From assembly GCF_900601905.1 (NCBI RefSeq), contig NZ_UWFA01000170.1, positions 372,001 to 436,000 of the forward strand: a stretch of DNA of 64,000 nt, in the 5' to 3' direction. The position numbers were made by a program, and so were the translations under genes. Below are positions 1 to 64,000 of the stretch, piece after piece (position 1 is the first letter of the stretch; every line of letters begins with the position of its first letter). The notes under the pieces were generated by a model. The model ran no database searches, was not told the DNA's origin, and saw only the letters and a list, made by a program, of their open reading frames with translations. The DNA is from Pseudomonas viridiflava. GTDB taxonomy: Bacteria; Pseudomonadota; Gammaproteobacteria; Pseudomonadales; Pseudomonadaceae.

Positions 1-244
1 GACCTGTAAGCGCTCAGGCGTCTGCAGATGTCGGCGCCGGTTTGTCAGGGGCGAAGAACAAGCAAGTCGTCCAAATCTGACCAGAAAGTAGGACGTTGCC
101 TGGTTATCTGTAGGGAATCGCTGTTTGTTTCTTCGCGTGTTTTTAAACATTTTTATTCGTGTAGCTTCCTGATTTCCCCGTCGACGGCGCCGTCTTCAAC
201 GCAGCCAATAAACAGCGCCGGGTTTGGAAACAGGAGCACATTTT
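1..244. other. Left-edge non-coding region upstream of the LuxR gene
   Basis: I see no convincing gene here. The first bases resemble the hairpin-forming repeat at 57855-57898 and may be the end of a REP-like unit cut by the window edge. The rest is leader and promoter sequence for the LuxR-type gene that follows. Confidence 0.4.
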
Positions 245-967
245 TTGGCAAGTTCGAAAGCACCCAACCCAACGCCTGACGCTCTCGTCCAGCAAATGGT
301 GAGCAGCATTGATGAACTGGATAACGATCAGGCCATCGAAAACGCCCTGAGCTGGCTGTGTCGCGAATGTGGCGCGCAACGTGCCATGTTTTATCAGTTC
401 AGAGAGTCGATGCTGCTGACCCTGGTCACGTTCAACGTCGAGGACACCTGGAGCCCCGTTTATCGGCGCCTGCGCCTGTTCACCCAGGACCCGATGATCA
501 AGTTTTTTGGCTCACAGCTGGGGTTTGTGGAGTGGCATAAAGCATTTGAACTGCACCCGCCACCGGACAGTTATCGTCAGGCAGTAGACGACCATCAGCT
601 GCTGCCGGCGTTTTCCTACGGCTATACAAGCCAAGGGCGCAGCTTCCAGGGGGTGACGTCGATCTGCTCACTCAACGGACTGCGCAGAACCCTGACTCCG
701 GGTGACAAATACCTGCTGTCGAGCCTGGTACCGGTGCTGCATCTGGTCGGGCGCGGCACCAAGTTGCGCGCAAAGGGCCTGAGCAGCAAGGAACTGGAAA
801 TCCTCGAATGGGCCCGCGACGGCAAGACGGCCTGGGAAATCGCCTCGATTCGGCAGATATCCGAGGCCACGGTGAAGTACCACCTCAAAAGCATCTACAG
901 CAAACTTGGGGTATCCAATCGGGCGCAGGCGGTGGGTGAGGCGTTGTGTCTGGGGATTATCAAGTGA
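245..967 (+). CDS. LuxR-family transcriptional regulator (LuxR solo)
   Basis: This protein of about 240 residues has the LuxR quorum-sensing layout. The N-terminal part (about residues 20-160) looks like an autoinducer-binding domain: the D-P pair of the family is seen in DPMIKFF and the conserved Trp in FVEWHKAF. The last 65 residues form a LuxR helix-turn-helix (LSSKELEILEWARDGKTAWE, then SEATVKYHLKSIYSKLGV). The TTG at 245 is preferred because AGGAG lies 8 bases upstream; an in-frame ATG at 296 is the alternative. No luxI-type synthase lies in the window, so it is a solo that may sense a foreign, distant or non-acyl-homoserine-lactone signal. Ligand and targets are unknown. Confidence 0.85.
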   Translation: MASSKAPNPTPDALVQQMVSSIDELDNDQAIENALSWLCRECGAQRAMFYQFRESMLLTLVTFNVEDTWSPVYRRLRLFTQDPMIKFFGSQLGFVEWHKAFELHPPPDSYRQAVDDHQLLPAFSYGYTSQGRSFQGVTSICSLNGLRRTLTPGDKYLLSSLVPVLHLVGRGTKLRAKGLSSKELEILEWARDGKTAWEIASIRQISEATVKYHLKSIYSKLGVSNRAQAVGEALCLGIIK

Positions 968-1012
968 TGGATCGACACAGACGCCGGTCAGAAAAGCGGC
1001 TGAGCACCGGGC

Positions 1013-1049
1013 AAAAAAAAGCCGTGAAAGCAATCAAGCAATCACGGCT
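1013..1049 (-). terminator. Rho-independent terminator of the DUF3509 gene
   Basis: An AGCCGTGA/TCACGGCT hairpin (1020-1049) is followed on the minus strand by eight T residues (1013-1020). It lies 55 bases beyond the DUF3509 stop, and also sits just after the converging LuxR gene. Confidence 0.85.
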
Positions 1050-1104
1050 AAACAAAGGGAGCGAAGCGTTTGAATCAAAACAGCATTGCAACGGCAGTCA
1101 ATCA

Positions 1105-1383
1105 TTAACGGGTGTGATAAGTCGGCAAGTCAAAACGGTGCTGGCTTTGCAGCATGGAGATCGCCGGCAATTCGCTCGCCTGGGCGGCGAGGTCGCGGCG
1201 GATGGCGCTGATGACCCATTCCAGTTGTACCGGGGTATGGAGCTGGGCATAGGACACCGAGCGGCGGATTTGTTTACCTTCGCCGTTACGCAAGGACAGA
1301 AGCACACCACCGTCAGGACGGGCTTGGGTGGTTACGTCGAATTCGGAAAATACGGAAGCGAATTTTTCTTGAATAAAAGTCAT
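1105..1383 (-). CDS. DUF3509 family protein
   Basis: This 92-residue protein (MTFIQEKFASVFSEFD...) resembles the small DUF3509 proteins common in Pseudomonas, whose function is unknown. It has no signal peptide or membrane segment. GGAG nine bases before the ATG at 1383 fixes this start over the ATG five codons upstream (1398). It is monocistronic, with its own terminator downstream and an AT-rich promoter region (about 1400-1500) upstream. In this genus such small proteins are often growth-phase or iron regulated, but I see no Fur box. Confidence 0.8.
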   Translation of the reverse strand: MTFIQEKFASVFSEFDVTTQARPDGGVLLSLRNGEGKQIRRSVSYAQLHTPVQLEWVISAIRRDLAAQASELPAISMLQSQHRFDLPTYHTR

Positions 1384-1868
1384 GTCTAGCGGCTCCATTG
1401 CTCATGGGATAACAAGCTTGGTAGTACTAGTGCAGTGACTGTGCCAGTATTTGAATTAATATAAAATCTATATAAAACAATGAGTTACTGAGTTTCAGAA
1501 AATTTGGCTTCGTGCATTCTGCATGAATGACCATCGTGCATCCTGCATTTTGCGGGTTTTCAGGGTTTTTTTTGCAGGTGCTGCGGAACTTTGCAGAACT
1601 GACCAGTGAGCACGGGACGCTCAGAGAGGAGGGGTGTGGTCAGTGGATCGGACAGCCGTTTCGCTTTTTTATTCGACTGCTTGAACAAAAAAGTCGTTCG
1701 TGGCCTTGATTCGGCGATCGACTCGACTTCATGGACGTGCTGTTTCCCCTCGGCACCTGCCTTGACCTCAATCGAACCGCTGCGCAGACTCGCGGTCACT
1801 TTCTTGAGCGGGTGGCTTTAGCGAGCTGGTTCCGCCTTTTATTCAGTGTTGAACAGCAGGAGACGACG
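1384..1868. other. Intergenic region between DUF3509 and the ankyrin gene
   Basis: These 485 bases hold divergent promoters. The part next to DUF3509 is AT-rich (around 1450-1490). A pair of direct repeats lies at 1511-1548. A 79-codon GTG-initiated minus-strand frame (1560-1799) has no good ribosome-binding site and no recognisable family, so I do not call it. Confidence 0.5.
1511..1548. repeat. Two 14-bp direct repeats, CGTGCATYCTGCAT
   Basis: CGTGCATTCTGCAT (1511-1524) and CGTGCATCCTGCAT (1535-1548) are 24 bp apart, and each contains two TGCA cores. Such spacing (about two helical turns) fits a dimeric regulator binding twice on one DNA face. The cognate regulator is unknown. Confidence 0.5.
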
Positions 1869-2408
1869 ATGTCCGAACAGATCACCCCACAAAGCCAGGA
1901 GCCTGTGCGCATGAGCGACGATGAAGCACTGGAATTTGCCGAGCAGGTGTTCGACGTCGCCCGGCGTGGCGATGCTGTGATGTTGCAAGCGCTGCTGGAA
2001 AAAGGCCTGACCCCGAACCTGCGTAATCACAAAGGCGACACCTTGTTGATGCTGGCCAGTTATCACGGCCACCAGGAAGCGGTGCGGGTGCTGCTCACTC
2101 ACAAGGCCGATCCTGAACTGCGCAATGACAACGGCCAGAGTCCGATCGCCGGTGCCGCCTTTAAAGGTGACATGGCGGTGGTGAAATTGCTGGTTGAAGC
2201 TGGCGCAGAGGTCGAAGGGGCATCGGCGGACGGCCGCACGGCGCTGATGATGGCGGCGATGTTCAATCGAACTGCAATCGTCGACTACTTGATCAGCCAG
2301 GGCGCCAACCCCGATGCGCGAGATGCCAAGGGCGTCACCCCGCTGGTGGCTGCGCAAACCATGGGCGCTGCCGATACCGCAGCACAACTGACTAAATTGC
2401 ACGGTTGA
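1869..2408 (+). CDS. Ankyrin repeat domain-containing protein
   Basis: This 179-residue protein consists almost entirely of ankyrin repeats. At least four are visible, with GDTLLMLASYHGHQEAVRVL, GQSPIAGAAFKGDMAVVKLL and GRTALMMAAMFNRTAIVDYL as clear copies. There is no signal peptide, so it should be cytoplasmic and act by binding protein partners. AGGAG eight bases upstream of the ATG at 1869 sets the start. In pseudomonads a similar protein (AnkB) accompanies catalase KatB, but no catalase is present here, so the partner is not indicated by context. The next gene follows after 110 bases on the same strand. Confidence 0.88.
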   Translation: MSEQITPQSQEPVRMSDDEALEFAEQVFDVARRGDAVMLQALLEKGLTPNLRNHKGDTLLMLASYHGHQEAVRVLLTHKADPELRNDNGQSPIAGAAFKGDMAVVKLLVEAGAEVEGASADGRTALMMAAMFNRTAIVDYLISQGANPDARDAKGVTPLVAAQTMGAADTAAQLTKLHG

Positions 2409-2518
2409 CGGATAACAAGCCCAGTGCGTTGAACGCATTGGTTGAACGCATTGATAGAGGCGCGCGGGATTTGTCGGTATCCTTCGCGCCTTATTTTTGC
2501 CCGTCATCAGGAAGGCCC

Positions 2519-3040
2519 ATGAAGAATCAACTCATCGAGTTAATCAGCAAAATCAGTTCGGGTTGCATGGGCGAACAGGATATCGAGCGTGTTGCCGATG
2601 AAGCAGCACAAGCCTATGCGGATCCGCAGGCCTTCCTGCAAGCCAACCCGGATATCAACTACGACGACAGCTTCCCCATTAGCCTGGGTGAATGGGTCGT
2701 GGTGGGAAGCCTGCCGGACACTGTGTTGTTTCAGGCTGATAGCTACATGGACCTGTTCGCGCAGATCGTGGAATCCTTTGGCCCGAGCGTCGCCTTCAAC
2801 ATCAAGCCCAAGCAGTTGGCTAAAGTCGAAGCGCTGACCGCCCTGAACCGTATCCAGATTCAGCTGGGCAGCATGAACAAGGACATGGGCGGGTACGTGC
2901 TGATGAATTTCAGCCAGCCGCTGGATGACGAACTGCAAGCGGTGTTGGTGTACGGCAATGATCAGGCGCGAGTGATCGAGCTGTGCGCTGGCGTGGGCAT
3001 CCACGCAGCACCGGCACTTGAAGCCCTGCGCAACGCCTGA
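2519..3040 (+). CDS. Conserved hypothetical protein
   Basis: I do not recognise a named family in this 173-residue protein. It is acidic, has no signal sequence or membrane helix, and contains a WVVVGSLPDTVLFQADSYMD stretch and an alternating hydrophobic C-terminal half, as in a globular cytoplasmic protein. AGGAAGGCCC directly before the ATG at 2519 supports the start. It may be co-transcribed with the ankyrin gene 110 bases upstream. It converges on the ZIP transporter gene with only 43 bases between the stops. Confidence 0.75.
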   Translation: MKNQLIELISKISSGCMGEQDIERVADEAAQAYADPQAFLQANPDINYDDSFPISLGEWVVVGSLPDTVLFQADSYMDLFAQIVESFGPSVAFNIKPKQLAKVEALTALNRIQIQLGSMNKDMGGYVLMNFSQPLDDELQAVLVYGNDQARVIELCAGVGIHAAPALEALRNA

Positions 3041-3083
3041 CTGCGGGGCGGGTGAGCTATCGACCTGCCGAAATCCAGGCCGC

Positions 3084-4010
3084 TTAACCCAGGGCAGTGT
3101 CCAGAAACATCATCACCGCAAAGCCGCCCATCAGGCCCAGTGTCGCGGACGTTTGATGGCCATTGCGGTGGGTTTCGGGGATGACTTCATGGGACACCAC
3201 GAAGATCATCGCCCCTGCGGCCAGCCCCAGGCTGATGGGGTAAGCGATGGCGAACCCGCTGGAAATGCCCAGGCCGATCAGCGAGCCGATGGGCTCCATC
3301 AGCCCCGAGCCGATGGCGACCAGCATCGCTTTGAGCGCAGACAAGCCTGTGACCCGCAACGCCAAGGCAATCGCCAGACCTTCTGGAATGTCCTGGATGG
3401 CGATTGCCGTGGCCAATGGCACACCGACGTTCAGGTCGCCATTGGCAAAACCCACGCCAATGGCCATGCCCTCGGGGAGGTTGTGCAGGGTGATCGCCAG
3501 CACAAACAGCCAGACCCGGTTAATGCGTTCCGATTGCGGCCCCTGCCGGCCGACCGTTTCGTGTTCGTGAGGGGTGAACTTATCCAGGCCAAGCATCAAC
3601 AGCACGCCCAGACCAAGCCCCAGCACCACGGTCCCGGCGGCGAAGGGGCCACTGCCGGTGATTTCCCGCGCTGCGGCAAGCCCCGGCAGGATCAGCGAAA
3701 ACGAACTGGCTGCGAGCATCATCCCGGCCGCGAAACCGAGCATCACATCCTGGGCCCGCTGCGAAACATCGCGCAGCGCCACCGCCAGCACCGCGCCCAG
3801 TGCCGTGGCCGCGAAACCGGCGGTGCCACCCAGCAGGGCGTAATGCAGATTGACCTGATTGGCGCCATAAATGGCGTTGTAGCCGCTGGCAACGACCAGG
3901 CCGAGGACGACCAGCATTACCAGCAGCAGACCAATGCTTAGCAAGGGTGAGGCTTGAGCCTGGGCGTACCAGACGGACCACAGTGATCGATGTTGTAACG
4001 GTGTTTGCAT
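3084..4010 (-). CDS. ZIP family metal transporter
   Basis: This is an inner-membrane transporter of 308 residues with about eight membrane segments, of the ZIP/GufA family that takes up divalent metals such as zinc. Diagnostic motifs are LHNLPEGMAIG in helix 4 and QDIPEGLAIAL in helix 5, which together form the metal-binding site, plus SHEVIPE near the C terminus. A histidine/acidic loop (TPHEHE) precedes helix 4, as is usual in ZIPs. Translation is taken from the ATG at 4010 (MQTPLQHRSLW...), because the 29 codons before it do not look like transporter sequence. I see no obvious Zur box upstream. Metal specificity cannot be told from sequence alone. Confidence 0.88.
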   Translation of the reverse strand: MQTPLQHRSLWSVWYAQAQASPLLSIGLLLVMLVVLGLVVASGYNAIYGANQVNLHYALLGGTAGFAATALGAVLAVALRDVSQRAQDVMLGFAAGMMLAASSFSLILPGLAAAREITGSGPFAAGTVVLGLGLGVLLMLGLDKFTPHEHETVGRQGPQSERINRVWLFVLAITLHNLPEGMAIGVGFANGDLNVGVPLATAIAIQDIPEGLAIALALRVTGLSALKAMLVAIGSGLMEPIGSLIGLGISSGFAIAYPISLGLAAGAMIFVVSHEVIPETHRNGHQTSATLGLMGGFAVMMFLDTALG

Positions 4011-4174
4011 GGCTGCCGGACCTGTTCTGACTTTTCCGAATTCGATTAACCGTAGAAATTGCACCGTGAAAAGGGCGTGCCCAGATTCGGAACCCACAAA
4101 TATGCCGTTGGTTCAACGGAACCCTGCAACATCGCCATCATCATAGTCAGTAACATTCATTCAGGAGCGACACC

Positions 4175-4366
4175 ATGGGTTCCACTTTCAATGGTTTGGT
4201 TGGGCTGATCATTCTCGCCCTCGACATCTGGGCCATCATCAACGTCCTCAAAAGTGGCGCCGAAACCGGGATGAAAATTCTCTGGGTCTTGCTGATCGCA
4301 CTGTTGCCGGTACTGGGTCTGATCATCTGGGCAATCGCCGGTCCGCGAGGGAATGTCCGGATTTGA
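4175..4366 (+). CDS. Small membrane protein with PLDc_N-like domain
   Basis: This 63-residue protein has two membrane helices (about residues 6-24 and 33-55). The pattern, with WAIINVLKSG between the helices and LIIWAIAGPRG at the end, matches the stand-alone phospholipase D nuclease N-terminal (PLDc_N) membrane module. It has no catalytic residues. AGGAGCGACACC before the ATG is a good ribosome-binding site, and a strong terminator follows, so it is a single-gene transcript. The role is unknown; such modules may anchor or stabilise membrane partners. Confidence 0.8.
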   Translation: MGSTFNGLVGLIILALDIWAIINVLKSGAETGMKILWVLLIALLPVLGLIIWAIAGPRGNVRI

Positions 4367-4393
4367 TCGGCTCCTGAAGTCATCAAAAACAAA

Positions 4394-4428
4394 AACGCCC
4401 GACTGCGCTGAGCTCTCGGGCGTTTTTT
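4394..4428 (+). terminator. Rho-independent terminator
   Basis: AACGCCCGA and TCGGGCGTT form a nine-base stem, followed by TTTTTT (4423-4428), just after the small membrane protein gene. An A-rich flank on the other side could let it work in both directions. Confidence 0.88.
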
Positions 4429-4714
4429 ATGCACCGAAGCCTGCCCAGGGCTGCCCGGTCCGAGCCAGCGTCGGGTATGTGTAACATTTCGAGTAACTGA
4501 ACGAAATTTTCACACTCTGTCGCTGAAAATCCCGCGCGCTTCGCCGGGCAGCGCTTTCTGTCGAGAGCCGCCCCGATGAACAAGCTTCGTACTGCGCTGC
4601 TAAATGGCGTGCGATCACGTAAGATTTGCCCCCGCGCTTCTGCCAAGGTCCTGCCATTGTCAGCCGCAGCGGTTTCCACCCCCTATTTTTGAAACCTACG
4701 GATCCTAGAACAAC

Positions 4715-6802
4715 ATGGCCACAACGGACGCTATGAGTCAGAAGCCCGCCCCGTCGCGCTCGCTGCAACCCACCGTCAAATCGCATTTGGCCTACACGCT
4801 GCTCAGCGCCCTGGTGCTGATGGTGATGTACACGCTGTTGCGTATCGCCCTGCTGGTTTATAACCGCGAAATGATTGGCGATACCCCGGCATCGACCTTT
4901 GTCGAGGCGCTGTTCAACGGCATGCGTTTTGACTTGCGTCTGACGGTGTACCTGATGATTCCCTTGCTGCTGTCGCTGTTCAGCGTCCGGGCGATGGCTG
5001 CGCGAGGTTTTTTCCGTTTCTGGCTGACGGTAGTTGCCAGCATCACGCTGTTCTTCGGCTTGATGGAAATGGATTTCTACCGTGAATTCCACCAGCGTCT
5101 CAACGGTCTGGTATTCCAGTATGTCAAGGAAGACCCCAAGACCGTTCTGAGCATGTTGTGGTACGGCTTCCCGGTGGTTCGCTATCTGTTGGCGTGGGCT
5201 TTTGTCACCTGGCTGCTGAGCCTGGTGTTCAAAGGTGTGGACCGCGTCACCCGGCCAAATCGCGAATTCAGTGTCAGCAATTCCAGCAATCGCAAGGTTG
5301 CGCCGTGGTACGCGCGAATCGGCGTATTTGTGGTCTGCCTGCTGATCGCCGTGGTCGCTGCCCGCGGTACCTTGCGCCAGGGCCCACCCCTGCGTTGGGG
5401 TGATGCCTACACCACCGAATCGAACTTCGCCAACACCCTGGGCCTGAACGGCACCCTGACGCTGATCGCTGCGGCGAAAAGCCGGATGTCTGAAGACCGC
5501 GACAATATCTGGAAGGCGACCCTTCCTCAGCCGCAAGCGCAGCAGACCGTTCGTGACATGCTGTTGACCGCCAATGACAAGCTGGTGGAGCCGGATCTGG
5601 CTGCCGTTCGCCGGGATTTCACGCCGCCGGTGCAGAACACGCTGCCAATCAAGAACGTGGTCGTGATCCTGATGGAAAGCTTCGCCGGACACTCGGTGGG
5701 CGCGCTGGGTGATGAAGCCAATATCACGCCTTACTTTGACAAGCTGTCCAAAGAAGGCCTGTTGTTTGATCGCTTCTTCTCCAACGGCACGCACACTCAC
5801 CAGGGCATGTTCGCCACCATGGCGTGCTTCCCGAACCTGCCGGGTTTCGAATACCTGATGCAGACGCCTGAAGGCGCGCACAAACTTTCCGGTTTGCCGC
5901 AGCTGCTCAGTAAGCGGGGCTATGACGATGTGTACGTCTACAACGGCAACTTCGCCTGGGATAACCAGTCCGGTTTCTTCAGCAACCAGGGCATGACGAC
6001 GTTTATCGGTCGCGGCGACTACGTCGACCCGGTGTTCTCCGATCCGACCTGGGGTGTTTCCGACCAGGACATGTTTGATCGTGGCGCTCAGGAGCTGCAG
6101 GCTCGTGGCAAAAACGGCAAGCCGTTCTACGCCTTGCTGCAGACCCTGTCCAACCACACCCCTTACGCACTGCCACCAAAACTGCCGATGGAAGCCGTGA
6201 CTGGTCACGGCTCGCTGGATGAGCACCTGACCGCCATGCGTTATTCCGACTGGGCGCTGGGCCAGTTCTTCGAGAAAGCCAAGAAAGAGCCTTATTACAA
6301 GGAAACCCTGTTTGTGGTGGTCGGCGACCACGGTTTTGGCAACAACCAGCAGATCACTGAAATGGACCTGGGCCGCTTCAACGTACCGATGCTGATCATT
6401 GCGCCGGGCATTCAGGAAAAATTTGGTCAGCGCAGCAGCATTGTCGGCACCCAGATCGACATCGTGCCGACCATCATGGGCCGCCTCGGTGGCGAAACCC
6501 GCCATCAGTGCTGGGGCCGCGACCTGCTCAATCTGCCGGAAGGTGACAAGGGCTTCGGCGTGATCAAGCCGTCAGGCAGCGAGCAGACGGTTGCGCTCAT
6601 CACTGGCGACCGGATCCTGATCGAACCCAAAGACATGGACGCCAAGGTTCTGTCCTACACCCTGGGCCGCACCCCACACGCCGAAGTGATCCCGGATGCA
6701 CCGGACACCCAGGCATTGCGCGAGAAGCTCGACAGCTTCCTGCAAACCGCGACCAAAAGCCTGCTGGATAACACCGCCGGAGTCGAGGCCAGTAAAAACT
6801 GA
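4715..6802 (+). CDS. LTA synthase family sulfatase-fold phosphoglycerol transferase
   Basis: This 695-residue inner-membrane enzyme has about five N-terminal membrane helices (residues 25-215) and a large periplasmic sulfatase/alkaline-phosphatase-fold domain (about 310-620). Metal-ligand and catalytic elements are visible: Glu321 in VILMESFAGH, Thr361 in NGTHTHQGM as the likely nucleophile, and Asp538-His539 in VVVGDHGFGNN. In Gram-positives this family builds lipoteichoic acid; in Gram-negatives relatives (OpgB type) transfer phosphoglycerol from phosphatidylglycerol to periplasmic glucans. Here the acceptor is unknown, and periplasmic glucan is the likeliest. The ribosome-binding site is weak, and Met7 (4733) is an alternative start. 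The gene is monocistronic, with a terminator downstream. Confidence 0.9.
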   Translation: MATTDAMSQKPAPSRSLQPTVKSHLAYTLLSALVLMVMYTLLRIALLVYNREMIGDTPASTFVEALFNGMRFDLRLTVYLMIPLLLSLFSVRAMAARGFFRFWLTVVASITLFFGLMEMDFYREFHQRLNGLVFQYVKEDPKTVLSMLWYGFPVVRYLLAWAFVTWLLSLVFKGVDRVTRPNREFSVSNSSNRKVAPWYARIGVFVVCLLIAVVAARGTLRQGPPLRWGDAYTTESNFANTLGLNGTLTLIAAAKSRMSEDRDNIWKATLPQPQAQQTVRDMLLTANDKLVEPDLAAVRRDFTPPVQNTLPIKNVVVILMESFAGHSVGALGDEANITPYFDKLSKEGLLFDRFFSNGTHTHQGMFATMACFPNLPGFEYLMQTPEGAHKLSGLPQLLSKRGYDDVYVYNGNFAWDNQSGFFSNQGMTTFIGRGDYVDPVFSDPTWGVSDQDMFDRGAQELQARGKNGKPFYALLQTLSNHTPYALPPKLPMEAVTGHGSLDEHLTAMRYSDWALGQFFEKAKKEPYYKETLFVVVGDHGFGNNQQITEMDLGRFNVPMLIIAPGIQEKFGQRSSIVGTQIDIVPTIMGRLGGETRHQCWGRDLLNLPEGDKGFGVIKPSGSEQTVALITGDRILIEPKDMDAKVLSYTLGRTPHAEVIPDAPDTQALREKLDSFLQTATKSLLDNTAGVEASKN

Positions 6803-6824
6803 TCAACCTCGGCGCTAGACAAGA

Positions 6825-6848
6825 AGCCCCTCATTGGAGGGGCTTTTT
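6825..6848 (+). terminator. Rho-independent terminator of the LtaS-like gene
   Basis: AGCCCCTC pairs with GAGGGGCT across an ATTG loop and is followed by TTTTT, 23 bases after the stop codon. Confidence 0.9.
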
Positions 6849-6933
6849 GTTGTCGGGTGCTAGCGTTCCAGCCACTACACCGCCTTGTTGCCTCAACAAA
6901 TCAACGCATTGCGCCTGGAGTCGAGTATCAACA

Positions 6934-7522
6934 ACAGCATCCAGGCGCTGCTGAGTCAGGTTCCGTCCTGACGGCCGGGTCACTTTTGGTGCCAAAAGTA
7001 ACCGAAACCTCTGCGCTGGCGTGCGGCCCCCGCTTCGCGGCGGTTCCTTCGCTCCGGCACCGTGGGGCGGGCACGCGCCGACGGGCCATCCATGGCCCAA
7101 CGGCGCTCGCTCGGCATCCATGCCGAGCGACCCACCCCACGGCACCTCCGCTCAGCCTCCCGACGCGCATTTTGCGTCGTCTGTGAAATCGAGGAAAAAA
7201 AGCCAAAGCGAATCTGCTTTGTAGATTTCTCCATCATGACTTCTTGCTGGCTCACACCCTGCTTTTGATTTTGGTGGCCTGCGCAAAACCTAGGGGCGAC
7301 ACAAATTGCGACTTGTGGCCCACGGAGCAATGCCGGAGCGAGGGGAGTCTGAGCCTTGGCGAAGACCCGGACAAAGGAGCGGGAGCGTTTTGCTTACTTT
7401 TGACTGGGCCGGCATTCCGGCTCTATCAAAAGTGAGGCGCCGTAAGGGCGCAAAGGTGAATCAGCGTCGCCTCCTCTGCTGGATATGCATGGTTTTAGGG
7501 CTCCTCCAGAAGAGTATCTACA
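6934..7522. repeat. Large intergenic repeat, copy 1 (589 bp)
   Basis: The left part (about 6934-7235) and the right end (about 7480-7522) match copy 2 at 62577-62867 almost base for base; copy 1 carries some 240 extra bases between them. A palindromic ACTTTTG...CAAAAGT motif occurs near the left end (about 6979-7000) and again around the centre-right (about 7391-7437), like inverted ends. Several frames stay open on both strands because the GC is high, but none has a family signature or ribosome-binding site. I treat the element as non-coding and probably of mobile origin. Confidence 0.8.
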
Positions 7523-7620
7523 AGCGGTGGTGCCAATGAGCCAGAACCCAGATGAACGAATCCCCACGCCAAAAGGTCAAGATCAAGTGAGCCGCGTTCC
7601 CGGCTGCTGAGGAGACATTG

Positions 7621-7857
7621 ATGAAACACTGGACCATTTCCTATCTTGACAAAGATGGTGTGCAACAAAGTCTTGTTCTTGATTCAGAACAGCGTCCCAG
7701 TGAGGAGGAGGTCGCACTTCAGCTTCGTCCGAAGCTGTTTCCGATGACCAATGATCTGGATTTGAATGATCTCGAAGGTCGCACTACCGAGCCCACGGTT
7801 AAAACGTTGAAAGATCAGAATGCCGTCCAGATCATCTCCATTGCCGAAGCGCCATGA
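7621..7857 (+). CDS. Conserved hypothetical small protein
   Basis: This 78-residue protein (MKHWTISYLDKDG...) is not a family I recognise. It is acidic and soluble, with no signal peptide or membrane segment. AGGAG six bases upstream of the ATG at 7621 is a clear ribosome-binding site, which is why I accept it as a gene. It stands between the large repeat and the rraB-like gene. The following 298 bases hold no gene. Confidence 0.7.
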   Translation: MKHWTISYLDKDGVQQSLVLDSEQRPSEEEVALQLRPKLFPMTNDLDLNDLEGRTTEPTVKTLKDQNAVQIISIAEAP

Positions 7858-8155
7858 TTGCGCTTCTGTAAAAATGCTTCGGCGTGTCATTGGCAGAACG
7901 CCGGAATCAGGGTTACTCTGAAACCGAGGCTGGCGAAGTGATTCACCAGTCTCTTCCATGTCGATGCCGTTCTGGAATCTGCTTGCCTGGCATCCACTCT
8001 TTGGTGCCAGTTCTCCTTGATCCAGAAAAAAAACGGCCTTGTCAGCTACATGCTTGATCCCTTGCGTCGGAGCATCTGGCGCTTGGCGGCACTCGGCAAG
8101 AGCGTCGCGTCAGGAATGTTGAAACTCTATCTATCGTTGCATAGGAGGACGTTTC

Positions 8156-8497
8156 ATGAGCACAGCCTATCAAGAGGACATCAGCAGTAACGTACTGCGC
8201 CGCATGAAAGAAGGCGGTTTTGATTTCGCCCGCATCTACCCCATCGAGTTCTACGCTGTATTCCCGGATGAGGAACGGGCCCGGCAGGCTGCAGAGCAAT
8301 ACCGTGGCGAATCACTCAATACTCAAATCAACATCCGCGACGACGGCGCCTGGCACTTGCAGTTGAGCAAGGTCATGCACGCAACGTATGACGGCATCGG
8401 TGATTTCGAGCAGGACTTCCAGGCCGCCATTACGCCTCTGGACGGTGAGGTCGAGGGCTGGGGTGTGACGCAGGAGATCAGACGCCTGCATTCCTGA
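8156..8497 (+). CDS. RraB-family ribonuclease E inhibitor
   Basis: This 113-residue protein fits the RraB domain family. In enterobacteria RraB binds RNase E and changes the degradosome's composition, slowing decay of some mRNAs. The family ending is clear in FEQDFQAAITPLDGEVEGWG, where the WG pair after an acidic stretch is typical; the N-terminal half is shorter and less acidic than E. coli RraB. AGGAGG seven bases before the ATG is an excellent ribosome-binding site. Whether it truly acts on RNase E in this organism is inferred from the family. Confidence 0.78.
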   Translation: MSTAYQEDISSNVLRRMKEGGFDFARIYPIEFYAVFPDEERARQAAEQYRGESLNTQINIRDDGAWHLQLSKVMHATYDGIGDFEQDFQAAITPLDGEVEGWGVTQEIRRLHS

Positions 8498-8518
8498 AGC
8501 TTTCGCATCTGTTGAATG

Positions 8519-8563
8519 ACCGGCCAATTCTGGGGTAATCGTCCTGCGGATCGGCCGGTTTTA
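8519..8563 (+). terminator. Probable terminator after the RraB-like gene
   Basis: ACCGGCC (8519-8525) pairs with GGCCGGT (8553-8559) across a 27-base loop and is followed by TTTTA. The long loop lowers confidence. Confidence 0.5.
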
Positions 8564-8630
8564 GTTTGTGGGTTCTAGACGTTACAGGGAGCATCAATTT
8601 AGCGAGCAAGCCGGTGCTTTTACTGAAGGC

Positions 8631-8658
8631 AAAAAAAAGCCACTCGGCAAGAGTGGCT
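8631..8658 (-). terminator. Minus-strand intrinsic terminator with no gene feeding it
   Basis: AGCCACTC/GAGTGGCT (8638-8658, five-base loop) is followed on the minus strand by eight T residues (8631-8638). No coding sequence ends here on that strand, so it probably ends a non-coding transcript that starts somewhere within 8700-8900. Confidence 0.7.
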
Positions 8659-8872
8659 CAAAGGGAAGTTCGGTGAGAAGTTCGGTCGTTCAGCCTGGTT
8701 GATCTTCTGTCGTGGACTGAAACGGGGCAGGTAATGGCTTTTGGCCCGGATGCCGGTGATTATCTGGCAACGGGATCGTCTCGTGAAATCAACTCTGGCT
8801 ATGCTGGTCATAGTTTTTGCAATAGTAAGACGCTTCCGAATGAGGCGTAGGTGAACTGGTTGAAGGGCTTCT

Positions 8873-8889
8873 TGCACAGGAATGGTGCG
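8873..8889 (+). promoter_or_regulatory. Probable NtrC binding site (upstream activator sequence)
   Basis: TGCACAGGAATGGTGCG matches the NtrC consensus TGCAC-N6-GGTGCA except for the last base. Its centre is about 86 bp before the predicted start of transcription of the ATP-grasp operon, inside the usual range for sigma-54 enhancers. Confidence 0.65.
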
Positions 8890-8909
8890 AACGGCTCATC
8901 GTGTTTATG

Positions 8910-8922
8910 TAACCAGTTGATA
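8910..8922 (-). promoter_or_regulatory. Integration host factor (IHF) site
   Basis: On the minus strand TATCAACTGGTTA fits WATCAA-N4-TTR at every defined position, and the adjoining DNA is AT-rich. It lies between the NtrC site and the -24/-12 promoter, where IHF would bend DNA to bring the activator to RNA polymerase. Confidence 0.65.
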
Positions 8923-8940
8923 AATAAGCGTTTATGCCGA

Positions 8941-8955
8941 TGGCACGGGCCTTGC
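8941..8955 (+). promoter_or_regulatory. Sigma-54 (RpoN) -24/-12 promoter
   Basis: TGGCACGGGCCTTGC is identical to TGGCACG-N4-TTGC, with GG at 8942-8943 and GC at 8954-8955. Transcription should start near 8967, giving a leader of about 25 bases that contains AAGGAG before the ATG at 8993. Confidence 0.88.
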
Positions 8956-8992
8956 GAAGGCCCTTGGTGTCCGTGGTGACAAGGAGTACGGC

Positions 8993-10402
8993 ATGATCCG
9001 CACCTTTTATGATGAGATGTACGATGCCGGCGGCCTGGTCCGCCCGCATTATCGGGAATTTGCCCGCTGGCTGGGGGAAACGCCGCCTGAGCTTCTGGCT
9101 CAACGCAGGCGTGAAGCCGACCTTTTGTTTCATCGCGCCGGGATCACGTTCACGTTGTACGGTGACGAGCAAGGCACCGAGCGGCTGATTCCGTTCGATA
9201 CTATCCCCCGCAGCATCCCTGCCAGTGAATGGCGGGTGGTCGAGCGCGGCTGTATTCAGCGGGTCAAAGCGCTGAACATGTTTCTCGCCGACCTCTATCA
9301 CGAGCAGCGCATCATCAAGGCAGGGGTGATCCCGGCCGAACAGGTGTTAGCCAACGAGCAATATCAGTTGGCGATGCAGGGGCTCAACCTGCACCGCGAT
9401 CTCTATTCACACATCTCGGGTGTTGACCTGGTGCGTGATGGGGATGGCACCTATTACGTGCTCGAAGACAACCTGCGTACGCCCAGTGGCGTGAGCTATA
9501 TGCTCGAAGACCGCAAGATGATGATGCGGCTGTTTCCCGAGCTGTTTGCCGCACAGCGTATTGCGCCCATCGACCACTACCCGAATCTGCTGCTTGATAC
9601 GCTCAAGAGCTCCAGCCCGCTGGATAACCCAAGCGTGGTGGTGCTGACCCCGGGGCGCTTCAACAGCGCATTTTTCGAGCATGCGTTTCTGGCGCGGGAA
9701 ATGGGTGTCGAGCTGGTCGAGGGTGCCGATCTGTTCGTCCGTGATGATCGGGTGTTCATGCGCACCACTGACGGCCCCAAGGCCGTGGATGTGATCTACC
9801 GCCGCCTGGACGACGCCTTCCTCGACCCGCTGGCGTTCAATCCCGATTCCATGCTCGGGGTGCCCGGGCTGCTGTCGGCCTATCGCTCGGGCAATGTAGT
9901 GTTGGCCAACGCCATCGGGACCGGCGTCGCGGATGACAAGTCGGTTTACCCGTTTGTCACCGACATGATTCGTTTTTATCTGGACGAAGAGCCGATCCTC
10001 AAGAACGTCCCCACCTGGCAGTGCCGCAAGCCCGAGGAGTTATCCCACGTGCTGGCCAACCTGTCGAAGCTGGTGGTCAAGGAAACCCAGGGGTCGGGGG
10101 GGTACGGCATGTTGGTCGGTCCTGCAGCCAGTGCTGCGGAAATCGAGTCGTTTCGTGCTCGCCTCAAAGCCAAACCCCACGCGTATATCGCGCAACCCAC
10201 ACTGTGCCTGTCGACGTGCCCGACGTTTGTCGAAAACGGTATCGCGCCGCGCCACATCGATTTGCGCCCGTTTGTCTTGTCTGGTCGTGAAACCCGCGTC
10301 GTACCCGGCGGGCTCACCCGAGTCGCGCTTCGCGAAGGCTCGTTGGTGGTGAACTCGTCTCAAGGTGGCGGAACAAAAGACACCTGGGTGGTCGAGGATT
10401 AA
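8993..10402 (+). CDS. Circularly permuted ATP-grasp family protein
   Basis: This 469-residue soluble protein belongs to the circularly permuted ATP-grasp family. The start MIRTFYDEMYDAGG and the motifs DLYHEQRII, GIDGTYYVLEDN-like (here DGDGTYYVLEDNLRTPSG) and VVKETQGSGGYGML are typical; the last is the glycine-rich nucleotide-binding loop. Comparative genomics predicts these proteins to be amide-bond-forming ligases acting with alpha-E and transglutaminase-like partners, but the substrate is not known. AAGGAG seven bases upstream fixes the start. It is the first gene of a three-gene operon behind a sigma-54 promoter, so nitrogen-status control is inferred. Confidence 0.9.
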   Translation: MIRTFYDEMYDAGGLVRPHYREFARWLGETPPELLAQRRREADLLFHRAGITFTLYGDEQGTERLIPFDTIPRSIPASEWRVVERGCIQRVKALNMFLADLYHEQRIIKAGVIPAEQVLANEQYQLAMQGLNLHRDLYSHISGVDLVRDGDGTYYVLEDNLRTPSGVSYMLEDRKMMMRLFPELFAAQRIAPIDHYPNLLLDTLKSSSPLDNPSVVVLTPGRFNSAFFEHAFLAREMGVELVEGADLFVRDDRVFMRTTDGPKAVDVIYRRLDDAFLDPLAFNPDSMLGVPGLLSAYRSGNVVLANAIGTGVADDKSVYPFVTDMIRFYLDEEPILKNVPTWQCRKPEELSHVLANLSKLVVKETQGSGGYGMLVGPAASAAEIESFRARLKAKPHAYIAQPTLCLSTCPTFVENGIAPRHIDLRPFVLSGRETRVVPGGLTRVALREGSLVVNSSQGGGTKDTWVVED

Positions 10403-10414
10403 GGATGCCTGCCA

Positions 10415-11374
10415 ATGCTAAGTAGAACTGCCTCGGATTTGTATTGGATGTCGCGTTATCTGGAGCGCGCAGAAAACCTCGCCCGGATGCTGGATGTGAG
10501 CTATTCGCTGTCTTTGATGCCTCAGGATGGACGCGGTGACGGCCTGGATGAGTTGGCCATGCCGCTGCTCATCACCGGTACTCTGGATCATTATCTGGAA
10601 CGCCATGGCGAGCTGCATGCCGAGCGTTTGCTGCACTTTTTTGCGCTGGACGCGAGCAACCCGGCCAGCATCTACAGCTGTCTCGGCGCGGCGCGGGCCA
10701 GTGCCCATGCGGTGCGTGGGCGAATTACCGCTGACATGTGGGAAAACATCAACGCCACCTGGCTGGAGATTCGGGGGATCGCCGAACAAGGCCTGAGTCG
10801 TTATGGCATGAGCCGGTTCTGCGAGTGGGTCAAGGAGCGTTCGCATCTGTTTCGCGGCGCAACCTACGGCACCATCATGCGTCACGATGCGTTCCGCTTC
10901 ATTCGTCTGGGGATATTCATCGAGCGGGCCGACAATACCTTGCGCCTGCTGGATGCCCGTTACGAAATGCTTGAACTGCGTGGTCGCGATACCCATCAGG
11001 TGTCCGACAGCTCGGCTCACGGCTACTACCAATGGAGCGCCTTGCTGCGTGCGCTATCGTCGTTCGAGGCCTACACCGAGTTGTACCGTGACGCACCGGG
11101 TGCCCGTCAGGTCGCGGAACTGTTGCTGTTGCGTCCCGACATCCCGCGGTCGCTGAGCGCCTGCCTCGAAGAACTGGCCTTGATCCTGGCCAGCCTGCCG
11201 GGCGCCAACGGGCGACCTGCCCAGCGTCTGGCTGCCGAGCTTGAAGCGCGCCTGCGCTATACCGGAATAGACGAAATTCTGGAGGAAGGCCTGCACGAGT
11301 GGCTGAACGAATTCATCCCGTTGGTAGCCCAACTGGGTGACGCAATCCACACATCTTATCTGGAGGCTGCATGA
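10415..11374 (+). CDS. Alpha-E domain-containing protein (DUF403)
   Basis: This 319-residue, mainly helical protein has the alpha-E domain. Typical elements are MLSRTASDLYWMSRYLERAE at the start, FIRLGIFIERADNTLRLLD in the middle, and repeated conserved Glu and Arg residues on helices. The family is found almost only beside circularly permuted ATP-grasp and transglutaminase-like genes; it is thought to work in the same uncharacterised peptide or amide metabolism, perhaps as a scaffold. It follows the ATP-grasp gene by 12 bases and overlaps the next gene by four (ATGA), so the three should be translated together. Confidence 0.9.
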   Translation: MLSRTASDLYWMSRYLERAENLARMLDVSYSLSLMPQDGRGDGLDELAMPLLITGTLDHYLERHGELHAERLLHFFALDASNPASIYSCLGAARASAHAVRGRITADMWENINATWLEIRGIAEQGLSRYGMSRFCEWVKERSHLFRGATYGTIMRHDAFRFIRLGIFIERADNTLRLLDARYEMLELRGRDTHQVSDSSAHGYYQWSALLRALSSFEAYTELYRDAPGARQVAELLLLRPDIPRSLSACLEELALILASLPGANGRPAQRLAAELEARLRYTGIDEILEEGLHEWLNEFIPLVAQLGDAIHTSYLEAA

Positions 11375-12189
11375 GACTCTCAATTAGCCACGAGACGACC
11401 TATCACTATGAGGATCAGGTACGCGCCAGCATCCAGTATTTGCGTCTGACGCCACATGACAGCGAGCGCCAGCAGGTGCTCAGCTGGCAGTTGAGCCTGC
11501 CGCGCCCGGTCCGTGCGCAAATCGATCCATTCGGCAATATTCTGCACGTGCTGACCATGGACGAACCCCACGAAGCGATCATCATCGGCGCCCGTGGTCA
11601 GGTGGAAATCGATGAAAAGCGTGAGGCCGAGCACGACAGCCAGTCGCCATTGCCGTTCCTGCGTTTCACGCGCCTGACCGAGCCTGACGAAGCGATTCGT
11701 GCGTTCGCCAGCAAGCAATGCCGCAAGCGCAAGGATCGCAGTGGCCTGATTGATCTGATGCACGCGTTGAATCAGCACATCACCTATACGCCGGGCGCGA
11801 CGGAAGTAGACACCAGTGCCGTTCAGGCCTTTGCCGGAGGCTCCGGCGTCTGTCAGGACCATGCCCATGCGTTCATCGCCTGCGCTCGCAGCCTGGGCAT
11901 TCCGGCCCGTTATGTGTCCGGTTATCTATACAGTGAAGACAGTGAGCACCTGGCCAGCCATGCCTGGGCTGAAGCTTGGGTCGATGATGCCTGGTATAGC
12001 TTCGACGTGACCAACCAGCTGGCTATTCCGGAGCGGCATTTGAAACTGGCCGTGGGTCTGGATTACCTGGACGCCTGCCCGGTACGCGGCATGCGTCGTG
12101 GTGGTGGCAGCGAACAGATGCACGCCAAAGTCCTGGTTGCGCCAATGCCCGGCGCACCAAAAGTGTTGATGCAGGCGCAGCATCAGTAG
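11371..12189 (+). CDS. Transglutaminase-like family protein
   Basis: This 272-residue protein has the bacterial transglutaminase N-terminal beta domain (about residues 1-85) followed by a papain-like transglutaminase core (about 110-220). The catalytic triad is visible: Cys161 in GSGVCQDHAH, His197 in ASHAWAEAW and Asp212 in WYSFDVTNQ. Such enzymes cleave or transfer amide bonds. No signal peptide is seen, so it should act in the cytoplasm with the ATP-grasp and alpha-E proteins encoded just upstream. Translational coupling through an ATGA overlap is evident. The substrate is unknown; formation by the ATP-grasp protein and hydrolysis by this one of the same amide bond is a hypothesis. Confidence 0.92.
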   Translation: MRLSISHETTYHYEDQVRASIQYLRLTPHDSERQQVLSWQLSLPRPVRAQIDPFGNILHVLTMDEPHEAIIIGARGQVEIDEKREAEHDSQSPLPFLRFTRLTEPDEAIRAFASKQCRKRKDRSGLIDLMHALNQHITYTPGATEVDTSAVQAFAGGSGVCQDHAHAFIACARSLGIPARYVSGYLYSEDSEHLASHAWAEAWVDDAWYSFDVTNQLAIPERHLKLAVGLDYLDACPVRGMRRGGGSEQMHAKVLVAPMPGAPKVLMQAQHQ

Positions 12190-12216
12190 CCTGTAGGATC
12201 TGCCAAAGGCTGCGAA
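12189..12216. repeat. REP-like unit after the transglutaminase gene
   Basis: CCTGTAGGATCTGCCAAAGG continuing into CTGCGAAC belongs to the same short family as the copies at 57855-57898 and 61344-61372. It lies directly behind the operon. Confidence 0.5.
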
Positions 12217-12283
12217 CGGCGGTGTCAGTTGAACCGCTTTCGTCGCCGGAGGTGCTACTGCAAACCTGCTGGGGGGCACCCTC

Positions 12284-12374
12284 CGTGGAACCGGCTTTAG
12301 CCGGGACGAGGCCGTAAATCGAGTGTCTCTCTACCGGCACAATTGCAGCCTTCGCGGCTAAAGCCGGCCCCACG
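12284..12374. repeat. REPIN (two inverted REP sequences)
   Basis: The arms GGAACCGGCTTTAGCCGGGA (from 12287) and CGCGGCTAAAGCCGGCCCCA (from 12353) are inverted copies about 45 bp apart, each with its own GGCTTTAGCC palindrome. Similar pairs occur at 37641-37732 and 56279-56372. Confidence 0.8.
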
Positions 12375-12548
12375 AATAGGCGCTTGCAGGCCACGTCATC
12401 GTTGATCTTGAAGGTCTGGATCTGTGGGTGGCTGAGCAACTGGCTGGTTTCCCGGATTTTCGCGCGTCAGCCCGTTCGATCGTCAATGTTGCGGTCTGCA
12501 GGGGAGGGGTGCGAGCAACGCAATCCATGTCAGAAGAAAACGCAAAAG

Positions 12549-12929
12549 CTACTCCGCGGGATCGTCCGTGATGTCGTAGAGGGCGTTGTGCAACTCTTCA
12601 TAGTTGCCGCCATTGATAACGCTGTAATAGCCAGCCTTGTTCAGTTTGTCCTGAGCCTTGCTGGCTTTTTCATCGCTGCTGCTGAACAGCACAAAGACAA
12701 TATTGCGGTCGTTGAGGACCAGCTTCACCTGATTGACCAGACGCCGATCATCGATACGCACGGCGTTGAGCACTGTACCCGCGTCGTAGTCAGTCTGACT
12801 GCGCACATCGACAGCGAGCTTGCCTTCCTTGAGGGCGGCAACCGCCACCGCCTGTTCGACGTCGCCTGCAAACGCCGAGCCGCAGACCATCATCGCTGTG
12901 AGTGCCACCAGTGCCGACCACTTGCTCAT
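12549..12929 (-). CDS. Periplasmic rhodanese-like protein without catalytic cysteine
   Basis: This 126-residue protein has a cleavable signal peptide (MSKWSALVALTAMMVCGSAFA, then G) and a single rhodanese-like domain (LAVDVRSQTDYDAGTVLNAV...). The loop that should carry the sulfur-transfer cysteine reads VLFSSSDEKA, with no Cys, and the only Cys is in the signal peptide. Sulfur transfer is therefore unlikely; a phosphatase-like or binding role in the periplasm is possible. The start at 12929 is chosen for the GGAGG seven bases before it and the classical signal peptide. It is followed by a non-coding stretch with REP DNA. Confidence 0.85.
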   Translation of the reverse strand: MSKWSALVALTAMMVCGSAFAGDVEQAVAVAALKEGKLAVDVRSQTDYDAGTVLNAVRIDDRRLVNQVKLVLNDRNIVFVLFSSSDEKASKAQDKLNKAGYYSVINGGNYEELHNALYDITDDPAE

Positions 12930-13025
12930 CCTTGCGCCTCCCCATACTCGTGAACAGAGATTGGCATACATGGACGCTGCCCGAAAGTGCAGCAATGCCT
13001 ACTGTGTACATGGGATAAGTCGCCG

Positions 13026-13121
13026 TCAGCCGAACAATCGGGTCATATTGGGCAAGATCAACAACAAGGTAGTGGCGAACACAATGAGTCCGGCCTGACG
13101 TACTTTCGAATGCTTGAACAT
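13026..13121 (-). CDS. Candidate 31-residue membrane protein
   Basis: MFKHSKVRQAG leads into one hydrophobic helix (LIVFATTLLLILP) and a short tail, NMTRLFG. A basic N terminus followed by one helix is the usual form of a bacterial single-pass small protein. AAGGCGGA upstream is only a fair ribosome-binding site. It lies 97 bases before the rhodanese-like gene on the same strand and might share its transcript. I know no named family for it. Confidence 0.45.
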   Translation of the reverse strand: MFKHSKVRQAGLIVFATTLLLILPNMTRLFG

Positions 13122-13572
13122 GGCGGTCCGCCTTTTTTTTGTTATTCCTGAGCGACAAAAGCTCACCGAATTCGGCAGTGAATTCCAGGTAGCTGGCAAA
13201 GGTAATCCGTGAGCAAGAGAGTGCCCGACAAAGCCTGTCGGTCAGCCGCGCTGCAATTCTTATTATCGCGCTGCTAATGCTACAGACTTAACCTTAGAGT
13301 TCTGGTGCCCGGCTATTTAGAACCGTTTGGAATTAAAGCTATCGCGAGAAGTTGGAACAGTTATAGACAATCTCCGCAACGCGTGCGCATTCCCTTGCTA
13401 GACGCTTTCACTGCCAGGAACAACGCCGCCTTGGCCATGTACCGTTCGTCCGGGTCGGATTTTTCCTACCGCTATGCATTGGCTCCGAATCGGCCTGTTC
13501 ATTGAATCCAGCCGCGATCAGCTAAGGTGTTAGCACGCATCTTCCTATAACAACAAAGACACAGGGGATTTC
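13122..13572. other. Non-coding region upstream of the thiolase gene
   Basis: These 451 bases carry the divergent promoters of the thiolase operon and the minus-strand genes. A 66-codon GTG-initiated frame at 13305-13505 has no ribosome-binding site or recognisable family and is not called. I see no other clear element. Confidence 0.5.
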
Positions 13573-14778
13573 ATGACTGATGCCTTGATCTTCGACGCAG
13601 TCCGTACGCCGCGTGGCAAAGGCAAGCCCGATGGGGCGCTGTACAGCGTCAAACCGGTCAACCTGATGGCGGGCCTGCTGACTGCGCTGCAAACGCGTAA
13701 CCAGCTTGATACTTCGCAGGTCGACGACATCGTGCTGGGCTGCGTGACGCCTGTAGGTGACCAGGGCGCAGATATCGCCAAGACGGCCGCTCTGGTCGCC
13801 GACTGGAATATCAGCGTGGCGGGTGTGCAGATCAACCGGTTCTGCGCTTCGGGACTTGAGGCGGTCAATCTGGCCGCGATGAAAGTCCGCTCCGGCTTCG
13901 AGGACCTGGTGGTGGCAGGCGGGGTCGAGTCCATGTCCAGGGTGCCCATGGGTAGCGACGGTGGTGCATGGGTGCTTGATCCGCAGACCAACCTGCATTG
14001 CCATTTCACGCCCCAGGGGATTGGCGCCGATCTGATTGCAACGCTCGAAGGCTTCACTCGCCAGGACGTGGATGCCTACGCCCTGGAGTCGCAGATCAAG
14101 GCTGCCCGAGCGAGCCAGGACGGCTCTTTTGAGCGATCACTGATTCCGGTGCGGGATCAGAATGGCTCGCTGCTGCTCGATCACGACGAATTCATCCGCG
14201 CCGATTCCACGCTGCAAGGGCTTGGCAAACTCAAGCCGAGTTTCGCGCTGATCGGCCAGATGGGTTTTGATGCCACTGCGCTGCGGGTCTATAGCCACGT
14301 TGAGCGTATCGACCATGTTCACACGCCAGGCAACAGCTCCGGCATCGTCGATGGCGCCGCAGCCATGCTTATCGGCTCGCAAGCCAAGGGGCGGGCGCTC
14401 GGCCTGCAGCCTCGCGGCCGCATCGTCGCCACCGCCGTTACTGGCACCGACCCGACCATCATGCTCACCGGCCCGGCACCTGCCACGCGCAAGGCATTGA
14501 GCAAGGCAGGCCTGAAGCTGGAAGACATCGATCTGTTCGAAGTCAACGAAGCCTTTTCTTCGGTGGTGCTCAAATTCATCAAGGACCTGCACGTCGATCC
14601 TGCCAGGGTCAACGTCAACGGCGGCTCCATCGCCATGGGCCATCCGCTGGGTGCCACCGGCTGCATGATCCTGGGCACGTTGCTGGATGAACTGCATGTA
14701 CGCAAATTGCGCTACGGCCTGGCGACCCTGTGTGTCGGCGGCGGTATGGGCATTGCCACCATCATCGAGCGGTATTGA
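13573..14778 (+). CDS. Acetyl-CoA C-acyltransferase (thiolase)
   Basis: This 401-residue cytoplasmic enzyme catalyses the last, thiolytic step of beta-oxidation or its reverse. The active-site residues are all visible: Cys91 in [10 protein letters not shown] (acyl carrier), His357 in [14 protein letters not shown], and Cys387 in LCVGGGMG (proton donor). The start at 13573 is a little upstream of the family's usual D-A-V-R-T-P motif. The FadB-like gene begins 24 bases downstream, forming a two-gene operon resembling the P. aeruginosa PA1736-PA1737 pair, which is separate from the main fadBA operon. Substrate chain length cannot be read from the sequence. Confidence 0.93.
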
Positions 14779-14801
14779 GCCCCTTGGAGCAGAGAACTTT
14801 C

Positions 14802-16946
14802 ATGACTGATGCGATCAAGTACGACCAGGGGCAGGACGGCATCGTGGTTCTGACCATCGACATGCCCGGGCATAGCGCCAATCTGATGAACGCCGCCTGG
14901 CGCGAGGCCATGGCTATGACCCTTGCCCGGCTACAGGAAGAAAAGGACTCGATCACGGGCGTGATCATCACTTCAGGCAAGCAGACCTTCTTCGCGGGGG
15001 GCGACCTTAACGAGCTGATCGAGGTGGGCAAGGATCGTGCGCAATGGTTTCAAGCCATGATTCTGGGCCTGAAACAGCAGTTGCGCGGGCTGGAAACCCT
15101 CGGCAAACCGGTGGTGGCCGCGATCAATGGTTCAGCGTTGGGCGGTGGTCTGGAAATTTGTCTGGCTTGCCATCATCGCATCGCGCTGGAGAGTCCCGAC
15201 CTGCAGCTTGGCCTGCCCGAAGTGACGCTGGGTTTGTTGCCGGGCGGGGGCGGGGTAGTGCGTCTGGTGCGGATGCTCGGGCTGGAAAAAGCATTGCCGC
15301 ATTTGCTTGAAGGCAAGGCCCTCAAGCCGCAACCGGCACTGGCGGCCGGGTTGATTGATGACATCGCCCGCGATCATGACGACATGCTGAGACGAGCTAG
15401 GGCGTGGATCGCATCCAATCCGACGGCGACTCAGGCGTGGGACAGACCGGGTTACCAGATCCCAGGGGGGACGCCATCGCAGCCCAAAGTGGCGCAGATG
15501 CTGGCCATTGCACCGTCCATTCTGCGCAACAAGACGCAAGGCTGCTTCCCTGCGCCGGAAAAGATTTTATGCGCCGCCGTCGAAGGCGCCCAAGTGGACT
15601 TCGAGACCGCGCAATTGATTGAAACCCGCTACTTCACCGAACTGGTGACCGGCCAGGTCGCCAAGAACATGATCGGCACCTTCTGGTTTCAGCTCAACGC
15701 CATCAAGCAAGGGCGGTCCCGCCCGGCGCGGTTGCCCTTGATCAAGACCCGTAAGGTCGGCGTGCTCGGCGCCGGAATGATGGGCGCGGGGATTGCGTAT
15801 GTCAGCGCCTGTGCGGGCATCGACGTGGTGCTTAAAGACGTCAACCTGGCGGCGGCGCAGAAGGGCAGAGAGCATTCGGCGCGTTTGTTGGCGGCGCAGG
15901 TTGCCAGCGGCAGGCTTGACGCGGCTCAAGGCGAAATGATTCTGGCGCGCATTCACAGCACCGGGCGCGATTCAGATTTGCAGGGCTGTGATCTGATCAT
16001 CGAGGCAGTATTCGAGGACCGTGAACTCAAAGGCAAGGTCAGTGCGGCTGCCGAGCAGGTGGTGCTGAAAAATGCAGTCATTGCCTCCAATACTTCGACG
16101 CTGCCCATTACCGGGCTGGCGTCGGCGCTTTCCAGCCCGGAACGTTTCATCGGCCTGCATTTTTTCAGTCCCGTGGAAAAGATGCAGCTGGTGGAAATCA
16201 TCAAGGGCGCGCAGACCAGCGAGGCCACGCTCGCGCGTGCTTTTGATTTCGTGCAGCAAATCAGGAAAATCCCCATCGTTGTCAGCGACAGTCGTGGTTT
16301 CTTTACTTCCCGGGTGTTCGCCACCTTCACCAATGAAGGCATCGCCATGCTCGGTGAAGGGGTTGCTGCGCCGATGATCGAAACCGAGGCGCGCAAGGCA
16401 GGTATGCCGGTTGGGCCGCTGGCGGTGTCCGACGAAGTGTCGTTGAGCTTGATGAGCCATATCCGGCGCCAGACCGCCAAAGACCTGGCAGACGAAGGCA
16501 AGCCTGCGCCACGCCATCCAGCGACTGACCTGATTGAGTTGATGGTCGACACATTCAAACGACCCGGCAAGGCCGCAGGCGTTGGCTTTTACGACTACCC
16601 GCAAGGCGCGCCCAGGCAGCTGTGGCCCGAGCTGAAAACCCGTTTCGAAAAGCTCGACGGGCAAATTCCTGCACAGGACGTGCGTGACCGCTTGCTGTTC
16701 ATTCAGGCTCTGGAAACCGTGCGCTGTCTGGAAGAGGGCGTCCTGCACTCGGTCGCCGACGCCAACATCGGCTCGATCTTTGGTATCGGCTTCGCGGGCT
16801 GGACCGGTGGTGCGCTGCAATTCATCAACCAGTACGGCGTGGGGGCTTTCGTCACCCGGGCGCAGGCCCTGGCGCAACGCTACGGCGAGCGCTTCGAGCC
16901 GCCGTCGCTTTTACTGCACAAGGCGTTGCAGGGCGAGGTGTTTTAA
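14802..16946 (+). CDS. Bifunctional enoyl-CoA hydratase / 3-hydroxyacyl-CoA dehydrogenase (FadB/FadJ type)
   Basis: This 714-residue protein is the alpha subunit of a fatty-acid oxidation complex. Residues about 1-190 are crotonase-like, with the oxyanion-hole stretch FFAGGDLNEL and the two catalytic glutamates in GGGLEICLA and LPEVTLGLLPG. From about 330 comes the NAD-binding fold (VGVLGAGMMGAGIAY), then HFFSPVEKMQLVEI with the catalytic His, and two C-terminal dehydrogenase domains. It hydrates enoyl-CoA and oxidises the product to 3-ketoacyl-CoA, which the thiolase encoded 24 bases upstream then cleaves. GGAG about 14 bases before the ATG at 14802 sets the start. Confidence 0.93.
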   Translation: MTDAIKYDQGQDGIVVLTIDMPGHSANLMNAAWREAMAMTLARLQEEKDSITGVIITSGKQTFFAGGDLNELIEVGKDRAQWFQAMILGLKQQLRGLETLGKPVVAAINGSALGGGLEICLACHHRIALESPDLQLGLPEVTLGLLPGGGGVVRLVRMLGLEKALPHLLEGKALKPQPALAAGLIDDIARDHDDMLRRARAWIASNPTATQAWDRPGYQIPGGTPSQPKVAQMLAIAPSILRNKTQGCFPAPEKILCAAVEGAQVDFETAQLIETRYFTELVTGQVAKNMIGTFWFQLNAIKQGRSRPARLPLIKTRKVGVLGAGMMGAGIAYVSACAGIDVVLKDVNLAAAQKGREHSARLLAAQVASGRLDAAQGEMILARIHSTGRDSDLQGCDLIIEAVFEDRELKGKVSAAAEQVVLKNAVIASNTSTLPITGLASALSSPERFIGLHFFSPVEKMQLVEIIKGAQTSEATLARAFDFVQQIRKIPIVVSDSRGFFTSRVFATFTNEGIAMLGEGVAAPMIETEARKAGMPVGPLAVSDEVSLSLMSHIRRQTAKDLADEGKPAPRHPATDLIELMVDTFKRPGKAAGVGFYDYPQGAPRQLWPELKTRFEKLDGQIPAQDVRDRLLFIQALETVRCLEEGVLHSVADANIGSIFGIGFAGWTGGALQFINQYGVGAFVTRAQALAQRYGERFEPPSLLLHKALQGEVF

Positions 16947-17074
16947 GCGTCGAGCGGTTCAGGGGCGGTTAAGGCAAACCTGCACAAGCCGGTGAATAGG
17001 CGCTTGCCTTGCGGTGCCCGTTCAAGGCAGGCTTGATCGGAGCACTTACGCCTTTACCGCTTCAGGTACTTTTT

Positions 17075-17794
17075 ATGTCGCTACGCATCTGCATTCTGGA
17101 AACCGACGTCCTGCGCCCCGAACTGGTTGATCAGTATCAGGGCTACGGGCGGATGTTCGAGCGGCTGTTCGCCAGCCAGCCAATTGCAGCGCAGTTCACG
17201 GTCTACAACGTGATGCAGGGCGTCTATCCGCCGCAGGACGAGCGCTTCGATGCCTACCTGGTGACCGGCAGCAAAGCCGATTCATTTGGTACCGATCCAT
17301 GGATCGAAACGCTGAAAATCTATCTGCTTGAGCGCTATCAGCGTGGCGACAAGCTGTTGGGGATCTGCTTTGGTCATCAGTTGCTGGCGTTGCTGCTGGG
17401 TGGCAAAAGCGAGCGGGCCAGCAAAGGCTGGGGCGTGGGGATTCATCACTACGACCTGGCACCCGCGACGCCGTGGATGAGCCCGGCGATGGAAAAACTG
17501 ACTTTGCTGATCAGCCACCAGGATCAAGTGACCGCGCTCCCGGAAAACGCCACGGTGATTGCTTCCAGCGATTTCTGCCCGTTCGCGGCCTACCACATCA
17601 ACGATCAGGTGCTGTGTTTCCAAGGCCACCCGGAGTTTATCCACGACTACTCGCGGACTCTGCTCGACATCCGCCAGCAGTGCCTGGGCGAACAGGTCTA
17701 CCAGACCGGCGTTGCCAGCCTTGATCATGAACACCACGGGAAGACCGTGGCGGAATGGATGATGCGCTTTGTGCAGCACAAGGCCGCGGTCTGA
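17075..17794 (+). CDS. Class I glutamine amidotransferase-like protein
   Basis: This 239-residue protein is a type 1 glutamine amidotransferase domain standing alone. The nucleophilic Cys lies in GICFGHQLLA, the catalytic His-Glu pair in QGHPEF. It resembles GuaA-like amidotransferases that cut glutamine or gamma-glutamyl compounds, so gamma-glutamyl hydrolase activity is also possible. It is 128 bases after the beta-oxidation operon and probably transcribed separately. No partner synthase is adjacent. The ATG at 17075 is preferred because an earlier in-frame start would add unrelated residues. Confidence 0.88.
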   Translation: MSLRICILETDVLRPELVDQYQGYGRMFERLFASQPIAAQFTVYNVMQGVYPPQDERFDAYLVTGSKADSFGTDPWIETLKIYLLERYQRGDKLLGICFGHQLLALLLGGKSERASKGWGVGIHHYDLAPATPWMSPAMEKLTLLISHQDQVTALPENATVIASSDFCPFAAYHINDQVLCFQGHPEFIHDYSRTLLDIRQQCLGEQVYQTGVASLDHEHHGKTVAEWMMRFVQHKAAV

Positions 17795-17985
17795 CGAGCG
17801 TTGCGGGGCCTGTCAGCGTCTTCCCTGCGCATGGCACCAGCTGTCTCGGGGCTGACGCCAAAACTGTGAGACCGTATTTCTCCGGATAGGCTGCATTCCA
17901 GGCGACGATGCCAGGGCAGATGTACTGGCCTCTTCCCGAATGAATCCGGTCCCACAGGATCTGCGTAAATTCAGCGAGTGACGCG

Positions 17986-20370
17986 TTATTGAAGCGCGCG
18001 CTCCGGGATCTCGGCCAACGTCAACGCGCCACGGCTCTTGCCATTGATCCGCAAGGTTCTGGTGTCCGCTCCTTTGAGCGACACCTCAAGCCGTTCCCAG
18101 GCCGGAACAAAACCCCCGGTGCGGGTGAGGTTCACATCAATGAAGTCCGGGCCGTATTCAACGGTCCAGCGGATGGTCAGGCTATTGCCGTTTTGCCATT
18201 CATGGCTGATGCCGTCATCCTCGAACAGAATCCCGCTACAGGATCCGCACGGCGCAGGGAATATCGCCAGTTCGCGATGCCGATCCAGGGAGGCGTCATT
18301 CAGCTTGCAGCACTCGCCGATAGGAATCGCCGCCCCGCCTCGGATCAGCAAGGGCAAGCGTTCCAGCGGGGCCTGCAGAGCAATGTTCTGGCCACCGACA
18401 TACCATTGGCCGGTGTGCCAGTCGCACCAGCCCGTTTCGTTGACCGGCAACCACACCTCACGCTCCCGTGCGCCTTGCTCTACCACGCTGGCGACCAGAA
18501 TATCGCGGCCCAGCAGGAACTCGTCGTTCTCTTCGAATGTCTGCCGGTCATGTTCGTGGTCGAGGAAAGTAGGCCGCAGAATGGGTTCGTCTTCGCAACT
18601 GGCCTGCCAGAGCAAGGTGTAGAAATAGGGCATCAGCCTGTACCTTAGGCGGATAGCGTCACGGACCGCGTCGGTCACCGATGGATGCATCCATGGCTCG
18701 TTCACGGTGCCATCTTCGTTCCACGAGTGGATGGTGAAGCGCGGATGCATCACGCCGTTCTGGACCCAGCGCACAAACAGCTCGGGATCCGGTTTGTTAC
18801 CCGAGAACCCGCCCACGTCGTGGCCGACGTTGTAGAGGCCCGACAGACTCATGCCCAGGCCCATGCGGGTGTTGTAACGCAGCGTGCTCCAGTTGGTCCG
18901 GTTATCACCGCTCCAGGTCTGAACATAACGCTGCATCCCGGCGCACCCTGATCGGGAAATAAGGTAAGGCCGCTCTGTCGGCGAAAACCGCTGTTGCGCC
19001 TCAAGAGACGCTCGCATCATCAACAGCGCCATGACGGGCCGGATGTGTTTGATCGCTATCTCGCGGCCGAACCCGTGGCAGCGGGCTTCGCCATCCCACA
19101 CTTCATATTCGTTGTTGTCGTTCCAGGTGCAGTCGATGCCCATTTCCAGCAGCTGCGAGCTGACGTTTGATTGCCACCAGCGGATGGTGTCCGGGTTGGT
19201 GAAGTCCAGATGGGAGCCTTCGTCGTCCCAGAATACCGAGCGCTCAGGCGACTCGTGTTCCGAATCTGTGATGAACATCTTCTGATCGGCGACTTCGCTG
19301 TAACGCGGGTGGTCCTGCAACAGACACGGCTTGATGTTGGCAATCAGTCTGACCCCGGCATCCCGGTAGGCTGCGGCCAGCGCCTTCGGATCCGGGACTT
19401 TTGCATGGTTCCAGTTGAAAACGTAACGTTTGTCGCCAATCGAGGTGTAACCCGACGACAGTTGAAAGGAGTCGCAGGGAATGTCGTGCTGACGGCACAG
19501 ATCCAGAAACCCGAGCAATTGCTCCTGAGCGTTCTCGGCGTCGGTGTAATGCATGGTCGAGCCGCTGTAGCCCAGGCTCCATTTGGGCAGAAACAAGGTG
19601 CGCCCGGTCAGGCGAACAAAGGCTTTGGTCACGTCGAGAACTCGCGGGCCTGCCAGTACCCAGTAATCGAGATCTCCGGCATCTGCTTTATAACGGCGAT
19701 AGGGGCGGTGATAGTTATCCAGCTCGTTGCCCAGATCAAAGGTGCTGGTGTTCAGGTTGTCGTAGAACATCCCGAAGCTCGCACCTTGCTGATGGGTAAT
19801 GACAAACGGAATGTGTTTGTAAAGCGGGTCGGTGGACGCCGCGTTGTAGCCCATTGCATCGAGATTACGCATCTCGAAACGTCTGCCGGTGCGGTTCAGG
19901 TCACCGGTCTTTTCGCCCAGGCCGTAATAGCGATGTTCAGGTGCGCGTAGCTGGAAATGCTCGACGCCATCACCGTGTGCGTTGAGCGCATAGGCACCGG
20001 TAGGGCGGTCCGAGACCAACGCCTTCCAGTTCACCCCGTCGTGGTATTCCCACTGCAGCCAGAGTGGTTGATGGACGGTCACGCGCAGTTTGCGGGTGGT
20101 GAGGATCAGCCGGTCCTGCTGTTCTTCAAGGTGGTACTCGGGGAGCGAAAAATCGGCGACCGACTCGCGTGAGCGGCCCTGCCATGCAACGTCTTTGTCA
20201 GGCGCAATGCTCCAGGTTCGATCCAGCGCCAACGTGCCGGCGCGCATCAGCAAAACCCGGGCTAACCCATCCTCGAGGATGTAAATCCGAAACAGGTGTC
20301 GGCCCTCGACCAGCAATTGGATGTAGCCCGCTTCTTGAGCCTGTAGCGCCCAGGTCTTGAGTGTCTTCAT
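17986..20370 (-). CDS. Glycoside hydrolase family 31 protein
   Basis: This 794-residue protein is a full-length GH31 enzyme: an N-terminal beta-sandwich, a catalytic barrel (about residues 255-600) and C-terminal beta domains. The likely nucleophile is Asp418 in TWNDNNEYE and the acid/base Asp489 in WSGDNRTNW. Family members are retaining alpha-glucosidases, alpha-xylosidases and relatives. No signal peptide is present, so it should act on an imported alpha-glycoside in the cytoplasm. Its ATG overlaps the stop of the MFS transporter gene (ATGA), so sugar import and hydrolysis are translationally coupled. The substrate is unknown; the sulfoquinovosidase branch is not supported by the overall length. 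Confidence 0.9.
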   Translation of the reverse strand: MKTLKTWALQAQEAGYIQLLVEGRHLFRIYILEDGLARVLLMRAGTLALDRTWSIAPDKDVAWQGRSRESVADFSLPEYHLEEQQDRLILTTRKLRVTVHQPLWLQWEYHDGVNWKALVSDRPTGAYALNAHGDGVEHFQLRAPEHRYYGLGEKTGDLNRTGRRFEMRNLDAMGYNAASTDPLYKHIPFVITHQQGASFGMFYDNLNTSTFDLGNELDNYHRPYRRYKADAGDLDYWVLAGPRVLDVTKAFVRLTGRTLFLPKWSLGYSGSTMHYTDAENAQEQLLGFLDLCRQHDIPCDSFQLSSGYTSIGDKRYVFNWNHAKVPDPKALAAAYRDAGVRLIANIKPCLLQDHPRYSEVADQKMFITDSEHESPERSVFWDDEGSHLDFTNPDTIRWWQSNVSSQLLEMGIDCTWNDNNEYEVWDGEARCHGFGREIAIKHIRPVMALLMMRASLEAQQRFSPTERPYLISRSGCAGMQRYVQTWSGDNRTNWSTLRYNTRMGLGMSLSGLYNVGHDVGGFSGNKPDPELFVRWVQNGVMHPRFTIHSWNEDGTVNEPWMHPSVTDAVRDAIRLRYRLMPYFYTLLWQASCEDEPILRPTFLDHEHDRQTFEENDEFLLGRDILVASVVEQGAREREVWLPVNETGWCDWHTGQWYVGGQNIALQAPLERLPLLIRGGAAIPIGECCKLNDASLDRHRELAIFPAPCGSCSGILFEDDGISHEWQNGNSLTIRWTVEYGPDFIDVNLTRTGGFVPAWERLEVSLKGADTRTLRINGKSRGALTLAEIPERALQ

Positions 20371-21683
20371 TGTGCACGCACCGCTTTAGCGTTGGATCGT
20401 CTGTCTGCAATAAACATGATCATGAAAATTGCCCCGATGAAATCAAAGAGCCCCATGGCAATAAACAATGGGTTGAAGCCTATTTTGTCGACGCTGACAC
20501 CAATGATCAGCGAGAAGATAAAGCTCGCAATCCAGGCGCAGGAACCGCGCATGCCGTTGACCGTGGCCAGCTCATCGCGGTCAAAGGTTTCGACGACCAA
20601 TGCGCTCAACATGCAGGAAATAATTTGATGACCAAACCCACCGACCGAGATCAGAGCGATTGCAATGTAGGGGTCCTTGACCTGAGTCATCACGGCCAGA
20701 GAAAACATCAAAAACGCGCCGGTAATGGAGCTGGCGACAATTGAATTGACCCGGGTGCATTTGAAGATTCGATGGTAGGCGCGGGATAGATAACCACTGG
20801 CAATACTGCCCAGGTCCGCAGCCAGAAAGGGCACCCAGGCAAACAGTACGATCTGCTTGAGGTCCATGCCCCTTTCGTTGGCGAGGTACAACGGCACCCA
20901 GAAACTCATCACCGCCCAGGCGGGCTCGGCCATGAAAGCGGGAAGGGCGATGCCGTAAAACCGCTTGTCCCGGCCGATCTTCTTCAGTGCCTGGAAAAAA
21001 GGCATTTGCTGACCGGTTATTTCGCCGTCTTGCTGGATGTGTTCCTGCTCGGTGGGCGACAGGCGAGGGTGGATATTGGGGGCCTGGTAGAGCCACATCC
21101 ACAGACCTGCCCACACCAGGCCTATGCCGCCTGAAATCAGAAACGCACCCTGCCATCCCAGCGATACATGGGCCAGATAGATGATGGGCGGGGCGAGCAT
21201 GGCGCCCAGCGAAAAACCGACGCCAGCCCAGCCGGCTGCAATAGGTCGTTCCTTTTTGGGAAACCAGTCGCCGATGGCTTTGGCGTTGGCAGGTGTGGCC
21301 GCTGCCTCTGATGCACCCATGAAAAAGCGCAGGATCGCCAGGTGTACCCAACTCGCTGCGCCTGCATGAAGCAGGCACATCACCGACCAGATAACCGCGC
21401 AAATCACGAAGCCAAGCTTAAGCCCGATCGCATCGATCAGCCATCCGCAGATCGGCTGGAACAGTGTGTAAGCCAGTTGAAAAGAAGCGACCACCCACGA
21501 GTATTGTTCAGTGGACATGTTGAACGTGGATTTGAGTTCCGGGGCCAGGATACCCAATGAATTGCGGGTGATGTAATTGACGGTGACGCCCAGCAGAAAC
21601 AGCGAAAGCATCCACCAACGCAGGTGCGGAATGAATTTTCGCTTAGCCAGAACTTGAGCATTGCGGTCGATATCGATAGTCAT
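20367..21683 (-). CDS. MFS transporter, anion:cation symporter (hexuronate ExuT-like) type
   Basis: This 438-residue protein has 12 predicted membrane helices and the major-facilitator signature region (GWLIDAIGLKLGFVIC). The start NYITRNSLGILAPELKSTF and GASEAAATPANAKAIGDWFP are typical of the ACS branch, which imports hexuronates, aldonates or similar organic acids by proton symport. It is the first gene of an operon with the GH31 glycosidase and is divergent from a LacI-type regulator, so it probably imports the glycoside or its acidic form. The ATG at 21683 is used; TTG lies just before it. Confidence 0.9.
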   Translation of the reverse strand: MTIDIDRNAQVLAKRKFIPHLRWWMLSLFLLGVTVNYITRNSLGILAPELKSTFNMSTEQYSWVVASFQLAYTLFQPICGWLIDAIGLKLGFVICAVIWSVMCLLHAGAASWVHLAILRFFMGASEAAATPANAKAIGDWFPKKERPIAAGWAGVGFSLGAMLAPPIIYLAHVSLGWQGAFLISGGIGLVWAGLWMWLYQAPNIHPRLSPTEQEHIQQDGEITGQQMPFFQALKKIGRDKRFYGIALPAFMAEPAWAVMSFWVPLYLANERGMDLKQIVLFAWVPFLAADLGSIASGYLSRAYHRIFKCTRVNSIVASSITGAFLMFSLAVMTQVKDPYIAIALISVGGFGHQIISCMLSALVVETFDRDELATVNGMRGSCAWIASFIFSLIIGVSVDKIGFNPLFIAMGLFDFIGAIFMIMFIADRRSNAKAVRAQ

Positions 21684-21776
21684 CAATTCTTCGCCTGTGC
21701 CGGGTTTCCCGACGTTTTGTTTTTATTTGAGACTCAACGCTATGGCACCGGGGGATGATTCGTACAGGCTTAACGA

Positions 21777-21790
21777 TGTAAAAAATTACA
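21777..21790. promoter_or_regulatory. Candidate LacI-type operator 1
   Basis: TGTAA-AAAA-TTACA is a perfect inverted repeat with five-base arms in the divergent promoter region of the transporter operon and the lacI-type gene. It probably binds that regulator. Confidence 0.4.
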
Positions 21791-21852
21791 CATTTAACCG
21801 AGTTTATTGCTGTGGATGCAGGCGGCGCTAGGTCACAGGCACTTTTTCTGCT

Positions 21853-21868
21853 ATGAAAGCTTTTACAT
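21853..21868. promoter_or_regulatory. Candidate LacI-type operator 2
   Basis: ATGAAAGCTTTTACAT contains the AAAGCTTT palindrome typical of LacI/GalR operators and lies 26 bases before the regulator's GTG start, where binding would give autorepression. Confidence 0.4.
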
Positions 21869-21893
21869 AAATTGTCTCAATGGATGAGTCGCC

Positions 21894-22961
21894 GTGGGCA
21901 AGTTACGCATCACCGAAATCGCCGCACAAACCGGACTGTCGATAGCAACAGTCTCCCGAGTGCTGGCTGGGAAATCGAATACCAGCGCGGCGACCAGGCA
22001 GAAGGTGTTATTGGCGGCGCGTCAGCAGGGCGTCATGGAGGGGCTCGCCAATGGCCGATTCCTGCTCAACGGCCTGACCATTTTCGCACCCTCGCGCGCC
22101 TTCAACGTGCGCTCGGACATCTTCTACAACAAGGTGATTCAAGGCATCACACAGGCGGTTGCGGCCCATGATGTCCGGGTTCGCTATTGCGAACTCGAAG
22201 AGGTCGACAGCGACGCGGCGTTGTTTCTGGAAAAGATCAATCAGAAAGACACCGATGCGGCGATCCTGATCGGGATTGATGATCCGCATATTCACCAACT
22301 GGCCGCAGACCTCAGCAAGCCGGCGGTACTGATCAATTGCATTGATCGCAGCATGCGCCTGCCATCCATTTCACCTGACCACTTTTTGATCGGTCACTTC
22401 TCGATCAACCATCTGTTTCAGATGGGCCATCGACAGGTCCTCACGCTGCAGTGTCTCAGGCGCTACACGATGGACCTGCGGATGCGCGGTATCCGAGAGG
22501 CGTGGAAGGAGCAGAATCTGGAGTTTGTCGAAGCCAGGCATCAGATCATCACCGAAGGCTTCGGCAGTGCCGAATCGGAATCTCGGGTGGCGGCTTTCAT
22601 GGACAATTGCCTTCCCGAAGACCGGCCTACCGCCATTCTCGCCGGGGGCGACTTCATGGCTGCCGGTGCGGTTAAAGCGCTGCAGCGTGCTGGCTTGCGG
22701 GTGCCGCAGGACGTTTCGGTGATGAGCATGGATGGATTCAACCTGGCCGACATCAACGACATACCGCTGACCACGCTCCACGTCCCGCGCGATGAGTTGG
22801 GTGCCGAAGCGATCAGGGTCCTGAGGCAGCGGCTGTTCGAACCGCGATCCCCTTGCGGCAATCTGCTGCTGGGTGGGCAACTCATCACCGGCAGCTCAGT
22901 GCGACGCATCAAACACAGCGCCCGACAGACACCGGTGTATCAGAAGATTATTTATGATTGA
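21894..22961 (+). CDS. LacI-family transcriptional regulator
   Basis: This 355-residue regulator has an N-terminal LacI helix-turn-helix (ITEIAAQTGLSIATVSRVLA, residues about 6-25) and a periplasmic-binding-protein-like sensor domain (about 65-340) that should bind a sugar. The GTG at 21894 is the start that keeps the usual spacing before the helix-turn-helix. It is divergent from the MFS-GH31 operon, with two palindromes in the 210-base gap, so it most likely represses that operon until its inducer, probably the imported glycoside or a breakdown product, is present. Confidence 0.9.
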   Translation: MGKLRITEIAAQTGLSIATVSRVLAGKSNTSAATRQKVLLAARQQGVMEGLANGRFLLNGLTIFAPSRAFNVRSDIFYNKVIQGITQAVAAHDVRVRYCELEEVDSDAALFLEKINQKDTDAAILIGIDDPHIHQLAADLSKPAVLINCIDRSMRLPSISPDHFLIGHFSINHLFQMGHRQVLTLQCLRRYTMDLRMRGIREAWKEQNLEFVEARHQIITEGFGSAESESRVAAFMDNCLPEDRPTAILAGGDFMAAGAVKALQRAGLRVPQDVSVMSMDGFNLADINDIPLTTLHVPRDELGAEAIRVLRQRLFEPRSPCGNLLLGGQLITGSSVRRIKHSARQTPVYQKIIYD

Positions 22962-23073
22962 TGCATCGGCACGCCGATCCACTTCGGCTAGACAGCAGTG
23001 GGAGGCTGCGCGATGAGTCAGGCATACCGCATTCGCTGCTTCCGCCAAAGCCTCCAAAGCCGTGTTGACCGTG

Positions 23074-24045
23074 CTACAACCACCCCGAGCGCTTGAAGCT
23101 GGCGAACAGCGCGCCGCAGCCGCCGACGATGACGCCCAGCACCACGTAATAGCCGTAATGCCAGGTCAGCTCCGGCATGTTTTCGAAGTTCATGCCGTAG
23201 ATGCCCGCGATGGCGGTCGGGAAGGCGAGGATCGCCGCCCAGGCAGCGAACTTGCGTTGCACCAGGCTCTGCCGCGACGACTCCAGCAGCAAGCCGATTT
23301 CGATGGTCTGGCTGGCGATATCGCGCAGGTTGCCCAGGTCCTCCATCTGCCGTTTGACGTGAATTTCCACGTCGCGAAAGTACGGCCGCATGTTTTTGTC
23401 GATGAACGGAAAGTTGAGCTTTTGCAGCTCCTCTCCCACTTCGACCATGGGCGCAACGTAGCGCCACAAGCGCAGCAGGTCCCGACGCAGGCTGTGAATG
23501 CGCTGAATATCGCTTTCTTTCAGCGCCCCGTTGAGCACGCTGTGCTCCAGCTCTTCAAGTTCACAATGAATGGCTTCGGTCACGGGTTGATAATTTTCGG
23601 TGACGAAATCCAGCAGCGCATACAGGACAAAGTCCTCGCCATGCTCAAGCAGCAGTGGTCTGGCCTCACAACGCTGGCGCACCAGGCCATAGGACTTGGA
23701 GTGGCCATTGCGCGAAGTAATGATGTAACCCTTGCCCGCGAAAATGTGGGTTTCGATGAACACCAGCTTGCCGTTTTCGCGCACGGGCGCATAGGTCACG
23801 ATGAACAGCGCATCGCCAAAGGTTTCCAGTTTCGGCCGGCTGTGCACTTCCAGCGCATCTTCCAGGGCCAGCTCATGCAGGTTGAATTGCTGCTTCAGGC
23901 TGGCCAGCTCGCTGGCGCTGGGCTGCTCCAGCCCTATCCAGACAAAATGCCCAGGCTTTGCCGCCCAGGCGGCACCTTCTTCGAGGCTGATGTCAGTGAC
24001 TTTTTTGCCTGCGCTGTAAACCGCAGCTGCGACGACTCGGCCCAT
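23074..24045 (-). CDS. corA: CorA-family divalent metal ion transporter
   Basis: This 323-residue inner-membrane channel has a long cytoplasmic N-terminal domain (residues 1-255) and two C-terminal helices. The GMN signature of CorA channels is seen in IYGMNFENMPEL after the first helix. Members move Mg2+, Co2+ or Ni2+; this one, with its extended helical stalk (RQMEDLGNLRDIASQTIEIG), is of the ZntB/CorA-like type and could export or import zinc. It is the first of a minus-strand run of genes but is separated by 125 bases from the crotonase gene. Confidence 0.88.
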   Translation of the reverse strand: MGRVVAAAVYSAGKKVTDISLEEGAAWAAKPGHFVWIGLEQPSASELASLKQQFNLHELALEDALEVHSRPKLETFGDALFIVTYAPVRENGKLVFIETHIFAGKGYIITSRNGHSKSYGLVRQRCEARPLLLEHGEDFVLYALLDFVTENYQPVTEAIHCELEELEHSVLNGALKESDIQRIHSLRRDLLRLWRYVAPMVEVGEELQKLNFPFIDKNMRPYFRDVEIHVKRQMEDLGNLRDIASQTIEIGLLLESSRQSLVQRKFAAWAAILAFPTAIAGIYGMNFENMPELTWHYGYYVVLGVIVGGCGALFASFKRSGWL

Positions 24046-24170
24046 ATTGGCTTCACTTCTTGAGGGTGGCGGGCGCCCGAATGCCGGGCCTGGTGATCAG
24101 AGTCGGTAAACCGCGGCGAGTTCGCTGACAGCAGCTCAACAGGTTGGGCCGCTCCAGGTGCCGACGGGCG

Positions 24171-24863
24171 TCAGCTGAAGCCATGATGCTGATCGGCCTC
24201 GATAGCAGCGTCCAGTGTGTCGAGCAGCGCTTTGCGCACTTTCAGCTTGGTGTGCTTGTGGGCGTTCATGTTGATTTTCTTCAACTGTTGCGCGGCGTCG
24301 CGGGCCGCTTGCGGCAGTTCTTCGACACTGACCAGTTTGTCCAGGAAGCCTGCGTTGACCGCATCTGCAGGCGTGAACATTTCACCATTGATCACCGAGC
24401 GATGGAACGCTGACTTGCGCAGCCGATCGCGGGCCAGCTCGATGCCGACATGGTGCATGGTCATGCCAATCTGCACTTCGTTCAGGCCAATACTGAACGG
24501 GCCTTCGACACCAATCCGGTAGTCGGCAGACAGCAACAGGAAAGCACCTTTGGCCACGGCGTGCCCCGGGCAGGCAATGATAATCGGGAAGGGGTGAGCG
24601 AGCATGCGCCGCGCCAGCGTGGAACCTTCCTTCACCAGACTGATGGCCGCTTCGGCGCTGGAGGTCATGACCTTGAGGTCGTAACCCCCAGACAGGATGC
24701 CGGGCTGCCCGGTGATGATCACTACCGCACGGTCTTTCTGCGCCTGGTCCAGTGCAGCGTTGAACGCCGCCACCACCGCAGGTGAAATCGCATTGACCTT
24801 GCCATTGTTCAGGGTCAGGGTGGCAATGCCATCGTCCAGTTGGTAAGAGAGCAGATCACTCAT
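24171..24863 (-). CDS. Crotonase/enoyl-CoA hydratase family protein
   Basis: This 230-residue protein is a compact crotonase-fold enzyme. The oxyanion-hole stretch ILSGGYDLKVM and the second glycine region AKGAFLLLSADYRIG are present. The usual first catalytic Glu of hydratases is not obvious in HAVAKGAFLLL, while NEVQIGMTM supplies the second position, so it may not be a hydratase; isomerase or hydrolase activity is possible. It is short for the family (about 260). The product and pathway are not indicated by its neighbours. Confidence 0.82.
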   Translation of the reverse strand: MSDLLSYQLDDGIATLTLNNGKVNAISPAVVAAFNAALDQAQKDRAVVIITGQPGILSGGYDLKVMTSSAEAAISLVKEGSTLARRMLAHPFPIIIACPGHAVAKGAFLLLSADYRIGVEGPFSIGLNEVQIGMTMHHVGIELARDRLRKSAFHRSVINGEMFTPADAVNAGFLDKLVSVEELPQAARDAAQQLKKINMNAHKHTKLKVRKALLDTLDAAIEADQHHGFS

Positions 24864-24945
24864 GGCAGGATTCCTTGTGATTGAAGTGGGCAGACGTTAC
24901 TCACCCCACGCAAGGAGGTAAAGCGATGACTGCTGGGTCAGATTT

Positions 24946-25635
24946 TTACCTGGGTAAATGGATCGCTGGCAGCAACTGAACAGCCCCTCGGCCACTGAAC
25001 AACGCGACTTTGCCCACCACGTCGATGTGCACTTCGCTGAAATGCATGGCGAGGGCAGTGCGCAGCGCATCGACCGTATCACTGCGATTGCCGAAAATGC
25101 CCTTGCGGTTGTAGACCTCCATCAGCTTGCGGCCAAACCCGTTATGACCTGCGGTGTCGCCGAGAATCGTCGCGCCGAACAACACTCCGTCCGCCTTGAG
25201 GCACGGTTTAAGGTTGGCGAACACTGCGGCCTTGTCGCTCATGGTGCCCGGCAGGCAATGCAACAGATAGAACAGCGATATCGAGTCGTAACGCCGGGCG
25301 TGTTCTGCGGGCAGTGGCAGGAACACGTCATGGCGCAGGGTTTGAGTGTCGGCCCGGCCAAAGCGCTGTTTTGCCGCCTGCAGACTGCTGGGGTTCAGAT
25401 CCAGCAGGGTGACCTGGGTGGTGTCGGGCAGGCCTGCATGAGCCAGGTAATAACCCGTGCCAACGCCCACGTCCAGATGCTGTCGGCCAACGTTGCGGTC
25501 GAAAAACGGCTGTAGGATGTCGCGGGTAGGGCACTGCCAGGCGAAACGGTTGGAAATGCCCAGCACCCAGGCGTCGTACAGCTTCAAGGTCAGCGGCGAA
25601 TAGACCGCCGCCCCAGCTTCTGAAGAGGCAACCAT
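24946..25635 (-). CDS. Class I SAM-dependent methyltransferase
   Basis: This 229-residue protein has the Rossmann-like methyltransferase fold. The SAM-binding motif I is LDVGVGTGYYLA (about residue 54), followed by the acidic motif II end LLDLNPSSLQ. The N terminus (SPLTLKLYDAWVLGISN) is typical of small-molecule methyltransferases of the type often found near lipid or quinone genes. No substrate can be assigned. It starts six bases after the stop of the small acidic protein gene 25642-25935, so the two probably form an operon. Confidence 0.85.
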   Translation of the reverse strand: MVASSEAGAAVYSPLTLKLYDAWVLGISNRFAWQCPTRDILQPFFDRNVGRQHLDVGVGTGYYLAHAGLPDTTQVTLLDLNPSSLQAAKQRFGRADTQTLRHDVFLPLPAEHARRYDSISLFYLLHCLPGTMSDKAAVFANLKPCLKADGVLFGATILGDTAGHNGFGRKLMEVYNRKGIFGNRSDTVDALRTALAMHFSEVHIDVVGKVALFSGRGAVQLLPAIHLPR

Positions 25636-25641
25636 GGGCGC

Positions 25642-25935
25642 TTACTCCTCGATTTCATTCAGCTCGCAGTATTCAGCCCACTCCATGCCCAGGGTTTCGG
25701 CGACCTGCCGATGAGCTTCCAGACGCATGGCTTTGAGCTGCTCCGGGTTTTCGGCGATCAGCTCCAGCGCCAGTTCCCAGGGTTCGATGCCCTGATCTTC
25801 GGCTTCGTCTTCAAATGCCCATTTGGTCTGATCCAGCTGCTCCTTGGCGCTCAGGTCTTTGATCTCTTCGCGCAAGCCCGGATTGGTCTGCAGATACTTG
25901 GCCAGGGCAACATCGTTCCATTCAAGCAGGTTCAT
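25642..25935 (-). CDS. Conserved hypothetical acidic protein (DUF6388-like)
   Basis: This 97-residue helical, acidic protein (MNLLEWNDVALAKYLQTNPG...) ends in QVAETLGMEWAEYCELNEIE. The general pattern resembles small pseudomonad proteins listed under DUF6388, but I am not certain. GGAG six bases before the ATG at 25935 sets the start. It probably shares a transcript with the methyltransferase gene, whose start lies six bases after its stop. The function is unknown. Confidence 0.72.
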   Translation of the reverse strand: MNLLEWNDVALAKYLQTNPGLREEIKDLSAKEQLDQTKWAFEDEAEDQGIEPWELALELIAENPEQLKAMRLEAHRQVAETLGMEWAEYCELNEIEE

Positions 25936-26090
25936 GTAGTTCTCCGGCAGCTGTGGAGCGAGGTGAATCATCTCTGCACCCGCAGGTGACAGGACAACAG
26001 GAGGCGCGATTGTGCGGGATACAAGGTTGAGGTGCCAGTGCCGCTGGCCCATTGTCGCTGTGAGAACTTTCCGTTATTGCCTGGCACAGG

Positions 26091-26282
26091 TTAACCGGCA
26101 GCCAGCGCCATTCTCAGCGCCACGGCCGACTCGAGCAGCTTGTGTGCCTGCAGGGCCACGCTGGCGGCCAGCTCTTCATGGCCTGCGTCCTTGAGCATGA
26201 CCACAAGATCAAGCAGCTTGCCGACTTCGGTCTCGATGTTACGAATCGAGTCTGTAATCTGGTACCGGGCTGAATGTGCCAT
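26091..26282 (-). CDS. Small conserved helical protein
   Basis: This 63-residue protein (MAHSARYQITDSIRNIETEV...) looks like one helical hairpin with heptad-like leucines; I do not recognise a named family. GGAG nine bases before the ATG at 26282 supports the start. It lies 155 bases upstream of the acidic protein gene on the same strand and could be the first gene of that transcript. Confidence 0.65.
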   Translation of the reverse strand: MAHSARYQITDSIRNIETEVGKLLDLVVMLKDAGHEELAASVALQAHKLLESAVALRMALAAG

Positions 26283-26521
26283 CGTCGTTCTCTCCACTGC
26301 GTCAGCCGCGCACAATATAGAACAATCGGCGCCAGGGTAGAACGCCACACCTTTGCGATCCTCCTTAATAGGCCTCGTTGAGCAGCCCGCCACTTCGACG
26401 GCAAACCGGCAAGCAAAGGTTCTTGCTTAAGCGCATGAATATTCTGAAAAAAACCTTTGCGTTCGGCAAAGCTTTGAACTACATTAGCGCGCCTCGACAG
26501 ACCAACGGTGTGACGAGATAC

Positions 26522-26611
26522 GGTGAAGTGTCCGAGTGGCTTAAGGAGCACGCCTGGAAAGTGTGTATACAAGAAATTGTATCGAGAGTTCGAATCTCTC
26601 CTTCACCGCCA
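26522..26611 (+). tRNA. serX: tRNA-Ser (anticodon GGA)
   Basis: This 90-base tRNA has acceptor arms GGTGAAG and CTTCACC, a G discriminator and an encoded CCA end. The anticodon loop CTGGAAA carries GGA, which reads TCC and TCT codons. The long variable arm is as expected for a class II serine tRNA, and the T loop GTTCGAATC is intact. A strong terminator follows 15 bases later. Confidence 0.95.
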
Positions 26612-26626
26612 AATTCGATGCAAACG

Positions 26627-26663
26627 AAACCCCTGAGATTTCTTGTGAATCTCAGGGGTTTTT
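26627..26663 (+). terminator. Rho-independent terminator after tRNA-Ser
   Basis: AAACCCCTGAGATT pairs with AATCTCAGGGGTTT across a seven-base loop, followed by T residues; this is one of the strongest hairpins in the window. Confidence 0.93.
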
Positions 26664-26765
26664 CGTTTGTGGTGCTGAAAGGCAAAACCTGCGGTATCAA
26701 GCGCCAAGGCCGTCGGAGTGTGTAGGCCGAATTCCGGCTAGCCCGTGAATCAGTCGACACGGCAG

Positions 26766-26876
26766 TTCAAACGCCACCGCGTCATCGTTCTTCGCGAGCA
26801 AGCTCGGCTCCCACAGGATCGGGGTTTTCAAGCCCACTGCGTCATCATTCTTCGCGGGCAAGCCCGGCGCCAACAG
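26766..26876. repeat. Two tandem REP units with a 60-bp period
   Basis: TTCGCGAGCAAGCTCGGCTC and TTCGCGGGCAAGCCCGGCGC occur in direct orientation, each inside a 50-bp unit starting TTCAA. The class differs from the GGCTTTAGCC REPINs. Confidence 0.75.
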
Positions 26877-26908
26877 ATATTGCACTTCAAGGGCCGGACG
26901 CTGCTACC

Positions 26909-27658
26909 TCAAGCCCCAAACCCACCATCGATCGTCAGGCTCGCACCGGTGATGTAACCCGCTTCCGGGCCCGCCAGGTAGGCGACAAAGCTGGCGATTT
27001 CCTCTGCATGGCCGTAGCGACCAATCGCCATGAGCGGGATCAGTGATTCGGCGAAGTCGCCGGTTGCCGGGTTCATGTCGGTGTCCACCGGGCCAGGCTG
27101 GACGTTGTTAATAGTGATGCCACGCGGGCCGAGGTCGCGGGCCAGGCCTTTGGTCAGGCCGACCAGTGCCGATTTGCTCATGGCGTAGACGCCGCCACCG
27201 GCGAAGGGCATGCGCTCGGCGTTGGTGCTGCCGATGTTGATGATCCGGCCACCGTCACCCATGTGCCGAGCGGCAGCCTGGGAGGCGATGAAGACGCTGC
27301 GCACATTGATATTCAGGGTTCGATCGAAGTCTTCGAGACTGAACTCTTCCAGCGGGCCAACCGCCAGAACCCCGGCGTTGTTCACCAGAATGTCCACACC
27401 GCCCAGTTGCTCGACCGTGGTAGCGACCGCGCGCTGAATGGCGTCTGCATCGGCGCTGTCGGCTTTGATCGCCAGAGCCTTGCCGCCGGCGGCGGTGATG
27501 CTGTCCTGCAGTTCCTCGGCCTTGGCCTGCGAGCTGACATAGGTGAAGGCAACCGCTGCGCCTTCTGCGGCCAGACGTTTGACGATGGCTGCGCCGATGC
27601 CACGGGATCCGCCTTGAACGAGGGCCACTTTACCGCCGAGAGGGAGTTGCTGAGTCAT
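26909..27658 (-). CDS. SDR family oxidoreductase
   Basis: This 249-residue protein is a classical short-chain dehydrogenase/reductase. The cofactor loop GGSRGIGAAI, the NNAG stretch LVNNAGVL and the catalytic Ser-Tyr-Lys set (NIGSTNAE..., then VYAMSKSAL) are all visible. The Thr-Tyr in TYVSSQAKAEEL suggests NADP(H). It resembles FabG-like 3-oxoacyl reductases, but no lipid genes are near. It is divergent from a LysR gene with 119 bases between them, so that regulator probably controls it. Confidence 0.9.
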   Translation of the reverse strand: MTQQLPLGGKVALVQGGSRGIGAAIVKRLAAEGAAVAFTYVSSQAKAEELQDSITAAGGKALAIKADSADADAIQRAVATTVEQLGGVDILVNNAGVLAVGPLEEFSLEDFDRTLNINVRSVFIASQAAARHMGDGGRIINIGSTNAERMPFAGGGVYAMSKSALVGLTKGLARDLGPRGITINNVQPGPVDTDMNPATGDFAESLIPLMAIGRYGHAEEIASFVAYLAGPEAGYITGASLTIDGGFGA

Positions 27659-27755
27659 GCTGTTCTCCAGAGTCGTGAGTGATGCTGTTGGTGGAGTTGA
27701 GTATCCGGTGCTGATTGCATGCCGTGTAGCCAGTAATCGCGATAGTCTGTGTAAA

Positions 27756-27767
27756 CCAAAAGTTTGG
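27756..27767. promoter_or_regulatory. Palindrome before the LysR gene
   Basis: CCAAAAGTTTGG is a perfect 12-bp palindrome ending 10 bases before the LysR start codon. It may be the binding site for autoregulation and for control of the divergent SDR gene, though its place next to the ribosome-binding site is unusual. Confidence 0.3.
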
Positions 27768-27777
27768 AATCCAGGCC

Positions 27778-28701
27778 ATGGAAAACTTCAGCAGCATCGA
27801 ATGCTTCGTCCGTAGCGCCGAGGTTGGCAGCTTTGCCGAAGCTGCCCGGCGTTTGAGCCTGACGCCAGCCGCGGTGGGCAAAAGTGTCGCCAAGCTTGAG
27901 GCTCGGCTGGGCGTGCGCCTGTTCCAGCGTAGTACTCGCAGCCTGACTCTGACGGAAGCCGGGCAACGTTTTCTGACGGAGGTCAGCGCCAGCCTGCAAA
28001 CCATTCAGAATGCGGTCGCGAATCTGGCCAGCGCCGAAGGGCAGCCCACCGGGACGCTCAAGGTGAGCATGGGCACGGTGTTCGGCCGCCTGTACATCGT
28101 GCCGTTGCTGGGCGAGTTTCTGCGCCGCTACCCCGCGATCAGCCCGGACTGGCATTTCGATAACCGGCAGATCGATCTCATCAGCCAGGGCTTTGATGCG
28201 GCCATCGGCGGCGGCTTCGATCTACCCCTGGGGGTCGTGGCGCGCAAGCTGGCGCCGGCGCATCGAGTGCTGGTGGCTTCGCCGGAATACCTGGCCCAGT
28301 ACCCCGGGATCATGCGTCCCGAAGAGCTCCATGAGCATGCCGGCATCCTGATCCGTTCGCCACAGACTGGCCGTATCCGCTCCTGGCCGCTAAGCCATCG
28401 AGACGGCGAGCAAAATGCACTGAGCCTGAAAGTGCGCATGACCATGAGTGATTCGGAAGCGGCCTGTGCTGCCGCTGAGCAGGGCCTGGGCATCGCGCTG
28501 GTCAGCATGCCTTTTGCCGTGTCCTATCTGCGCAGCGGGCAGCTGTCCCGTGTTTTGCCGGACTGGTACGTCGATGATGGCAACATTTCCCTCTATTACA
28601 GCGAGCACAAACTGCTGCCGGGCAAGACCCGGGCCTTTGTTGATTTCGTGATCGAGCAGTTTGCCGAGCAGCAACTGCCAAAGGTATTCAGCGCGGTGTA
28701 A
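27778..28701 (+). CDS. LysR-family transcriptional regulator
   Basis: This 307-residue regulator has an N-terminal winged helix-turn-helix (FVRSAEVGSFAEAARRLSLT, then AVGKSVAKLEARLGVRLFQR) and a LysR substrate-binding domain from about residue 90. It is of the CrgA/DhcR-like clade that commonly controls an adjacent dehydrogenase. Divergence from the SDR gene makes that its likely target. The effector is unknown. Confidence 0.9.
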   Translation: MENFSSIECFVRSAEVGSFAEAARRLSLTPAAVGKSVAKLEARLGVRLFQRSTRSLTLTEAGQRFLTEVSASLQTIQNAVANLASAEGQPTGTLKVSMGTVFGRLYIVPLLGEFLRRYPAISPDWHFDNRQIDLISQGFDAAIGGGFDLPLGVVARKLAPAHRVLVASPEYLAQYPGIMRPEELHEHAGILIRSPQTGRIRSWPLSHRDGEQNALSLKVRMTMSDSEAACAAAEQGLGIALVSMPFAVSYLRSGQLSRVLPDWYVDDGNISLYYSEHKLLPGKTRAFVDFVIEQFAEQQLPKVFSAV

Positions 28702-28749
28702 CAATTATTTTTCAAAAATAGATGAGGTAAACCCGTTCGGCTGACGTGT

Positions 28750-28770
28750 AGTGAGAATCAGATTCGTTTC
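28750..28770 (+). promoter_or_regulatory. Probable Fur box
   Basis: AGTGAGAATCAGATTCGTTTC contains the GAGAATC-A-GATTCGTT inverted core of a Fur box, 40 bases before the receptor's start codon. Iron repression of the receptor is expected. Confidence 0.55.
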
Positions 28771-28809
28771 AAGACGAACGCCAACACTACCCAGAGCACA
28801 GGTTTATCC

Positions 28810-31053
28810 ATGACAACGCAGGTATTCGGTCTTTGCGCGCGCTCCCACGCGGCTGTCCCGTCCATTGAGCTGACCGCTGTTTCAATCCGTGCGCTGTCGC
28901 GCCGCCGTCCGGGTTTGGTCCTCGGTCTGTGTTCGGCGACGGTGGTGTTGTGGGCACTCAGCCCGGGGCTGGCACTGGCCGAGCAGCTACAGCTCGATGC
29001 GGTCAATATCGACGCCAGCACCGATAAGCCTTCACGCGGCGAAGCGGACAATATCGAGGACAGCCGCACCAGCTATCAGGCGCGCCGCGCTTCGGTCGCG
29101 ACTCGCACCGACGCCCGCCTGGTGGAAGTGCCGCAGTCAGTGAATGTGGTCACCCAGCGCGTGATTGAAGACCGTGCGCCCGCCAGCCTGGACGAAGCAA
29201 TCAATGCGGTGAGCGGCGTCAAGCAAGGCAACACGCTGGGCGGCACCCAGGATGCGATCCAGAAGCGCGGCTTCGGCACTAACCGTGACAATTCGATCAT
29301 GCGTGATGGCATGCAGTCGGTGCAGGCGCGCAACTTCACGCCCACCACCGAGCGGGTCGAGGTGCTCAAAGGCCCGGCCTCGATGTTGTACGGCGTGCAG
29401 GACCCTGGCGGGATTATCAACGTGGTCACCAAAAAACCGCAGTTGACGGCCGCGCACTCCATTTCGGCGTTTGGCAGCAGTTTTGGCGGCGGGGGCGAGC
29501 AGATCGATCTGACGGGCCCGTTGGGTGACAGCGGTCTGGCCTACCGGTTTATCGCCGACAAGCAGAACTACGACTATTGGCGCAATTTCGGCAGCATCGA
29601 TCAATCGGTGATTGCACCGTCGCTGGCCTGGTATGGCGATGACACGACGGTGTCGGTGGCCTATGAGCATATGGAGTATTCGGTTCCGTTTGACCGTGGC
29701 ACGCAAATCAATCCTCAGACCGGCAAGGTGCTGGACATCCCACGCAACCGGCGCCTGGATGAGCCGTTCAACGTGACCACTGGCCGCTCCGATTCCGTCG
29801 ACCTGCGCATGGAGCATCGCTTCAATGACACCTGGTCGCTGCGTACCGGCTACGGTTACAGCCGCAATTATTACAACGACTATCAATCGCGCTATATGTC
29901 AGCCAACTACAACACCGGGGCAGTCACCCGTCGTGGCGACGCGACCCGCGACGCCGTGCAGTTCGCCCATACCGCCACCGTCAACACGCTGGGCAAGCTG
30001 TATTGGGGCGACACCCTGCATGAAGTGTTGATTGGCGCCGACTACATGAAAAACGAGCGGGACCTTGGCGATCTGATCCGCAGCACCCAGCGCGCCGATT
30101 TCAATTACAACGCGCCGGTCTATGGCAATGCCGTGCGGCCGAGCACGGTCAGCGCGCCGAACAGTGACCAGAGCGATCACCTGCAGACGCATGCGTTCTT
30201 CGTCCAGGACTCGATTCACCTGAGTGACCGATGGATTCTGCAGGGCGGCCTGCGCTATGACGCCTTTGACGAGATCACCGGCAAGGGCCGCCCCTTTGTG
30301 GTGGGTGCCGACGTCAAGGACAGCAAGGTGGTGCCACGGGTTGGCCTGGTCTACATGATTCAGCCGGACTGGTCGCTGTACACCAGTTACACCGAGTCGT
30401 TCCGGCCCAACACGTCCATTGCCGCACCGATTGGCGACCTGCCACCGGAAGAAGGCAAGGCTTACGAGTTCGGCACCAAGTTCGAGAATGATTCCATCAC
30501 GGCCACCGTCGCGCTGTTCAACATCAACAAGAAGAACGTGCAGACCAGCGAGACCTGCGGCACTGAAACCTGTACCCGGGTCTCTGGTGAGGTCCGCTCC
30601 CGAGGTCTTGAGGCGGATGTCACTGGCAAGATCAACGAATACTGGAGTGTCACCGGCAGCTACGCTTTCACCGATACCGAAGTACTCAAGGATCCGATTC
30701 TTGAGGGTCAGCCGCTCGATGGCGTGTCCAGGCATACCGCTGCACTGTACCTGACTCGCGATTTCGGCCATGTGGGCATTGGTGATCTGCGCGCCGGTGC
30801 CGGTGCACGCTACGCCAGCCGCTGGGGCGTCAACGACGGTACCGGTGTCGAGTATTACTTGCCGTCTTCAAAAGTGGCCGATGCTTTTGTCAGCTACAAG
30901 ATGAAGTTCGACAGTCGCGACCTGACCTTGCAGCTGAATCTGAAAAACATGTTTGACGAACGCTACTACGTTTCCAGCAGCGGCCTGGGTTCCCCTGCAA
31001 TCGTGATTGGCGAACCGCGCCAGTTGATCGGGCGGGTGAAGCTGGACTTCTGA
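28810..31053 (+). CDS. TonB-dependent siderophore receptor
   Basis: This 747-residue outer-membrane receptor has an unusually long leader (Ala cleavage near residue 58, GLALA-EQLQLD) and then goes directly to the plug (about 90-220: EVPQSVNVVTQRVIEDR, FTPTTERVEVLKGPASMLYG) and a 22-strand barrel ending in Phe (GRVKLDF). There is no STN domain before the plug, so it should not signal to an anti-sigma factor. It belongs to the FhuA/FoxA-like siderophore group. The ligand is unknown, and no siderophore synthesis genes are near. A probable Fur box precedes it. Confidence 0.92.
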   Translation: MTTQVFGLCARSHAAVPSIELTAVSIRALSRRRPGLVLGLCSATVVLWALSPGLALAEQLQLDAVNIDASTDKPSRGEADNIEDSRTSYQARRASVATRTDARLVEVPQSVNVVTQRVIEDRAPASLDEAINAVSGVKQGNTLGGTQDAIQKRGFGTNRDNSIMRDGMQSVQARNFTPTTERVEVLKGPASMLYGVQDPGGIINVVTKKPQLTAAHSISAFGSSFGGGGEQIDLTGPLGDSGLAYRFIADKQNYDYWRNFGSIDQSVIAPSLAWYGDDTTVSVAYEHMEYSVPFDRGTQINPQTGKVLDIPRNRRLDEPFNVTTGRSDSVDLRMEHRFNDTWSLRTGYGYSRNYYNDYQSRYMSANYNTGAVTRRGDATRDAVQFAHTATVNTLGKLYWGDTLHEVLIGADYMKNERDLGDLIRSTQRADFNYNAPVYGNAVRPSTVSAPNSDQSDHLQTHAFFVQDSIHLSDRWILQGGLRYDAFDEITGKGRPFVVGADVKDSKVVPRVGLVYMIQPDWSLYTSYTESFRPNTSIAAPIGDLPPEEGKAYEFGTKFENDSITATVALFNINKKNVQTSETCGTETCTRVSGEVRSRGLEADVTGKINEYWSVTGSYAFTDTEVLKDPILEGQPLDGVSRHTAALYLTRDFGHVGIGDLRAGAGARYASRWGVNDGTGVEYYLPSSKVADAFVSYKMKFDSRDLTLQLNLKNMFDERYYVSSSGLGSPAIVIGEPRQLIGRVKLDF

Positions 31054-31101
31054 CCCGTCAACAGCTTTGGCTAAGCGCCCATCTCGTTTCGGGCTGGGCT
31101 T

Positions 31102-31641
31102 TTACACCATCCTCTTGAGGGTGTTGTCCTTGCGCACGAAGTGGTGCCAGATGGCGGCAATCACGTGCAGGCCGATCACGTAGTAAAAGATGCTGCCCAG
31201 CAGTTTGTGCAAGTCTTCCAGGCTTTCAGCGAACCGATCAGAAACCGGGAAAGGTGAGGGGATCAGCAGCTGAGTGAGCGGGATGGGTAGCGCGCCTTTT
31301 TCGATCAGCACGGTGAACAGCCCAAGCAACGGCTGGGCAAATAGAAACGCATAGAGCAGGTAATGCGACAACGTTGCTGCCGTGCGTAACAGTCCTTCCA
31401 GTGGCGGTGTGATACCGGGAGGCGTGTGGCGCCGCCGCTCGGCGACCCGGAAAAAGGCCAGGGCCAGAATCAGAAGGCCTACCCAGAAATGGCTCTGGAC
31501 TACAAACATGCGCAGCTCGGAGCCTTTGCCAAACTCGGAGCGGCTCAAGATCAGGGTATAGGCGAGTACGATCAGTACCGCCATTAGCCAGTGAAGCCAC
31601 CGGGCCTTGGAGCTGTAGCGTTCAGGTGTCGGTGAACTCAC
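31102..31641 (-). CDS. Cytochrome b561 family protein
   Basis: This 179-residue inner-membrane protein has four membrane helices with the haem-ligand histidines of the family (RWLHWLMAV, VQSHFWVG, SHYLLYAF and GLHVIAAIWHH). Members pass electrons between quinol or superoxide and periplasmic partners. It converges on the siderophore receptor gene with 48 bases between stops. Co-occurrence with an iron-uptake receptor could point to ferric reduction, but that is inference. Confidence 0.9.
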   Translation of the reverse strand: MSSPTPERYSSKARWLHWLMAVLIVLAYTLILSRSEFGKGSELRMFVVQSHFWVGLLILALAFFRVAERRRHTPPGITPPLEGLLRTAATLSHYLLYAFLFAQPLLGLFTVLIEKGALPIPLTQLLIPSPFPVSDRFAESLEDLHKLLGSIFYYVIGLHVIAAIWHHFVRKDNTLKRMV

Positions 31642-32292
31642 GGGGCGTTCCTTTGCTGTTCGTTATAGGGTCCGGCTGCCGATCAAGCAGGTCAAGTCTG
31701 TCTGACACCCTGCGGGCTGATTCACTCCAATCCGCGATTGGATTTCGTGAAAATGATGCGCCGCCTTATTGACGAAGCCTATTCATTTATCCCTAAAGCA
31801 AGCGCCGTGCCGAAGTGAATTTGCTCTGCTGATCACGGGCGTGCTTCCGAGCATTCAGCCCGTGCGGACGTCGCGCAGGTTATTTTCTACCACTGCGTTA
31901 AATAAGGTGTGATTAAAATCTGAAACCTGATAGCCAACGGTGATTAATCCGTTTCGCTCAAGGATTGACACTTGCCAATATTGGATCCATCTTTGTTAAC
32001 TCATTCTGAAATGAACACATACAAGAAAGTTGCAAAGCTAACTATTGGTTTTAAGAATGTATCCAGGCGATGTCGACACTCTTATCCACTAAGAACACTT
32101 TTCATTTCGCTCCAACTGCAGCACTACAATTCATTTATATAACATTCCACAGGAGGCTTTATCGGTCGATGGGAACGCTTTTTTGCGGTACTTCTCTGGA
32201 TGAGTGCGCATGTGCACTGTGGTCATCTCTTAATGAACCTCCGTTGAGGTTAAGGCATTTACCATGGCTCAGCATTGCTGGGGAGAAACCCG
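31642..32292. other. AT-rich intergenic region
   Basis: Over 650 bases without a credible gene. From about 31880 to 32160 it is clearly more AT-rich than its surroundings, with TATATAA (32137) as a possible -10. An AGGAGG lies at 32151-32156, but the frame from the ATG 12 bases later gives an unlikely protein that runs into the next gene out of frame. Confidence 0.5.
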
Positions 32293-33432
32293 ATGGAAGG
32301 CAAAAAGCTACTGATCGTTGGTGGCGGGGATTTGTGCATGCAGCTTCTCAAACTACTGGTCCCGACAGGGCTGTTCACCTTCTACATCGCGGGTCGCGAT
32401 CAAGAGAAACTTACCCGCAGCTGTAACTTCTTTCGGTTAGGCGCTTTGCAGTTAGGCAAGACTTGTACAATTTATCCGGTGATCATGGATCTATCGGAAG
32501 GTAATGTAGAAGAAAATTCTGCGACCTTGTCCAGGATTCGTCCGGATATTGTGTTCAATGCGGCCTCTTTACACGCATGGCGAACTATTAACCACCCCAG
32601 CTGCGATAACTACCCAGCCCTTGATGAGGCTCGTTTCGGACCCTGGCTGCCCATGCAACTGGCACCAGCCTATGAACTGATGCGTGCTGTCAAACATGCC
32701 GGGATCAGGGTGTTGACCGTCAACGGCGCTTTTCCGGATGTAGTCAATGCGGTGCTTGATAAGGTCGGGTTACGGCCTGATACGGGCACCGGGGGCGTTG
32801 CCAATCTGGTGACAGCGCTCAGGCTGTCGATAGCCCGGCTGGCCATGGCGCCACCGGAAACGGTTCACGTGAGACTGGTGGCCGAGCAATATTTCGCTCA
32901 ATACGTGGCGCATGCCGGTTTGCCCCCCGCTATGCCTTATCGGCTCAGTTATGTCGTCGGTGGACTGGATTGCACCGGGGAATTCAAGGATGCGCAGATC
33001 TTCGGCTCGGTCTGCACGCATTTTCGCAGTCTGGGGGGGATCAACATCAACTTTATCAATGCCATCTCGGCGGCTCAGGTCCTGGAGAACCTGCACAACC
33101 CGGTCGAAGTCATCACTCATGCACCGGGACCCAATGGGCTGCCGGGCGGTTATCCGGTACGCGTCGGCCTGGGCCAGGTGTTGCTGGCGCTGCCGTCTGG
33201 GGTTTCGCGTGCCGATGCCATCGGCGTCAACCAACTGGGCCTTCGCGAGGACGGAATCGAAACGATACGCGCCGACGGCAGCGTGGTATTTGCCTCACCA
33301 AACATGGCCGTCATGGAATCGCGGCTGGGTTATTACCTGACCCGCATGCCCCTGGCGGATGTTCATCAGTGCGCCCATGAGCTGAGCTGCAAATACCAGG
33401 AATATGCCCAATCGAGCCGGTTGAGGGCGTGA
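32293..33432 (+). CDS. Saccharopine dehydrogenase-like NAD(P)-binding protein
   Basis: This 379-residue protein starts with a Rossmann nucleotide-binding loop (KKLLIVGGGDLCMQLLKLLV) and continues like the saccharopine dehydrogenase/homospermidine synthase superfamily (RPDIVFNAASLHAWRT, VLTVNGAFPDVVNAVL). GGGAG eight bases before the ATG at 32293 sets the start. The partner enzymes of lysine, polyamine or opine metallophore routes are absent, so the substrate is unknown. The AT-rich upstream region suggests that the locus may have been acquired horizontally. Confidence 0.78.
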   Translation: MEGKKLLIVGGGDLCMQLLKLLVPTGLFTFYIAGRDQEKLTRSCNFFRLGALQLGKTCTIYPVIMDLSEGNVEENSATLSRIRPDIVFNAASLHAWRTINHPSCDNYPALDEARFGPWLPMQLAPAYELMRAVKHAGIRVLTVNGAFPDVVNAVLDKVGLRPDTGTGGVANLVTALRLSIARLAMAPPETVHVRLVAEQYFAQYVAHAGLPPAMPYRLSYVVGGLDCTGEFKDAQIFGSVCTHFRSLGGININFINAISAAQVLENLHNPVEVITHAPGPNGLPGGYPVRVGLGQVLLALPSGVSRADAIGVNQLGLREDGIETIRADGSVVFASPNMAVMESRLGYYLTRMPLADVHQCAHELSCKYQEYAQSSRLRA

Positions 33433-33614
33433 AAACAGGGGTTGACTCAGTCATCAGCAGGGCGCCGAGGTGAAAGTCACGGAACCTGTGCCACTACCAG
33501 CATTCATATGACCTGATTACTCCATTTTGACCTCGCACGTTTTCCCCACCCTGATGGGGCCGCAGCAGCGAGGCCATGGAGCGACATGGTGTGAACTGGG
33601 CTGAGACTTTTTCC

Positions 33615-34532
33615 ATGAGTGATATCCGCATAGGCATTTCCGGCTGGCGTTACGTCCCGTGGCGGGCAGATTTCTATCCCGAAAAACTGGTTCAGAAAAA
33701 CGAGCTCAAATTCGCCTCGCGGGCGGTCAACAGCATCGAGATCAACGGTTCGTTCTACTCCCTGCAATCCCCTGAACTCTACGCCCGCTGGGCTGCCGAG
33801 ACCCCTGATGACTTTGTTTTCAGCGTCAAAGGCCCGCGTTTCATCACCCATGTGCGGCGTCTGAACGAGGTCGAGAAGCCCGTGGCCAACTTCTTCGCGT
33901 CGGGGATTTTCCAGTTGGGACGCAAGCTGGGGCCGATCCTTTGGCAATTCCCGCCCAGCTTCAGGTTTGATGAGCAAAAGTTCGCGCACTTCCTGAGCTT
34001 GCTACCCCAGAACATGAAGCAGGCCAGGGCGTGTGCGCAGTCCTGCGATGAGCGCATGCAAAAGCCCGGCTATCTGGATATGCCCAAGACTGGCAAGGTT
34101 CGGCATGCGGTGGAAATCCGTCATGAGAGTTTTTGCGTGCCCGAATTTGTTGCTTTACTGCGCAAATACAAGGTGGCGCTGGTGGTTGCCGACACCGCGG
34201 GTAAATGGCCCTATGTCGAGGACCTGACCAGCGACTTCGTCTACCTGCGCCTGCATGGCGACAAAAAGCTCTATGCCAGCGGCTACAGCGATGCGGCTCT
34301 CAAGCGTTGGGGCGATCGAATCGAGGCCTGGCACAAGGGGTCTCAGCCTGCTGACGCACATCTGATCGTCAAACAGAAAGCACCGCGTAACAAATCCCGC
34401 GACATTTTTTGCTATTTCGATAACGACATCAAAGTCCGGGCGCCCTATGACGCCCGTCAGCTATTGGAGCGTTTTGACCTGGCCAAGGCGCTTGAAGTCG
34501 CGCCTGGCGACCTGCAAGGAGTTGAGTTTTGA
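33615..34532 (+). CDS. DUF72 domain-containing protein
   Basis: This 305-residue protein belongs to DUF72, TIM-barrel-like proteins of unknown activity. Typical motifs are [10 protein letters not shown] at the start, [21 protein letters not shown], and [18 protein letters not shown] near the end. The ATG at 33615 puts the family motif at the N terminus; an upstream ATG at 33576 adds an unrelated stretch. Its stop overlaps the TTG start of the ybhP-like gene, so it is translationally coupled to the phospholipid operon, an unusual neighbour for DUF72. Confidence 0.88.
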
Positions 34533-35314
34533 CCACTGCTACCGCGCCGATGGGCGTGAGAACGGCCACTGCGGCAAGGATTTCCCTGAATGTCCTGACC
34601 ATGAACATGCACATGGGCTTTGGCTTCTTCAACCGGCGCTTCATCCTGCCGGAGCTGCGTGATGCAGTACGCAACGTTTCGGCGGACATCGTGTTCCTGC
34701 AGGAAGTCCACGGCGAACATCAGAACCACGCGCAGCGGGTCAAGGGCTGGCCGACGACCTCGCAGTACGAGTTTCTCGCCGACAGCATGTGGAACGACTT
34801 TGCCTATGGTCGCAACGCGGTCTATCCCCACGGCCATCATGGCAACGCGCTGCTGTCCAAGTACCCGATCATCAGCCACGAAAACCTCGACATTTCGATT
34901 CACGGCACCGAGCAGCGCGGGCTGCTGCATTGCGTACTGGAGGTACCGCATTTTGGTCAGGTGCATGCCATCTGCGTGCACTTGGGTTTACGCGAAAGCC
35001 ATCGCCGCCAGCAGTTGAAGTTGCTGGCCGAGCTACTGGCGCGTTTGCCCGAGTCGGCGCCGGTGATTGTCGCCGGGGACTTCAATGACTGGCGCCAGCG
35101 GGCCGATGCATTGCTGGCCGGAACCGGGCTGCATGAAGTGTTCGTCGACCGTTTCGGCGCGCCGGCAAAAAGCTTTCCAGCACGCTGGCCGCTGCTGTGT
35201 CTGGACCGAATTTACGTACGCAACGCAACGACCGACCGGCCCAAAGTGTTGTCCAACCGGCCATGGTCACACCTTTCAGACCATGCACCCCTGGCAGTTG
35301 AGGTGACCTTATGA
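34529..35314 (+). CDS. ybhP: Endonuclease/exonuclease/phosphatase family protein (YbhP-like)
   Basis: This 261-residue protein has the DNase I-like phosphohydrolase fold: [15 protein letters not shown] with the metal-binding Asn, [10 protein letters not shown] with the catalytic Glu, [12 protein letters not shown], and a final [10 protein letters not shown]. In E. coli ybhP precedes clsB and ybhN, the same order as here, so a role in lipid phosphate metabolism is inferred. The TTG start at 34529 is supported by AAGGAG seven bases upstream and by the overlap with the DUF72 stop; an ATG at 34550 is the alternative. Confidence 0.88.
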
Positions 35315-36594
35315 ATGATCAGATCAAAAGCCCCGGGCAATGGCGAGAGGGCAATTCCGTCGAGTTGCTGATTAACGGCGAGGATTACTTCAGCCGCGTG
35401 TTCGAGTGCATCCGCGCCGCGCGCAAGGAAGTGCTCATCGAAACCTTCATCATCTTTGAAGACCGGGTGGGCGAGGCCCTGCAGCAGGCACTGATCCATG
35501 CGGCGAGTAACGGCGTGCGCGTGGTGGTCACGGTCGATGATTACGGCACCAGCGACCTCAGCTCCTCGTTTGTCGCCAGGATGCTGGCGGCCGGTGTGCA
35601 TATTCAGCTGTTCGACCCGCGCCCCCGCCTGATGGGCATGCGCACCAACCTGTTCCGCCGCCTGCATCGCAAGGTCGTGGTGGTGGATGGCGAGCTGGCG
35701 TTTATCGGTGGCATCAACTACAGCGTCGACCACATGAGTGACACGGGAGTGACCGCCAAGCAGGATTACGCTGTGCTGGTGCATGGGCCGATCGTCGCTG
35801 ACATCCATCGCTCCAGCATGCGTTTGCTGAGTGACGACGTGCGGGCCAAATTTCCGGCACTGCGGGTTGAAACCCATCATGCCGGGAGTGCCCGGATGCT
35901 GTTGTGCGAGCGCGATAACGGCGAACACACCACTGACATTGAAGAGCAGTATCTGCAGGCGATCCGCAACGCGACGCAGCGGATCACCATCGCCAACGCG
36001 TACTTTTTCCCCAGCTATCGTTTCCTGCGCGAGTTGCGTAACGCGGCCCGGCGTGGAGTAAAGGTCACACTGATCCTCCAGGGCCAGCCGGACATGCCGT
36101 TTGTCCGGGTATGCTCGCGGCTGACTTACACCTACCTGCTGCGCGACGGGGTGGTGATCCACGAATACACGCAGCGCGCCTTGCACGGCAAAGTCGCGCT
36201 GATCGACCGCGAATGGTCCACCGTGGGCTCCAGCAACCTCGATCCGTTGAGCCTGGCGTTGAACCTTGAGGTCAACCTGTTCATCCGTGACCAGCAGCTC
36301 AACCAGCACCTGCACGAGCACTTGCGTGATCTGGCGGCAACCCACAGCAAGCAGATCAGCCTCAAGGGTGCTGCACGCGGCCAGTGGTGGCGTGCGCCGA
36401 TGATCTTCCTGAGTTTTCACTTCCTGCGTCATTTTCCGGCCATCGCCGGGCTGTTCCCGGCGCACGGCATGCGCCTCAAACCGCTGCGCAGTACTGACGT
36501 CATCCCAGAGGCCAGCGTCGTGGAGCGCGAACACAGCAGCGTCACTCAGGACCTGCAAGCCAGCCTGCAATCGGATCGGGAGAAGTCGTTATGA
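35311..36594 (+). CDS. clsB: Cardiolipin synthase ClsB
   Basis: This 427-residue phospholipase D-family enzyme makes cardiolipin or phosphatidylglycerol at the inner membrane. Both HKD motifs are present: [18 protein letters not shown] (about residue 119) and [18 protein letters not shown] (about residue 292). There are no N-terminal membrane helices, which separates it from ClsA. It overlaps ybhP and ybhN by four bases each (ATGA). The same ybhP-clsB-ybhN order occurs in E. coli, where ClsB is a minor cardiolipin synthase. Confidence 0.93.
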
Positions 36595-37580
36595 GTCAGG
36601 CTTATGAGGCGGCTTCTGACAAGCCGAGTAACAAGACCTCCAACAAGTGGAAGTGGGCCAAGCGCGCCTTCAACCTGTTCTTCTTTATTGCAGTGCCGGT
36701 GCTGCTGTTTCTGTTGGTCAAGAATCTCGACTGGGAGGAAGTGAAAAAGGCGCTGCAATCTTACAAGCTGAGCACGCTGGCAATTGGCGTGGTCATCGCC
36801 TTGTGCAGTTACCTGACGTACTGCTGTTTTGATGTGCTCGCCCGGTTCTATACCGGCCACAAGCTGGCGATCAAGCAGATCGTGCCGGTGGCGTTCGTCT
36901 GTTATGCGTTCAACCTCAACCTCAGTTCCTGGGTGGGCGGCATCGCCTTGCGTTATCGGCTGTATTCGCGCCTGGGGCTGGACGTGCCGACCATCACGCG
37001 CATCCTCAGCCTGAGTCTGATCACCAACTGGTTGGGCTACATGCTGCTGGCCGGATTTGTGTTCGTCATGGGTTTCCTGGAATTGCCCAAGGAGTGGGCG
37101 GTGGGCACGACATCGCTGCGCTTGATTGGCGGGCTGTTGTTGCTGCTGTCGTCGGCATATTTACTGGCGTGTCGATTCTCCACGCGTCGTTCGTGGACGA
37201 TCCGCGATCAGGAAATCACCTTGCCATCGCTCAAGCAGGCGCTGCTGCAAGCGAGCCTGGGTGCACTGAACTGGTCGTTGATGGCGCTGGTGATTTACAC
37301 CCTGCTGCCGGACAAAGCGTTTTACCCGGCAATCCTGGGCGTGTTGCTGATCAGCAGCATTGCGGGAGTGATCACCCATATTCCGGCGGGGTTGGGGGTG
37401 CTGGAAACCGTCTTCATGACGTTGCTGCAGGATGAGTTTTCCAAGGGCACCCTGCTGGCGGCCCTGATTGGTTACCGGGCGATTTATTTCCTGCTGCCGC
37501 TGACGATCGCGCTGGTGGTCTATCTGGTGCTGGAAAAGCGCAGCAAAAAGATGGGGGAGAAGAATCAGGCGGCGGGTTAG
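36591..37580 (+). CDS. ybhN: YbhN-family membrane protein (lysylphosphatidylglycerol synthase transmembrane-like)
   Basis: This 329-residue protein has about eight membrane helices and the flippase-like fold of the UPF0104/LPG synthase TM family, seen in SWVGGIALRYRLYSRLGLD and ITHIPAGLGVLETVFM. It lacks the cytoplasmic aminoacyl-transfer domain of MprF, so it is likely to move or guide lipids made by ClsB rather than modify them. It is the last gene of the overlapping operon; a REPIN follows. Confidence 0.9.
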   Translation: MSQAYEAASDKPSNKTSNKWKWAKRAFNLFFFIAVPVLLFLLVKNLDWEEVKKALQSYKLSTLAIGVVIALCSYLTYCCFDVLARFYTGHKLAIKQIVPVAFVCYAFNLNLSSWVGGIALRYRLYSRLGLDVPTITRILSLSLITNWLGYMLLAGFVFVMGFLELPKEWAVGTTSLRLIGGLLLLLSSAYLLACRFSTRRSWTIRDQEITLPSLKQALLQASLGALNWSLMALVIYTLLPDKAFYPAILGVLLISSIAGVITHIPAGLGVLETVFMTLLQDEFSKGTLLAALIGYRAIYFLLPLTIALVVYLVLEKRSKKMGEKNQAAG

Positions 37581-37640
37581 GCAGGTTGCTGCAAGGCGCC
37601 TTGCCTGAAGCACCGCCAGTATCGTATCGGCGACCCCGCG

Positions 37641-37732
37641 TACGAGCGGCTTTAGCCGAGAGCGATGACCGCGTCGATGTAAACCCTGCGCCATACAACA
37701 GGGTCTTCGCGGCTAAAGCCGCTCCGACGACA
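37641..37732. repeat. REPIN (two inverted REP sequences)
   Basis: AGCGGCTTTAGCCGAGAGCG (from 37645) and CGCGGCTAAAGCCGCTCCGA (from 37708) are inverted copies about 45 bp apart, behind the ybhN gene. The unit lies between converging genes. Confidence 0.8.
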
Positions 37733-37745
37733 GGGTTGGCGCTTG

Positions 37746-39062
37746 CTACCGGGCTGACTCTTGGGCAAACATCCGTACCGCATTCACTGCATTGTTGGTG
37801 CCCTCGCTGATTTTCACGATCACCGAGCCCGCCTGATCTGCCAGGTCTACGCCCTTGCTGGCGTTGCTGCGTGTGGCGTCCATGCTGATGATGGCCTGCT
37901 GGGTTTCGGTCTGGATCACGCCGATCATGTCTGAAATCTCGGCGGTCGAGCGGCTGGTGCGGCCCGCCAGTTGCCGCACCTCGTCAGCAACCACCGCGAA
38001 ACCACGTCCCTGATCCCCGGCCCTGGCCGCTTCGATGGCTGCGTTCAGCGCCAGCAGGTTGGTCTGTTCGGCGATGCTGCGGATCGTGTTGACGATGGTG
38101 GTGATCTGCTCGGAACGCTCGCCCAACTGCGCGATGATCCGCGACGAGTCGTCGATGCTTGATGAGATCTGTCGCATTTCGCTGGCGGCTTGATGGATGA
38201 CCTGTGTGCCTTGCACGGCGACTTTCTGAGTTTCAACCGAGATATGGTAAGCCTGCGCCGCACTCTGGGCGTCGCGTTCGTGGCGTTCAATGCGCGCGGT
38301 GATATCGGAGGCGAATTTCACCACCTTGAACAGCTTGCCGTTGGCGTCGTAGACCGGGTTGTAGCTGGCTTCGAGCCACAGGGTATTGCCGTGGCGCCCG
38401 ACGCGCTTGAACTGACCGCTGAAAAACTCACCTTTGTTCAGGCGGCGCCAGAAGTCGGCGTACTCGGTACTGTTTACCAGCTCCGGCGGGCACAGAATGC
38501 TGTGGTTCTTGCCAATGATTTCGTTCGCGCCGTAACCCAGCAGACGGATGAGGTTGTCATTGGCGCAGAGGATGCGTCCCTCGAGATCAAACTCGATCAC
38601 CGCCATGGCGCGGTCCAGGGCGGTAAGTTTATTCTTTGCTTCGTTTTCGGCTTCGACTCGTGCGGTGACATCGGTCGCGTATTTCACGATCCTGGATATC
38701 TTTCCGGTCGAATCCTTGACCGGGTTGTAACTGGCTTCCAGCCAGACTCGCTGGCCTGTTGCAGTCAAACGCAAAAACGTGGCGCAAACGAACTCTCCGG
38801 CACGCAGGCGTGTCCATAGCTGGCTGTATTCAGCGCTACGGGTCATTTCAGCCGGGCAGAACAGGGTGTGTGGTTTGCCAATCACGTCTTCGGGGCGATA
38901 GCCCATGGTCTTGGCAAAATTTTCGTTGGCGCTGAGTACGGTGCCCTGCAGGTCGAATTCAATGACCGCCATCGAGCGATCGATAGCGCGCAACAGGCCG
39001 GCCTGTTGATCAATGATGGTTTGCAGCGCGAGCAGTTCTTTTTTATGGGTAGTGAAGAGCAT
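37746..39062 (-). CDS. PAS domain methyl-accepting chemotaxis protein (BdlA-like)
   Basis: This 438-residue protein has two PAS domains in tandem (about residues 20-130 and 145-255, each ending in a WLEASYNPV...DVTARV-type strand) and a C-terminal chemoreceptor signalling domain with the hairpin tip [20 protein letters not shown]. There are no membrane helices, so it is cytoplasmic. The arrangement and length match BdlA of P. aeruginosa, which links redox or nutrient cues to biofilm dispersal; Aer2-type energy taxis is the alternative. The start at 39062 gives [14 protein letters not shown]; the ribosome-binding site is weak. Confidence 0.88.
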
Positions 39063-39174
39063 GATGGTTGGCTCGGTAAGGGCAGCATCGGTTCCCGATC
39101 CATGGCCAACAGGGGATGACATCCCTCCAGCGCGTCCATATGCGACAGGGCCATCATATGGGCATTACCAAACC

Positions 39175-39213
39175 TGTACAACTACTTGTACATAAGTTTA
39201 TTTTTGTACAAGT
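39175..39213. promoter_or_regulatory. Three TGTACA sites, including a 9-bp inverted repeat
   Basis: TGTACA occurs at 39175-39180, 39187-39192 and 39205-39210. The last two are inside perfect inverted arms, ACTTGTACA (39184-39192) and TGTACAAGT (39205-39213). They lie in the shared promoter region of the PAS chemoreceptor and the oxidoreductase and look like operators for an unknown regulator. Confidence 0.5.
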
Positions 39214-39289
39214 AAATGGAACGAATTCGCAAATGGCGGGCCTTTAACACCTTGGCCTGGAATTGACTCGACCTTATAAAGGAGGACAC

Positions 39290-40309
39290 ATGCGTATTGG
39301 ACTCGTCGGCTATGGCAAGGGTGGGCGCTATTTTCATGCACCCTTTGTTGCAACGCTGCCACAGGCGACGTTTGTCGGTGTGGTAACCCGTTCTGCCGAA
39401 CGACGCCTGGAGCTGTCGCAGGATCATCCACACGCGGCAGCTTTCGATAGTCTGGCTGAGCTGGTGGCGGCGGGCGTCGACGTGGTGACCATCTCCACGC
39501 CTCTGGAATCGCGCCCGGCGTTGATTCGTGAGGCAATTGAACTCGGGGTTGCGGTCGTCAGTGACAAGCCTTTCGCCGCCGATGCCGAGCAGGCCCAGGC
39601 ATTGGTTGATTTGGCTGAACGCAAGGGTGTGCTGCTGAGCGTCTACCAGAATCGACGCTGGGATTCGGATTTTCTCACGGTGCGCAAACTCATTGATGAC
39701 GGCGTACTGGGCGACGTCACCCGGTTCGAGTCCAGGGTGGAACGCTACTCCCCCCGCTCGGTGGGCAAGACGGCAGGTGGCGGAATGCTCCGTGATCTGG
39801 GTAGCCATCTGGTCGACCAGGCGCTGCAGCTGTTTGGCCCGGTGGCACGGGTGTATGCCGAGCTGGAATATCGCAGCCCCGAACAGCCAGTGGATCACGG
39901 ATTCTTTCTGGCCCTGACCCACGTCAATGGTGTGGTCTCACATCTGGTGGGGCATTGCTTGCAGAATCTGCCCGGGCCACGGTTCAGGGTCAGCGGCTCG
40001 CTGGGTTCCTACAGCGTTGATGGTCTGGACGGTCAGGAAGCCGCTTCGCTGGCGGGTCTCAGCCCCGGTTCCGAGGGTGGGCGCTGGGGCATGGAGCCGC
40101 AGGAGCGCTGGGGGCGTTTCGAGCAGGGTGATGATCGCCAGACGGTGCCGTCAGTGAGGGGCTGCTGGCCCGGGTTTTATCAGCAGCTGCAGGATGCGCT
40201 GGCGGGTGTTGCTGCCAATCCTGTGGATCCTCACGATGCCGTGGCGTCGGCAAAGATCCTCGATGCGGCGCGTCTTAGCGCTGCGCAAGGTCAGGTAATA
40301 GTGTTGTAA
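39290..40309 (+). CDS. Gfo/Idh/MocA family oxidoreductase
   Basis: This 339-residue enzyme has an N-terminal Rossmann fold (MRIGLVGYGKGGRYFHAPF) that should bind NAD(P), then EKP-type stretch VVSDKPFAADAEQA with the catalytic Lys, and a C-terminal alpha/beta sugar-binding domain (GGGMLRDLGSHLVDQALQLF). Members oxidise or reduce sugars and polyols such as myo-inositol. AAAGGAGG six bases before the ATG at 39290 is an excellent ribosome-binding site. It stands alone and is divergent from the PAS chemoreceptor. The substrate is unknown. Confidence 0.9.
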   Translation: MRIGLVGYGKGGRYFHAPFVATLPQATFVGVVTRSAERRLELSQDHPHAAAFDSLAELVAAGVDVVTISTPLESRPALIREAIELGVAVVSDKPFAADAEQAQALVDLAERKGVLLSVYQNRRWDSDFLTVRKLIDDGVLGDVTRFESRVERYSPRSVGKTAGGGMLRDLGSHLVDQALQLFGPVARVYAELEYRSPEQPVDHGFFLALTHVNGVVSHLVGHCLQNLPGPRFRVSGSLGSYSVDGLDGQEAASLAGLSPGSEGGRWGMEPQERWGRFEQGDDRQTVPSVRGCWPGFYQQLQDALAGVAANPVDPHDAVASAKILDAARLSAAQGQVIVL

Positions 40310-40345
40310 AAGGATAAGAGTGCCGTTCAATCGGCACTTGCCAGG

Positions 40346-40387
40346 AAATAAGTTGCCGACGGCTTGAGCAAATAAGTTGCCGACGGC
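40346..40387. repeat. Two 18-bp direct repeats upstream of the DksA2-like gene
   Basis: AAATAAGTTGCCGACGGC occurs at 40346-40363 and 40370-40387, 24 bp apart. A weak hairpin (AGTGCCG/CGGCACT, 40319-40338) just before it may end the oxidoreductase transcript. Confidence 0.5.
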
Positions 40388-40519
40388 CGAAGGCGGCCTT
40401 AGACTGCCGCCCCTCGTAAATTGAGTGCCAGGTGGCGCTTGGAGACTATGGCGCTTTTACGGCAACGCAGAGCCGCTCCTTAATTCGCCTTAATGCACGT
40501 TTTTTTTATAGAGAAATCA

Positions 40520-40924
40520 ATGACAAAGGAAAAGTTGCTGGCCATGCCGGCTGATGACTACATGAATGCCGAGCAGCACGCTTTCTTCGTCGAGCTGTTG
40601 CAGGGTATGAAAGTGGAAATCCACGAGCGCATCGAGCAGAGCCGCATTGCGATCGAAAGCCTGGACACGCCTGCTGATCCTGCCGACGCGGCTTCGGTCG
40701 AGGAAGAGCGTCACTGGCTGGTCAACGTGATTGACCGTGATCAGCGCATGCTTCCCCAGCTTGAAATGGCCTTGTCGCGCATTGCCGATGACAGTTTTGG
40801 CTGGTGCGATGACAGCGGCGAGCCTATTGGCCTCAAGCGCCTGCTGATCAGCCCGACCACCAAATACTGCATTGAAGCGCAGGAACGCCACGAACAGATC
40901 GACAAGCATCAGCGCCAGGCCTGA
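40520..40924 (+). CDS. dksA2: DksA2-type DksA/TraR family transcription regulator
   Basis: This 134-residue protein has the DksA coiled coil with the tip motif DPADAA (Asp53 and Asp56), which acts with ppGpp in the RNA polymerase secondary channel, and a C-terminal globular part. Of the four zinc cysteines of DksA only Cys96 and Cys117 remain; Ser99 and Ala120 replace the others. The same two positions are lost in P. aeruginosa DksA2, which works without zinc and replaces DksA in zinc shortage. The length also equals DksA2. I see no Zur box upstream, so its regulation may differ here. Confidence 0.85.
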   Translation: MTKEKLLAMPADDYMNAEQHAFFVELLQGMKVEIHERIEQSRIAIESLDTPADPADAASVEEERHWLVNVIDRDQRMLPQLEMALSRIADDSFGWCDDSGEPIGLKRLLISPTTKYCIEAQERHEQIDKHQRQA

Positions 40925-40994
40925 TGTATGAGGCAGCACGGGGTCATGCTCCGTGCTGTCTGGCTTCACTGGACCCTGAGCGACCCATCGGGTT

Positions 40995-43322
40995 TCAGAG
41001 CATGTCACGCACCGTCGCCGTCAGTTCGGCAAGCGTGAAGGGCTTGGTCAGCATCTGCATGCCTTGCTCCAGAAACCCTCCCGCCAGCGCCGCATTTTCC
41101 GCGTAGCCAGTCATCAGCAACACCGGTAATTCGGGGCGTGTCAGCCGCGCTGCCTCGGCCAGTTGCCGACCGTTCATGCCGGGCAGGCCGATATCGCTGA
41201 TCAACAAGTCCACCTGCTGGCCGCTTTCGAGTATCGCCAATCCCGCAATGCCATCTGCCGCCTCAAGGGTGATGCAGTCGAATTCCTGCAGCACTTCGAC
41301 CACCAGTTCACGCACCGTCTGTTCGTCTTCGACGACCAGCACCGTAATGCCGCCCACCGAACGGCTGTTGGCCGGGCTGGCTGGTGGTTCGGAACTGCGC
41401 TCGAGCGGTTGGTGACGCGGCAGGTACAGTTTCACCTGGGTGCCTTGCCCCGGCGTTGATTCGATGCGCACGTAGCCATCGGACTGACGGGCAAAGCCGT
41501 ACACCATGGACAGTCCCAGACCGGTGCCCTGGCCCAGCGGTTTGGTGGTGTAGAACGGTTCGAATGCATGTTTCAGGACATCGGCCGTCATGCCGCAACC
41601 GGTGTCATCAATGCTGATGCACACATAGTCTCCCGGCACCGCCTCGACCTTTTCGGCAATGGCGTCCCGGGCCAGGGTAGCGTTGGCAATGCTGATGGTC
41701 AGTTGACCGTTGTCGGCCATGGCGTCCCGGGCATTGATGACCAGGTTGAGCAGCGCGCTTTCCAGCTGGTGCGGGTCGCACAGCGTCAGCCACAGCTGAT
41801 CGTGCGCAAACAGATGCATGCGGGTGTTCTCGGAAAGCGAGCGTCGCAGCAAGTCCTCCATCGACAGCATCAGCAGATTCACGTCCGTCGGGCGCGGGTT
41901 CAGCGGTTGACGCCGGGCGAATGCCAGCAAGCGATGGGTCAGGGTGGCTGCGCGGTTGGCAGATTGGGTCGCCGCTGCAATGTAACGCTGGGTGTCCTGC
42001 GGTTTGCCGCTGGCGCTGCGACGATTGATCATGTCCAGTGAGCCAATGATGCCTGTCAGCAGGTTGTTGAAATCATGGGCAATGCCCCCGGTCAGTTGCC
42101 CGAGCGCCTCCATTTTCTGCGATTGGCGCAGTGCCTCCTGCATCGCCTCGCGTTCCCGGGCCTCTTCGCTGAGCCTGGCCAGTGCCTCGTTGAGGGCCTG
42201 ATTGCGTTGTTCCACTTCCGCGCTCAGCTGGCGGTTGGCTTCGTGAAGCAACTCGGCAGCCGCCTGACGCATCTGCAACGCTTCAGCCAGCGCTTCGGCG
42301 CGTTTGTGCTCCTCTTCATAAACGTCGACACGCACCAGACTGGAAGTAATCTGGCCGCTGATCAGCTCGATAAAGCTGAGGTAGTCGCGGTCCACCGGGC
42401 GGTAGGGATTGAGGCCCACCAGTAGGAAACCGTTGAGCAGCAGGCTATCGGCGCCTTGGAGCGGCGCCATGACCATGGTGTCCGGTGGCCGATTCCATGG
42501 GCCACACGGCAGAGCGTGTGCAAGGTGCTTGAGATCATGCAGGACCAGCCCGTCCACGCCTTCGGGCAGCAGCTGATTGCCGTGAGGGTGGCCCAGGTTC
42601 GCCAGTTGGCTGATCACCTGCGCCTGGTTGGGCTCGAAACCTGTGCTGCTGGCCAGACGCGCGACGCCTTCGGTGTCCAGCATGAACGTCAGGGTGAAGG
42701 GCAGATCCCGGGGCGCGCAAGCCAGCGATTCCTGTAGATGGCTGAATACGCTGTGCCGATCCCGAGTGCTGACCATCCCGCTGGCAACGGTACGCAGCAG
42801 CGCCAGGCGTCTTTCGTTGAGCACCCGCTCGGTGTCCTCGATCACGGCGCAGAACACGCCTTCAATCGCGCTTCCATCTCCCAGCAGCGGGCTATAGGAA
42901 AAACTGTGATAGGTTTCTTCCAGATGTTCACTTCGATGCAGCAGCAATAACAGCGACTGATCCCAGGTCGAAACGCCGCGCTGATACACCTCATCAATCC
43001 GCGGTTTGATCTCCGGCCAGATCTCCGACCACAGCTCACCTGCCGGCATGCCCAGCGCGTAGGCGTCTTTATGGCCCAGCGTCGGCCGGTAGGCATCGTT
43101 GTAGAAAAAGTGCACGTGTTCGCCCCAACCCAGCCACATGTCAAAGCGCGAGGTCAGCAGAATGCGCAGGGCCATCTTCAGCGATTGTGGCCAGTGCTCG
43201 GCAGGGCCCAGCGGCGTGGACGCCCAGTCGTGGGCACGCATGCGCTGCGCCATGATGCTGTCGCCGATGAAAATGTCTGCGTTGGATAGAGAAGATTCAG
43301 AGCGCAAGGCATCCCTCGACAT
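40995..43322 (-). CDS. Hybrid sensor histidine kinase/response regulator
   Basis: This 775-residue soluble kinase has a PAS-like domain (about residues 40-150), a GAF-like sensor (about 190-350), a coiled coil, a HisKA domain with the phosphorylated His in GGIAHDFNNLLTG, an ATPase domain with DTGCGM and GTGLGLSMVYGF boxes, and a C-terminal receiver with Asp in DLLISDIGLPG. It lacks membrane helices and a DNA-binding output. The start MSRDALRSESS at 43322 is preferred; an ATG at 43373 would add 17 residues. It diverges from a chemoreceptor gene and might share its stimulus. Confidence 0.88.
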   Translation of the reverse strand: MSRDALRSESSLSNADIFIGDSIMAQRMRAHDWASTPLGPAEHWPQSLKMALRILLTSRFDMWLGWGEHVHFFYNDAYRPTLGHKDAYALGMPAGELWSEIWPEIKPRIDEVYQRGVSTWDQSLLLLLHRSEHLEETYHSFSYSPLLGDGSAIEGVFCAVIEDTERVLNERRLALLRTVASGMVSTRDRHSVFSHLQESLACAPRDLPFTLTFMLDTEGVARLASSTGFEPNQAQVISQLANLGHPHGNQLLPEGVDGLVLHDLKHLAHALPCGPWNRPPDTMVMAPLQGADSLLLNGFLLVGLNPYRPVDRDYLSFIELISGQITSSLVRVDVYEEEHKRAEALAEALQMRQAAAELLHEANRQLSAEVEQRNQALNEALARLSEEAREREAMQEALRQSQKMEALGQLTGGIAHDFNNLLTGIIGSLDMINRRSASGKPQDTQRYIAAATQSANRAATLTHRLLAFARRQPLNPRPTDVNLLMLSMEDLLRRSLSENTRMHLFAHDQLWLTLCDPHQLESALLNLVINARDAMADNGQLTISIANATLARDAIAEKVEAVPGDYVCISIDDTGCGMTADVLKHAFEPFYTTKPLGQGTGLGLSMVYGFARQSDGYVRIESTPGQGTQVKLYLPRHQPLERSSEPPASPANSRSVGGITVLVVEDEQTVRELVVEVLQEFDCITLEAADGIAGLAILESGQQVDLLISDIGLPGMNGRQLAEAARLTRPELPVLLMTGYAENAALAGGFLEQGMQMLTKPFTLAELTATVRDML

Positions 43323-43498
43323 CAGATTTAATGGGGGCGTTTTTCTATCCGACAGACGTGCCGCACAGGACATGCGACAGGAGCCTGGCTGCCGAGTTCG
43401 GCCAACCTTCTTTTTACAACTAACGGCTCATGGCTAAACGCCTTTATTCGGCGTCTAATGCAGACAAAATAACGATAAGTACAAATGGGGTAAAGGAA

Positions 43499-45118
43499 AT
43501 GGTCGCAAATGGATCTGTGGTCGCTAAACCTTCCAGTGCCAGCCCGGTTGAGGCTGTGCAGGCCCCTGCAAATCGATGGCTGATACCGGTGCTGCAAAGC
43601 GTGGTCTTGGCAGGGCTGTTGATGGCCATGGCATGGCTTGACCTCTCGGTTTACCTGGCGCTGCCTTTGGCGTTGATTGCTGTATGGCTGCCGCGCCTGG
43701 TTGCCCAAGGCCCTGTCGCAATGCCAGTTCCCCAGGACGCCAGTGACATCAGCCGTCTGACCCGCGATCTCTCCCGCACCACCAGCCACAACGCCTTGTC
43801 GGCGGCCGGGGTGGCGTTTTCAGTCAAGCAGCTGGCGGGCAAGGTCCAGTCGCAGCTAGGTGCCGCCGAGCAGATCGTCAATAGCGCTGATGTGATGATC
43901 GCCACCGAGCAACAGACCGCTCAGTTGAGCCAGTTGGCGCTGACGGCCTCGGCCGAAGCCCGGCAGCGCAGCGATGAAGGGCTTGGTGTGCTGGGCGAGT
44001 CGATCAATCGCATGCATCAGCTGAGCAAGCGTGCAGTAGGCAGCCGTGAGCTGATTGAAGCCCTCAGCCAGCGCAGTGAGGAAATCCAGCGGGTGACGCT
44101 GGTGATCCAGTCGATTGCCAGCCAGACCAATCTATTGGCCCTCAACGCGGCGATCGAAGCCGCCAGGGCAGGGGAGCATGGTCGTGGTTTTGCCGTGGTG
44201 GCCGATGAAGTGCGCGGTCTGGCGGGGCGCACGGCCAGCGCCACCCAGGAAGTTGGGCAAATGGTTGCCGACATCCAGCAGCGTACCGGTCAGGTGGTTG
44301 AGCAGATTCGCCAGCTTTCAGCGGACCTGGACACCGGCGTGGAACAGGTAGAACTCACCGGGCAGCATTTGCAGACGATCGCCCGACTGGCGGCTGGCGT
44401 CGAACACCAGGTCAGCGAAATCGCCCAGGGTGCCGAGACCAATCAGCAGCAACTGGCGGGCCTGTTCGTGGCGGTGCAGCAGATGCGTAGCGATCTGGCG
44501 ATCAGCGATGAACAGACTCGCAAGCTGGCCGACGCCGCAGTGCAAATGGAAGGTCAGGCGGAAACCATCAGCGAGCGCCTCGCTGAGGTGGGGCTGGATG
44601 AATACCATCAGCGTATCTACGACCTGGCGCGGTTGGGCGCCAGTCAGATCGCCGCTAAATTCGAACGGGATATCGATGAGCGGCGCGTAGCCGTCGATGA
44701 CCTGTTTGATCGTCAATACCAGCCGATTGCCCATACGGCACCCGCCAAGTTCCAGACTCGCTTTGACCGTTACACCGATCAGGTGCTCCCAGCCATTCAA
44801 GAGCCGTTGCTCGCCCAGCATGACGGCCTGGTGTTTGTCATCGCCTGCACCCCGCAAGGCTACGTGCCCACGCATAACACGGCCTTCAGCCAGCCGCTGA
44901 CGGGCGATATCACGGTCGATACGCTGCGCAGCCGCAGTAAGCGCAAGTTTGATGACCGCACCGGGATTCGCTGCGGCAGCCATCAGCAAGCGGTCCTGTT
45001 ACAGACTTACACCCGCGATACGGGGGAACTGATGCACGATCTCTCGGTGCCCATCATGGTCAAGGGCCGTCACTGGGGTGGTTTGCGCATGGGTTACAAA
45101 CCTCAAGGCAAGGTTTAA
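43499..45118 (+). CDS. Methyl-accepting chemotaxis protein
   Basis: This 539-residue protein starts with two close hydrophobic segments (about residues 30-70: [34 protein letters not shown]), then a chemoreceptor signalling domain with tip [20 protein letters not shown], and a C-terminal domain of about 130 residues ([48 protein letters not shown]) found in many proteobacterial receptors with cytoplasmic sensing. There is no periplasmic sensor. The ATG at 43499 is tentative; an in-frame ATG at 43430 would extend it through AT-rich, promoter-like DNA. Confidence 0.85.
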
Positions 45119-45300
45119 ATGTAACTATCTGTGCGGTCGCTCAATAGAGTGTGAATAAGTATCGAACTGTTTATAACGCTGTTTAACTGATGGCGTTTTG
45201 CAAAGTCTGCAGTTGAGGTAGATATGTATTTTTTATCCGCCCTGGTTGTGGGATAAGTCTGAAAGTCTTGTCCAAAACTTGACGTTCCTATATCGCTGAG

Positions 45301-45370
45301 CAAGCTGCTGGTATCAATGAAATTTATTGATTCAAAAGCAGCTTGACTGAAAGCTGCGCCAATCGGCGGA
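45301..45370 (+). promoter_or_regulatory. Leader with mutually exclusive hairpins before the Tle1-like gene
   Basis: CAAGCTGCT (45301-45309) can pair with AGCAGCTTG (45337-45345), and ATCAAT/ATTGAT add inner pairs. The same second arm can instead pair as GCAGCTT with AAGCTGC (45351-45357). A third hairpin, CGCC/GGCG (45357-45368), would cover GGCGGA, the only ribosome-binding-site-like sequence before the start at 45378. Confidence 0.4.
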
Positions 45371-45377
45371 TATAGCA

Positions 45378-46850
45378 ATGAAAAATACATGGAAAGTAGA
45401 GACAGCAAACGCGGGCTCCAGCATCGCAGCGATGGGTGTGACGGTACGAATCGGCTTGTTTTTCGACGGAACGGGAAACAACCGGTACAACAGCCAGATT
45501 GCGGCAGATTGCAGGGCAATGAGCGAGGTCAACGGCGGCAGGCATATCTCTGAGTGCAATGGACGCCACGATGATCCTTCCAGCAGTTACGCCAACGACT
45601 TCAGCAATGTGGCGCGGCTGGCGGAGCTCTATCGCTGTCAGCCGGTGGCAGGCAATGACGGCACGGGACTCAAGGTTTACCGACCGATATATGTCAGCGG
45701 CATTGGCACCACGTCGGGGCGGCGAGATTCATATTTATCGGGGCAGGGTTTTGGCAGGGGCGTCACCGGGGTGCTTGCCAAGGTGGCGCGCGGGTTCAGG
45801 AAACTCGCAGTGCGCCTGGAAACCGTTGCCAGCGACAATCCCGGGTGCGTGATCAATCGCCTGGAACTGGATGTGTTCGGTTTCAGTCGCGGCGCTGCAG
45901 CGGCCCGGCACTTTATCAACGAGGTGCTCAAGCAGGATAAAGGCCCTTTGGGAGCAACGCTCAACCGACGCTGCATACCATTGGGGCCGGCATTTTCCTG
46001 GAGCAATGGCAGCGTCAGAATCAAAGTTGTGGGGTTGTTCGACACGGTGGCCGCTGTCGGCAGTATCAGGGACATGGGCAACGTCAAGGACGCCCACAAT
46101 GATCGGGTCAATCTGTTCCTGCCACCGGGCTGCGCCGAGCAGATAGTGCACCTGGTCGCCAGGGATGAGGAACGGCGCAACTTTGCCTTGAACAGCGTCA
46201 CCCCGCACTGGTCCAGAGAAATAGCCCTGCCAGGATCGCACTCCGATATTGGCGGTGGTTACCACTCACAGATGCTCGAACGCGTGCTGATCACGCGTCC
46301 GCGCTGGAGCATGGCGGGCTGCGACGAGCCTGTGGAGTCAACCTCGGCCTGGCAAGAGGCGTTCGCCGAGATGCAGACGCTACAGCCGGATCTGTTATTT
46401 GACGGGGCTGACCCCATGGCGTCGCTGTCCGTCGCCTGCACCACCCATTCGACCAGGAACAGCCGCACCAGATCGCGCAGCATGTCGGTAATGGCTGCGG
46501 TCTGTTTGCAGCGACAAGTGTTTGGTCATCTTTCAAGGGTGCACCTGCGCGTCATGCATGCGCTGGCTTGTGATGAGGGAGTGCCTTTTTTACCAGTACC
46601 CAATGACCAGGCGTTTGTGTTGCTGCCGGAATTGCAGGGCATCGCTGTAAAGTTGATCAACTACGCCCGGGGTGGGCCGTATTTGCTGGAGCCCCATGAA
46701 GAGCGGATATTACGCCACCGCTATATCCATCGCTCGGCTCACTGGAGTGCGCTGATCAACAGTCGACGCAATCTGGGAGATGCCTTGTTCGTGCATGCCC
46801 CGCGCCAAGGTGGGAGAGCGCTGCATCCTAACCATGCACTGGTGAACTAG
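45378..46850 (+). CDS. DUF2235 phospholipase effector, Tle1-type
   Basis: This 490-residue protein has the DUF2235 alpha/beta-hydrolase domain of type VI secretion Tle1 lipases. The start IGLFFDGTGNNR, the nucleophile elbow with Ser170 in VFGFSRGAA, and the acid Asp290 in GSHSDIGGGY are clear; a basic serine-rich insert (THSTRNSRTRSRS) follows. Family members cleave phospholipids of rival cells after delivery with VgrG. Here no vgrG, PAAR or immunity lipoprotein gene is adjacent, so it is either an orphan effector or a housekeeping member. The ribosome-binding site is weak (GGCGGA), and the leader can fold. Confidence 0.85.
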   Translation: MKNTWKVETANAGSSIAAMGVTVRIGLFFDGTGNNRYNSQIAADCRAMSEVNGGRHISECNGRHDDPSSSYANDFSNVARLAELYRCQPVAGNDGTGLKVYRPIYVSGIGTTSGRRDSYLSGQGFGRGVTGVLAKVARGFRKLAVRLETVASDNPGCVINRLELDVFGFSRGAAAARHFINEVLKQDKGPLGATLNRRCIPLGPAFSWSNGSVRIKVVGLFDTVAAVGSIRDMGNVKDAHNDRVNLFLPPGCAEQIVHLVARDEERRNFALNSVTPHWSREIALPGSHSDIGGGYHSQMLERVLITRPRWSMAGCDEPVESTSAWQEAFAEMQTLQPDLLFDGADPMASLSVACTTHSTRNSRTRSRSMSVMAAVCLQRQVFGHLSRVHLRVMHALACDEGVPFLPVPNDQAFVLLPELQGIAVKLINYARGGPYLLEPHEERILRHRYIHRSAHWSALINSRRNLGDALFVHAPRQGGRALHPNHALVN

Positions 46851-46863
46851 CACCTCTGAAGTA

Positions 46864-46898
46864 CCTGCAGCGTCCTGACAGGTGCAGGACGCTGCAGG
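46864..46898. terminator. Perfect 14-bp hairpin between converging genes
   Basis: CCTGCAGCGTCCTG and CAGGACGCTGCAGG pair perfectly around ACAGGTG. It lies between the stop of the lipase gene and that of the DUF2789 gene. No T-run follows on either strand, so it is either a factor-aided terminator or an mRNA 3' stabiliser. Confidence 0.5.
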
Positions 46899-46900
46899 GT

Positions 46901-47143
46901 TCACGCTTCCGGGGTCTTGTGCAACAGAACATTCAATTCATCGACAATGGGCGCCCATTCGGCGTCTTCGCGTAGCTCTTCCTTGAGGAAACGGGCCTGT
47001 TGCGGCGTCCAGAAGTCTGCATCGGACAGTTTGATTTCGTCAGGCAACTGATGCTGGACGACGAATTTATCGATACTTGCGTCGTCTGAATCGAGACCCA
47101 GTTGTTCAAAAAGGGTTGCAAGTGTGGGTGTCGTCAAATCCAT
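46901..47143 (-). CDS. DUF2789 family protein
   Basis: This 80-residue acidic protein (MDLTTPTLATLFEQLGLDSD, then FWTPQQARFLKEELREDAEW) is a clear DUF2789 member, a helical protein of unknown function found in many gammaproteobacteria. AGGAG lies six bases before the ATG. It converges on the Tle1-like gene, but its sequence is that of a widespread core protein rather than a lipase immunity protein. Confidence 0.88.
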   Translation of the reverse strand: MDLTTPTLATLFEQLGLDSDDASIDKFVVQHQLPDEIKLSDADFWTPQQARFLKEELREDAEWAPIVDELNVLLHKTPEA

Positions 47144-47260
47144 GGTATCTCCTGGGGTGCGGGACCCTATCGTGATTTACACGCTACATGTCGCGTACAG
47201 CATCAGAGCATGGGTAGCGCGCAGAGTTCGCGATAATTGACGCTGAGACAATCCAGATAT

Positions 47261-47491
47261 CTAAAGACTCAATGCCCCGGCATCCACTGCATTTTTCAGC
47301 TCCTGAGCCTGCTCCCTGCCAGCCTCGGCAGCCAGTTCGGCGGTTTTGAACCAGCGGTCCTTCTCTACCTGGTGATAGCTGACCGGAACTCCGGGCTGTT
47401 TGGCACGCATGACAATCACAGCCTGATACTCACCTTCCACTTCCCTGCAATCACCCCAGATAAAAAACTCACCGATATCAAATTCAGTCAC
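47261..47491 (-). CDS. Conserved hypothetical protein with GTG start
   Basis: This 76-residue soluble protein (MTEFDIGEFFIWGDCREVEG...) belongs to no family I can name; it has a beta-rich N-terminal half (EYQAVIVMRAKQP) and a helical end. GGGGAAGG six bases before the GTG at 47491 sets the start. It has the same direction as the DUF2789 gene, 117 bases upstream of it. Confidence 0.7.
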   Translation of the reverse strand: MTEFDIGEFFIWGDCREVEGEYQAVIVMRAKQPGVPVSYHQVEKDRWFKTAELAAEAGREQAQELKNAVDAGALSL

Positions 47492-47958
47492 TGCTACCTT
47501 CCCCTGGATAAAAACTGGCTTCTGACCGGGTGTACAACACCGGTACAGGCCTTTTTGATTTGCGCGAGTATGGCAGTTGTTGATGCACTGCGGCGCTATT
47601 TAGTCCTCAGCGGTGTAGGAAACTGGCACTTATCTTTGCATCCTCGGGCGACATTGTTGTCAGAATCGACGATGAACGCCGCGACGGACGAAAGGCATAT
47701 AGGCGACAGGGCCCGGCACCCGGTAGAATCCCCCCGTGCCAGCGCTGATTGCATATCGCGTGTCCGGCACTGTCGATTTCTCTTTGCACATGACCTCCCC
47801 GAACAACCAGCGTGGTACTGCGGCATTGCTGCATGCGGTTGTACCGGCCAGGGAGCGCAATGGATGTGCTCGACGATGCGCCGGGAGGGCGCGGGTCCAC
47901 ATTTAGGTTGTCCGGCCAGGCCCGGGCGAAATCATATTTCAGGTTGGGAGTTTGCACT
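47492..47958. other. Non-coding region upstream of 47959
   Basis: These 467 bases contain open frames on both strands only because GC is high; none has a ribosome-binding site with a plausible protein. GGTAGAAT at about 47722 could be a -10 box for the downstream gene. I see nothing else. Confidence 0.45.
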
Positions 47959-48426
47959 TTGGCAGTAAGTAATCTGGAAACGCACGCGTTGTTCGTGCTG
48001 GGTGACCTGCGAGCCAAGTTGGTCAAGCAGTTCCAGTCTCGCTTTGTGTATGTATGCGAGCAATCGGCCGAAGATATCTACATCGCCGAGATAGACACCG
48101 AAACAGCGCTGGTGGTCGATGACAAGCCGCGTCTTGAACTCAAGGTCGGTGACCACTTCCGTGCGGCAGTCCTGCCCAGCCGTGAAGGTGGCAAGTTTGA
48201 AATCAAATTCCGCGACATCAAGATCACCGTATATGGCCTGGGTGAATATGCCTACGTCGATACCCCTGAAGGCCATGGCATCGTGTTCAAGGAAGGGCAG
48301 GGCATCATGATGGTCTTCGCCGCTCACGAGCAACTGCAGGGCGGCCTGACCAAGACCTTGAAAAGCGCAACCACCAAAGCCGCCAAGTGGCGCAAAGGCG
48401 AGCTGACCTTCAAGGCCAGCGAGTAA
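47959..48426 (+). CDS. Conserved hypothetical protein with TTG start
   Basis: This 155-residue protein begins at a TTG with GGGAG eight bases upstream (MAVSNLETHALFVLGDLRAK). It has a beta-rich core (YVCEQSAEDIYIAEIDTETA, FEIKFRDIKITVYGLGEYAY) and a basic C-terminal tail (TKAAKWRKGELTFKASE). I do not recognise the family. It converges on the antiporter operon with 18 bases between stops, and a 9-bp hairpin (48435-48454) crosses that junction. Confidence 0.72.
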   Translation: MAVSNLETHALFVLGDLRAKLVKQFQSRFVYVCEQSAEDIYIAEIDTETALVVDDKPRLELKVGDHFRAAVLPSREGGKFEIKFRDIKITVYGLGEYAYVDTPEGHGIVFKEGQGIMMVFAAHEQLQGGLTKTLKSATTKAAKWRKGELTFKASE

Positions 48427-48444
48427 AGCGGCAACGGCAGTTGC

Positions 48445-48822
48445 TCAACTGCCGCCTGAATTGCCCTGCCCATTGCCACTGCTGACTTCCGGCGGGACGT
48501 CATCGCCCGCCATGCGCTTGCGGAACAGCCCTGTGCGCGCCAGCAACAAGGTGGTCACCGGCACGGTGATCGACAGCAGGATCGGGATGAGCCATGCATG
48601 GATCACCGGGCCGCCCTTGAGTGCGGAAAAATACAGGATCGAGGCCAGCGCTACGCACCAGGCACCCAGCGTGGAGGCCAGTGCAGGCGGGTGCATGCGC
48701 TGGAAAAACTCTTTCATGCGCAGGATGCCCAGTGCGCCGGTGAGCACGAACAGGCTGCTGGCCAGCAGCAGTGCTGCGGTGAGAATTTCGACCCAGAACG
48801 GCAGGACCATGGACGAATTCAT
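48445..48822 (-). CDS. mnhG: Monovalent cation/H+ antiporter subunit G
   Basis: This 125-residue subunit has three membrane helices (about residues 10-35, 46-66, 72-95) and the subunit G pattern GALGILRMKEFFQRMHPPAL. With the other Mrp/Pha subunits it forms an inner-membrane complex that exchanges Na+ or K+ for protons in pH and salt tolerance. It is the last gene of the operon, overlapping subunit F by four bases. Confidence 0.93.
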   Translation of the reverse strand: MNSSMVLPFWVEILTAALLLASSLFVLTGALGILRMKEFFQRMHPPALASTLGAWCVALASILYFSALKGGPVIHAWLIPILLSITVPVTTLLLARTGLFRKRMAGDDVPPEVSSGNGQGNSGGS

Positions 48823-49097
48823 TCGATCACCTCTCCACGCAGCAGAAATTTGGCCAGGGCGAAGGAGCCGACGAAGCCGAACAGCGCAATCAACAAGGCG
48901 GCCTCGAAGTAGGTATCACTGGCGTAGCGGATGCCCAGCACCAGCATCATCAGCATGGCGATGATGTACATGTAATCCAGCGCCAGAACCCGGTCCTGAG
49001 CCGAAGGTCCCTTGAGCAGGCGCACAAGCGTCAGGACCATGGCCAGGGCGAAGATGAGCAAGCTGGCCAGGATGGCGTTGCTAAGCAGGTCAGTCAT
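48819..49097 (-). CDS. mnhF: Monovalent cation/H+ antiporter subunit F
   Basis: This 92-residue protein has three membrane helices and the subunit F motif GPSAQDRVLALDYMYI between the first two. It is part of the same antiporter complex, and its gene overlaps those of subunits E and G by four bases each. Confidence 0.93.
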   Translation of the reverse strand: MTDLLSNAILASLLIFALAMVLTLVRLLKGPSAQDRVLALDYMYIIAMLMMLVLGIRYASDTYFEAALLIALFGFVGSFALAKFLLRGEVIE

Positions 49098-49582
49098 TCG
49101 AAAATCTCCATCAGCGGGCGCTCGTACGTGCGCTTGAAGTGCTCGATGAAGTGCGCTTCATCCTCAAGATCGAACACATGCATCAACAGCACGCTGCGGT
49201 CCAGCGCCAGTTCGGACCAGACAGTGCCCGGCACCACCGTTGTGATCATCGACAGCGCCGCCAGCCCGTTGGCGTCGCGCAAGTCCAGCGGGATCTTGAC
49301 GAATGCCGAGCGTGGCGGGCGGCGTCTGGCGTTCCAGACGGTCCAGGCCACTGCTACGTTGGAGGCCAGCACATCGCGGCCGATCAGCAGCAATAAACGC
49401 AGGATGACCCCTGGCCTGCGAATGCTGACCGGTAGCGGGCGCAATGGTGCCATCCACAACGGGGCGAGAACACCCAGCAGTAACGCGAGCAGAATGTTGC
49501 CGGGGCTCACCGATACGTTCAGCACCAGCCACAGCACGGCCAGCGCAACCGAAAACCAGGGCGCGGGAAAATAACGCTTCAT
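49094..49582 (-). CDS. mnhE: Monovalent cation/H+ antiporter subunit E
   Basis: This 162-residue protein has N-terminal membrane helices (to about residue 65) and a cytoplasmic part with the subunit E pattern TVVPGTVWSELALDRSVLLMHVFD. It belongs to the antiporter complex; four-base overlaps join it to subunits D and F. Confidence 0.93.
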   Translation of the reverse strand: MKRYFPAPWFSVALAVLWLVLNVSVSPGNILLALLLGVLAPLWMAPLRPLPVSIRRPGVILRLLLLIGRDVLASNVAVAWTVWNARRRPPRSAFVKIPLDLRDANGLAALSMITTVVPGTVWSELALDRSVLLMHVFDLEDEAHFIEHFKRTYERPLMEIFE

Positions 49583-51264
49583 GGCTGCACCGCCGAAATC
49601 CCGGTGTCACTGACGGGGCCCGATAGCGGCCGGGTGGCCATTACCGACTGGATATATTGCTTGGGCTCGTGCAGCGCTGATGCCGTGTCCCGGGTGTAGC
49701 GCAGCAGCGGCTCGGCCTGGAAAGTCAGTGCCACGCACAGGCCCAGCAGAATCACGATGGGCAGGCATTCATAGCGACGCAGCAGCGGCGACGGGCGCTC
49801 CCGCGGCGTCCAGAAACGCTGGATGCCAACGCGGGAAAACGCCAGCAACGAGGCCAGGCCCGAGAAGATCAACAGCGCCACCAGCATCCAGCCCTGAGTG
49901 GAAATCGTCTCATCCTGAGCAACATCCAGGCCCAGCGGGTTGAGCAATGCACTGAGCAGGCTCAACTTGCCGATGAAGCCGGACAGCGGCGGCATGCCGA
50001 TGACCAGCAGCGCAGAGACGATAAAGCCCAGGCCCAGAAATGCCATGGTCATGGGAATGACCTGTCCCACCACGGCCTTTTGTTGATCATCCAGATTGGT
50101 GCCGGGCGGCGGGTTCAATGATTCCACGGTGCGCGGGAGTTGATCGGGGTCATCTTCCATGGCGATGTCGTTGACCGAGCGCGAGCGTTCGATCAGTTCG
50201 GCGAGCAGGAACATCGCACTGAGGGCCAGGGTCGAGCTGATCAGGTAGAACAGCGCTCCCGCCGTCAGGCTTGGCTGGGCAAAACCGATGGCCGATAACA
50301 GTATCCCCGCCGACACCAGAATGCTCAGGCTTGCCATGCGCTCCAGGCGCTGGGCGGCAATGATTGCCACTGCGGCGGTGAAGATCGTCGCCATGCCGCC
50401 ATAAATCAACCAGTCACCGCCGAAAAAGGCAGAGGGTCCGGCCTGTACCGAAAACAGCAGGGTCCAGAGCCGCAACAACGTGTAAATGCCGACTTTGGTC
50501 ATGATCGCGAACATCGCGGCGACCGGGGCGCTTGCTGCCGAGTAGGCCGGGGCCAGCCAGAAATTCAGCGGCCACATGCCCGCCTTGGTCAGAAAAGCCA
50601 CGGCCAGAATCGCCGCGCCCGTATGTAAAAGGCCCAGATCAGCCTCGGGCACCTGCGGAATCTTGACTGCCAGGTCGGCCATGTTCAGGGTGCCGGTCAC
50701 CCCATAGATCAGCGCGGCGCCTATCAGGAACAGCGATGAAGCCAGCAGGTTGATCGCAATGTAATGCAGGCCTGCCGAAACCCTGGCCCGCCCCGAGCCA
50801 TGCAGCATCAGGCCATACGAAGCCGCCAGCAGCACTTCGAAAAACACGAACAGGTTGAACAGGTCGGCGGTCAGGAACGCGCCGTACAAGCCCATCAATT
50901 GAATCTGGAACAGCGCGTGAAAACTGGCACCCGCCCGGTCCCAGCGGGCCAGCGCGAATAACAGCGCGCAGACGCCAACGATCCCGGTCAGAACCAGCAT
51001 CATGGCCGACAGGTGATCGACCACCAGCACGATGCCGAACGGCACTTCCCAGTTGCCCGGCAAGTACACGCCAATCGAGCCGGTAGAGCCGCTGGTCTGT
51101 ACCCAAATGAACAAGATGATGGAGATACCCAGGCCTAACATGCTGGACAGCAGATTGATCCGTGCCTTGAGCGGTCGGTGTTTTTCACCAAGCCACAGCA
51201 TGATTGCGGCCGTCAGCAGCGGCAGCAGGATCGGGGCAACGATCAGTTGATTCATCAACGTCAT
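49579..51264 (-). CDS. mnhD: Monovalent cation/H+ antiporter subunit D
   Basis: This 561-residue protein is homologous to the NuoM/NuoN proton-channel subunits of complex I, with about 14 helices. Conserved proton-path residues lie in FVFFEVLLAASYGL (Glu) and FLTKAGMWPLNFWLAPAYSAA (Lys). A loop of about 50 residues, rich in Pro and Asp (RSVNDIAMEDDPDQLPRTVE), is inserted between late helices, as in other group 2 Pha complexes. The start is next to the subunit C stop. Confidence 0.93.
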   Translation of the reverse strand: MTLMNQLIVAPILLPLLTAAIMLWLGEKHRPLKARINLLSSMLGLGISIILFIWVQTSGSTGSIGVYLPGNWEVPFGIVLVVDHLSAMMLVLTGIVGVCALLFALARWDRAGASFHALFQIQLMGLYGAFLTADLFNLFVFFEVLLAASYGLMLHGSGRARVSAGLHYIAINLLASSLFLIGAALIYGVTGTLNMADLAVKIPQVPEADLGLLHTGAAILAVAFLTKAGMWPLNFWLAPAYSAASAPVAAMFAIMTKVGIYTLLRLWTLLFSVQAGPSAFFGGDWLIYGGMATIFTAAVAIIAAQRLERMASLSILVSAGILLSAIGFAQPSLTAGALFYLISSTLALSAMFLLAELIERSRSVNDIAMEDDPDQLPRTVESLNPPPGTNLDDQQKAVVGQVIPMTMAFLGLGFIVSALLVIGMPPLSGFIGKLSLLSALLNPLGLDVAQDETISTQGWMLVALLIFSGLASLLAFSRVGIQRFWTPRERPSPLLRRYECLPIVILLGLCVALTFQAEPLLRYTRDTASALHEPKQYIQSVMATRPLSGPVSDTGISAVQP

Positions 51265-51605
51265 TATTTGGGCTCCCGGCCATCTACGTGGTCGGTGCCG
51301 GTCAATCCCCGGGAAGCCAGCAGCAGCACCAGAAACAGCGCGGTCATGGCGAAGCTGATAACGATGGCGGTGAGGACCAGTGCCTGAGGCAGCGGATCGG
51401 TGTAGTGCAGCAGGTCTTGCGGCACGCCGTCCTTGATGATCGGCTCACGGCCGATAAACAGGCTACCCATGCTGAAAATGAACAGGTTGACGCCATACGA
51501 CAACAGGCACAGACCCATGACCACTTGAAAAGTCCGGGGACGCAGGATCAGCCAGACGCCTGAGGCGGCCAGTACTCCGATGGCAATGGCGATGACTTCT
51601 TCCAT
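51264..51605 (-). CDS. mnhC: Monovalent cation/H+ antiporter subunit C
   Basis: This 113-residue protein, homologous to NuoK, has three membrane helices and the motif LCLLSYGVNLFIF. It is a core part of the Mrp/Pha complex. Its ATG overlaps the stop of the large AB subunit gene. Confidence 0.93.
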   Translation of the reverse strand: MEEVIAIAIGVLAASGVWLILRPRTFQVVMGLCLLSYGVNLFIFSMGSLFIGREPIIKDGVPQDLLHYTDPLPQALVLTAIVISFAMTALFLVLLLASRGLTGTDHVDGREPK

Positions 51606-54547
51606 CAGCTAGCTCCTTGTTCGGCGATGATGTCGGCGATGGGGGTGGGCACCGGCTTGGGCAGCGATGTCGGGCGATGGCTACGCACCGATTGGTGGGC
51701 CAGCGCGGTCAGGATCAGCAAGGTCGAGCCGACCACCACGGCGTACACGCCGATATCAAAGAACAGGGCGCTGGCCACGTGGATTTCCCCCAGTACCGGC
51801 ACATCCAGATGCGCGGTATGGGTGGTCATGAACGGATAGCCGAGGAACATTGAGCCCAGCCCGGTGCAGATCGCGAACAACAGACCGGTGCCCATCCAGC
51901 GCAGCGGCCTCAGGCTCATCTGCGCTTCGACCCATTGAGTGCCCGCCACCATGTATTGCAGGATGAAGGCCACCGACATCACCAGCCCGGCGACAAACCC
52001 GCCGCCCGGCTGGTTGTGGCCGCGCATGAACAGGTACATCGACACCACCACCGCAATCGGCAACAACAAACGCACCAGCACGGCCGGTACCATCATGAAG
52101 CCCAGTGCGGTATCGCTGGCAGTGCGCGGGTTGACCAGATCGGTGACCACATCGCGTGCCAGCAAACGCTGCTGGGCGGGCAGCGGAATACTTTCCTTAG
52201 GTGGGCGGAAACGTCTGAGCAGGGCAAACACGGTCAGTGCCACCGCTGCCAGCACGGTGATTTCGCCAAAGGTGTCAAAGCCGCGGAAGTCCACCAGCAT
52301 CACGTTGACCACGTTGCTGCCACCACCTTCCGGGATAGCCCGGCTCAGGTAGAACGAGGAGATGGCATTGGGGGTCGCACGGGTCAGCATCGCGTAGGAC
52401 AACAACGCCATGCCCGCGCCGACCAGTATCGACAGGATCAGGTCGCGGACCCGACGAGTACGGGCGCGCAACCGGGTACTGATCGAAGGCGCGACGTCTT
52501 CATTGCGGCGTGGCAGCCAGCGCAGGCCGAGCAGGATCAGCACCGAAGTGACAACCTCGACCACCAGTTGAGTCAGGGCCAGATCCGGGGCGGAGAACCA
52601 GACGAAGGTTACGCAGGTCATCAGCCCACAGACGCTGACCATGATCACCGCAGCCAGACGGTGGTATTTACCCTGCCATGCGGCACCCAGCGCACAGGCG
52701 ATGGCAATGATCCACAACGTTACAAATACGCCGGAGCCCGGGATTTTCGGTCGGTCGCCCCAGGTCAGCCCGCTGAAATACATCGGGATGAAACCGCCAA
52801 TCACGGCTGCCAGCACCACCAGGAACAGTTGCGGCTGCAGCCGACGAGTGCTGATCCTGCGCTCGAAGCGCCGCGCCCAACGGGTCCCGATCACCAGCGA
52901 GCGTTCGAAGAAATGTTTGCCATTGAGGCGATGTACCAGCGGTGGCCCGACAAAGCGATTCTGTTTGAAAGGCTTGCGCAGCAGCAGATACAGAACAATG
53001 CCGCCTGCCATGGCAATCAGGCTCATGATCATCGGCGCGTTCCAGCCGTGCCACACCGCCAGGCTGTACTCGGGCAGTACGCCGCCGACCACCGGTTGTG
53101 CGGCGGCGGCCAACAGCGGCGCCACCGATTGTGCCGGGAAGATCCCGACGATCACGCAGGCAATCACCAGGAACTCGACCGGAGCGCGCATCCAGCGTGG
53201 CGGCTCGTGGGGCGTGTGCGGCAGATCGGTCGCTTTCGGACCGAAAAACACATCGACGGTAAAGCGCAGGGAATAGGCCACGCTGAACGTCCCGGCGATG
53301 GTCGCAATCACCGGCAGCGCCATTTCCACCCCAGCCGAGGACGAGATGAACACGGTTTCGGCGAAGAACATTTCCTTGGACAGGAAGCCGTTGAGCAGGG
53401 GAACCCCGGCCATCGACGCGCTGGCGACCATCGCCAGTGTGGCTGTGTAGGGGATCAGCTTGATCAGACCGCTGAGCTTGCGGATATCCCGCGTGCCGCT
53501 CTCATGGTCGATGATGCCTGCGGCCATGAACAGCGAGGCCTTGAAGGTCGCATGGTTGAGAATGTGAAACACCGCCGCCACCGCCGCCAGAGGGCTGTTC
53601 AGGCCCAGCAACAAGGTGATCAAACCCAGGTGACTGATGGTTGAGTAAGCCAGCAAACCCTTGAGGTCATTCTGGAAAATCGCTGCGTAAGCCCCGATCA
53701 GCAGGGTGCAGGCACCGGCGCCGCTGACCATCCAGAACCACTGTTCAGTTCCGGACAAGGCGGGCCAGAAGCGGGCCATGAGAAACACCCCGGCTTTGAC
53801 CATGGTCGCCGAGTGCAGGTAGGCCGACACCGGAGTGGGTGCCGCCATTGCATGCGGCAGCCAGAAATGGAACGGGAATTGCGCGCTCTTGCTCAGGGCG
53901 CCGATCAGGATCAGGGTCAGCAGCACCGGGTACAAAGCATGGGCCCGGATCGCTTCCCCGGATGCCAGGACCCGATCCAGGTCATAACTGCCGACCACGT
54001 GGCCCAGCAGCATCACCCCCACCAACAGTGCCAGGCCACCCGCACCGGTAACCATCAGCGCCATATACGCGCCGCGACGTGCATCCGCCCGGTGGTGCCA
54101 ATAACCGATCAGCAGAAACGAGAAAACACTGGTCAGCTCCCAGAAAAACACGATCTGGATCAAATTCCCGGAGATCACCAGCCCGAGCATGGCGCCCATG
54201 AACGCCAGGAAGAAAGCGAAAAACCTCGGCACCGGGTCGTCGGGTGACATGTAATAGCGGGCGTACAGCGCAACCAGGGCGCCGATGCCCAGCACCAGCA
54301 TGGAAAACAGCCAGGCAAAGCCGTCCATGCGCAAGACGAAATTCAGTCCAAGGCTGGGCAACCAGAAATATTCTTCGCGGATCACGCCGCCATCGACGAT
54401 CTGCGGGTACCACAAGGCAACCTGAATCGCGCCGGTCACGGCCACAAGGCCTGCGAGAATGGATTCAGCGTTACGTGCGTTGTGCGGCAAAAAAGCCGCC
54501 AGACAGCTGCCGATGAATGGCAGAAGCAGTAGAACTATCAGGGACAT
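51605..54547 (-). CDS. mnhA: Monovalent cation/H+ antiporter subunit A (fused AB)
   Basis: This 980-residue protein has an N-terminal NuoL-like part (about residues 1-600; FFWELTSVFSFLLIGYW and FPFHFWLPHAMAAPTPVSAYLHSATMVKAG-type motifs with the proton-path residues), an MbhD/E-like middle, and from about 810 an MnhB domain (PGGGFVAGLVMSVAFILQYM). The fusion of A and B in one chain marks a group 2 (PhaAB) system, as in Rhizobium PhaA and Pseudomonas Sha. It is the first gene of the six-gene overlapping operon 54547-48445. Confidence 0.93.
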   Translation of the reverse strand: MSLIVLLLLPFIGSCLAAFLPHNARNAESILAGLVAVTGAIQVALWYPQIVDGGVIREEYFWLPSLGLNFVLRMDGFAWLFSMLVLGIGALVALYARYYMSPDDPVPRFFAFFLAFMGAMLGLVISGNLIQIVFFWELTSVFSFLLIGYWHHRADARRGAYMALMVTGAGGLALLVGVMLLGHVVGSYDLDRVLASGEAIRAHALYPVLLTLILIGALSKSAQFPFHFWLPHAMAAPTPVSAYLHSATMVKAGVFLMARFWPALSGTEQWFWMVSGAGACTLLIGAYAAIFQNDLKGLLAYSTISHLGLITLLLGLNSPLAAVAAVFHILNHATFKASLFMAAGIIDHESGTRDIRKLSGLIKLIPYTATLAMVASASMAGVPLLNGFLSKEMFFAETVFISSSAGVEMALPVIATIAGTFSVAYSLRFTVDVFFGPKATDLPHTPHEPPRWMRAPVEFLVIACVIVGIFPAQSVAPLLAAAAQPVVGGVLPEYSLAVWHGWNAPMIMSLIAMAGGIVLYLLLRKPFKQNRFVGPPLVHRLNGKHFFERSLVIGTRWARRFERRISTRRLQPQLFLVVLAAVIGGFIPMYFSGLTWGDRPKIPGSGVFVTLWIIAIACALGAAWQGKYHRLAAVIMVSVCGLMTCVTFVWFSAPDLALTQLVVEVVTSVLILLGLRWLPRRNEDVAPSISTRLRARTRRVRDLILSILVGAGMALLSYAMLTRATPNAISSFYLSRAIPEGGGSNVVNVMLVDFRGFDTFGEITVLAAVALTVFALLRRFRPPKESIPLPAQQRLLARDVVTDLVNPRTASDTALGFMMVPAVLVRLLLPIAVVVSMYLFMRGHNQPGGGFVAGLVMSVAFILQYMVAGTQWVEAQMSLRPLRWMGTGLLFAICTGLGSMFLGYPFMTTHTAHLDVPVLGEIHVASALFFDIGVYAVVVGSTLLILTALAHQSVRSHRPTSLPKPVPTPIADIIAEQGAS

Positions 54548-54687
54548 AGGCTTCTAATCTGCAGGGAAATGTCAAGGATCATACGTGCTGGTCCGTTGAT
54601 CACCAACCGACAAGGTGTCGCAGAATCCTACAGACCCTGTAGGAAGAAGGTTGGTTCGCTGTAGTTAAGCGCCGTTTTGCCGGGGCG

Positions 54688-55611
54688 TCAGTCAGCTTCT
54701 TTGAAAGGTGGGTCTTTTTCCACGGCCGGTTCGGCAAGTTTGCTGCGGCCTTTCATTTCGCTGACGATTACCCCGGCGACGATCAGCGCCGCGCCCAGCA
54801 AGGCGATCCCCGGCAGCCGCTCTCCGGCAAGCCGCCCGACAATCCCGGCCCAGACCGGCTCACCGGCATAAATCACCGTGGCGCGGGTTGGCGAAACGGT
54901 TTTCTGTGCCCAGTTCATGGCCACTTGAATCACCGCACTCATTGCACCCAGGCCAATGGCCGTGATCACCAGCATCCAGGAGAAGTCCGGCAATTGCTCT
55001 GCGGTAGGCACAATCATCAGAAACGACAGCAGCGACGCGGTCGCCAGCTGGATCACTGTCACCCGGCGCACATCCACTTTGCCGGCGTAGGCGCTGATCA
55101 GGATGATTTCAGCGGCAATCGCAACGGCGCTGATCACGGTCGCGATTTCTCCGGAGCTGAACTGCAACGCTGCGCCCTCGGGGCCGGCCAGCAGCATCAG
55201 CCCGGCGAATGCCAGGCCGATGCCCAGGCTTGGCATCAGCCCGGGCCGACGTCCCAGCACCAGCCATTGCAACAACGGCACAAATGGCACATAAAGCGCG
55301 GTGATGAATGCCGATTGGCTGCTGGGAATGGTCTGCAGGCCGATGGTCTGCAAGCCATAACCGAGCATGATGGCAAGGCCGATAGCCACCCCGGCTTTCA
55401 GTTCCAGCCAGGTAAACCCGCGCAACGCATTGATTGAGCATAGAGCGACGATAATCGCTGCGGCGGCAAAGCGCAGGCCGACGAAAAACATCGGTCCGCT
55501 GACGGTCATCGCATGCTGCACGATCAGAAACGTACCGCCCCACAGGACCGTGATAAAAATCAGCACGGCTTCGGCTTTACTGATGCGGGGGGTTAAAAAG
55601 GTAGACTTCAT
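54688..55611 (-). CDS. EamA/DMT family transporter
   Basis: This 307-residue inner-membrane protein has ten helices in two EamA repeats (VLWGGTFLIVQHAMTVSGPM in the first, ISAVAIAAEIILISAYAGKV opening the second). Such carriers export amino acids or metabolites. The ATG at 55611 fits the family's start. It is divergent from an XRE-cupin regulator gene, 87 bases away, that probably controls it. The substrate is unknown. Confidence 0.9.
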   Translation of the reverse strand: MKSTFLTPRISKAEAVLIFITVLWGGTFLIVQHAMTVSGPMFFVGLRFAAAAIIVALCSINALRGFTWLELKAGVAIGLAIMLGYGLQTIGLQTIPSSQSAFITALYVPFVPLLQWLVLGRRPGLMPSLGIGLAFAGLMLLAGPEGAALQFSSGEIATVISAVAIAAEIILISAYAGKVDVRRVTVIQLATASLLSFLMIVPTAEQLPDFSWMLVITAIGLGAMSAVIQVAMNWAQKTVSPTRATVIYAGEPVWAGIVGRLAGERLPGIALLGAALIVAGVIVSEMKGRSKLAEPAVEKDPPFKEAD

Positions 55612-55698
55612 GCTTCTCACCGGGTTGAGCGTGCGTGATGCGAGTGCGCGACATCGAAAGCTGGGCAGTATACTGCGCAAAATTACTGAGAGACGACT

Positions 55699-56262
55699 TT
55701 GAGTAACGAAAGTTTGCAGCGTGCGCCGGTGTTGCAGCACGTCAGCCAGAATGTGCGCCGCTTGCGTAACGCACTGGACATGAGTCAGACCGCGCTGGCG
55801 GAGAAATCCGGGGTCAGTCGGCGGATGCTGGTGGCGATTGAAGCCGGGGAAAAGAACGTCAGCCTGGCGACCCTTGATCGGGTCGCCGAAGCGCTGGAAG
55901 TTGCGTTCAGCGATTTGATTCAGGCGCCTGATCATCGTGACTCCAGTCGCATCAATGAAGTGGCCTGGGCAGGCTCGATTCCTGGCAGCCGCGCCGTTTT
56001 GCTGGCCAAGGCCACCGCCCGGCGAGAGGTGGAACTGTGGGAGTTCAGCCTGGAACCCGGCGAGGCCTATCAAGCCGAAGCTGACCCGGAAGGCTGGAGT
56101 GAGCAGGTGTATGTGGTGCATGGCCAACTGACGGTCAATCTGGTGGAGGCGGTCCATCAAGTCGCCACAGGCGGGTTCTTCATGTTCGCCAGCAACCAGG
56201 TTCACAGTTACGAGAACCGGGGCGAGGTCAGCGTGCGGTTTGTGCGCAATGTGGTGTTGTGA
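55699..56262 (+). CDS. XRE-family regulator with cupin sensor domain
   Basis: This 187-residue protein has an N-terminal XRE helix-turn-helix (about residues 16-70, MSQTALAEKSGVSRRMLVAI) and a C-terminal cupin (about 105-185). This is the PuuR/SutR-like layout, in which the cupin senses a small molecule. The start is a TTG at 55699, chosen because the helix-turn-helix and GAGAG are correctly placed. It is divergent from the EamA exporter and is its likely regulator. Confidence 0.88.
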   Translation: MSNESLQRAPVLQHVSQNVRRLRNALDMSQTALAEKSGVSRRMLVAIEAGEKNVSLATLDRVAEALEVAFSDLIQAPDHRDSSRINEVAWAGSIPGSRAVLLAKATARREVELWEFSLEPGEAYQAEADPEGWSEQVYVVHGQLTVNLVEAVHQVATGGFFMFASNQVHSYENRGEVSVRFVRNVVL

Positions 56263-56278
56263 CCCTCAAACGCCATGG

Positions 56279-56372
56279 TGTGGGAACGGCTTCAGCCGGT
56301 AAGGCAGCCTTGTTATAGACGCATATGCGCAGGCTGTACCGGCCTCGTCCCGGCTAAAGCCGGTCCCACACA
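56279..56372. repeat. REPIN (two inverted REP sequences)
   Basis: GTGGGAACGGCTTCAGCCGG (from 56279) and CGGCTAAAGCCGGTCCCACA (from 56351) are inverted arms about 55 bp apart. The unit lies between two genes on the same strand. Confidence 0.82.
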
Positions 56373-56426
56373 GAAGGCATTGCAACTCTGATAGCCACGC
56401 GTTTTTGATGGGAGCCATCCTGAATC

Positions 56427-57845
56427 ATGAACTCCAGCCTCGACCCGAACATTGAAACGCCCGACATCCTGATCATCGGTGGTGGCCTGAGCGGCTGCAT
56501 GCTGGCGGTGCAACTGCTTCGGCTGCCCGGAAAACGGCGGATTCGGATCGTCGAACCACGCAGCGAATTGGGCCGGGGCGAGGCCTACAGCGCGACCGAG
56601 CCTGGGCATACCCTCAACGGCAATGCCGCACGCATGAGCGTGGATCCGGACAATGCCGACGACCTGACCCATTGGCTGATCGATCATATTGCGGCTGGCG
56701 GGTGGCCTGAGGCCCATGAGCAGGACGTGCCGGTTGCCGAGCTGTTCCCGCCGCGTGGCGTGTTTGGTCTGTATGTGCAGCAGCGTCTGGCTGAGGCCCG
56801 GGTCGTTGGCGCTGTTCAGGGCTCCAGCGCCACGCATGTGCGAGGCGAGGTGGTGGACCTGCAAGTCGATGAAGCCGGGGTCCAGGTCAGGCTGGCCGAT
56901 GATCAGGTCCTGCGCGGCCAGCTCGCGGTACTGGCCACTGGCATGTACGCCGCGTCGCGAACGCCGCAGCGTCAGTCCAGCGGCCTCAACGCCGCCGCCG
57001 TCGACCCCTGGGACGTGGGTGCCATGGGCGAGCTGGACCGGCAGGCACGGGTTATGATCATCGGTTCCGGGTTGACCATGGTGGACGCCGTTGTTTCGCT
57101 GCAGCAGGCCGGGCATCGCGGGCCAATACAGATTTTCTCGCGCCACGGCTTGCTGCCCCATGTGCGCAGGCAGCCACCCGCCTGGGCGGATTTCCTCGCC
57201 GAAGACCCGAGCATTCGCAGCCCTCGACAGTTGATGCGCGCGTTACGCGAGCAGTGTGAGCTGGCGATTAGGCGTGGCATCGACTGGCAGGCGCCACTGG
57301 ACACCGTACGGGCCAATATCGGCCGGTTGTGGCATCAGGCGTCGGATGTCCAGCGTCGCCAATTCGTGCGTCATGTCCGGCCATGGTGGGAAAGCCATCA
57401 CCATCGCTCGCCGCCGCTGAGCGCCGCCTTGCTGGCACGATTGATCGAAGAGGGGCGGGTGACGATTCACGCCGCATCCTTGCAGGGCTTTGAAACCTTG
57501 CCTTCGGGCGAACTGCAGGTTCGCCTTCGCCGACGCGGTGAAACACAGCCGACGGCGGTTATTGGCGACGCGCTGATCAACTCGACCGGCATCGAATACG
57601 ACTGGCGCCGGGTAGACCGGCCGTTGCCCAGGCAGTTATTGGCGCGTGGCTTGATTCAGCCGGGCCCGTTGGCGCTGGGTATCGCCGCTGATCCAGGCGG
57701 TGCGGTACTGGATGCGCAAGGTAAGGTATCTGAGCGGCTTTTTGCGCTGGGCCCACCGTTGCGCGGCCTGTGGTGGGAAAGCACCGCCGTGACCGACGTG
57801 GCGGCACAGGCCAAAGCGCTGGCAGGGCGGTTGGCAAAGCGCTGA
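56427..57845 (+). CDS. FAD/NAD(P)-binding protein
   Basis: This 472-residue flavoprotein starts with a dinucleotide loop (ILIIGGGLSGCMLAVQLL) and has a second one at about residue 208 (VMIIGSGLTMVDAVVSLQ), so it should bind FAD and NAD(P)H. The pattern matches the FAD-NAD(P)-binding (NAD_binding_9) family of unknown substrate, often grouped with thioredoxin-reductase-like or hydroxylase-like proteins. It has no signal peptide. A 15-bp hairpin follows between it and soxR. Confidence 0.85.
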   Translation: MNSSLDPNIETPDILIIGGGLSGCMLAVQLLRLPGKRRIRIVEPRSELGRGEAYSATEPGHTLNGNAARMSVDPDNADDLTHWLIDHIAAGGWPEAHEQDVPVAELFPPRGVFGLYVQQRLAEARVVGAVQGSSATHVRGEVVDLQVDEAGVQVRLADDQVLRGQLAVLATGMYAASRTPQRQSSGLNAAAVDPWDVGAMGELDRQARVMIIGSGLTMVDAVVSLQQAGHRGPIQIFSRHGLLPHVRRQPPAWADFLAEDPSIRSPRQLMRALREQCELAIRRGIDWQAPLDTVRANIGRLWHQASDVQRRQFVRHVRPWWESHHHRSPPLSAALLARLIEEGRVTIHAASLQGFETLPSGELQVRLRRRGETQPTAVIGDALINSTGIEYDWRRVDRPLPRQLLARGLIQPGPLALGIAADPGGAVLDAQGKVSERLFALGPPLRGLWWESTAVTDVAAQAKALAGRLAKR

Positions 57846-57854
57846 ACGATCGGC

Positions 57855-57898
57855 GACCTGTAGGCGCTGTTCACAGCCTTCGGCAGCGCCTACAGGTC
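57855..57898. repeat. 15-bp inverted repeat (REP-like) between the FAD protein and soxR
   Basis: GACCTGTAGGCGCTG (57855-57869) and CAGCGCCTACAGGTC (57884-57898) pair perfectly. The right arm runs into the last codons of soxR. Related units are at 12189-12216 and 61344-61372. It can act as a bidirectional transcription block. Confidence 0.75.
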
Positions 57899-58351
57899 CA
57901 GCAAAACCGCCCCCGACCCTTGCTCACCCAACTGATCCCCCCAATTGCGCAATGGGCAGGCTTGCATCGACAGGCACCCGCAACCAATACAGCCGGTCAA
58001 TTGATCGCGCAGGTCGGTCAGGCGCGCAATGCGATCGTCCAGTTCGGTTTTCCACTGCGCTGATAACTTGTTCCAGTCCGCAGCGGTGGGGGTCCTGTTT
58101 TCAGGCAAAGTCTGCAAGGCCGCGTGGATGTTGGCCAGCGGGATGCCCAGGCGCTGGGCGACTTTGATCAGTGCGACCCGACGCAGCATTTCCCTGGGGT
58201 AGCGACGCTGATTGCCCGCGTTACGCTGGCTGCTGATCAAGCCTTTGGTTTCATAAAAATGCAGGGCCGTGACCGTCACCCCGCTGCGAGCTGCCAATTG
58301 CCCGACGCTCAGTTGCTTGCCGACCGAATCGGTTTTTTTGCCGTTAGTCAT
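57890..58351 (-). CDS. soxR: Redox-sensitive transcriptional activator SoxR
   Basis: This 153-residue MerR-family regulator has an N-terminal winged helix ([20 protein letters not shown]), a dimerisation helix, and the [2Fe-2S] cluster ligands Cys121, Cys124, Cys126 and Cys132 in [12 protein letters not shown]. In pseudomonads SoxR answers to redox-cycling compounds such as phenazines rather than driving a SoxS cascade. It is divergent from a small monooxygenase gene whose promoter holds a SoxR box. The start at 58351 is the family's usual one plus a short lysine-rich extension. Confidence 0.93.
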
Positions 58352-58360
58352 GGTGTTCGC

Positions 58361-58391
58361 TTGACCTCTTGTTAAGTAGAGGTTTTACCCT
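58361..58391 (+). promoter_or_regulatory. SoxR-controlled promoter with SoxR box
   Basis: A -35 element TTGACC (58361-58366) and a -10 element TACCCT (58386-58391) are 19 bp apart, the over-long spacing of MerR-family promoters. Between them ACCTC-N10-GAGGT (58364-58383) is the SoxR palindrome. Confidence 0.82.
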
Positions 58392-58444
58392 GCGAGCCTT
58401 CGCTAAAGCAATACCCGAGTCCATCACAGCACTGGAGGCCAGCC

Positions 58445-58777
58445 ATGGAGTCAGAACAGCGTTCTGGTTTTAACCAACTTGTAGAATTCGTCGTCAATCC
58501 CGCGCAGCACACGCAGTTGCTGGCAGCTTTGATCGACAAGATCGAGCGTCACACCTGCACGTATCCGGGCTTTGTCAGCGCCAGTGTGCAAGTCAGTGAC
58601 GACGGCAGCCGCGTATTGGAACAGATCGTGTGGCAATCGCAGCAAGCCAGTGAAGCGGCGCTGCTCAATGCGCAATCCGGCCCTGGGAGTTTCACGGCAT
58701 TGCTCATCCGGCATGGCGTCAGTGCCGCAAGCTTTCGCGCGTTTCAGGTAGCACGCACCCTAAACCGCAGGCTCTGA
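58445..58777 (+). CDS. Antibiotic biosynthesis monooxygenase-like protein (SoxR target)
   Basis: This 110-residue protein has the ferredoxin-like ABM fold (NQLVEFVVNPAQHTQLLAAL, then YPGFVSASVQVSDDGSRVLE). Relatives oxidise quinone-like or polyketide substrates without cofactor. Its place beside soxR and its SoxR-type promoter match P. aeruginosa PA2274, a member of the small SoxR regulon there. It probably detoxifies redox-active compounds, but the substrate is unknown. Confidence 0.82.
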   Translation: MESEQRSGFNQLVEFVVNPAQHTQLLAALIDKIERHTCTYPGFVSASVQVSDDGSRVLEQIVWQSQQASEAALLNAQSGPGSFTALLIRHGVSAASFRAFQVARTLNRRL

Positions 58778-58790
58778 GCCAGTCAGTGAC

Positions 58791-59888
58791 TCAGACTGAA
58801 ACCTGCATCACGCGATCACCTTGCAGGTTTTCCCCGGCGCGTCGCTTGTTGACCGCCAGCTCGCCGATTCTTATCAGGTGGCTGCGGGTCACGTTTCGGG
58901 TCAGGCCCAGCAAGGCCGCAGTGTGCACCTGATTGCAGTGGCTGAAGCGATAGGCCGCACGGAGCAGGGCGTCTTCGACTTTCTCGTGCAGCGCCCCGGC
59001 CTGTTCTTCAAACAACTTCTGAAAGGCACGTTGCAGCAGGGTTTCTGCGCTTTCATCACTGATAACTGGGTCGTCACGCTCGATGCGCAGGTGGGAGAGG
59101 CGCAAGTCGTCCCGCTGGATCAGGCCATCGCGGCAGATCAGCAGGGTGTGGTGAATGACGTTCTCCAGTTCACGAATGTTGCCCGGCCAACTGTAGTGAC
59201 TGAGCTTGTGCTCGGCCTCGGCGGTGATGCGGATGGGGCCGTAGCCCAGACGCTGGCTGTAGGCGGCAATGAAATGACGGACCAAGGGCAGAATGTCGCC
59301 CGCACGTTCGCGCAACGGCTGCAGTTCCAGGTTGACCACGTCCAGTCGGTAATAAAGATCCTCGCGAAAATGCCCGGCGTTGATCGCTTTTTCCAACTGC
59401 ACGTTAGTGGCGGCCAGCACCCGCACGTTGATCGGGATGCTTTTGCGTGAACCCAGGCGGACCACTTCGCGTTCTTGAAGCACCCGCAGCAGCTTGACCT
59501 GGATCGGCATCGGCAGATCACCAATTTCATCCAGAAACAGCGTGCCGCCGTTGGCTGCTTCGAACCATCCGGCCTTGGCGGCAATAGCCCCGGTGAACGC
59601 ACCTTTTTCGTGACCGAACAGCTCGGCTTCCACGAGGGATTCGGAAAACGCTCCGCAATTGACGGCCACAAAGGGTTGGTCGCGACGCTCGCTCAAGCTG
59701 TGAATGTGCCGTGCGACCAGTTCTTTACCGGTGCCGGTCTCGCCAATGATCAACACGCTGGCATCGCTGGGCGCCACCTGTTTGAGGTGCGCCAGCAACG
59801 CTTTTGACTTGGGATCTTCAAACACCTGCGCGGTGGCGCGGATCGAAGTCGCCAGCGCTGGGTGGGGCGGTAGGGTCAGTAGTTGCAT
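58791..59888 (-). CDS. sfnR: Sigma-54-dependent activator SfnR
   Basis: This 365-residue protein is an enhancer-binding protein with a very short N terminus and no sensory domain. The AAA+ module holds Walker [14 protein letters not shown], the GAFTGA loop ([10 protein letters not shown]) that contacts sigma-54, and Walker [15 protein letters not shown] helix-turn-helix ([20 protein letters not shown]) is at the end. SfnR turns on genes for dimethyl sulfone and methanesulfonate use during sulfate limitation. It lies 156 bases downstream of msuD on the same strand. The ATG at 59888 is used; a GTG is three codons earlier. Confidence 0.9.
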
Positions 59889-59939
59889 GGGGACCACTTC
59901 TTAAAGGCGTCGGGGCTGTCTGAAAACCAGGCGCAGCTT

Positions 59940-59968
59940 TGTGGGAGTCGAGCTTGCTCGCGGAGGGG
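59940..59968. repeat. Single REP sequence between sfnR and msuD
   Basis: GTGGGAGTCGAGCTTGCTCG (from 59941) with a GAGCTTGCTC palindrome is the same class as the tandem units at 26766-26876. It divides the sulfonate gene pair. Confidence 0.75.
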
Positions 59969-60044
59969 CCTGTACAAGCGCCGCCTTTTTTCCGGTTGAA
60001 CATCATCGTCGCGAGCGACCGGGCGTCCACGGATCGGAAGGTTT

Positions 60045-61181
60045 TCAGCGCTGCGGCGGCAGATCGTTGGCGATCATTTCACCGAACGGCCCGGTCAGGT
60101 TGGTGATACCTCGGCCCGCCAGGCTGCGGTACGGCTCGGGCAGCAACGGGAACACCAGCTCGGCAAAACGGTACGCCTCTTCCAGGTGCGGGTAGCCAGA
60201 GAAAATGAAGCTTTCGATACCCAGGTCCGCGTATTCCTTGATGCGTGCAGCAACTTCCTGCGGATTACCGACCAGAGCGGTACCCGCACCGCCGCGCACC
60301 AGGCCGACACCTGCCCACAGATTCGGGGCAATTTCCAGGTTGTCCCGACGGCCGTCGTGCAGGGCTGCCATGCGGCGCTGGCCTTCGGAGTCAAAACGGG
60401 AAAATGACTTCTGTGCCGCGGCAATGGTTTCGTCGCTGATGTGCTCGATCAACGTGTCGGCCGCTTTCCAGGCTTCTTCGCTGGTTTCACGGACGATCAC
60501 GTGCAGACGAATCCCGAATTTCACGGTGCGGCCTTTGCGGGCGGCGCGCTCACGCACATCCGCCAGTTTTTCTGCAACGGCGGCGGGCGGCTCGCCCCAG
60601 GTCAGGTATACATCGACCTGATCGGCGGCCAGCTCGTGAGCCGCTTCCGAGGAGCCGCCGAAATACAGCGGCGGATAAGGTTTTTGAATCGGCGGGTAGA
60701 GCGCTTTGGCGTTCTGCACCCGCAAGTGCTTGCCTTCAAAGTCAACGGCTTCGCCCTGCAGCACGCGCCGCCAGATGTGCAGGAACTCGTCGGTGACTTC
60801 GTAGCGTTCGCTGTGATCGAGAAAGCTTCCGTCGCCGCGGTTTTCATCAGGGTCCCCGCCGGTCACCACGTTGATCAGCAAACGCCCGCCAGACAGACGA
60901 TCCAGGGTCGCAGCCATGCGCGCCGAAACGGTGGGGGAGATGATTCCTGGGCGAATCGCCACCAGGTATGTGAGCTTTTCCGTCAGGGGCACCAGCGCCG
61001 AGGCGATGACCCAAGAGTCCTCGCAGGAACGCCCGGTGGGAATCAACACACCGTGATAACCCAGATCGTCTGCGGCCTGCGCGACTTGCTTGAGGTAATT
61101 GAGCGTCACCGGCCGTGCGCCCTTGGTGGTGCCCAGATAATGGCCGTCGCCATGGGTCGGAAGAAACCAGAAAACATCCAT
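60045..61181 (-). CDS. msuD: FMNH2-dependent alkanesulfonate/methanesulfonate monooxygenase
   Basis: This 378-residue protein is a bacterial luciferase-like monooxygenase that releases sulfite from alkanesulfonates using reduced FMN. Family motifs are [17 protein letters not shown] at the start, [16 protein letters not shown], and [16 protein letters not shown]. Sequence and linkage to sfnR favour MsuD over SsuD. The flavin reductase (msuE) and msuC are not adjacent, so reduced FMN must come from elsewhere. A possible sigma-54 promoter lies 46 bases upstream, in line with control by SfnR. Confidence 0.88.
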
Positions 61182-61226
61182 GAAAAATCCTTTGAGCCTT
61201 TCAGGCGCTAAAGCGTGTGTTGAATG

Positions 61227-61241
61227 GCTGTTGCCCAGCCA
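61227..61241 (-). promoter_or_regulatory. Possible sigma-54 promoter of msuD
   Basis: On the minus strand TGGCTGGGCAACAGC keeps the essential GG and GC with exact spacing but departs from TGGCACG-N4-TTGC at -12. It is placed correctly for msuD, and its expected activator SfnR is encoded just downstream. Confidence 0.35.
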
Positions 61242-61343
61242 GCAGATGCGCTCAGTTATAAAGGCTCTTGGTTATTCCTCAAAAGAACGTATATCCATAT
61301 TTTTATATCTAAAACGAATATTAGCTTCGTAGTGCCGTCACAA

Positions 61344-61372
61344 GGTTCGCAGCCTTCGGCAGCTCCTACAGG
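61344..61372. repeat. REP-like unit next to the transposase fragment
   Basis: GTTCGCAGCCTTCGGCAGCT running into CCTACAGG is the same family as 57855-57898. It touches the left end of the RAYT remnant, where the parent transposase gene would once have been flanked by REPs. Confidence 0.65.
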
Positions 61373-61374
61373 TC

Positions 61375-61503
61375 TTCGATCACGCGCTACGGCGTGATGA
61401 GGATGTACAGAGCGCGGCACGCTACATCATTGCCAACCCCCTGCGGGCCGGTCTGGCAAGGAATGCAGGCGATTATCCACTTTGGGACGCCATCTGTGTT
61501 TGA
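61375..61503 (+). pseudogene. C-terminal remnant of a REP-associated tyrosine transposase (RAYT)
   Basis: Reading from 61375 in frame to the TGA at 61501 gives FDHALRRDEDVQSAARYI..., continuing IANPLRAGLARN and DYPLWDAI. This is the typical end of the Y1-transposase (IS200-like) RAYT family that spreads REP sequences. The HUH and tyrosine catalytic parts are missing and there is no start codon, so it cannot be functional. It abuts a REP-like unit and lies 92 bases before ku. Confidence 0.75.
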
Positions 61504-61595
61504 GTGGGCCTTGTATTCACCTCCCCGTCACCCCCTCGAAACTTTTACCCCGTTGCCCCGGTCACTTTTAGACACCTCAGACAGGGAATCAGGCG

Positions 61596-62498
61596 ATGGC
61601 TAGGGCAATATGGAAAGGCGCGATCAGTTTTGGGCTGGTGCACATCCCAGTAGCGCTGGTGTCGGCGACGTCCTCCCAAGGTGTCGACTTCGACTGGCTG
61701 GACAAGCGCAGCATGGATCCGGTGGGCTACAAGCGGATCAACAAGGTCACCGGCAAGGAAATGACCAAGGAGAATATCGTCAAGGGCGTGCAGCATGAGA
61801 AGGGCCGTTACGTGGTCCTCAGCGAGGAGGAAATCCGCGCCGCGCACCCCAAGTCGACGCAGACCATCGAGATTTTCGGTTTCGTTGACGCTCAGCAAAT
61901 CCCTTTGCAAAACATTGAAACCCCGTACTACCTGGCGCCGGACAAGCGCGGCGAAAAGGTCTATGCCTTGCTGCGCGAAACCCTTACGCAAACCAAAAAA
62001 GTCGCTCTGGCCAACGTGGTGCTGCATACCCGACAACACTTGGCGGCGGTGATGCCGCTCGAATCGGCGATGGTGTTGGTCCTGTTGCGCTGGCCTGCCG
62101 AGGTGCGCGGGCTGGATACGCTGGAATTGACCGAAGCGGTGACCGACGTAAAGCTCAACAAAAGCGAGCTGACCATGGCCAAGCGCCTGGTTGAAGACAT
62201 GAGCGCAGACTGGACCCCGGAAGATTATCGCGACACGTTTCAGGAGCAGATCATGCACCTGGTCGAGACCAAGGCCCGCGAAGGCAAAATCGAGAATGTC
62301 GAGACCGACACCGAGGAAGGCGAGCGCAAAAGCGCGGATGTCATCGATCTCACCGAACTGCTCAAACGCAGCCTGGCGGGCAAAGGGTCGGTCAGTAAGA
62401 AACCTGCGAAACCGGCATCGACCAGTAAAGCCGAGCCGGACAAGACACCTGCCAAGCGCCGGGCGCCTCCACGCAAGAAGACCACCAAGGCGTCTTGA
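61596..62498 (+). CDS. ku: Non-homologous end joining protein Ku
   Basis: This 300-residue protein has the bacterial Ku core (residues 1-235; MARAIWKGAISFGLVHIPVA at the start, YYLAPDKRGEKVYALLRETL in the bridge) and a basic, lysine/proline-rich C-terminal tail (from about 265) that aids DNA binding. Ku rings hold broken DNA ends for ligase LigD. LigD is not in the window and must be elsewhere. It begins after a gap of 415 bases that holds the RAYT remnant. Confidence 0.95.
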   Translation: MARAIWKGAISFGLVHIPVALVSATSSQGVDFDWLDKRSMDPVGYKRINKVTGKEMTKENIVKGVQHEKGRYVVLSEEEIRAAHPKSTQTIEIFGFVDAQQIPLQNIETPYYLAPDKRGEKVYALLRETLTQTKKVALANVVLHTRQHLAAVMPLESAMVLVLLRWPAEVRGLDTLELTEAVTDVKLNKSELTMAKRLVEDMSADWTPEDYRDTFQEQIMHLVETKAREGKIENVETDTEEGERKSADVIDLTELLKRSLAGKGSVSKKPAKPASTSKAEPDKTPAKRRAPPRKKTTKAS

Positions 62499-62576
62499 GG
62501 TTTCGGACTGACGTTGGTCCTGCAGGAGCTGCCGTAGCTGACGGATCAGAGTGGTGAGCCTTGAATCGTGTACCGA

Positions 62577-62867
62577 CACAGCATCCGGGCGCTGTTGAGT
62601 CAGGTTCCGTCCTGACGGCCGGGTCACTTTTGTTTCGACAAAAGTGACCAAAACCATTGCGCTGGCGTACGGCCCCCGCTTCGCGGCGGTTCCTTCGCTC
62701 GGCATCCATGCCGAGCGACCCACCCCCACGGTACCTGCGCTCAGCCTCCCGACGCGCATTTTGTGTCGTCTGTGAAATCGAGGAAAAAAGCAAAGCGAGT
62801 CTGCTTTGCAGATTTCTCCAGCATGAGGATATGCAGGGTTATAGGGCTACCCAGCAGAGTATCTACA
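62577..62867. repeat. Large intergenic repeat, copy 2 (291 bp)
   Basis: This is a shorter form of 6934-7522. It begins ACAGCATCCGGGCGCTGTTG and ends GAGTATCTACA like copy 1, but lacks the middle 240 bases. Near its left end GGTCACTTTTG and CAAAAGTGACC form a perfect 11-bp hairpin (62623-62650). It separates ku from a converging gene. Confidence 0.8.
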
Positions 62868-62874
62868 GATCGAG

Positions 62875-63174
62875 TTACTGGTGAGTATCCACATCCTCGG
62901 CCGGATAAAACTCGCCCTGCATCCCCATTTTTTCCAAACGTTCGCGCACAATTATCTCAACATTGGCCAACGCCGCCTGGTCGTCGGGGTTAACCAGCTG
63001 CAGGCACAGGCGACGGGCATTCTGATCATGGGTGCCCTCGCTGAGCATGTCGTGGGTGAAGACTTGTTCGCCACGCCACAGACACAATTGCGTGTGAGTC
63101 CCGCCGAGCCATATCTCGTTGATTGATCTAAGGTCAGTGGTAGCCAGTTGGTCCACGGTGATCGTCTTGTCCAT
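62875..63174 (-). CDS. Conserved hypothetical protein
   Basis: This 99-residue protein (MDKTITVDQLATTDLRSINE...) is of no family I recognise. It has a beta-rich part (TQLCLWRGEQVFTHDMLSEG) and an acidic helical end, with no signal peptide. The ATG at 63174 is preceded by AAAAGG at a workable distance. It converges on the large repeat and ku, and diverges from the Tat-dependent aldo/keto reductase gene 167 bases away. Confidence 0.65.
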   Translation of the reverse strand: MDKTITVDQLATTDLRSINEIWLGGTHTQLCLWRGEQVFTHDMLSEGTHDQNARRLCLQLVNPDDQAALANVEIIVRERLEKMGMQGEFYPAEDVDTHQ

Positions 63175-63341
63175 TACGTTGTGCCTTTTCAGTGAGTCGA
63201 TACAGGTCTGACGCACAGGCACGGCAGGTCGTTCCAGTCGCGTGCCGCACAACTGCGACAGCGGGATGAACCCAGGCCGTGGTTCAAGGTCGATCAATCA
63301 ACAGTTGCACGCGGCAAGCGCGAACAGACGAGGGCGAACCC

Positions 63342-64000
63342 ATGACTGACCCGGCTGTTTTTACACGCAGACGAATACTGACCCTGGCTGCCGGCGTTTC
63401 GGCGGTCTTCACCCTGGACTCGGCCGCCGCACAAGCCAGGCCGCCCACCATTCCCTCGCCGACAGCACCCTCGGTATTGGACAAAGGAGGCAAGACCATG
63501 CTGACCCGGGCCATTCCCTCAAGTAACGAGCCGCTGCCAGTCGTCGGGCTGGGGACTTATCGCGGGTTTGATGTGGCGACGTCCAGCGCTGCCTATCAAA
63601 GTCTGCAGGGCGTGCTGGATACGCTGTTCAAAAAGGGCGGTACGGTCATCGACAGTTCGCCCATGTATGGCCGTGCCGAACAGACCACCGGTGAGCTGTT
63701 ATCGATCCATCAGCCTCGCTCGCCTGCATTTCTCGCCACCAAGGTCTGGACCCGAGGTCGAAAAGAAGGCATCGAGCAGATGGAGCAGTCATTCAGATTG
63801 CTGCAGACCGACCGCATCGACCTGATGCAGATCCACAACCTGTTGGACTGGAAAACCCATTTGCCTACCTTGCGTGAGTGGAAGGAACAAGGACGTATTC
63901 GCTACGTGGGCATCACCCATTACACGGCGTCGGCTTACGCTGACGTGGAGGCGGTACTTGAAGCCGAGCCGCTGGATTTTCTGCAGATCAACTACGCGCT
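63342..64000 (+). CDS. Aldo/keto reductase with Tat signal, partial
   Basis: The gene is open at the right edge; 219 residues are visible. It starts with a twin-arginine signal (FTRRRILTLAAGVSAVFTLD), then an aldo/keto reductase barrel with LPVVGLGTYRGF, the catalytic Asp-Tyr in TVIDSSPMYGRAE, Lys in LATKVWTRG and His in MQIHNLLDWKTH. Export of the folded enzyme to the periplasm with bound NADP(H) is uncommon but known. An internal ATG at 63498 would remove the signal, but the twin-arginine motif argues for the upstream start. Confidence 0.85.
   Translation, partial: MTDPAVFTRRRILTLAAGVSAVFTLDSAAAQARPPTIPSPTAPSVLDKGGKTMLTRAIPSSNEPLPVVGLGTYRGFDVATSSAAYQSLQGVLDTLFKKGGTVIDSSPMYGRAEQTTGELLSIHQPRSPAFLATKVWTRGRKEGIEQMEQSFRLLQTDRIDLMQIHNLLDWKTHLPTLREWKEQGRIRYVGITHYTASAYADVEAVLEAEPLDFLQINYA

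Follow-up and report, generated by a model that had tools for sequence, protein, structure and literature searches.

The locus raises two questions: which condition switches on an operon for an ATP-grasp, an Alpha-E and a transglutaminase-like protein, and whether its control depends on Anbu, the product of the fourth gene of the known Anbu operon. In the window (the whole 64-kb stretch of DNA that was analysed), three genes are located on the plus strand: 8993-10402 for a circularly permuted ATP-grasp protein of 469 aa (PF14403, CP_ATPgrasp_2, 548.6 bits; solved relative 3n6x), 10415-11374 for an Alpha-E protein of 319 aa (PF04168, 315.8 bits), and 11371-12189 for a transglutaminase-like protein of 272 aa (PF08379, Bact_transglu_N, and PF01841, Transglut_core), whose Cys161, His197 and Asp212 lie within motifs that we take to be those of the catalytic triad. 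The first two genes are separated by 12 bases, the stop of the Alpha-E gene and the start of the transglutaminase-like gene overlap in ATGA, and the three follow the gene order of the Anbu operon; 8993-12189 is probably read as one transcript.

Three predicted regulatory sites precede the ATP-grasp gene. For scoring, the following were used, which we take to be the respective consensus sequences: TGCACC-N5-GGTGCA for NtrC (12 defined positions), WATCAANNNNTTR for IHF (9 defined positions), and TGGCACG-N4-TTGC, with a final W in the longer form (12 positions), for sigma-54. The NtrC-type dyad TGCACAGGAATGGTGCG (8873-8889, plus strand; 10/12), a predicted NtrC enhancer, is followed by the IHF-type site TATCAACTGGTTA (8910-8922, minus strand, read 8922 to 8910; 9/9) and the -24/-12 sigma-54 promoter element TGGCACGGGCCTTGCG (8941-8956, plus strand; 11/12), with GG-N10-GC. 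Deduced from the GC position of the -12 element, transcription would start near 8967, which would place the centre of the predicted dyad at about -86. An IHF site between enhancer and promoter is common in NtrC-activated sigma-54 promoters, though not obligatory. The ribosome-binding site AAGGAG (8981-8986, plus strand) lies within 8977-8992 (identity 0.99 among relatives), followed by the ATG at 8993. The initial annotation had described the three sites and what follows them, and most stand as described: the dyad is present, the IHF site matches every defined position, its minus-strand orientation having been left unstated, and the ribosome-binding site and first gene follow. Its claim of a -24/-12 element identical to consensus holds for 8941-8955 (TGGCACG-N4-TTGC) but not for the longer consensus, where the final W is a G. 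A perfect palindrome, GGGCCTTGCGAAGGCCC, overlapping the -12 element, was judged fortuitous, its 3' half being neither conserved nor compensated in relatives.

Chance expectation was determined by searching both strands of the 64-kb window and 100 dinucleotide shuffles of it (6.4 Mb in total). The IHF motif occurred 3 times (shuffle mean 1.0), the NtrC motif twice (1.5) and the sigma-54 core once (0.12), whereas the ordered NtrC-IHF-sigma-54 combination had a single match in the window and no match in any shuffle. In the whole 5.75-Mb genome the combined pattern gave this single match, and a reversed control pattern gave 0. Each motif alone, being near chance frequency, is thus weak evidence; the combination is not.

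Conservation is the stronger test. Relatives of the first protein belong to Pseudomonas, those of P. graminis and P. caspiana being 98% identical, and comparisons were made with the best 80 of 577 relatives, a set thus biased to close ones, which comprised 76 distinct sequences. The three sites, whose conservation upstream of orthologues had been proposed as a check, are retained throughout: the dyad stood exactly 51 bp from the sigma-54 element in 80/80 of these loci, and among the 76 distinct relatives the GCAC/GTGC dyad halves and the sigma-54 GG-N10-GC were conserved in every case, as was an IHF site of at least 8/9 at a fixed place, which only 0.0008 (0.08%) of shuffled gaps contained. 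Identity to the window at the defined positions was 0.92 for NtrC, 0.82 for IHF and 1.00 for sigma-54, the last being the highest of the stretches compared, against a background of 0.38 at 8733-8784 and of 0.43 both in the gap between the NtrC and IHF sites and at the four N positions of the latter. The N4 of the sigma-54 element (0.98) and the stretch at 8923-8940 (plus strand; 0.82), which abuts the -24 element on its upstream side, are conserved too.

The strict pattern was then sought in a sample of 298 Pseudomonas genomes, the own genome included, and was present in 189, an upper figure, with at least six listed matches (G042, G045, G065, G077, G153, G257) differing in spacing and sequence; these six are located elsewhere in the genome and are other than the operon promoter. 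The reversed control matched in 3/298. For other matches, the location in front of this gene was checked visually in ten genomes only, the gene being that of the ATP-grasp protein. ATP-grasp homologues at E ≤ 1e-100 were present in 249/298 genomes, one of which (G272) is counted solely through a fused paralogue. Among these gene-positive genomes 189/249 contained the strict pattern, compared with 0/49 gene-less ones, 29 of the 49 having been assigned by exclusion.

The genomes with the gene but without the strict pattern numbered 60; of these, 55 are represented by the 60 loci compared next, 12 further places (6 whole, 6 partial) having been left out. Half of these loci (30/60) showed a sigma-54 element of at least 10/12 and, 50-52 bp away, a dyad of 8-10/12 (8/12 in 5 loci, 9/12 in 18 and 10/12 in 7); scores of 8 or more are reached by just 0.76% of random upstream 17-mers; since these loci keep the geometry, the strict pattern had overlooked diverged dyads. 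The 50-52-bp geometry was not found in the other 30 loci, namely 29 homologues of 83-88% identity and a second ATP-grasp copy of 90% (L148, G223:C8:8700-15000). The latter was observed to carry TGGCACGGGCTTGGCG, in which the -12 box TTGC reads TGGC, and no NtrC dyad was found at the usual place. Three genomes (G039, G135, G289) have a geometry-less copy alongside a copy with the geometry. Outside the genus, a sigma-54 element of at least 10/12 with a dyad of at least 9/12 at 50-52 bp was found within 500 bases in 0/29 class-level homologues; four (L172, L173, L188, L196) had both kinds of site, but 71-146 bp apart.

Many of the geometry-less copies have a conserved sigma-54-like element elsewhere. 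Eight Anbu-bearing loci (L117-L119, L160-L164) contain CGGCACCTTCATTGCA or a close variant near -160, and nine Anbu-less loci of 85-87% identity (L105-L108, L110, L112, L115, L157, L158) contain AGGCACAGCCTTTGCT or a close variant at about -174 to -245. In these nine no dyad of at least 9/12 was found; palindrome-like stretches, e.g. CGAAA-N5-TTTCG, were seen upstream in some of them. Four Anbu-bearing loci of 83-85% identity (L117, L119, L159, L161) have a dyad-like site of 9-10/12 at 129-132 bp from a sigma-54-like element of 10/12; L163 and L164 have such a site at 116 bp, and L154, which has no Anbu, at 65 bp. In L114 the dyad-like site scores 10/12 and the sigma-54-like element 9/12, with 140 bp between them. 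These operons may therefore also be under NtrC control, perhaps from a re-spaced nitrogen promoter. A general change of activator in Anbu-bearing operons was considered and dropped in view of the dyad-like sites that several of them have about 130 bp away; the preferred reading of the window promoter is unaffected by this rejection, since it does not rest on such a change.

The window operon shares its first three genes and their order with the Anbu operon (e.g. P. putida PP_2685-2688), whose fourth gene, Anbu, is absent from the window. As query, the protein L147:4187-4918 was used, which matches the solved Anbu chains 5lox (349 bits), 5loy ("Designed Anbu Protein") and 5nyj ("Anbu"); the PF00227 profile does not detect Anbu, and the sole PF00227 match of the own genome (G000) was rejected as Anbu, being HslV-like and adjoining an AAA ATPase gene. 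With this query no Anbu was found in the own genome at E ≤ 1e-20; none was seen in the window either, nor in the 80 named loci, two of which (L046, L058) end no more than 100 bases past the transglutaminase gene. The window operon thus amounts to the core genes of a known system, the Anbu operon, minus Anbu itself. Across the sample Anbu was present in 34/298 genomes (E ≤ 1e-20), and 181/189 pattern-positive genomes lacked it; of the eight that carry it, four (G042, G045, G065, G077) have their listed match elsewhere. Among the 60 pattern-negative loci (L105-L164, with L142 and L156, which are cut by contig ends, included in the counts), 7 had both the geometry and Anbu, 23 the geometry without Anbu, 15 Anbu without the geometry, and 15 neither. 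From these locus counts and the 181/189 genomes it follows that the promoter is independent of the presence of Anbu.

The own genome contains an ntrC gene (C474:110906-112276; TIGR01818, 794.5 bits versus a cut-off of 558.6), and sigma-54 and IHF genes are expected in Pseudomonas. The nearby glnA (PF00120), an expected NtrC target, is preceded by TGGCATGCAATTTGCT, a -24/-12 element of 11/12 as in the window, whereas a single dyad of at least 10/12, such as the window promoter has, was not found in the glnA region (L169). A second ATP-grasp/Alpha-E cluster (contig C308, L102) has the domain families of the window operon in common with it, but at 40% identity and, unlike there, with ATP-grasp and Alpha-E fused; no sigma-54 element of at least 10/12 was found in its 10.5 kb. 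A neighbouring protein of 1110 aa in this region (G000:C308:82500-93000) carries transglutaminase and DUF2126 amidoligase domains.

Further features were observed around the promoter. On the minus strand, opposite to the operon and beside its promoter, a candidate small-RNA gene spans 8629-8813. Its parts are a CTAT-N7-ATAG dyad within a conserved block (8785-8813), a GATAAT at a distance of 40-41 nt in 62/81 loci (window included), CTTCCCTTT in 59/81 loci, and a putative intrinsic terminator, located at 8659-8637 in the window; block, -10 and terminator follow in this order in 60/81 loci. The candidate's body is variable, the fold of the window copy is not unusual (z -1.2), and no Rfam match over threshold was found there. 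Between the block and the NtrC dyad, an imperfect inverted repeat, CGCTTC-CGAAT-GAGGCG (8831-8848), recurs in relatives with a varying loop. At 7069-7133, minus strand, the Rfam family TwoAYGGAY matches with 51.2 bits (gathering score 43).

Nitrogen control of this class of operon is already in print and not new. In two articles (PMC5666114, PMC6376114), ATP-grasp, Alpha-E, transglutaminase and Anbu are described as forming an operon, for which tagging, peptide synthesis or protein turnover have been hypothesized; there the Yersinia bercovieri ATP-grasp protein is reported to release phosphate from ATP, the work on Yersinia detected no peptidase activity of Anbu, and the nitrogen induction of the P. 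putida operon is credited to Hervas 2008. For wild-type KT2440 under nitrogen limitation, PP_2686-2688 are listed as up 11 to 15-fold and PP_2685 (Anbu) at 1.12 (PMC7801951), while for KT2442 PP_2685-2687 are listed as rising, PP_2685 with a first-column value of 11.1 (PMC3325844). On nitrate versus ammonium, PP_2685 and PP_2688 are given as up by log2 4.44 and log2 3.99, respectively, and a reporter of the PP_2688 promoter was induced 3.7-fold upon nitrogen depletion, with no response from that of PP_2685 (PMC8050072). The likeness of the window operon to PP_2685-2688 is one of gene set and gene order; PP_2689, the endoribonuclease gene upstream in KT2440, was not found beside ATP-grasp copies among the fetched loci. 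For B. cenocepacia H111, the ntrC regulon table assigns I35_5080-83 fold changes between -6.0 and -9.4, and the same genes are named among common sigma-54/NtrC targets (PMC5491218). These proteins (DUF404/407, DUF403) are homologous by domain name and include two transglutaminase-like proteins, one of them called large, compared with one in the window operon. No description of a Pseudomonas operon that has this promoter but no Anbu was found in the accessible text of the literature searched, which covered few subscription journals.

One published result stands apart. Induction of PP_2686-2688 persisted in the rpoN mutant of KT2440, at 14 to 20-fold (PMC7801951, Table 2). Expression independent of rpoN is the kind of outcome that the initial annotation had named as refuting its reading, and it has here been published for a homologue rather than for this organism. 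In the same mutant, urtA-D, assigned to NtrB/NtrC in that article, were also induced, 7 to 17-fold (PMC7801951), so that doubt falls either on the data for the mutant or on the assignment to sigma-54. If the mutant is clean, P. putida would not require sigma-54 in the conditions used; the Burkholderia data indicate the opposite. The initial prediction of a switch in nitrogen limitation is supported by the nitrogen control published for the P. putida and B. cenocepacia homologues, while its sigma-54 part is at odds with the KT2440 mutant; as a physiological handle on the operon, nitrogen induction is not new.

The persisting induction in that mutant would fit an operon that is nitrogen-induced mainly from a sigma-54-independent promoter, the -24/-12 element contributing little, and the conserved block at 8785-8813 (identity 0.88) does contain, on its plus strand, TGGCTATGCT, which we take to resemble an extended -10. 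This is nonetheless unlikely: the sigma-54 positions show an identity of 1.00 over the 76 distinct relatives, the B. cenocepacia cluster is named as NtrC- and sigma-54-dependent, and a loose form of the 8785-8813 pattern was present in only 7/30 of the distant loci that keep the geometry. That the sigma-54 promoter answers to a different enhancer-binding protein, and not to NtrC, is less probable still. The nine Anbu-less loci with a far-upstream sigma-54-like element but no dyad of at least 9/12 suggest that the activator may differ between operon classes; in the window, by contrast, the dyad at 8873-8889 scores 10/12 with its halves conserved in all distinct relatives, and the homologous operons respond to nitrogen, the Burkholderia one to ntrC. 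That the motifs match by chance and are conserved by ancestry alone would agree with their single frequencies, but is hardly credible given that conservation is much higher at the defined positions than in the gap separating the NtrC and IHF sites, and that the combination is missing from all 49 gene-less genomes of the sample.

The preferred reading, which we hold with high confidence, is an NtrC-activated, IHF-assisted sigma-54 promoter that switches on the ATP-grasp/Alpha-E/transglutaminase operon in nitrogen scarcity. The binding of NtrC and IHF, sigma-54 dependence and nitrogen-limitation induction are predicted from sequence, and induction is suggested by analogy with the P. putida and B. 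cenocepacia operons as well. When nitrogen is scarce, phosphorylated NtrC would activate the predicted promoter from the dyad at -86, contacting the sigma-54 polymerase through a loop over 51 bp. IHF, judging from its predicted site, would likely bend this spacer; as the distance is so short, bent DNA at this site would favour the contact, in keeping with the strict spacing. The operon at 8993-12189 would thereby be switched on, its ATP-grasp enzyme presumably forming an amide bond and its transglutaminase-like enzyme cutting or exchanging one. Most likely the operon makes or remodels an amide-linked product, the least certain step of this explanation; a cycle of amide formation and cleavage that recycles or stores nitrogen is favoured, with low certainty.

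The nitrogen response of the operon likely does not need Anbu. Prior hypotheses, as quoted, centre on Anbu as a protease, peptidase or de-tagging enzyme. That the nitrogen promoter accompanies the ATP-grasp, Alpha-E and transglutaminase genes with or without Anbu is a useful new constraint. Because the NtrC-IHF-sigma-54 promoter stayed with the trio in lineages without Anbu, it may tentatively be proposed, at somewhat less than even chances, that the nitrogen-starvation unit of Pseudomonas is the trio itself, with Anbu dispensable, and that the trio forms a self-contained cycle of amide formation and cutting, by which nitrogen is tagged or stored without a proteasome-like partner. Most of the sampled ATP-grasp-positive Pseudomonas genomes are without Anbu, as are most of those with the strict pattern, so that a search for the selected function can turn to the other three proteins, under nitrogen limitation, in strains where no Anbu would confuse the result.
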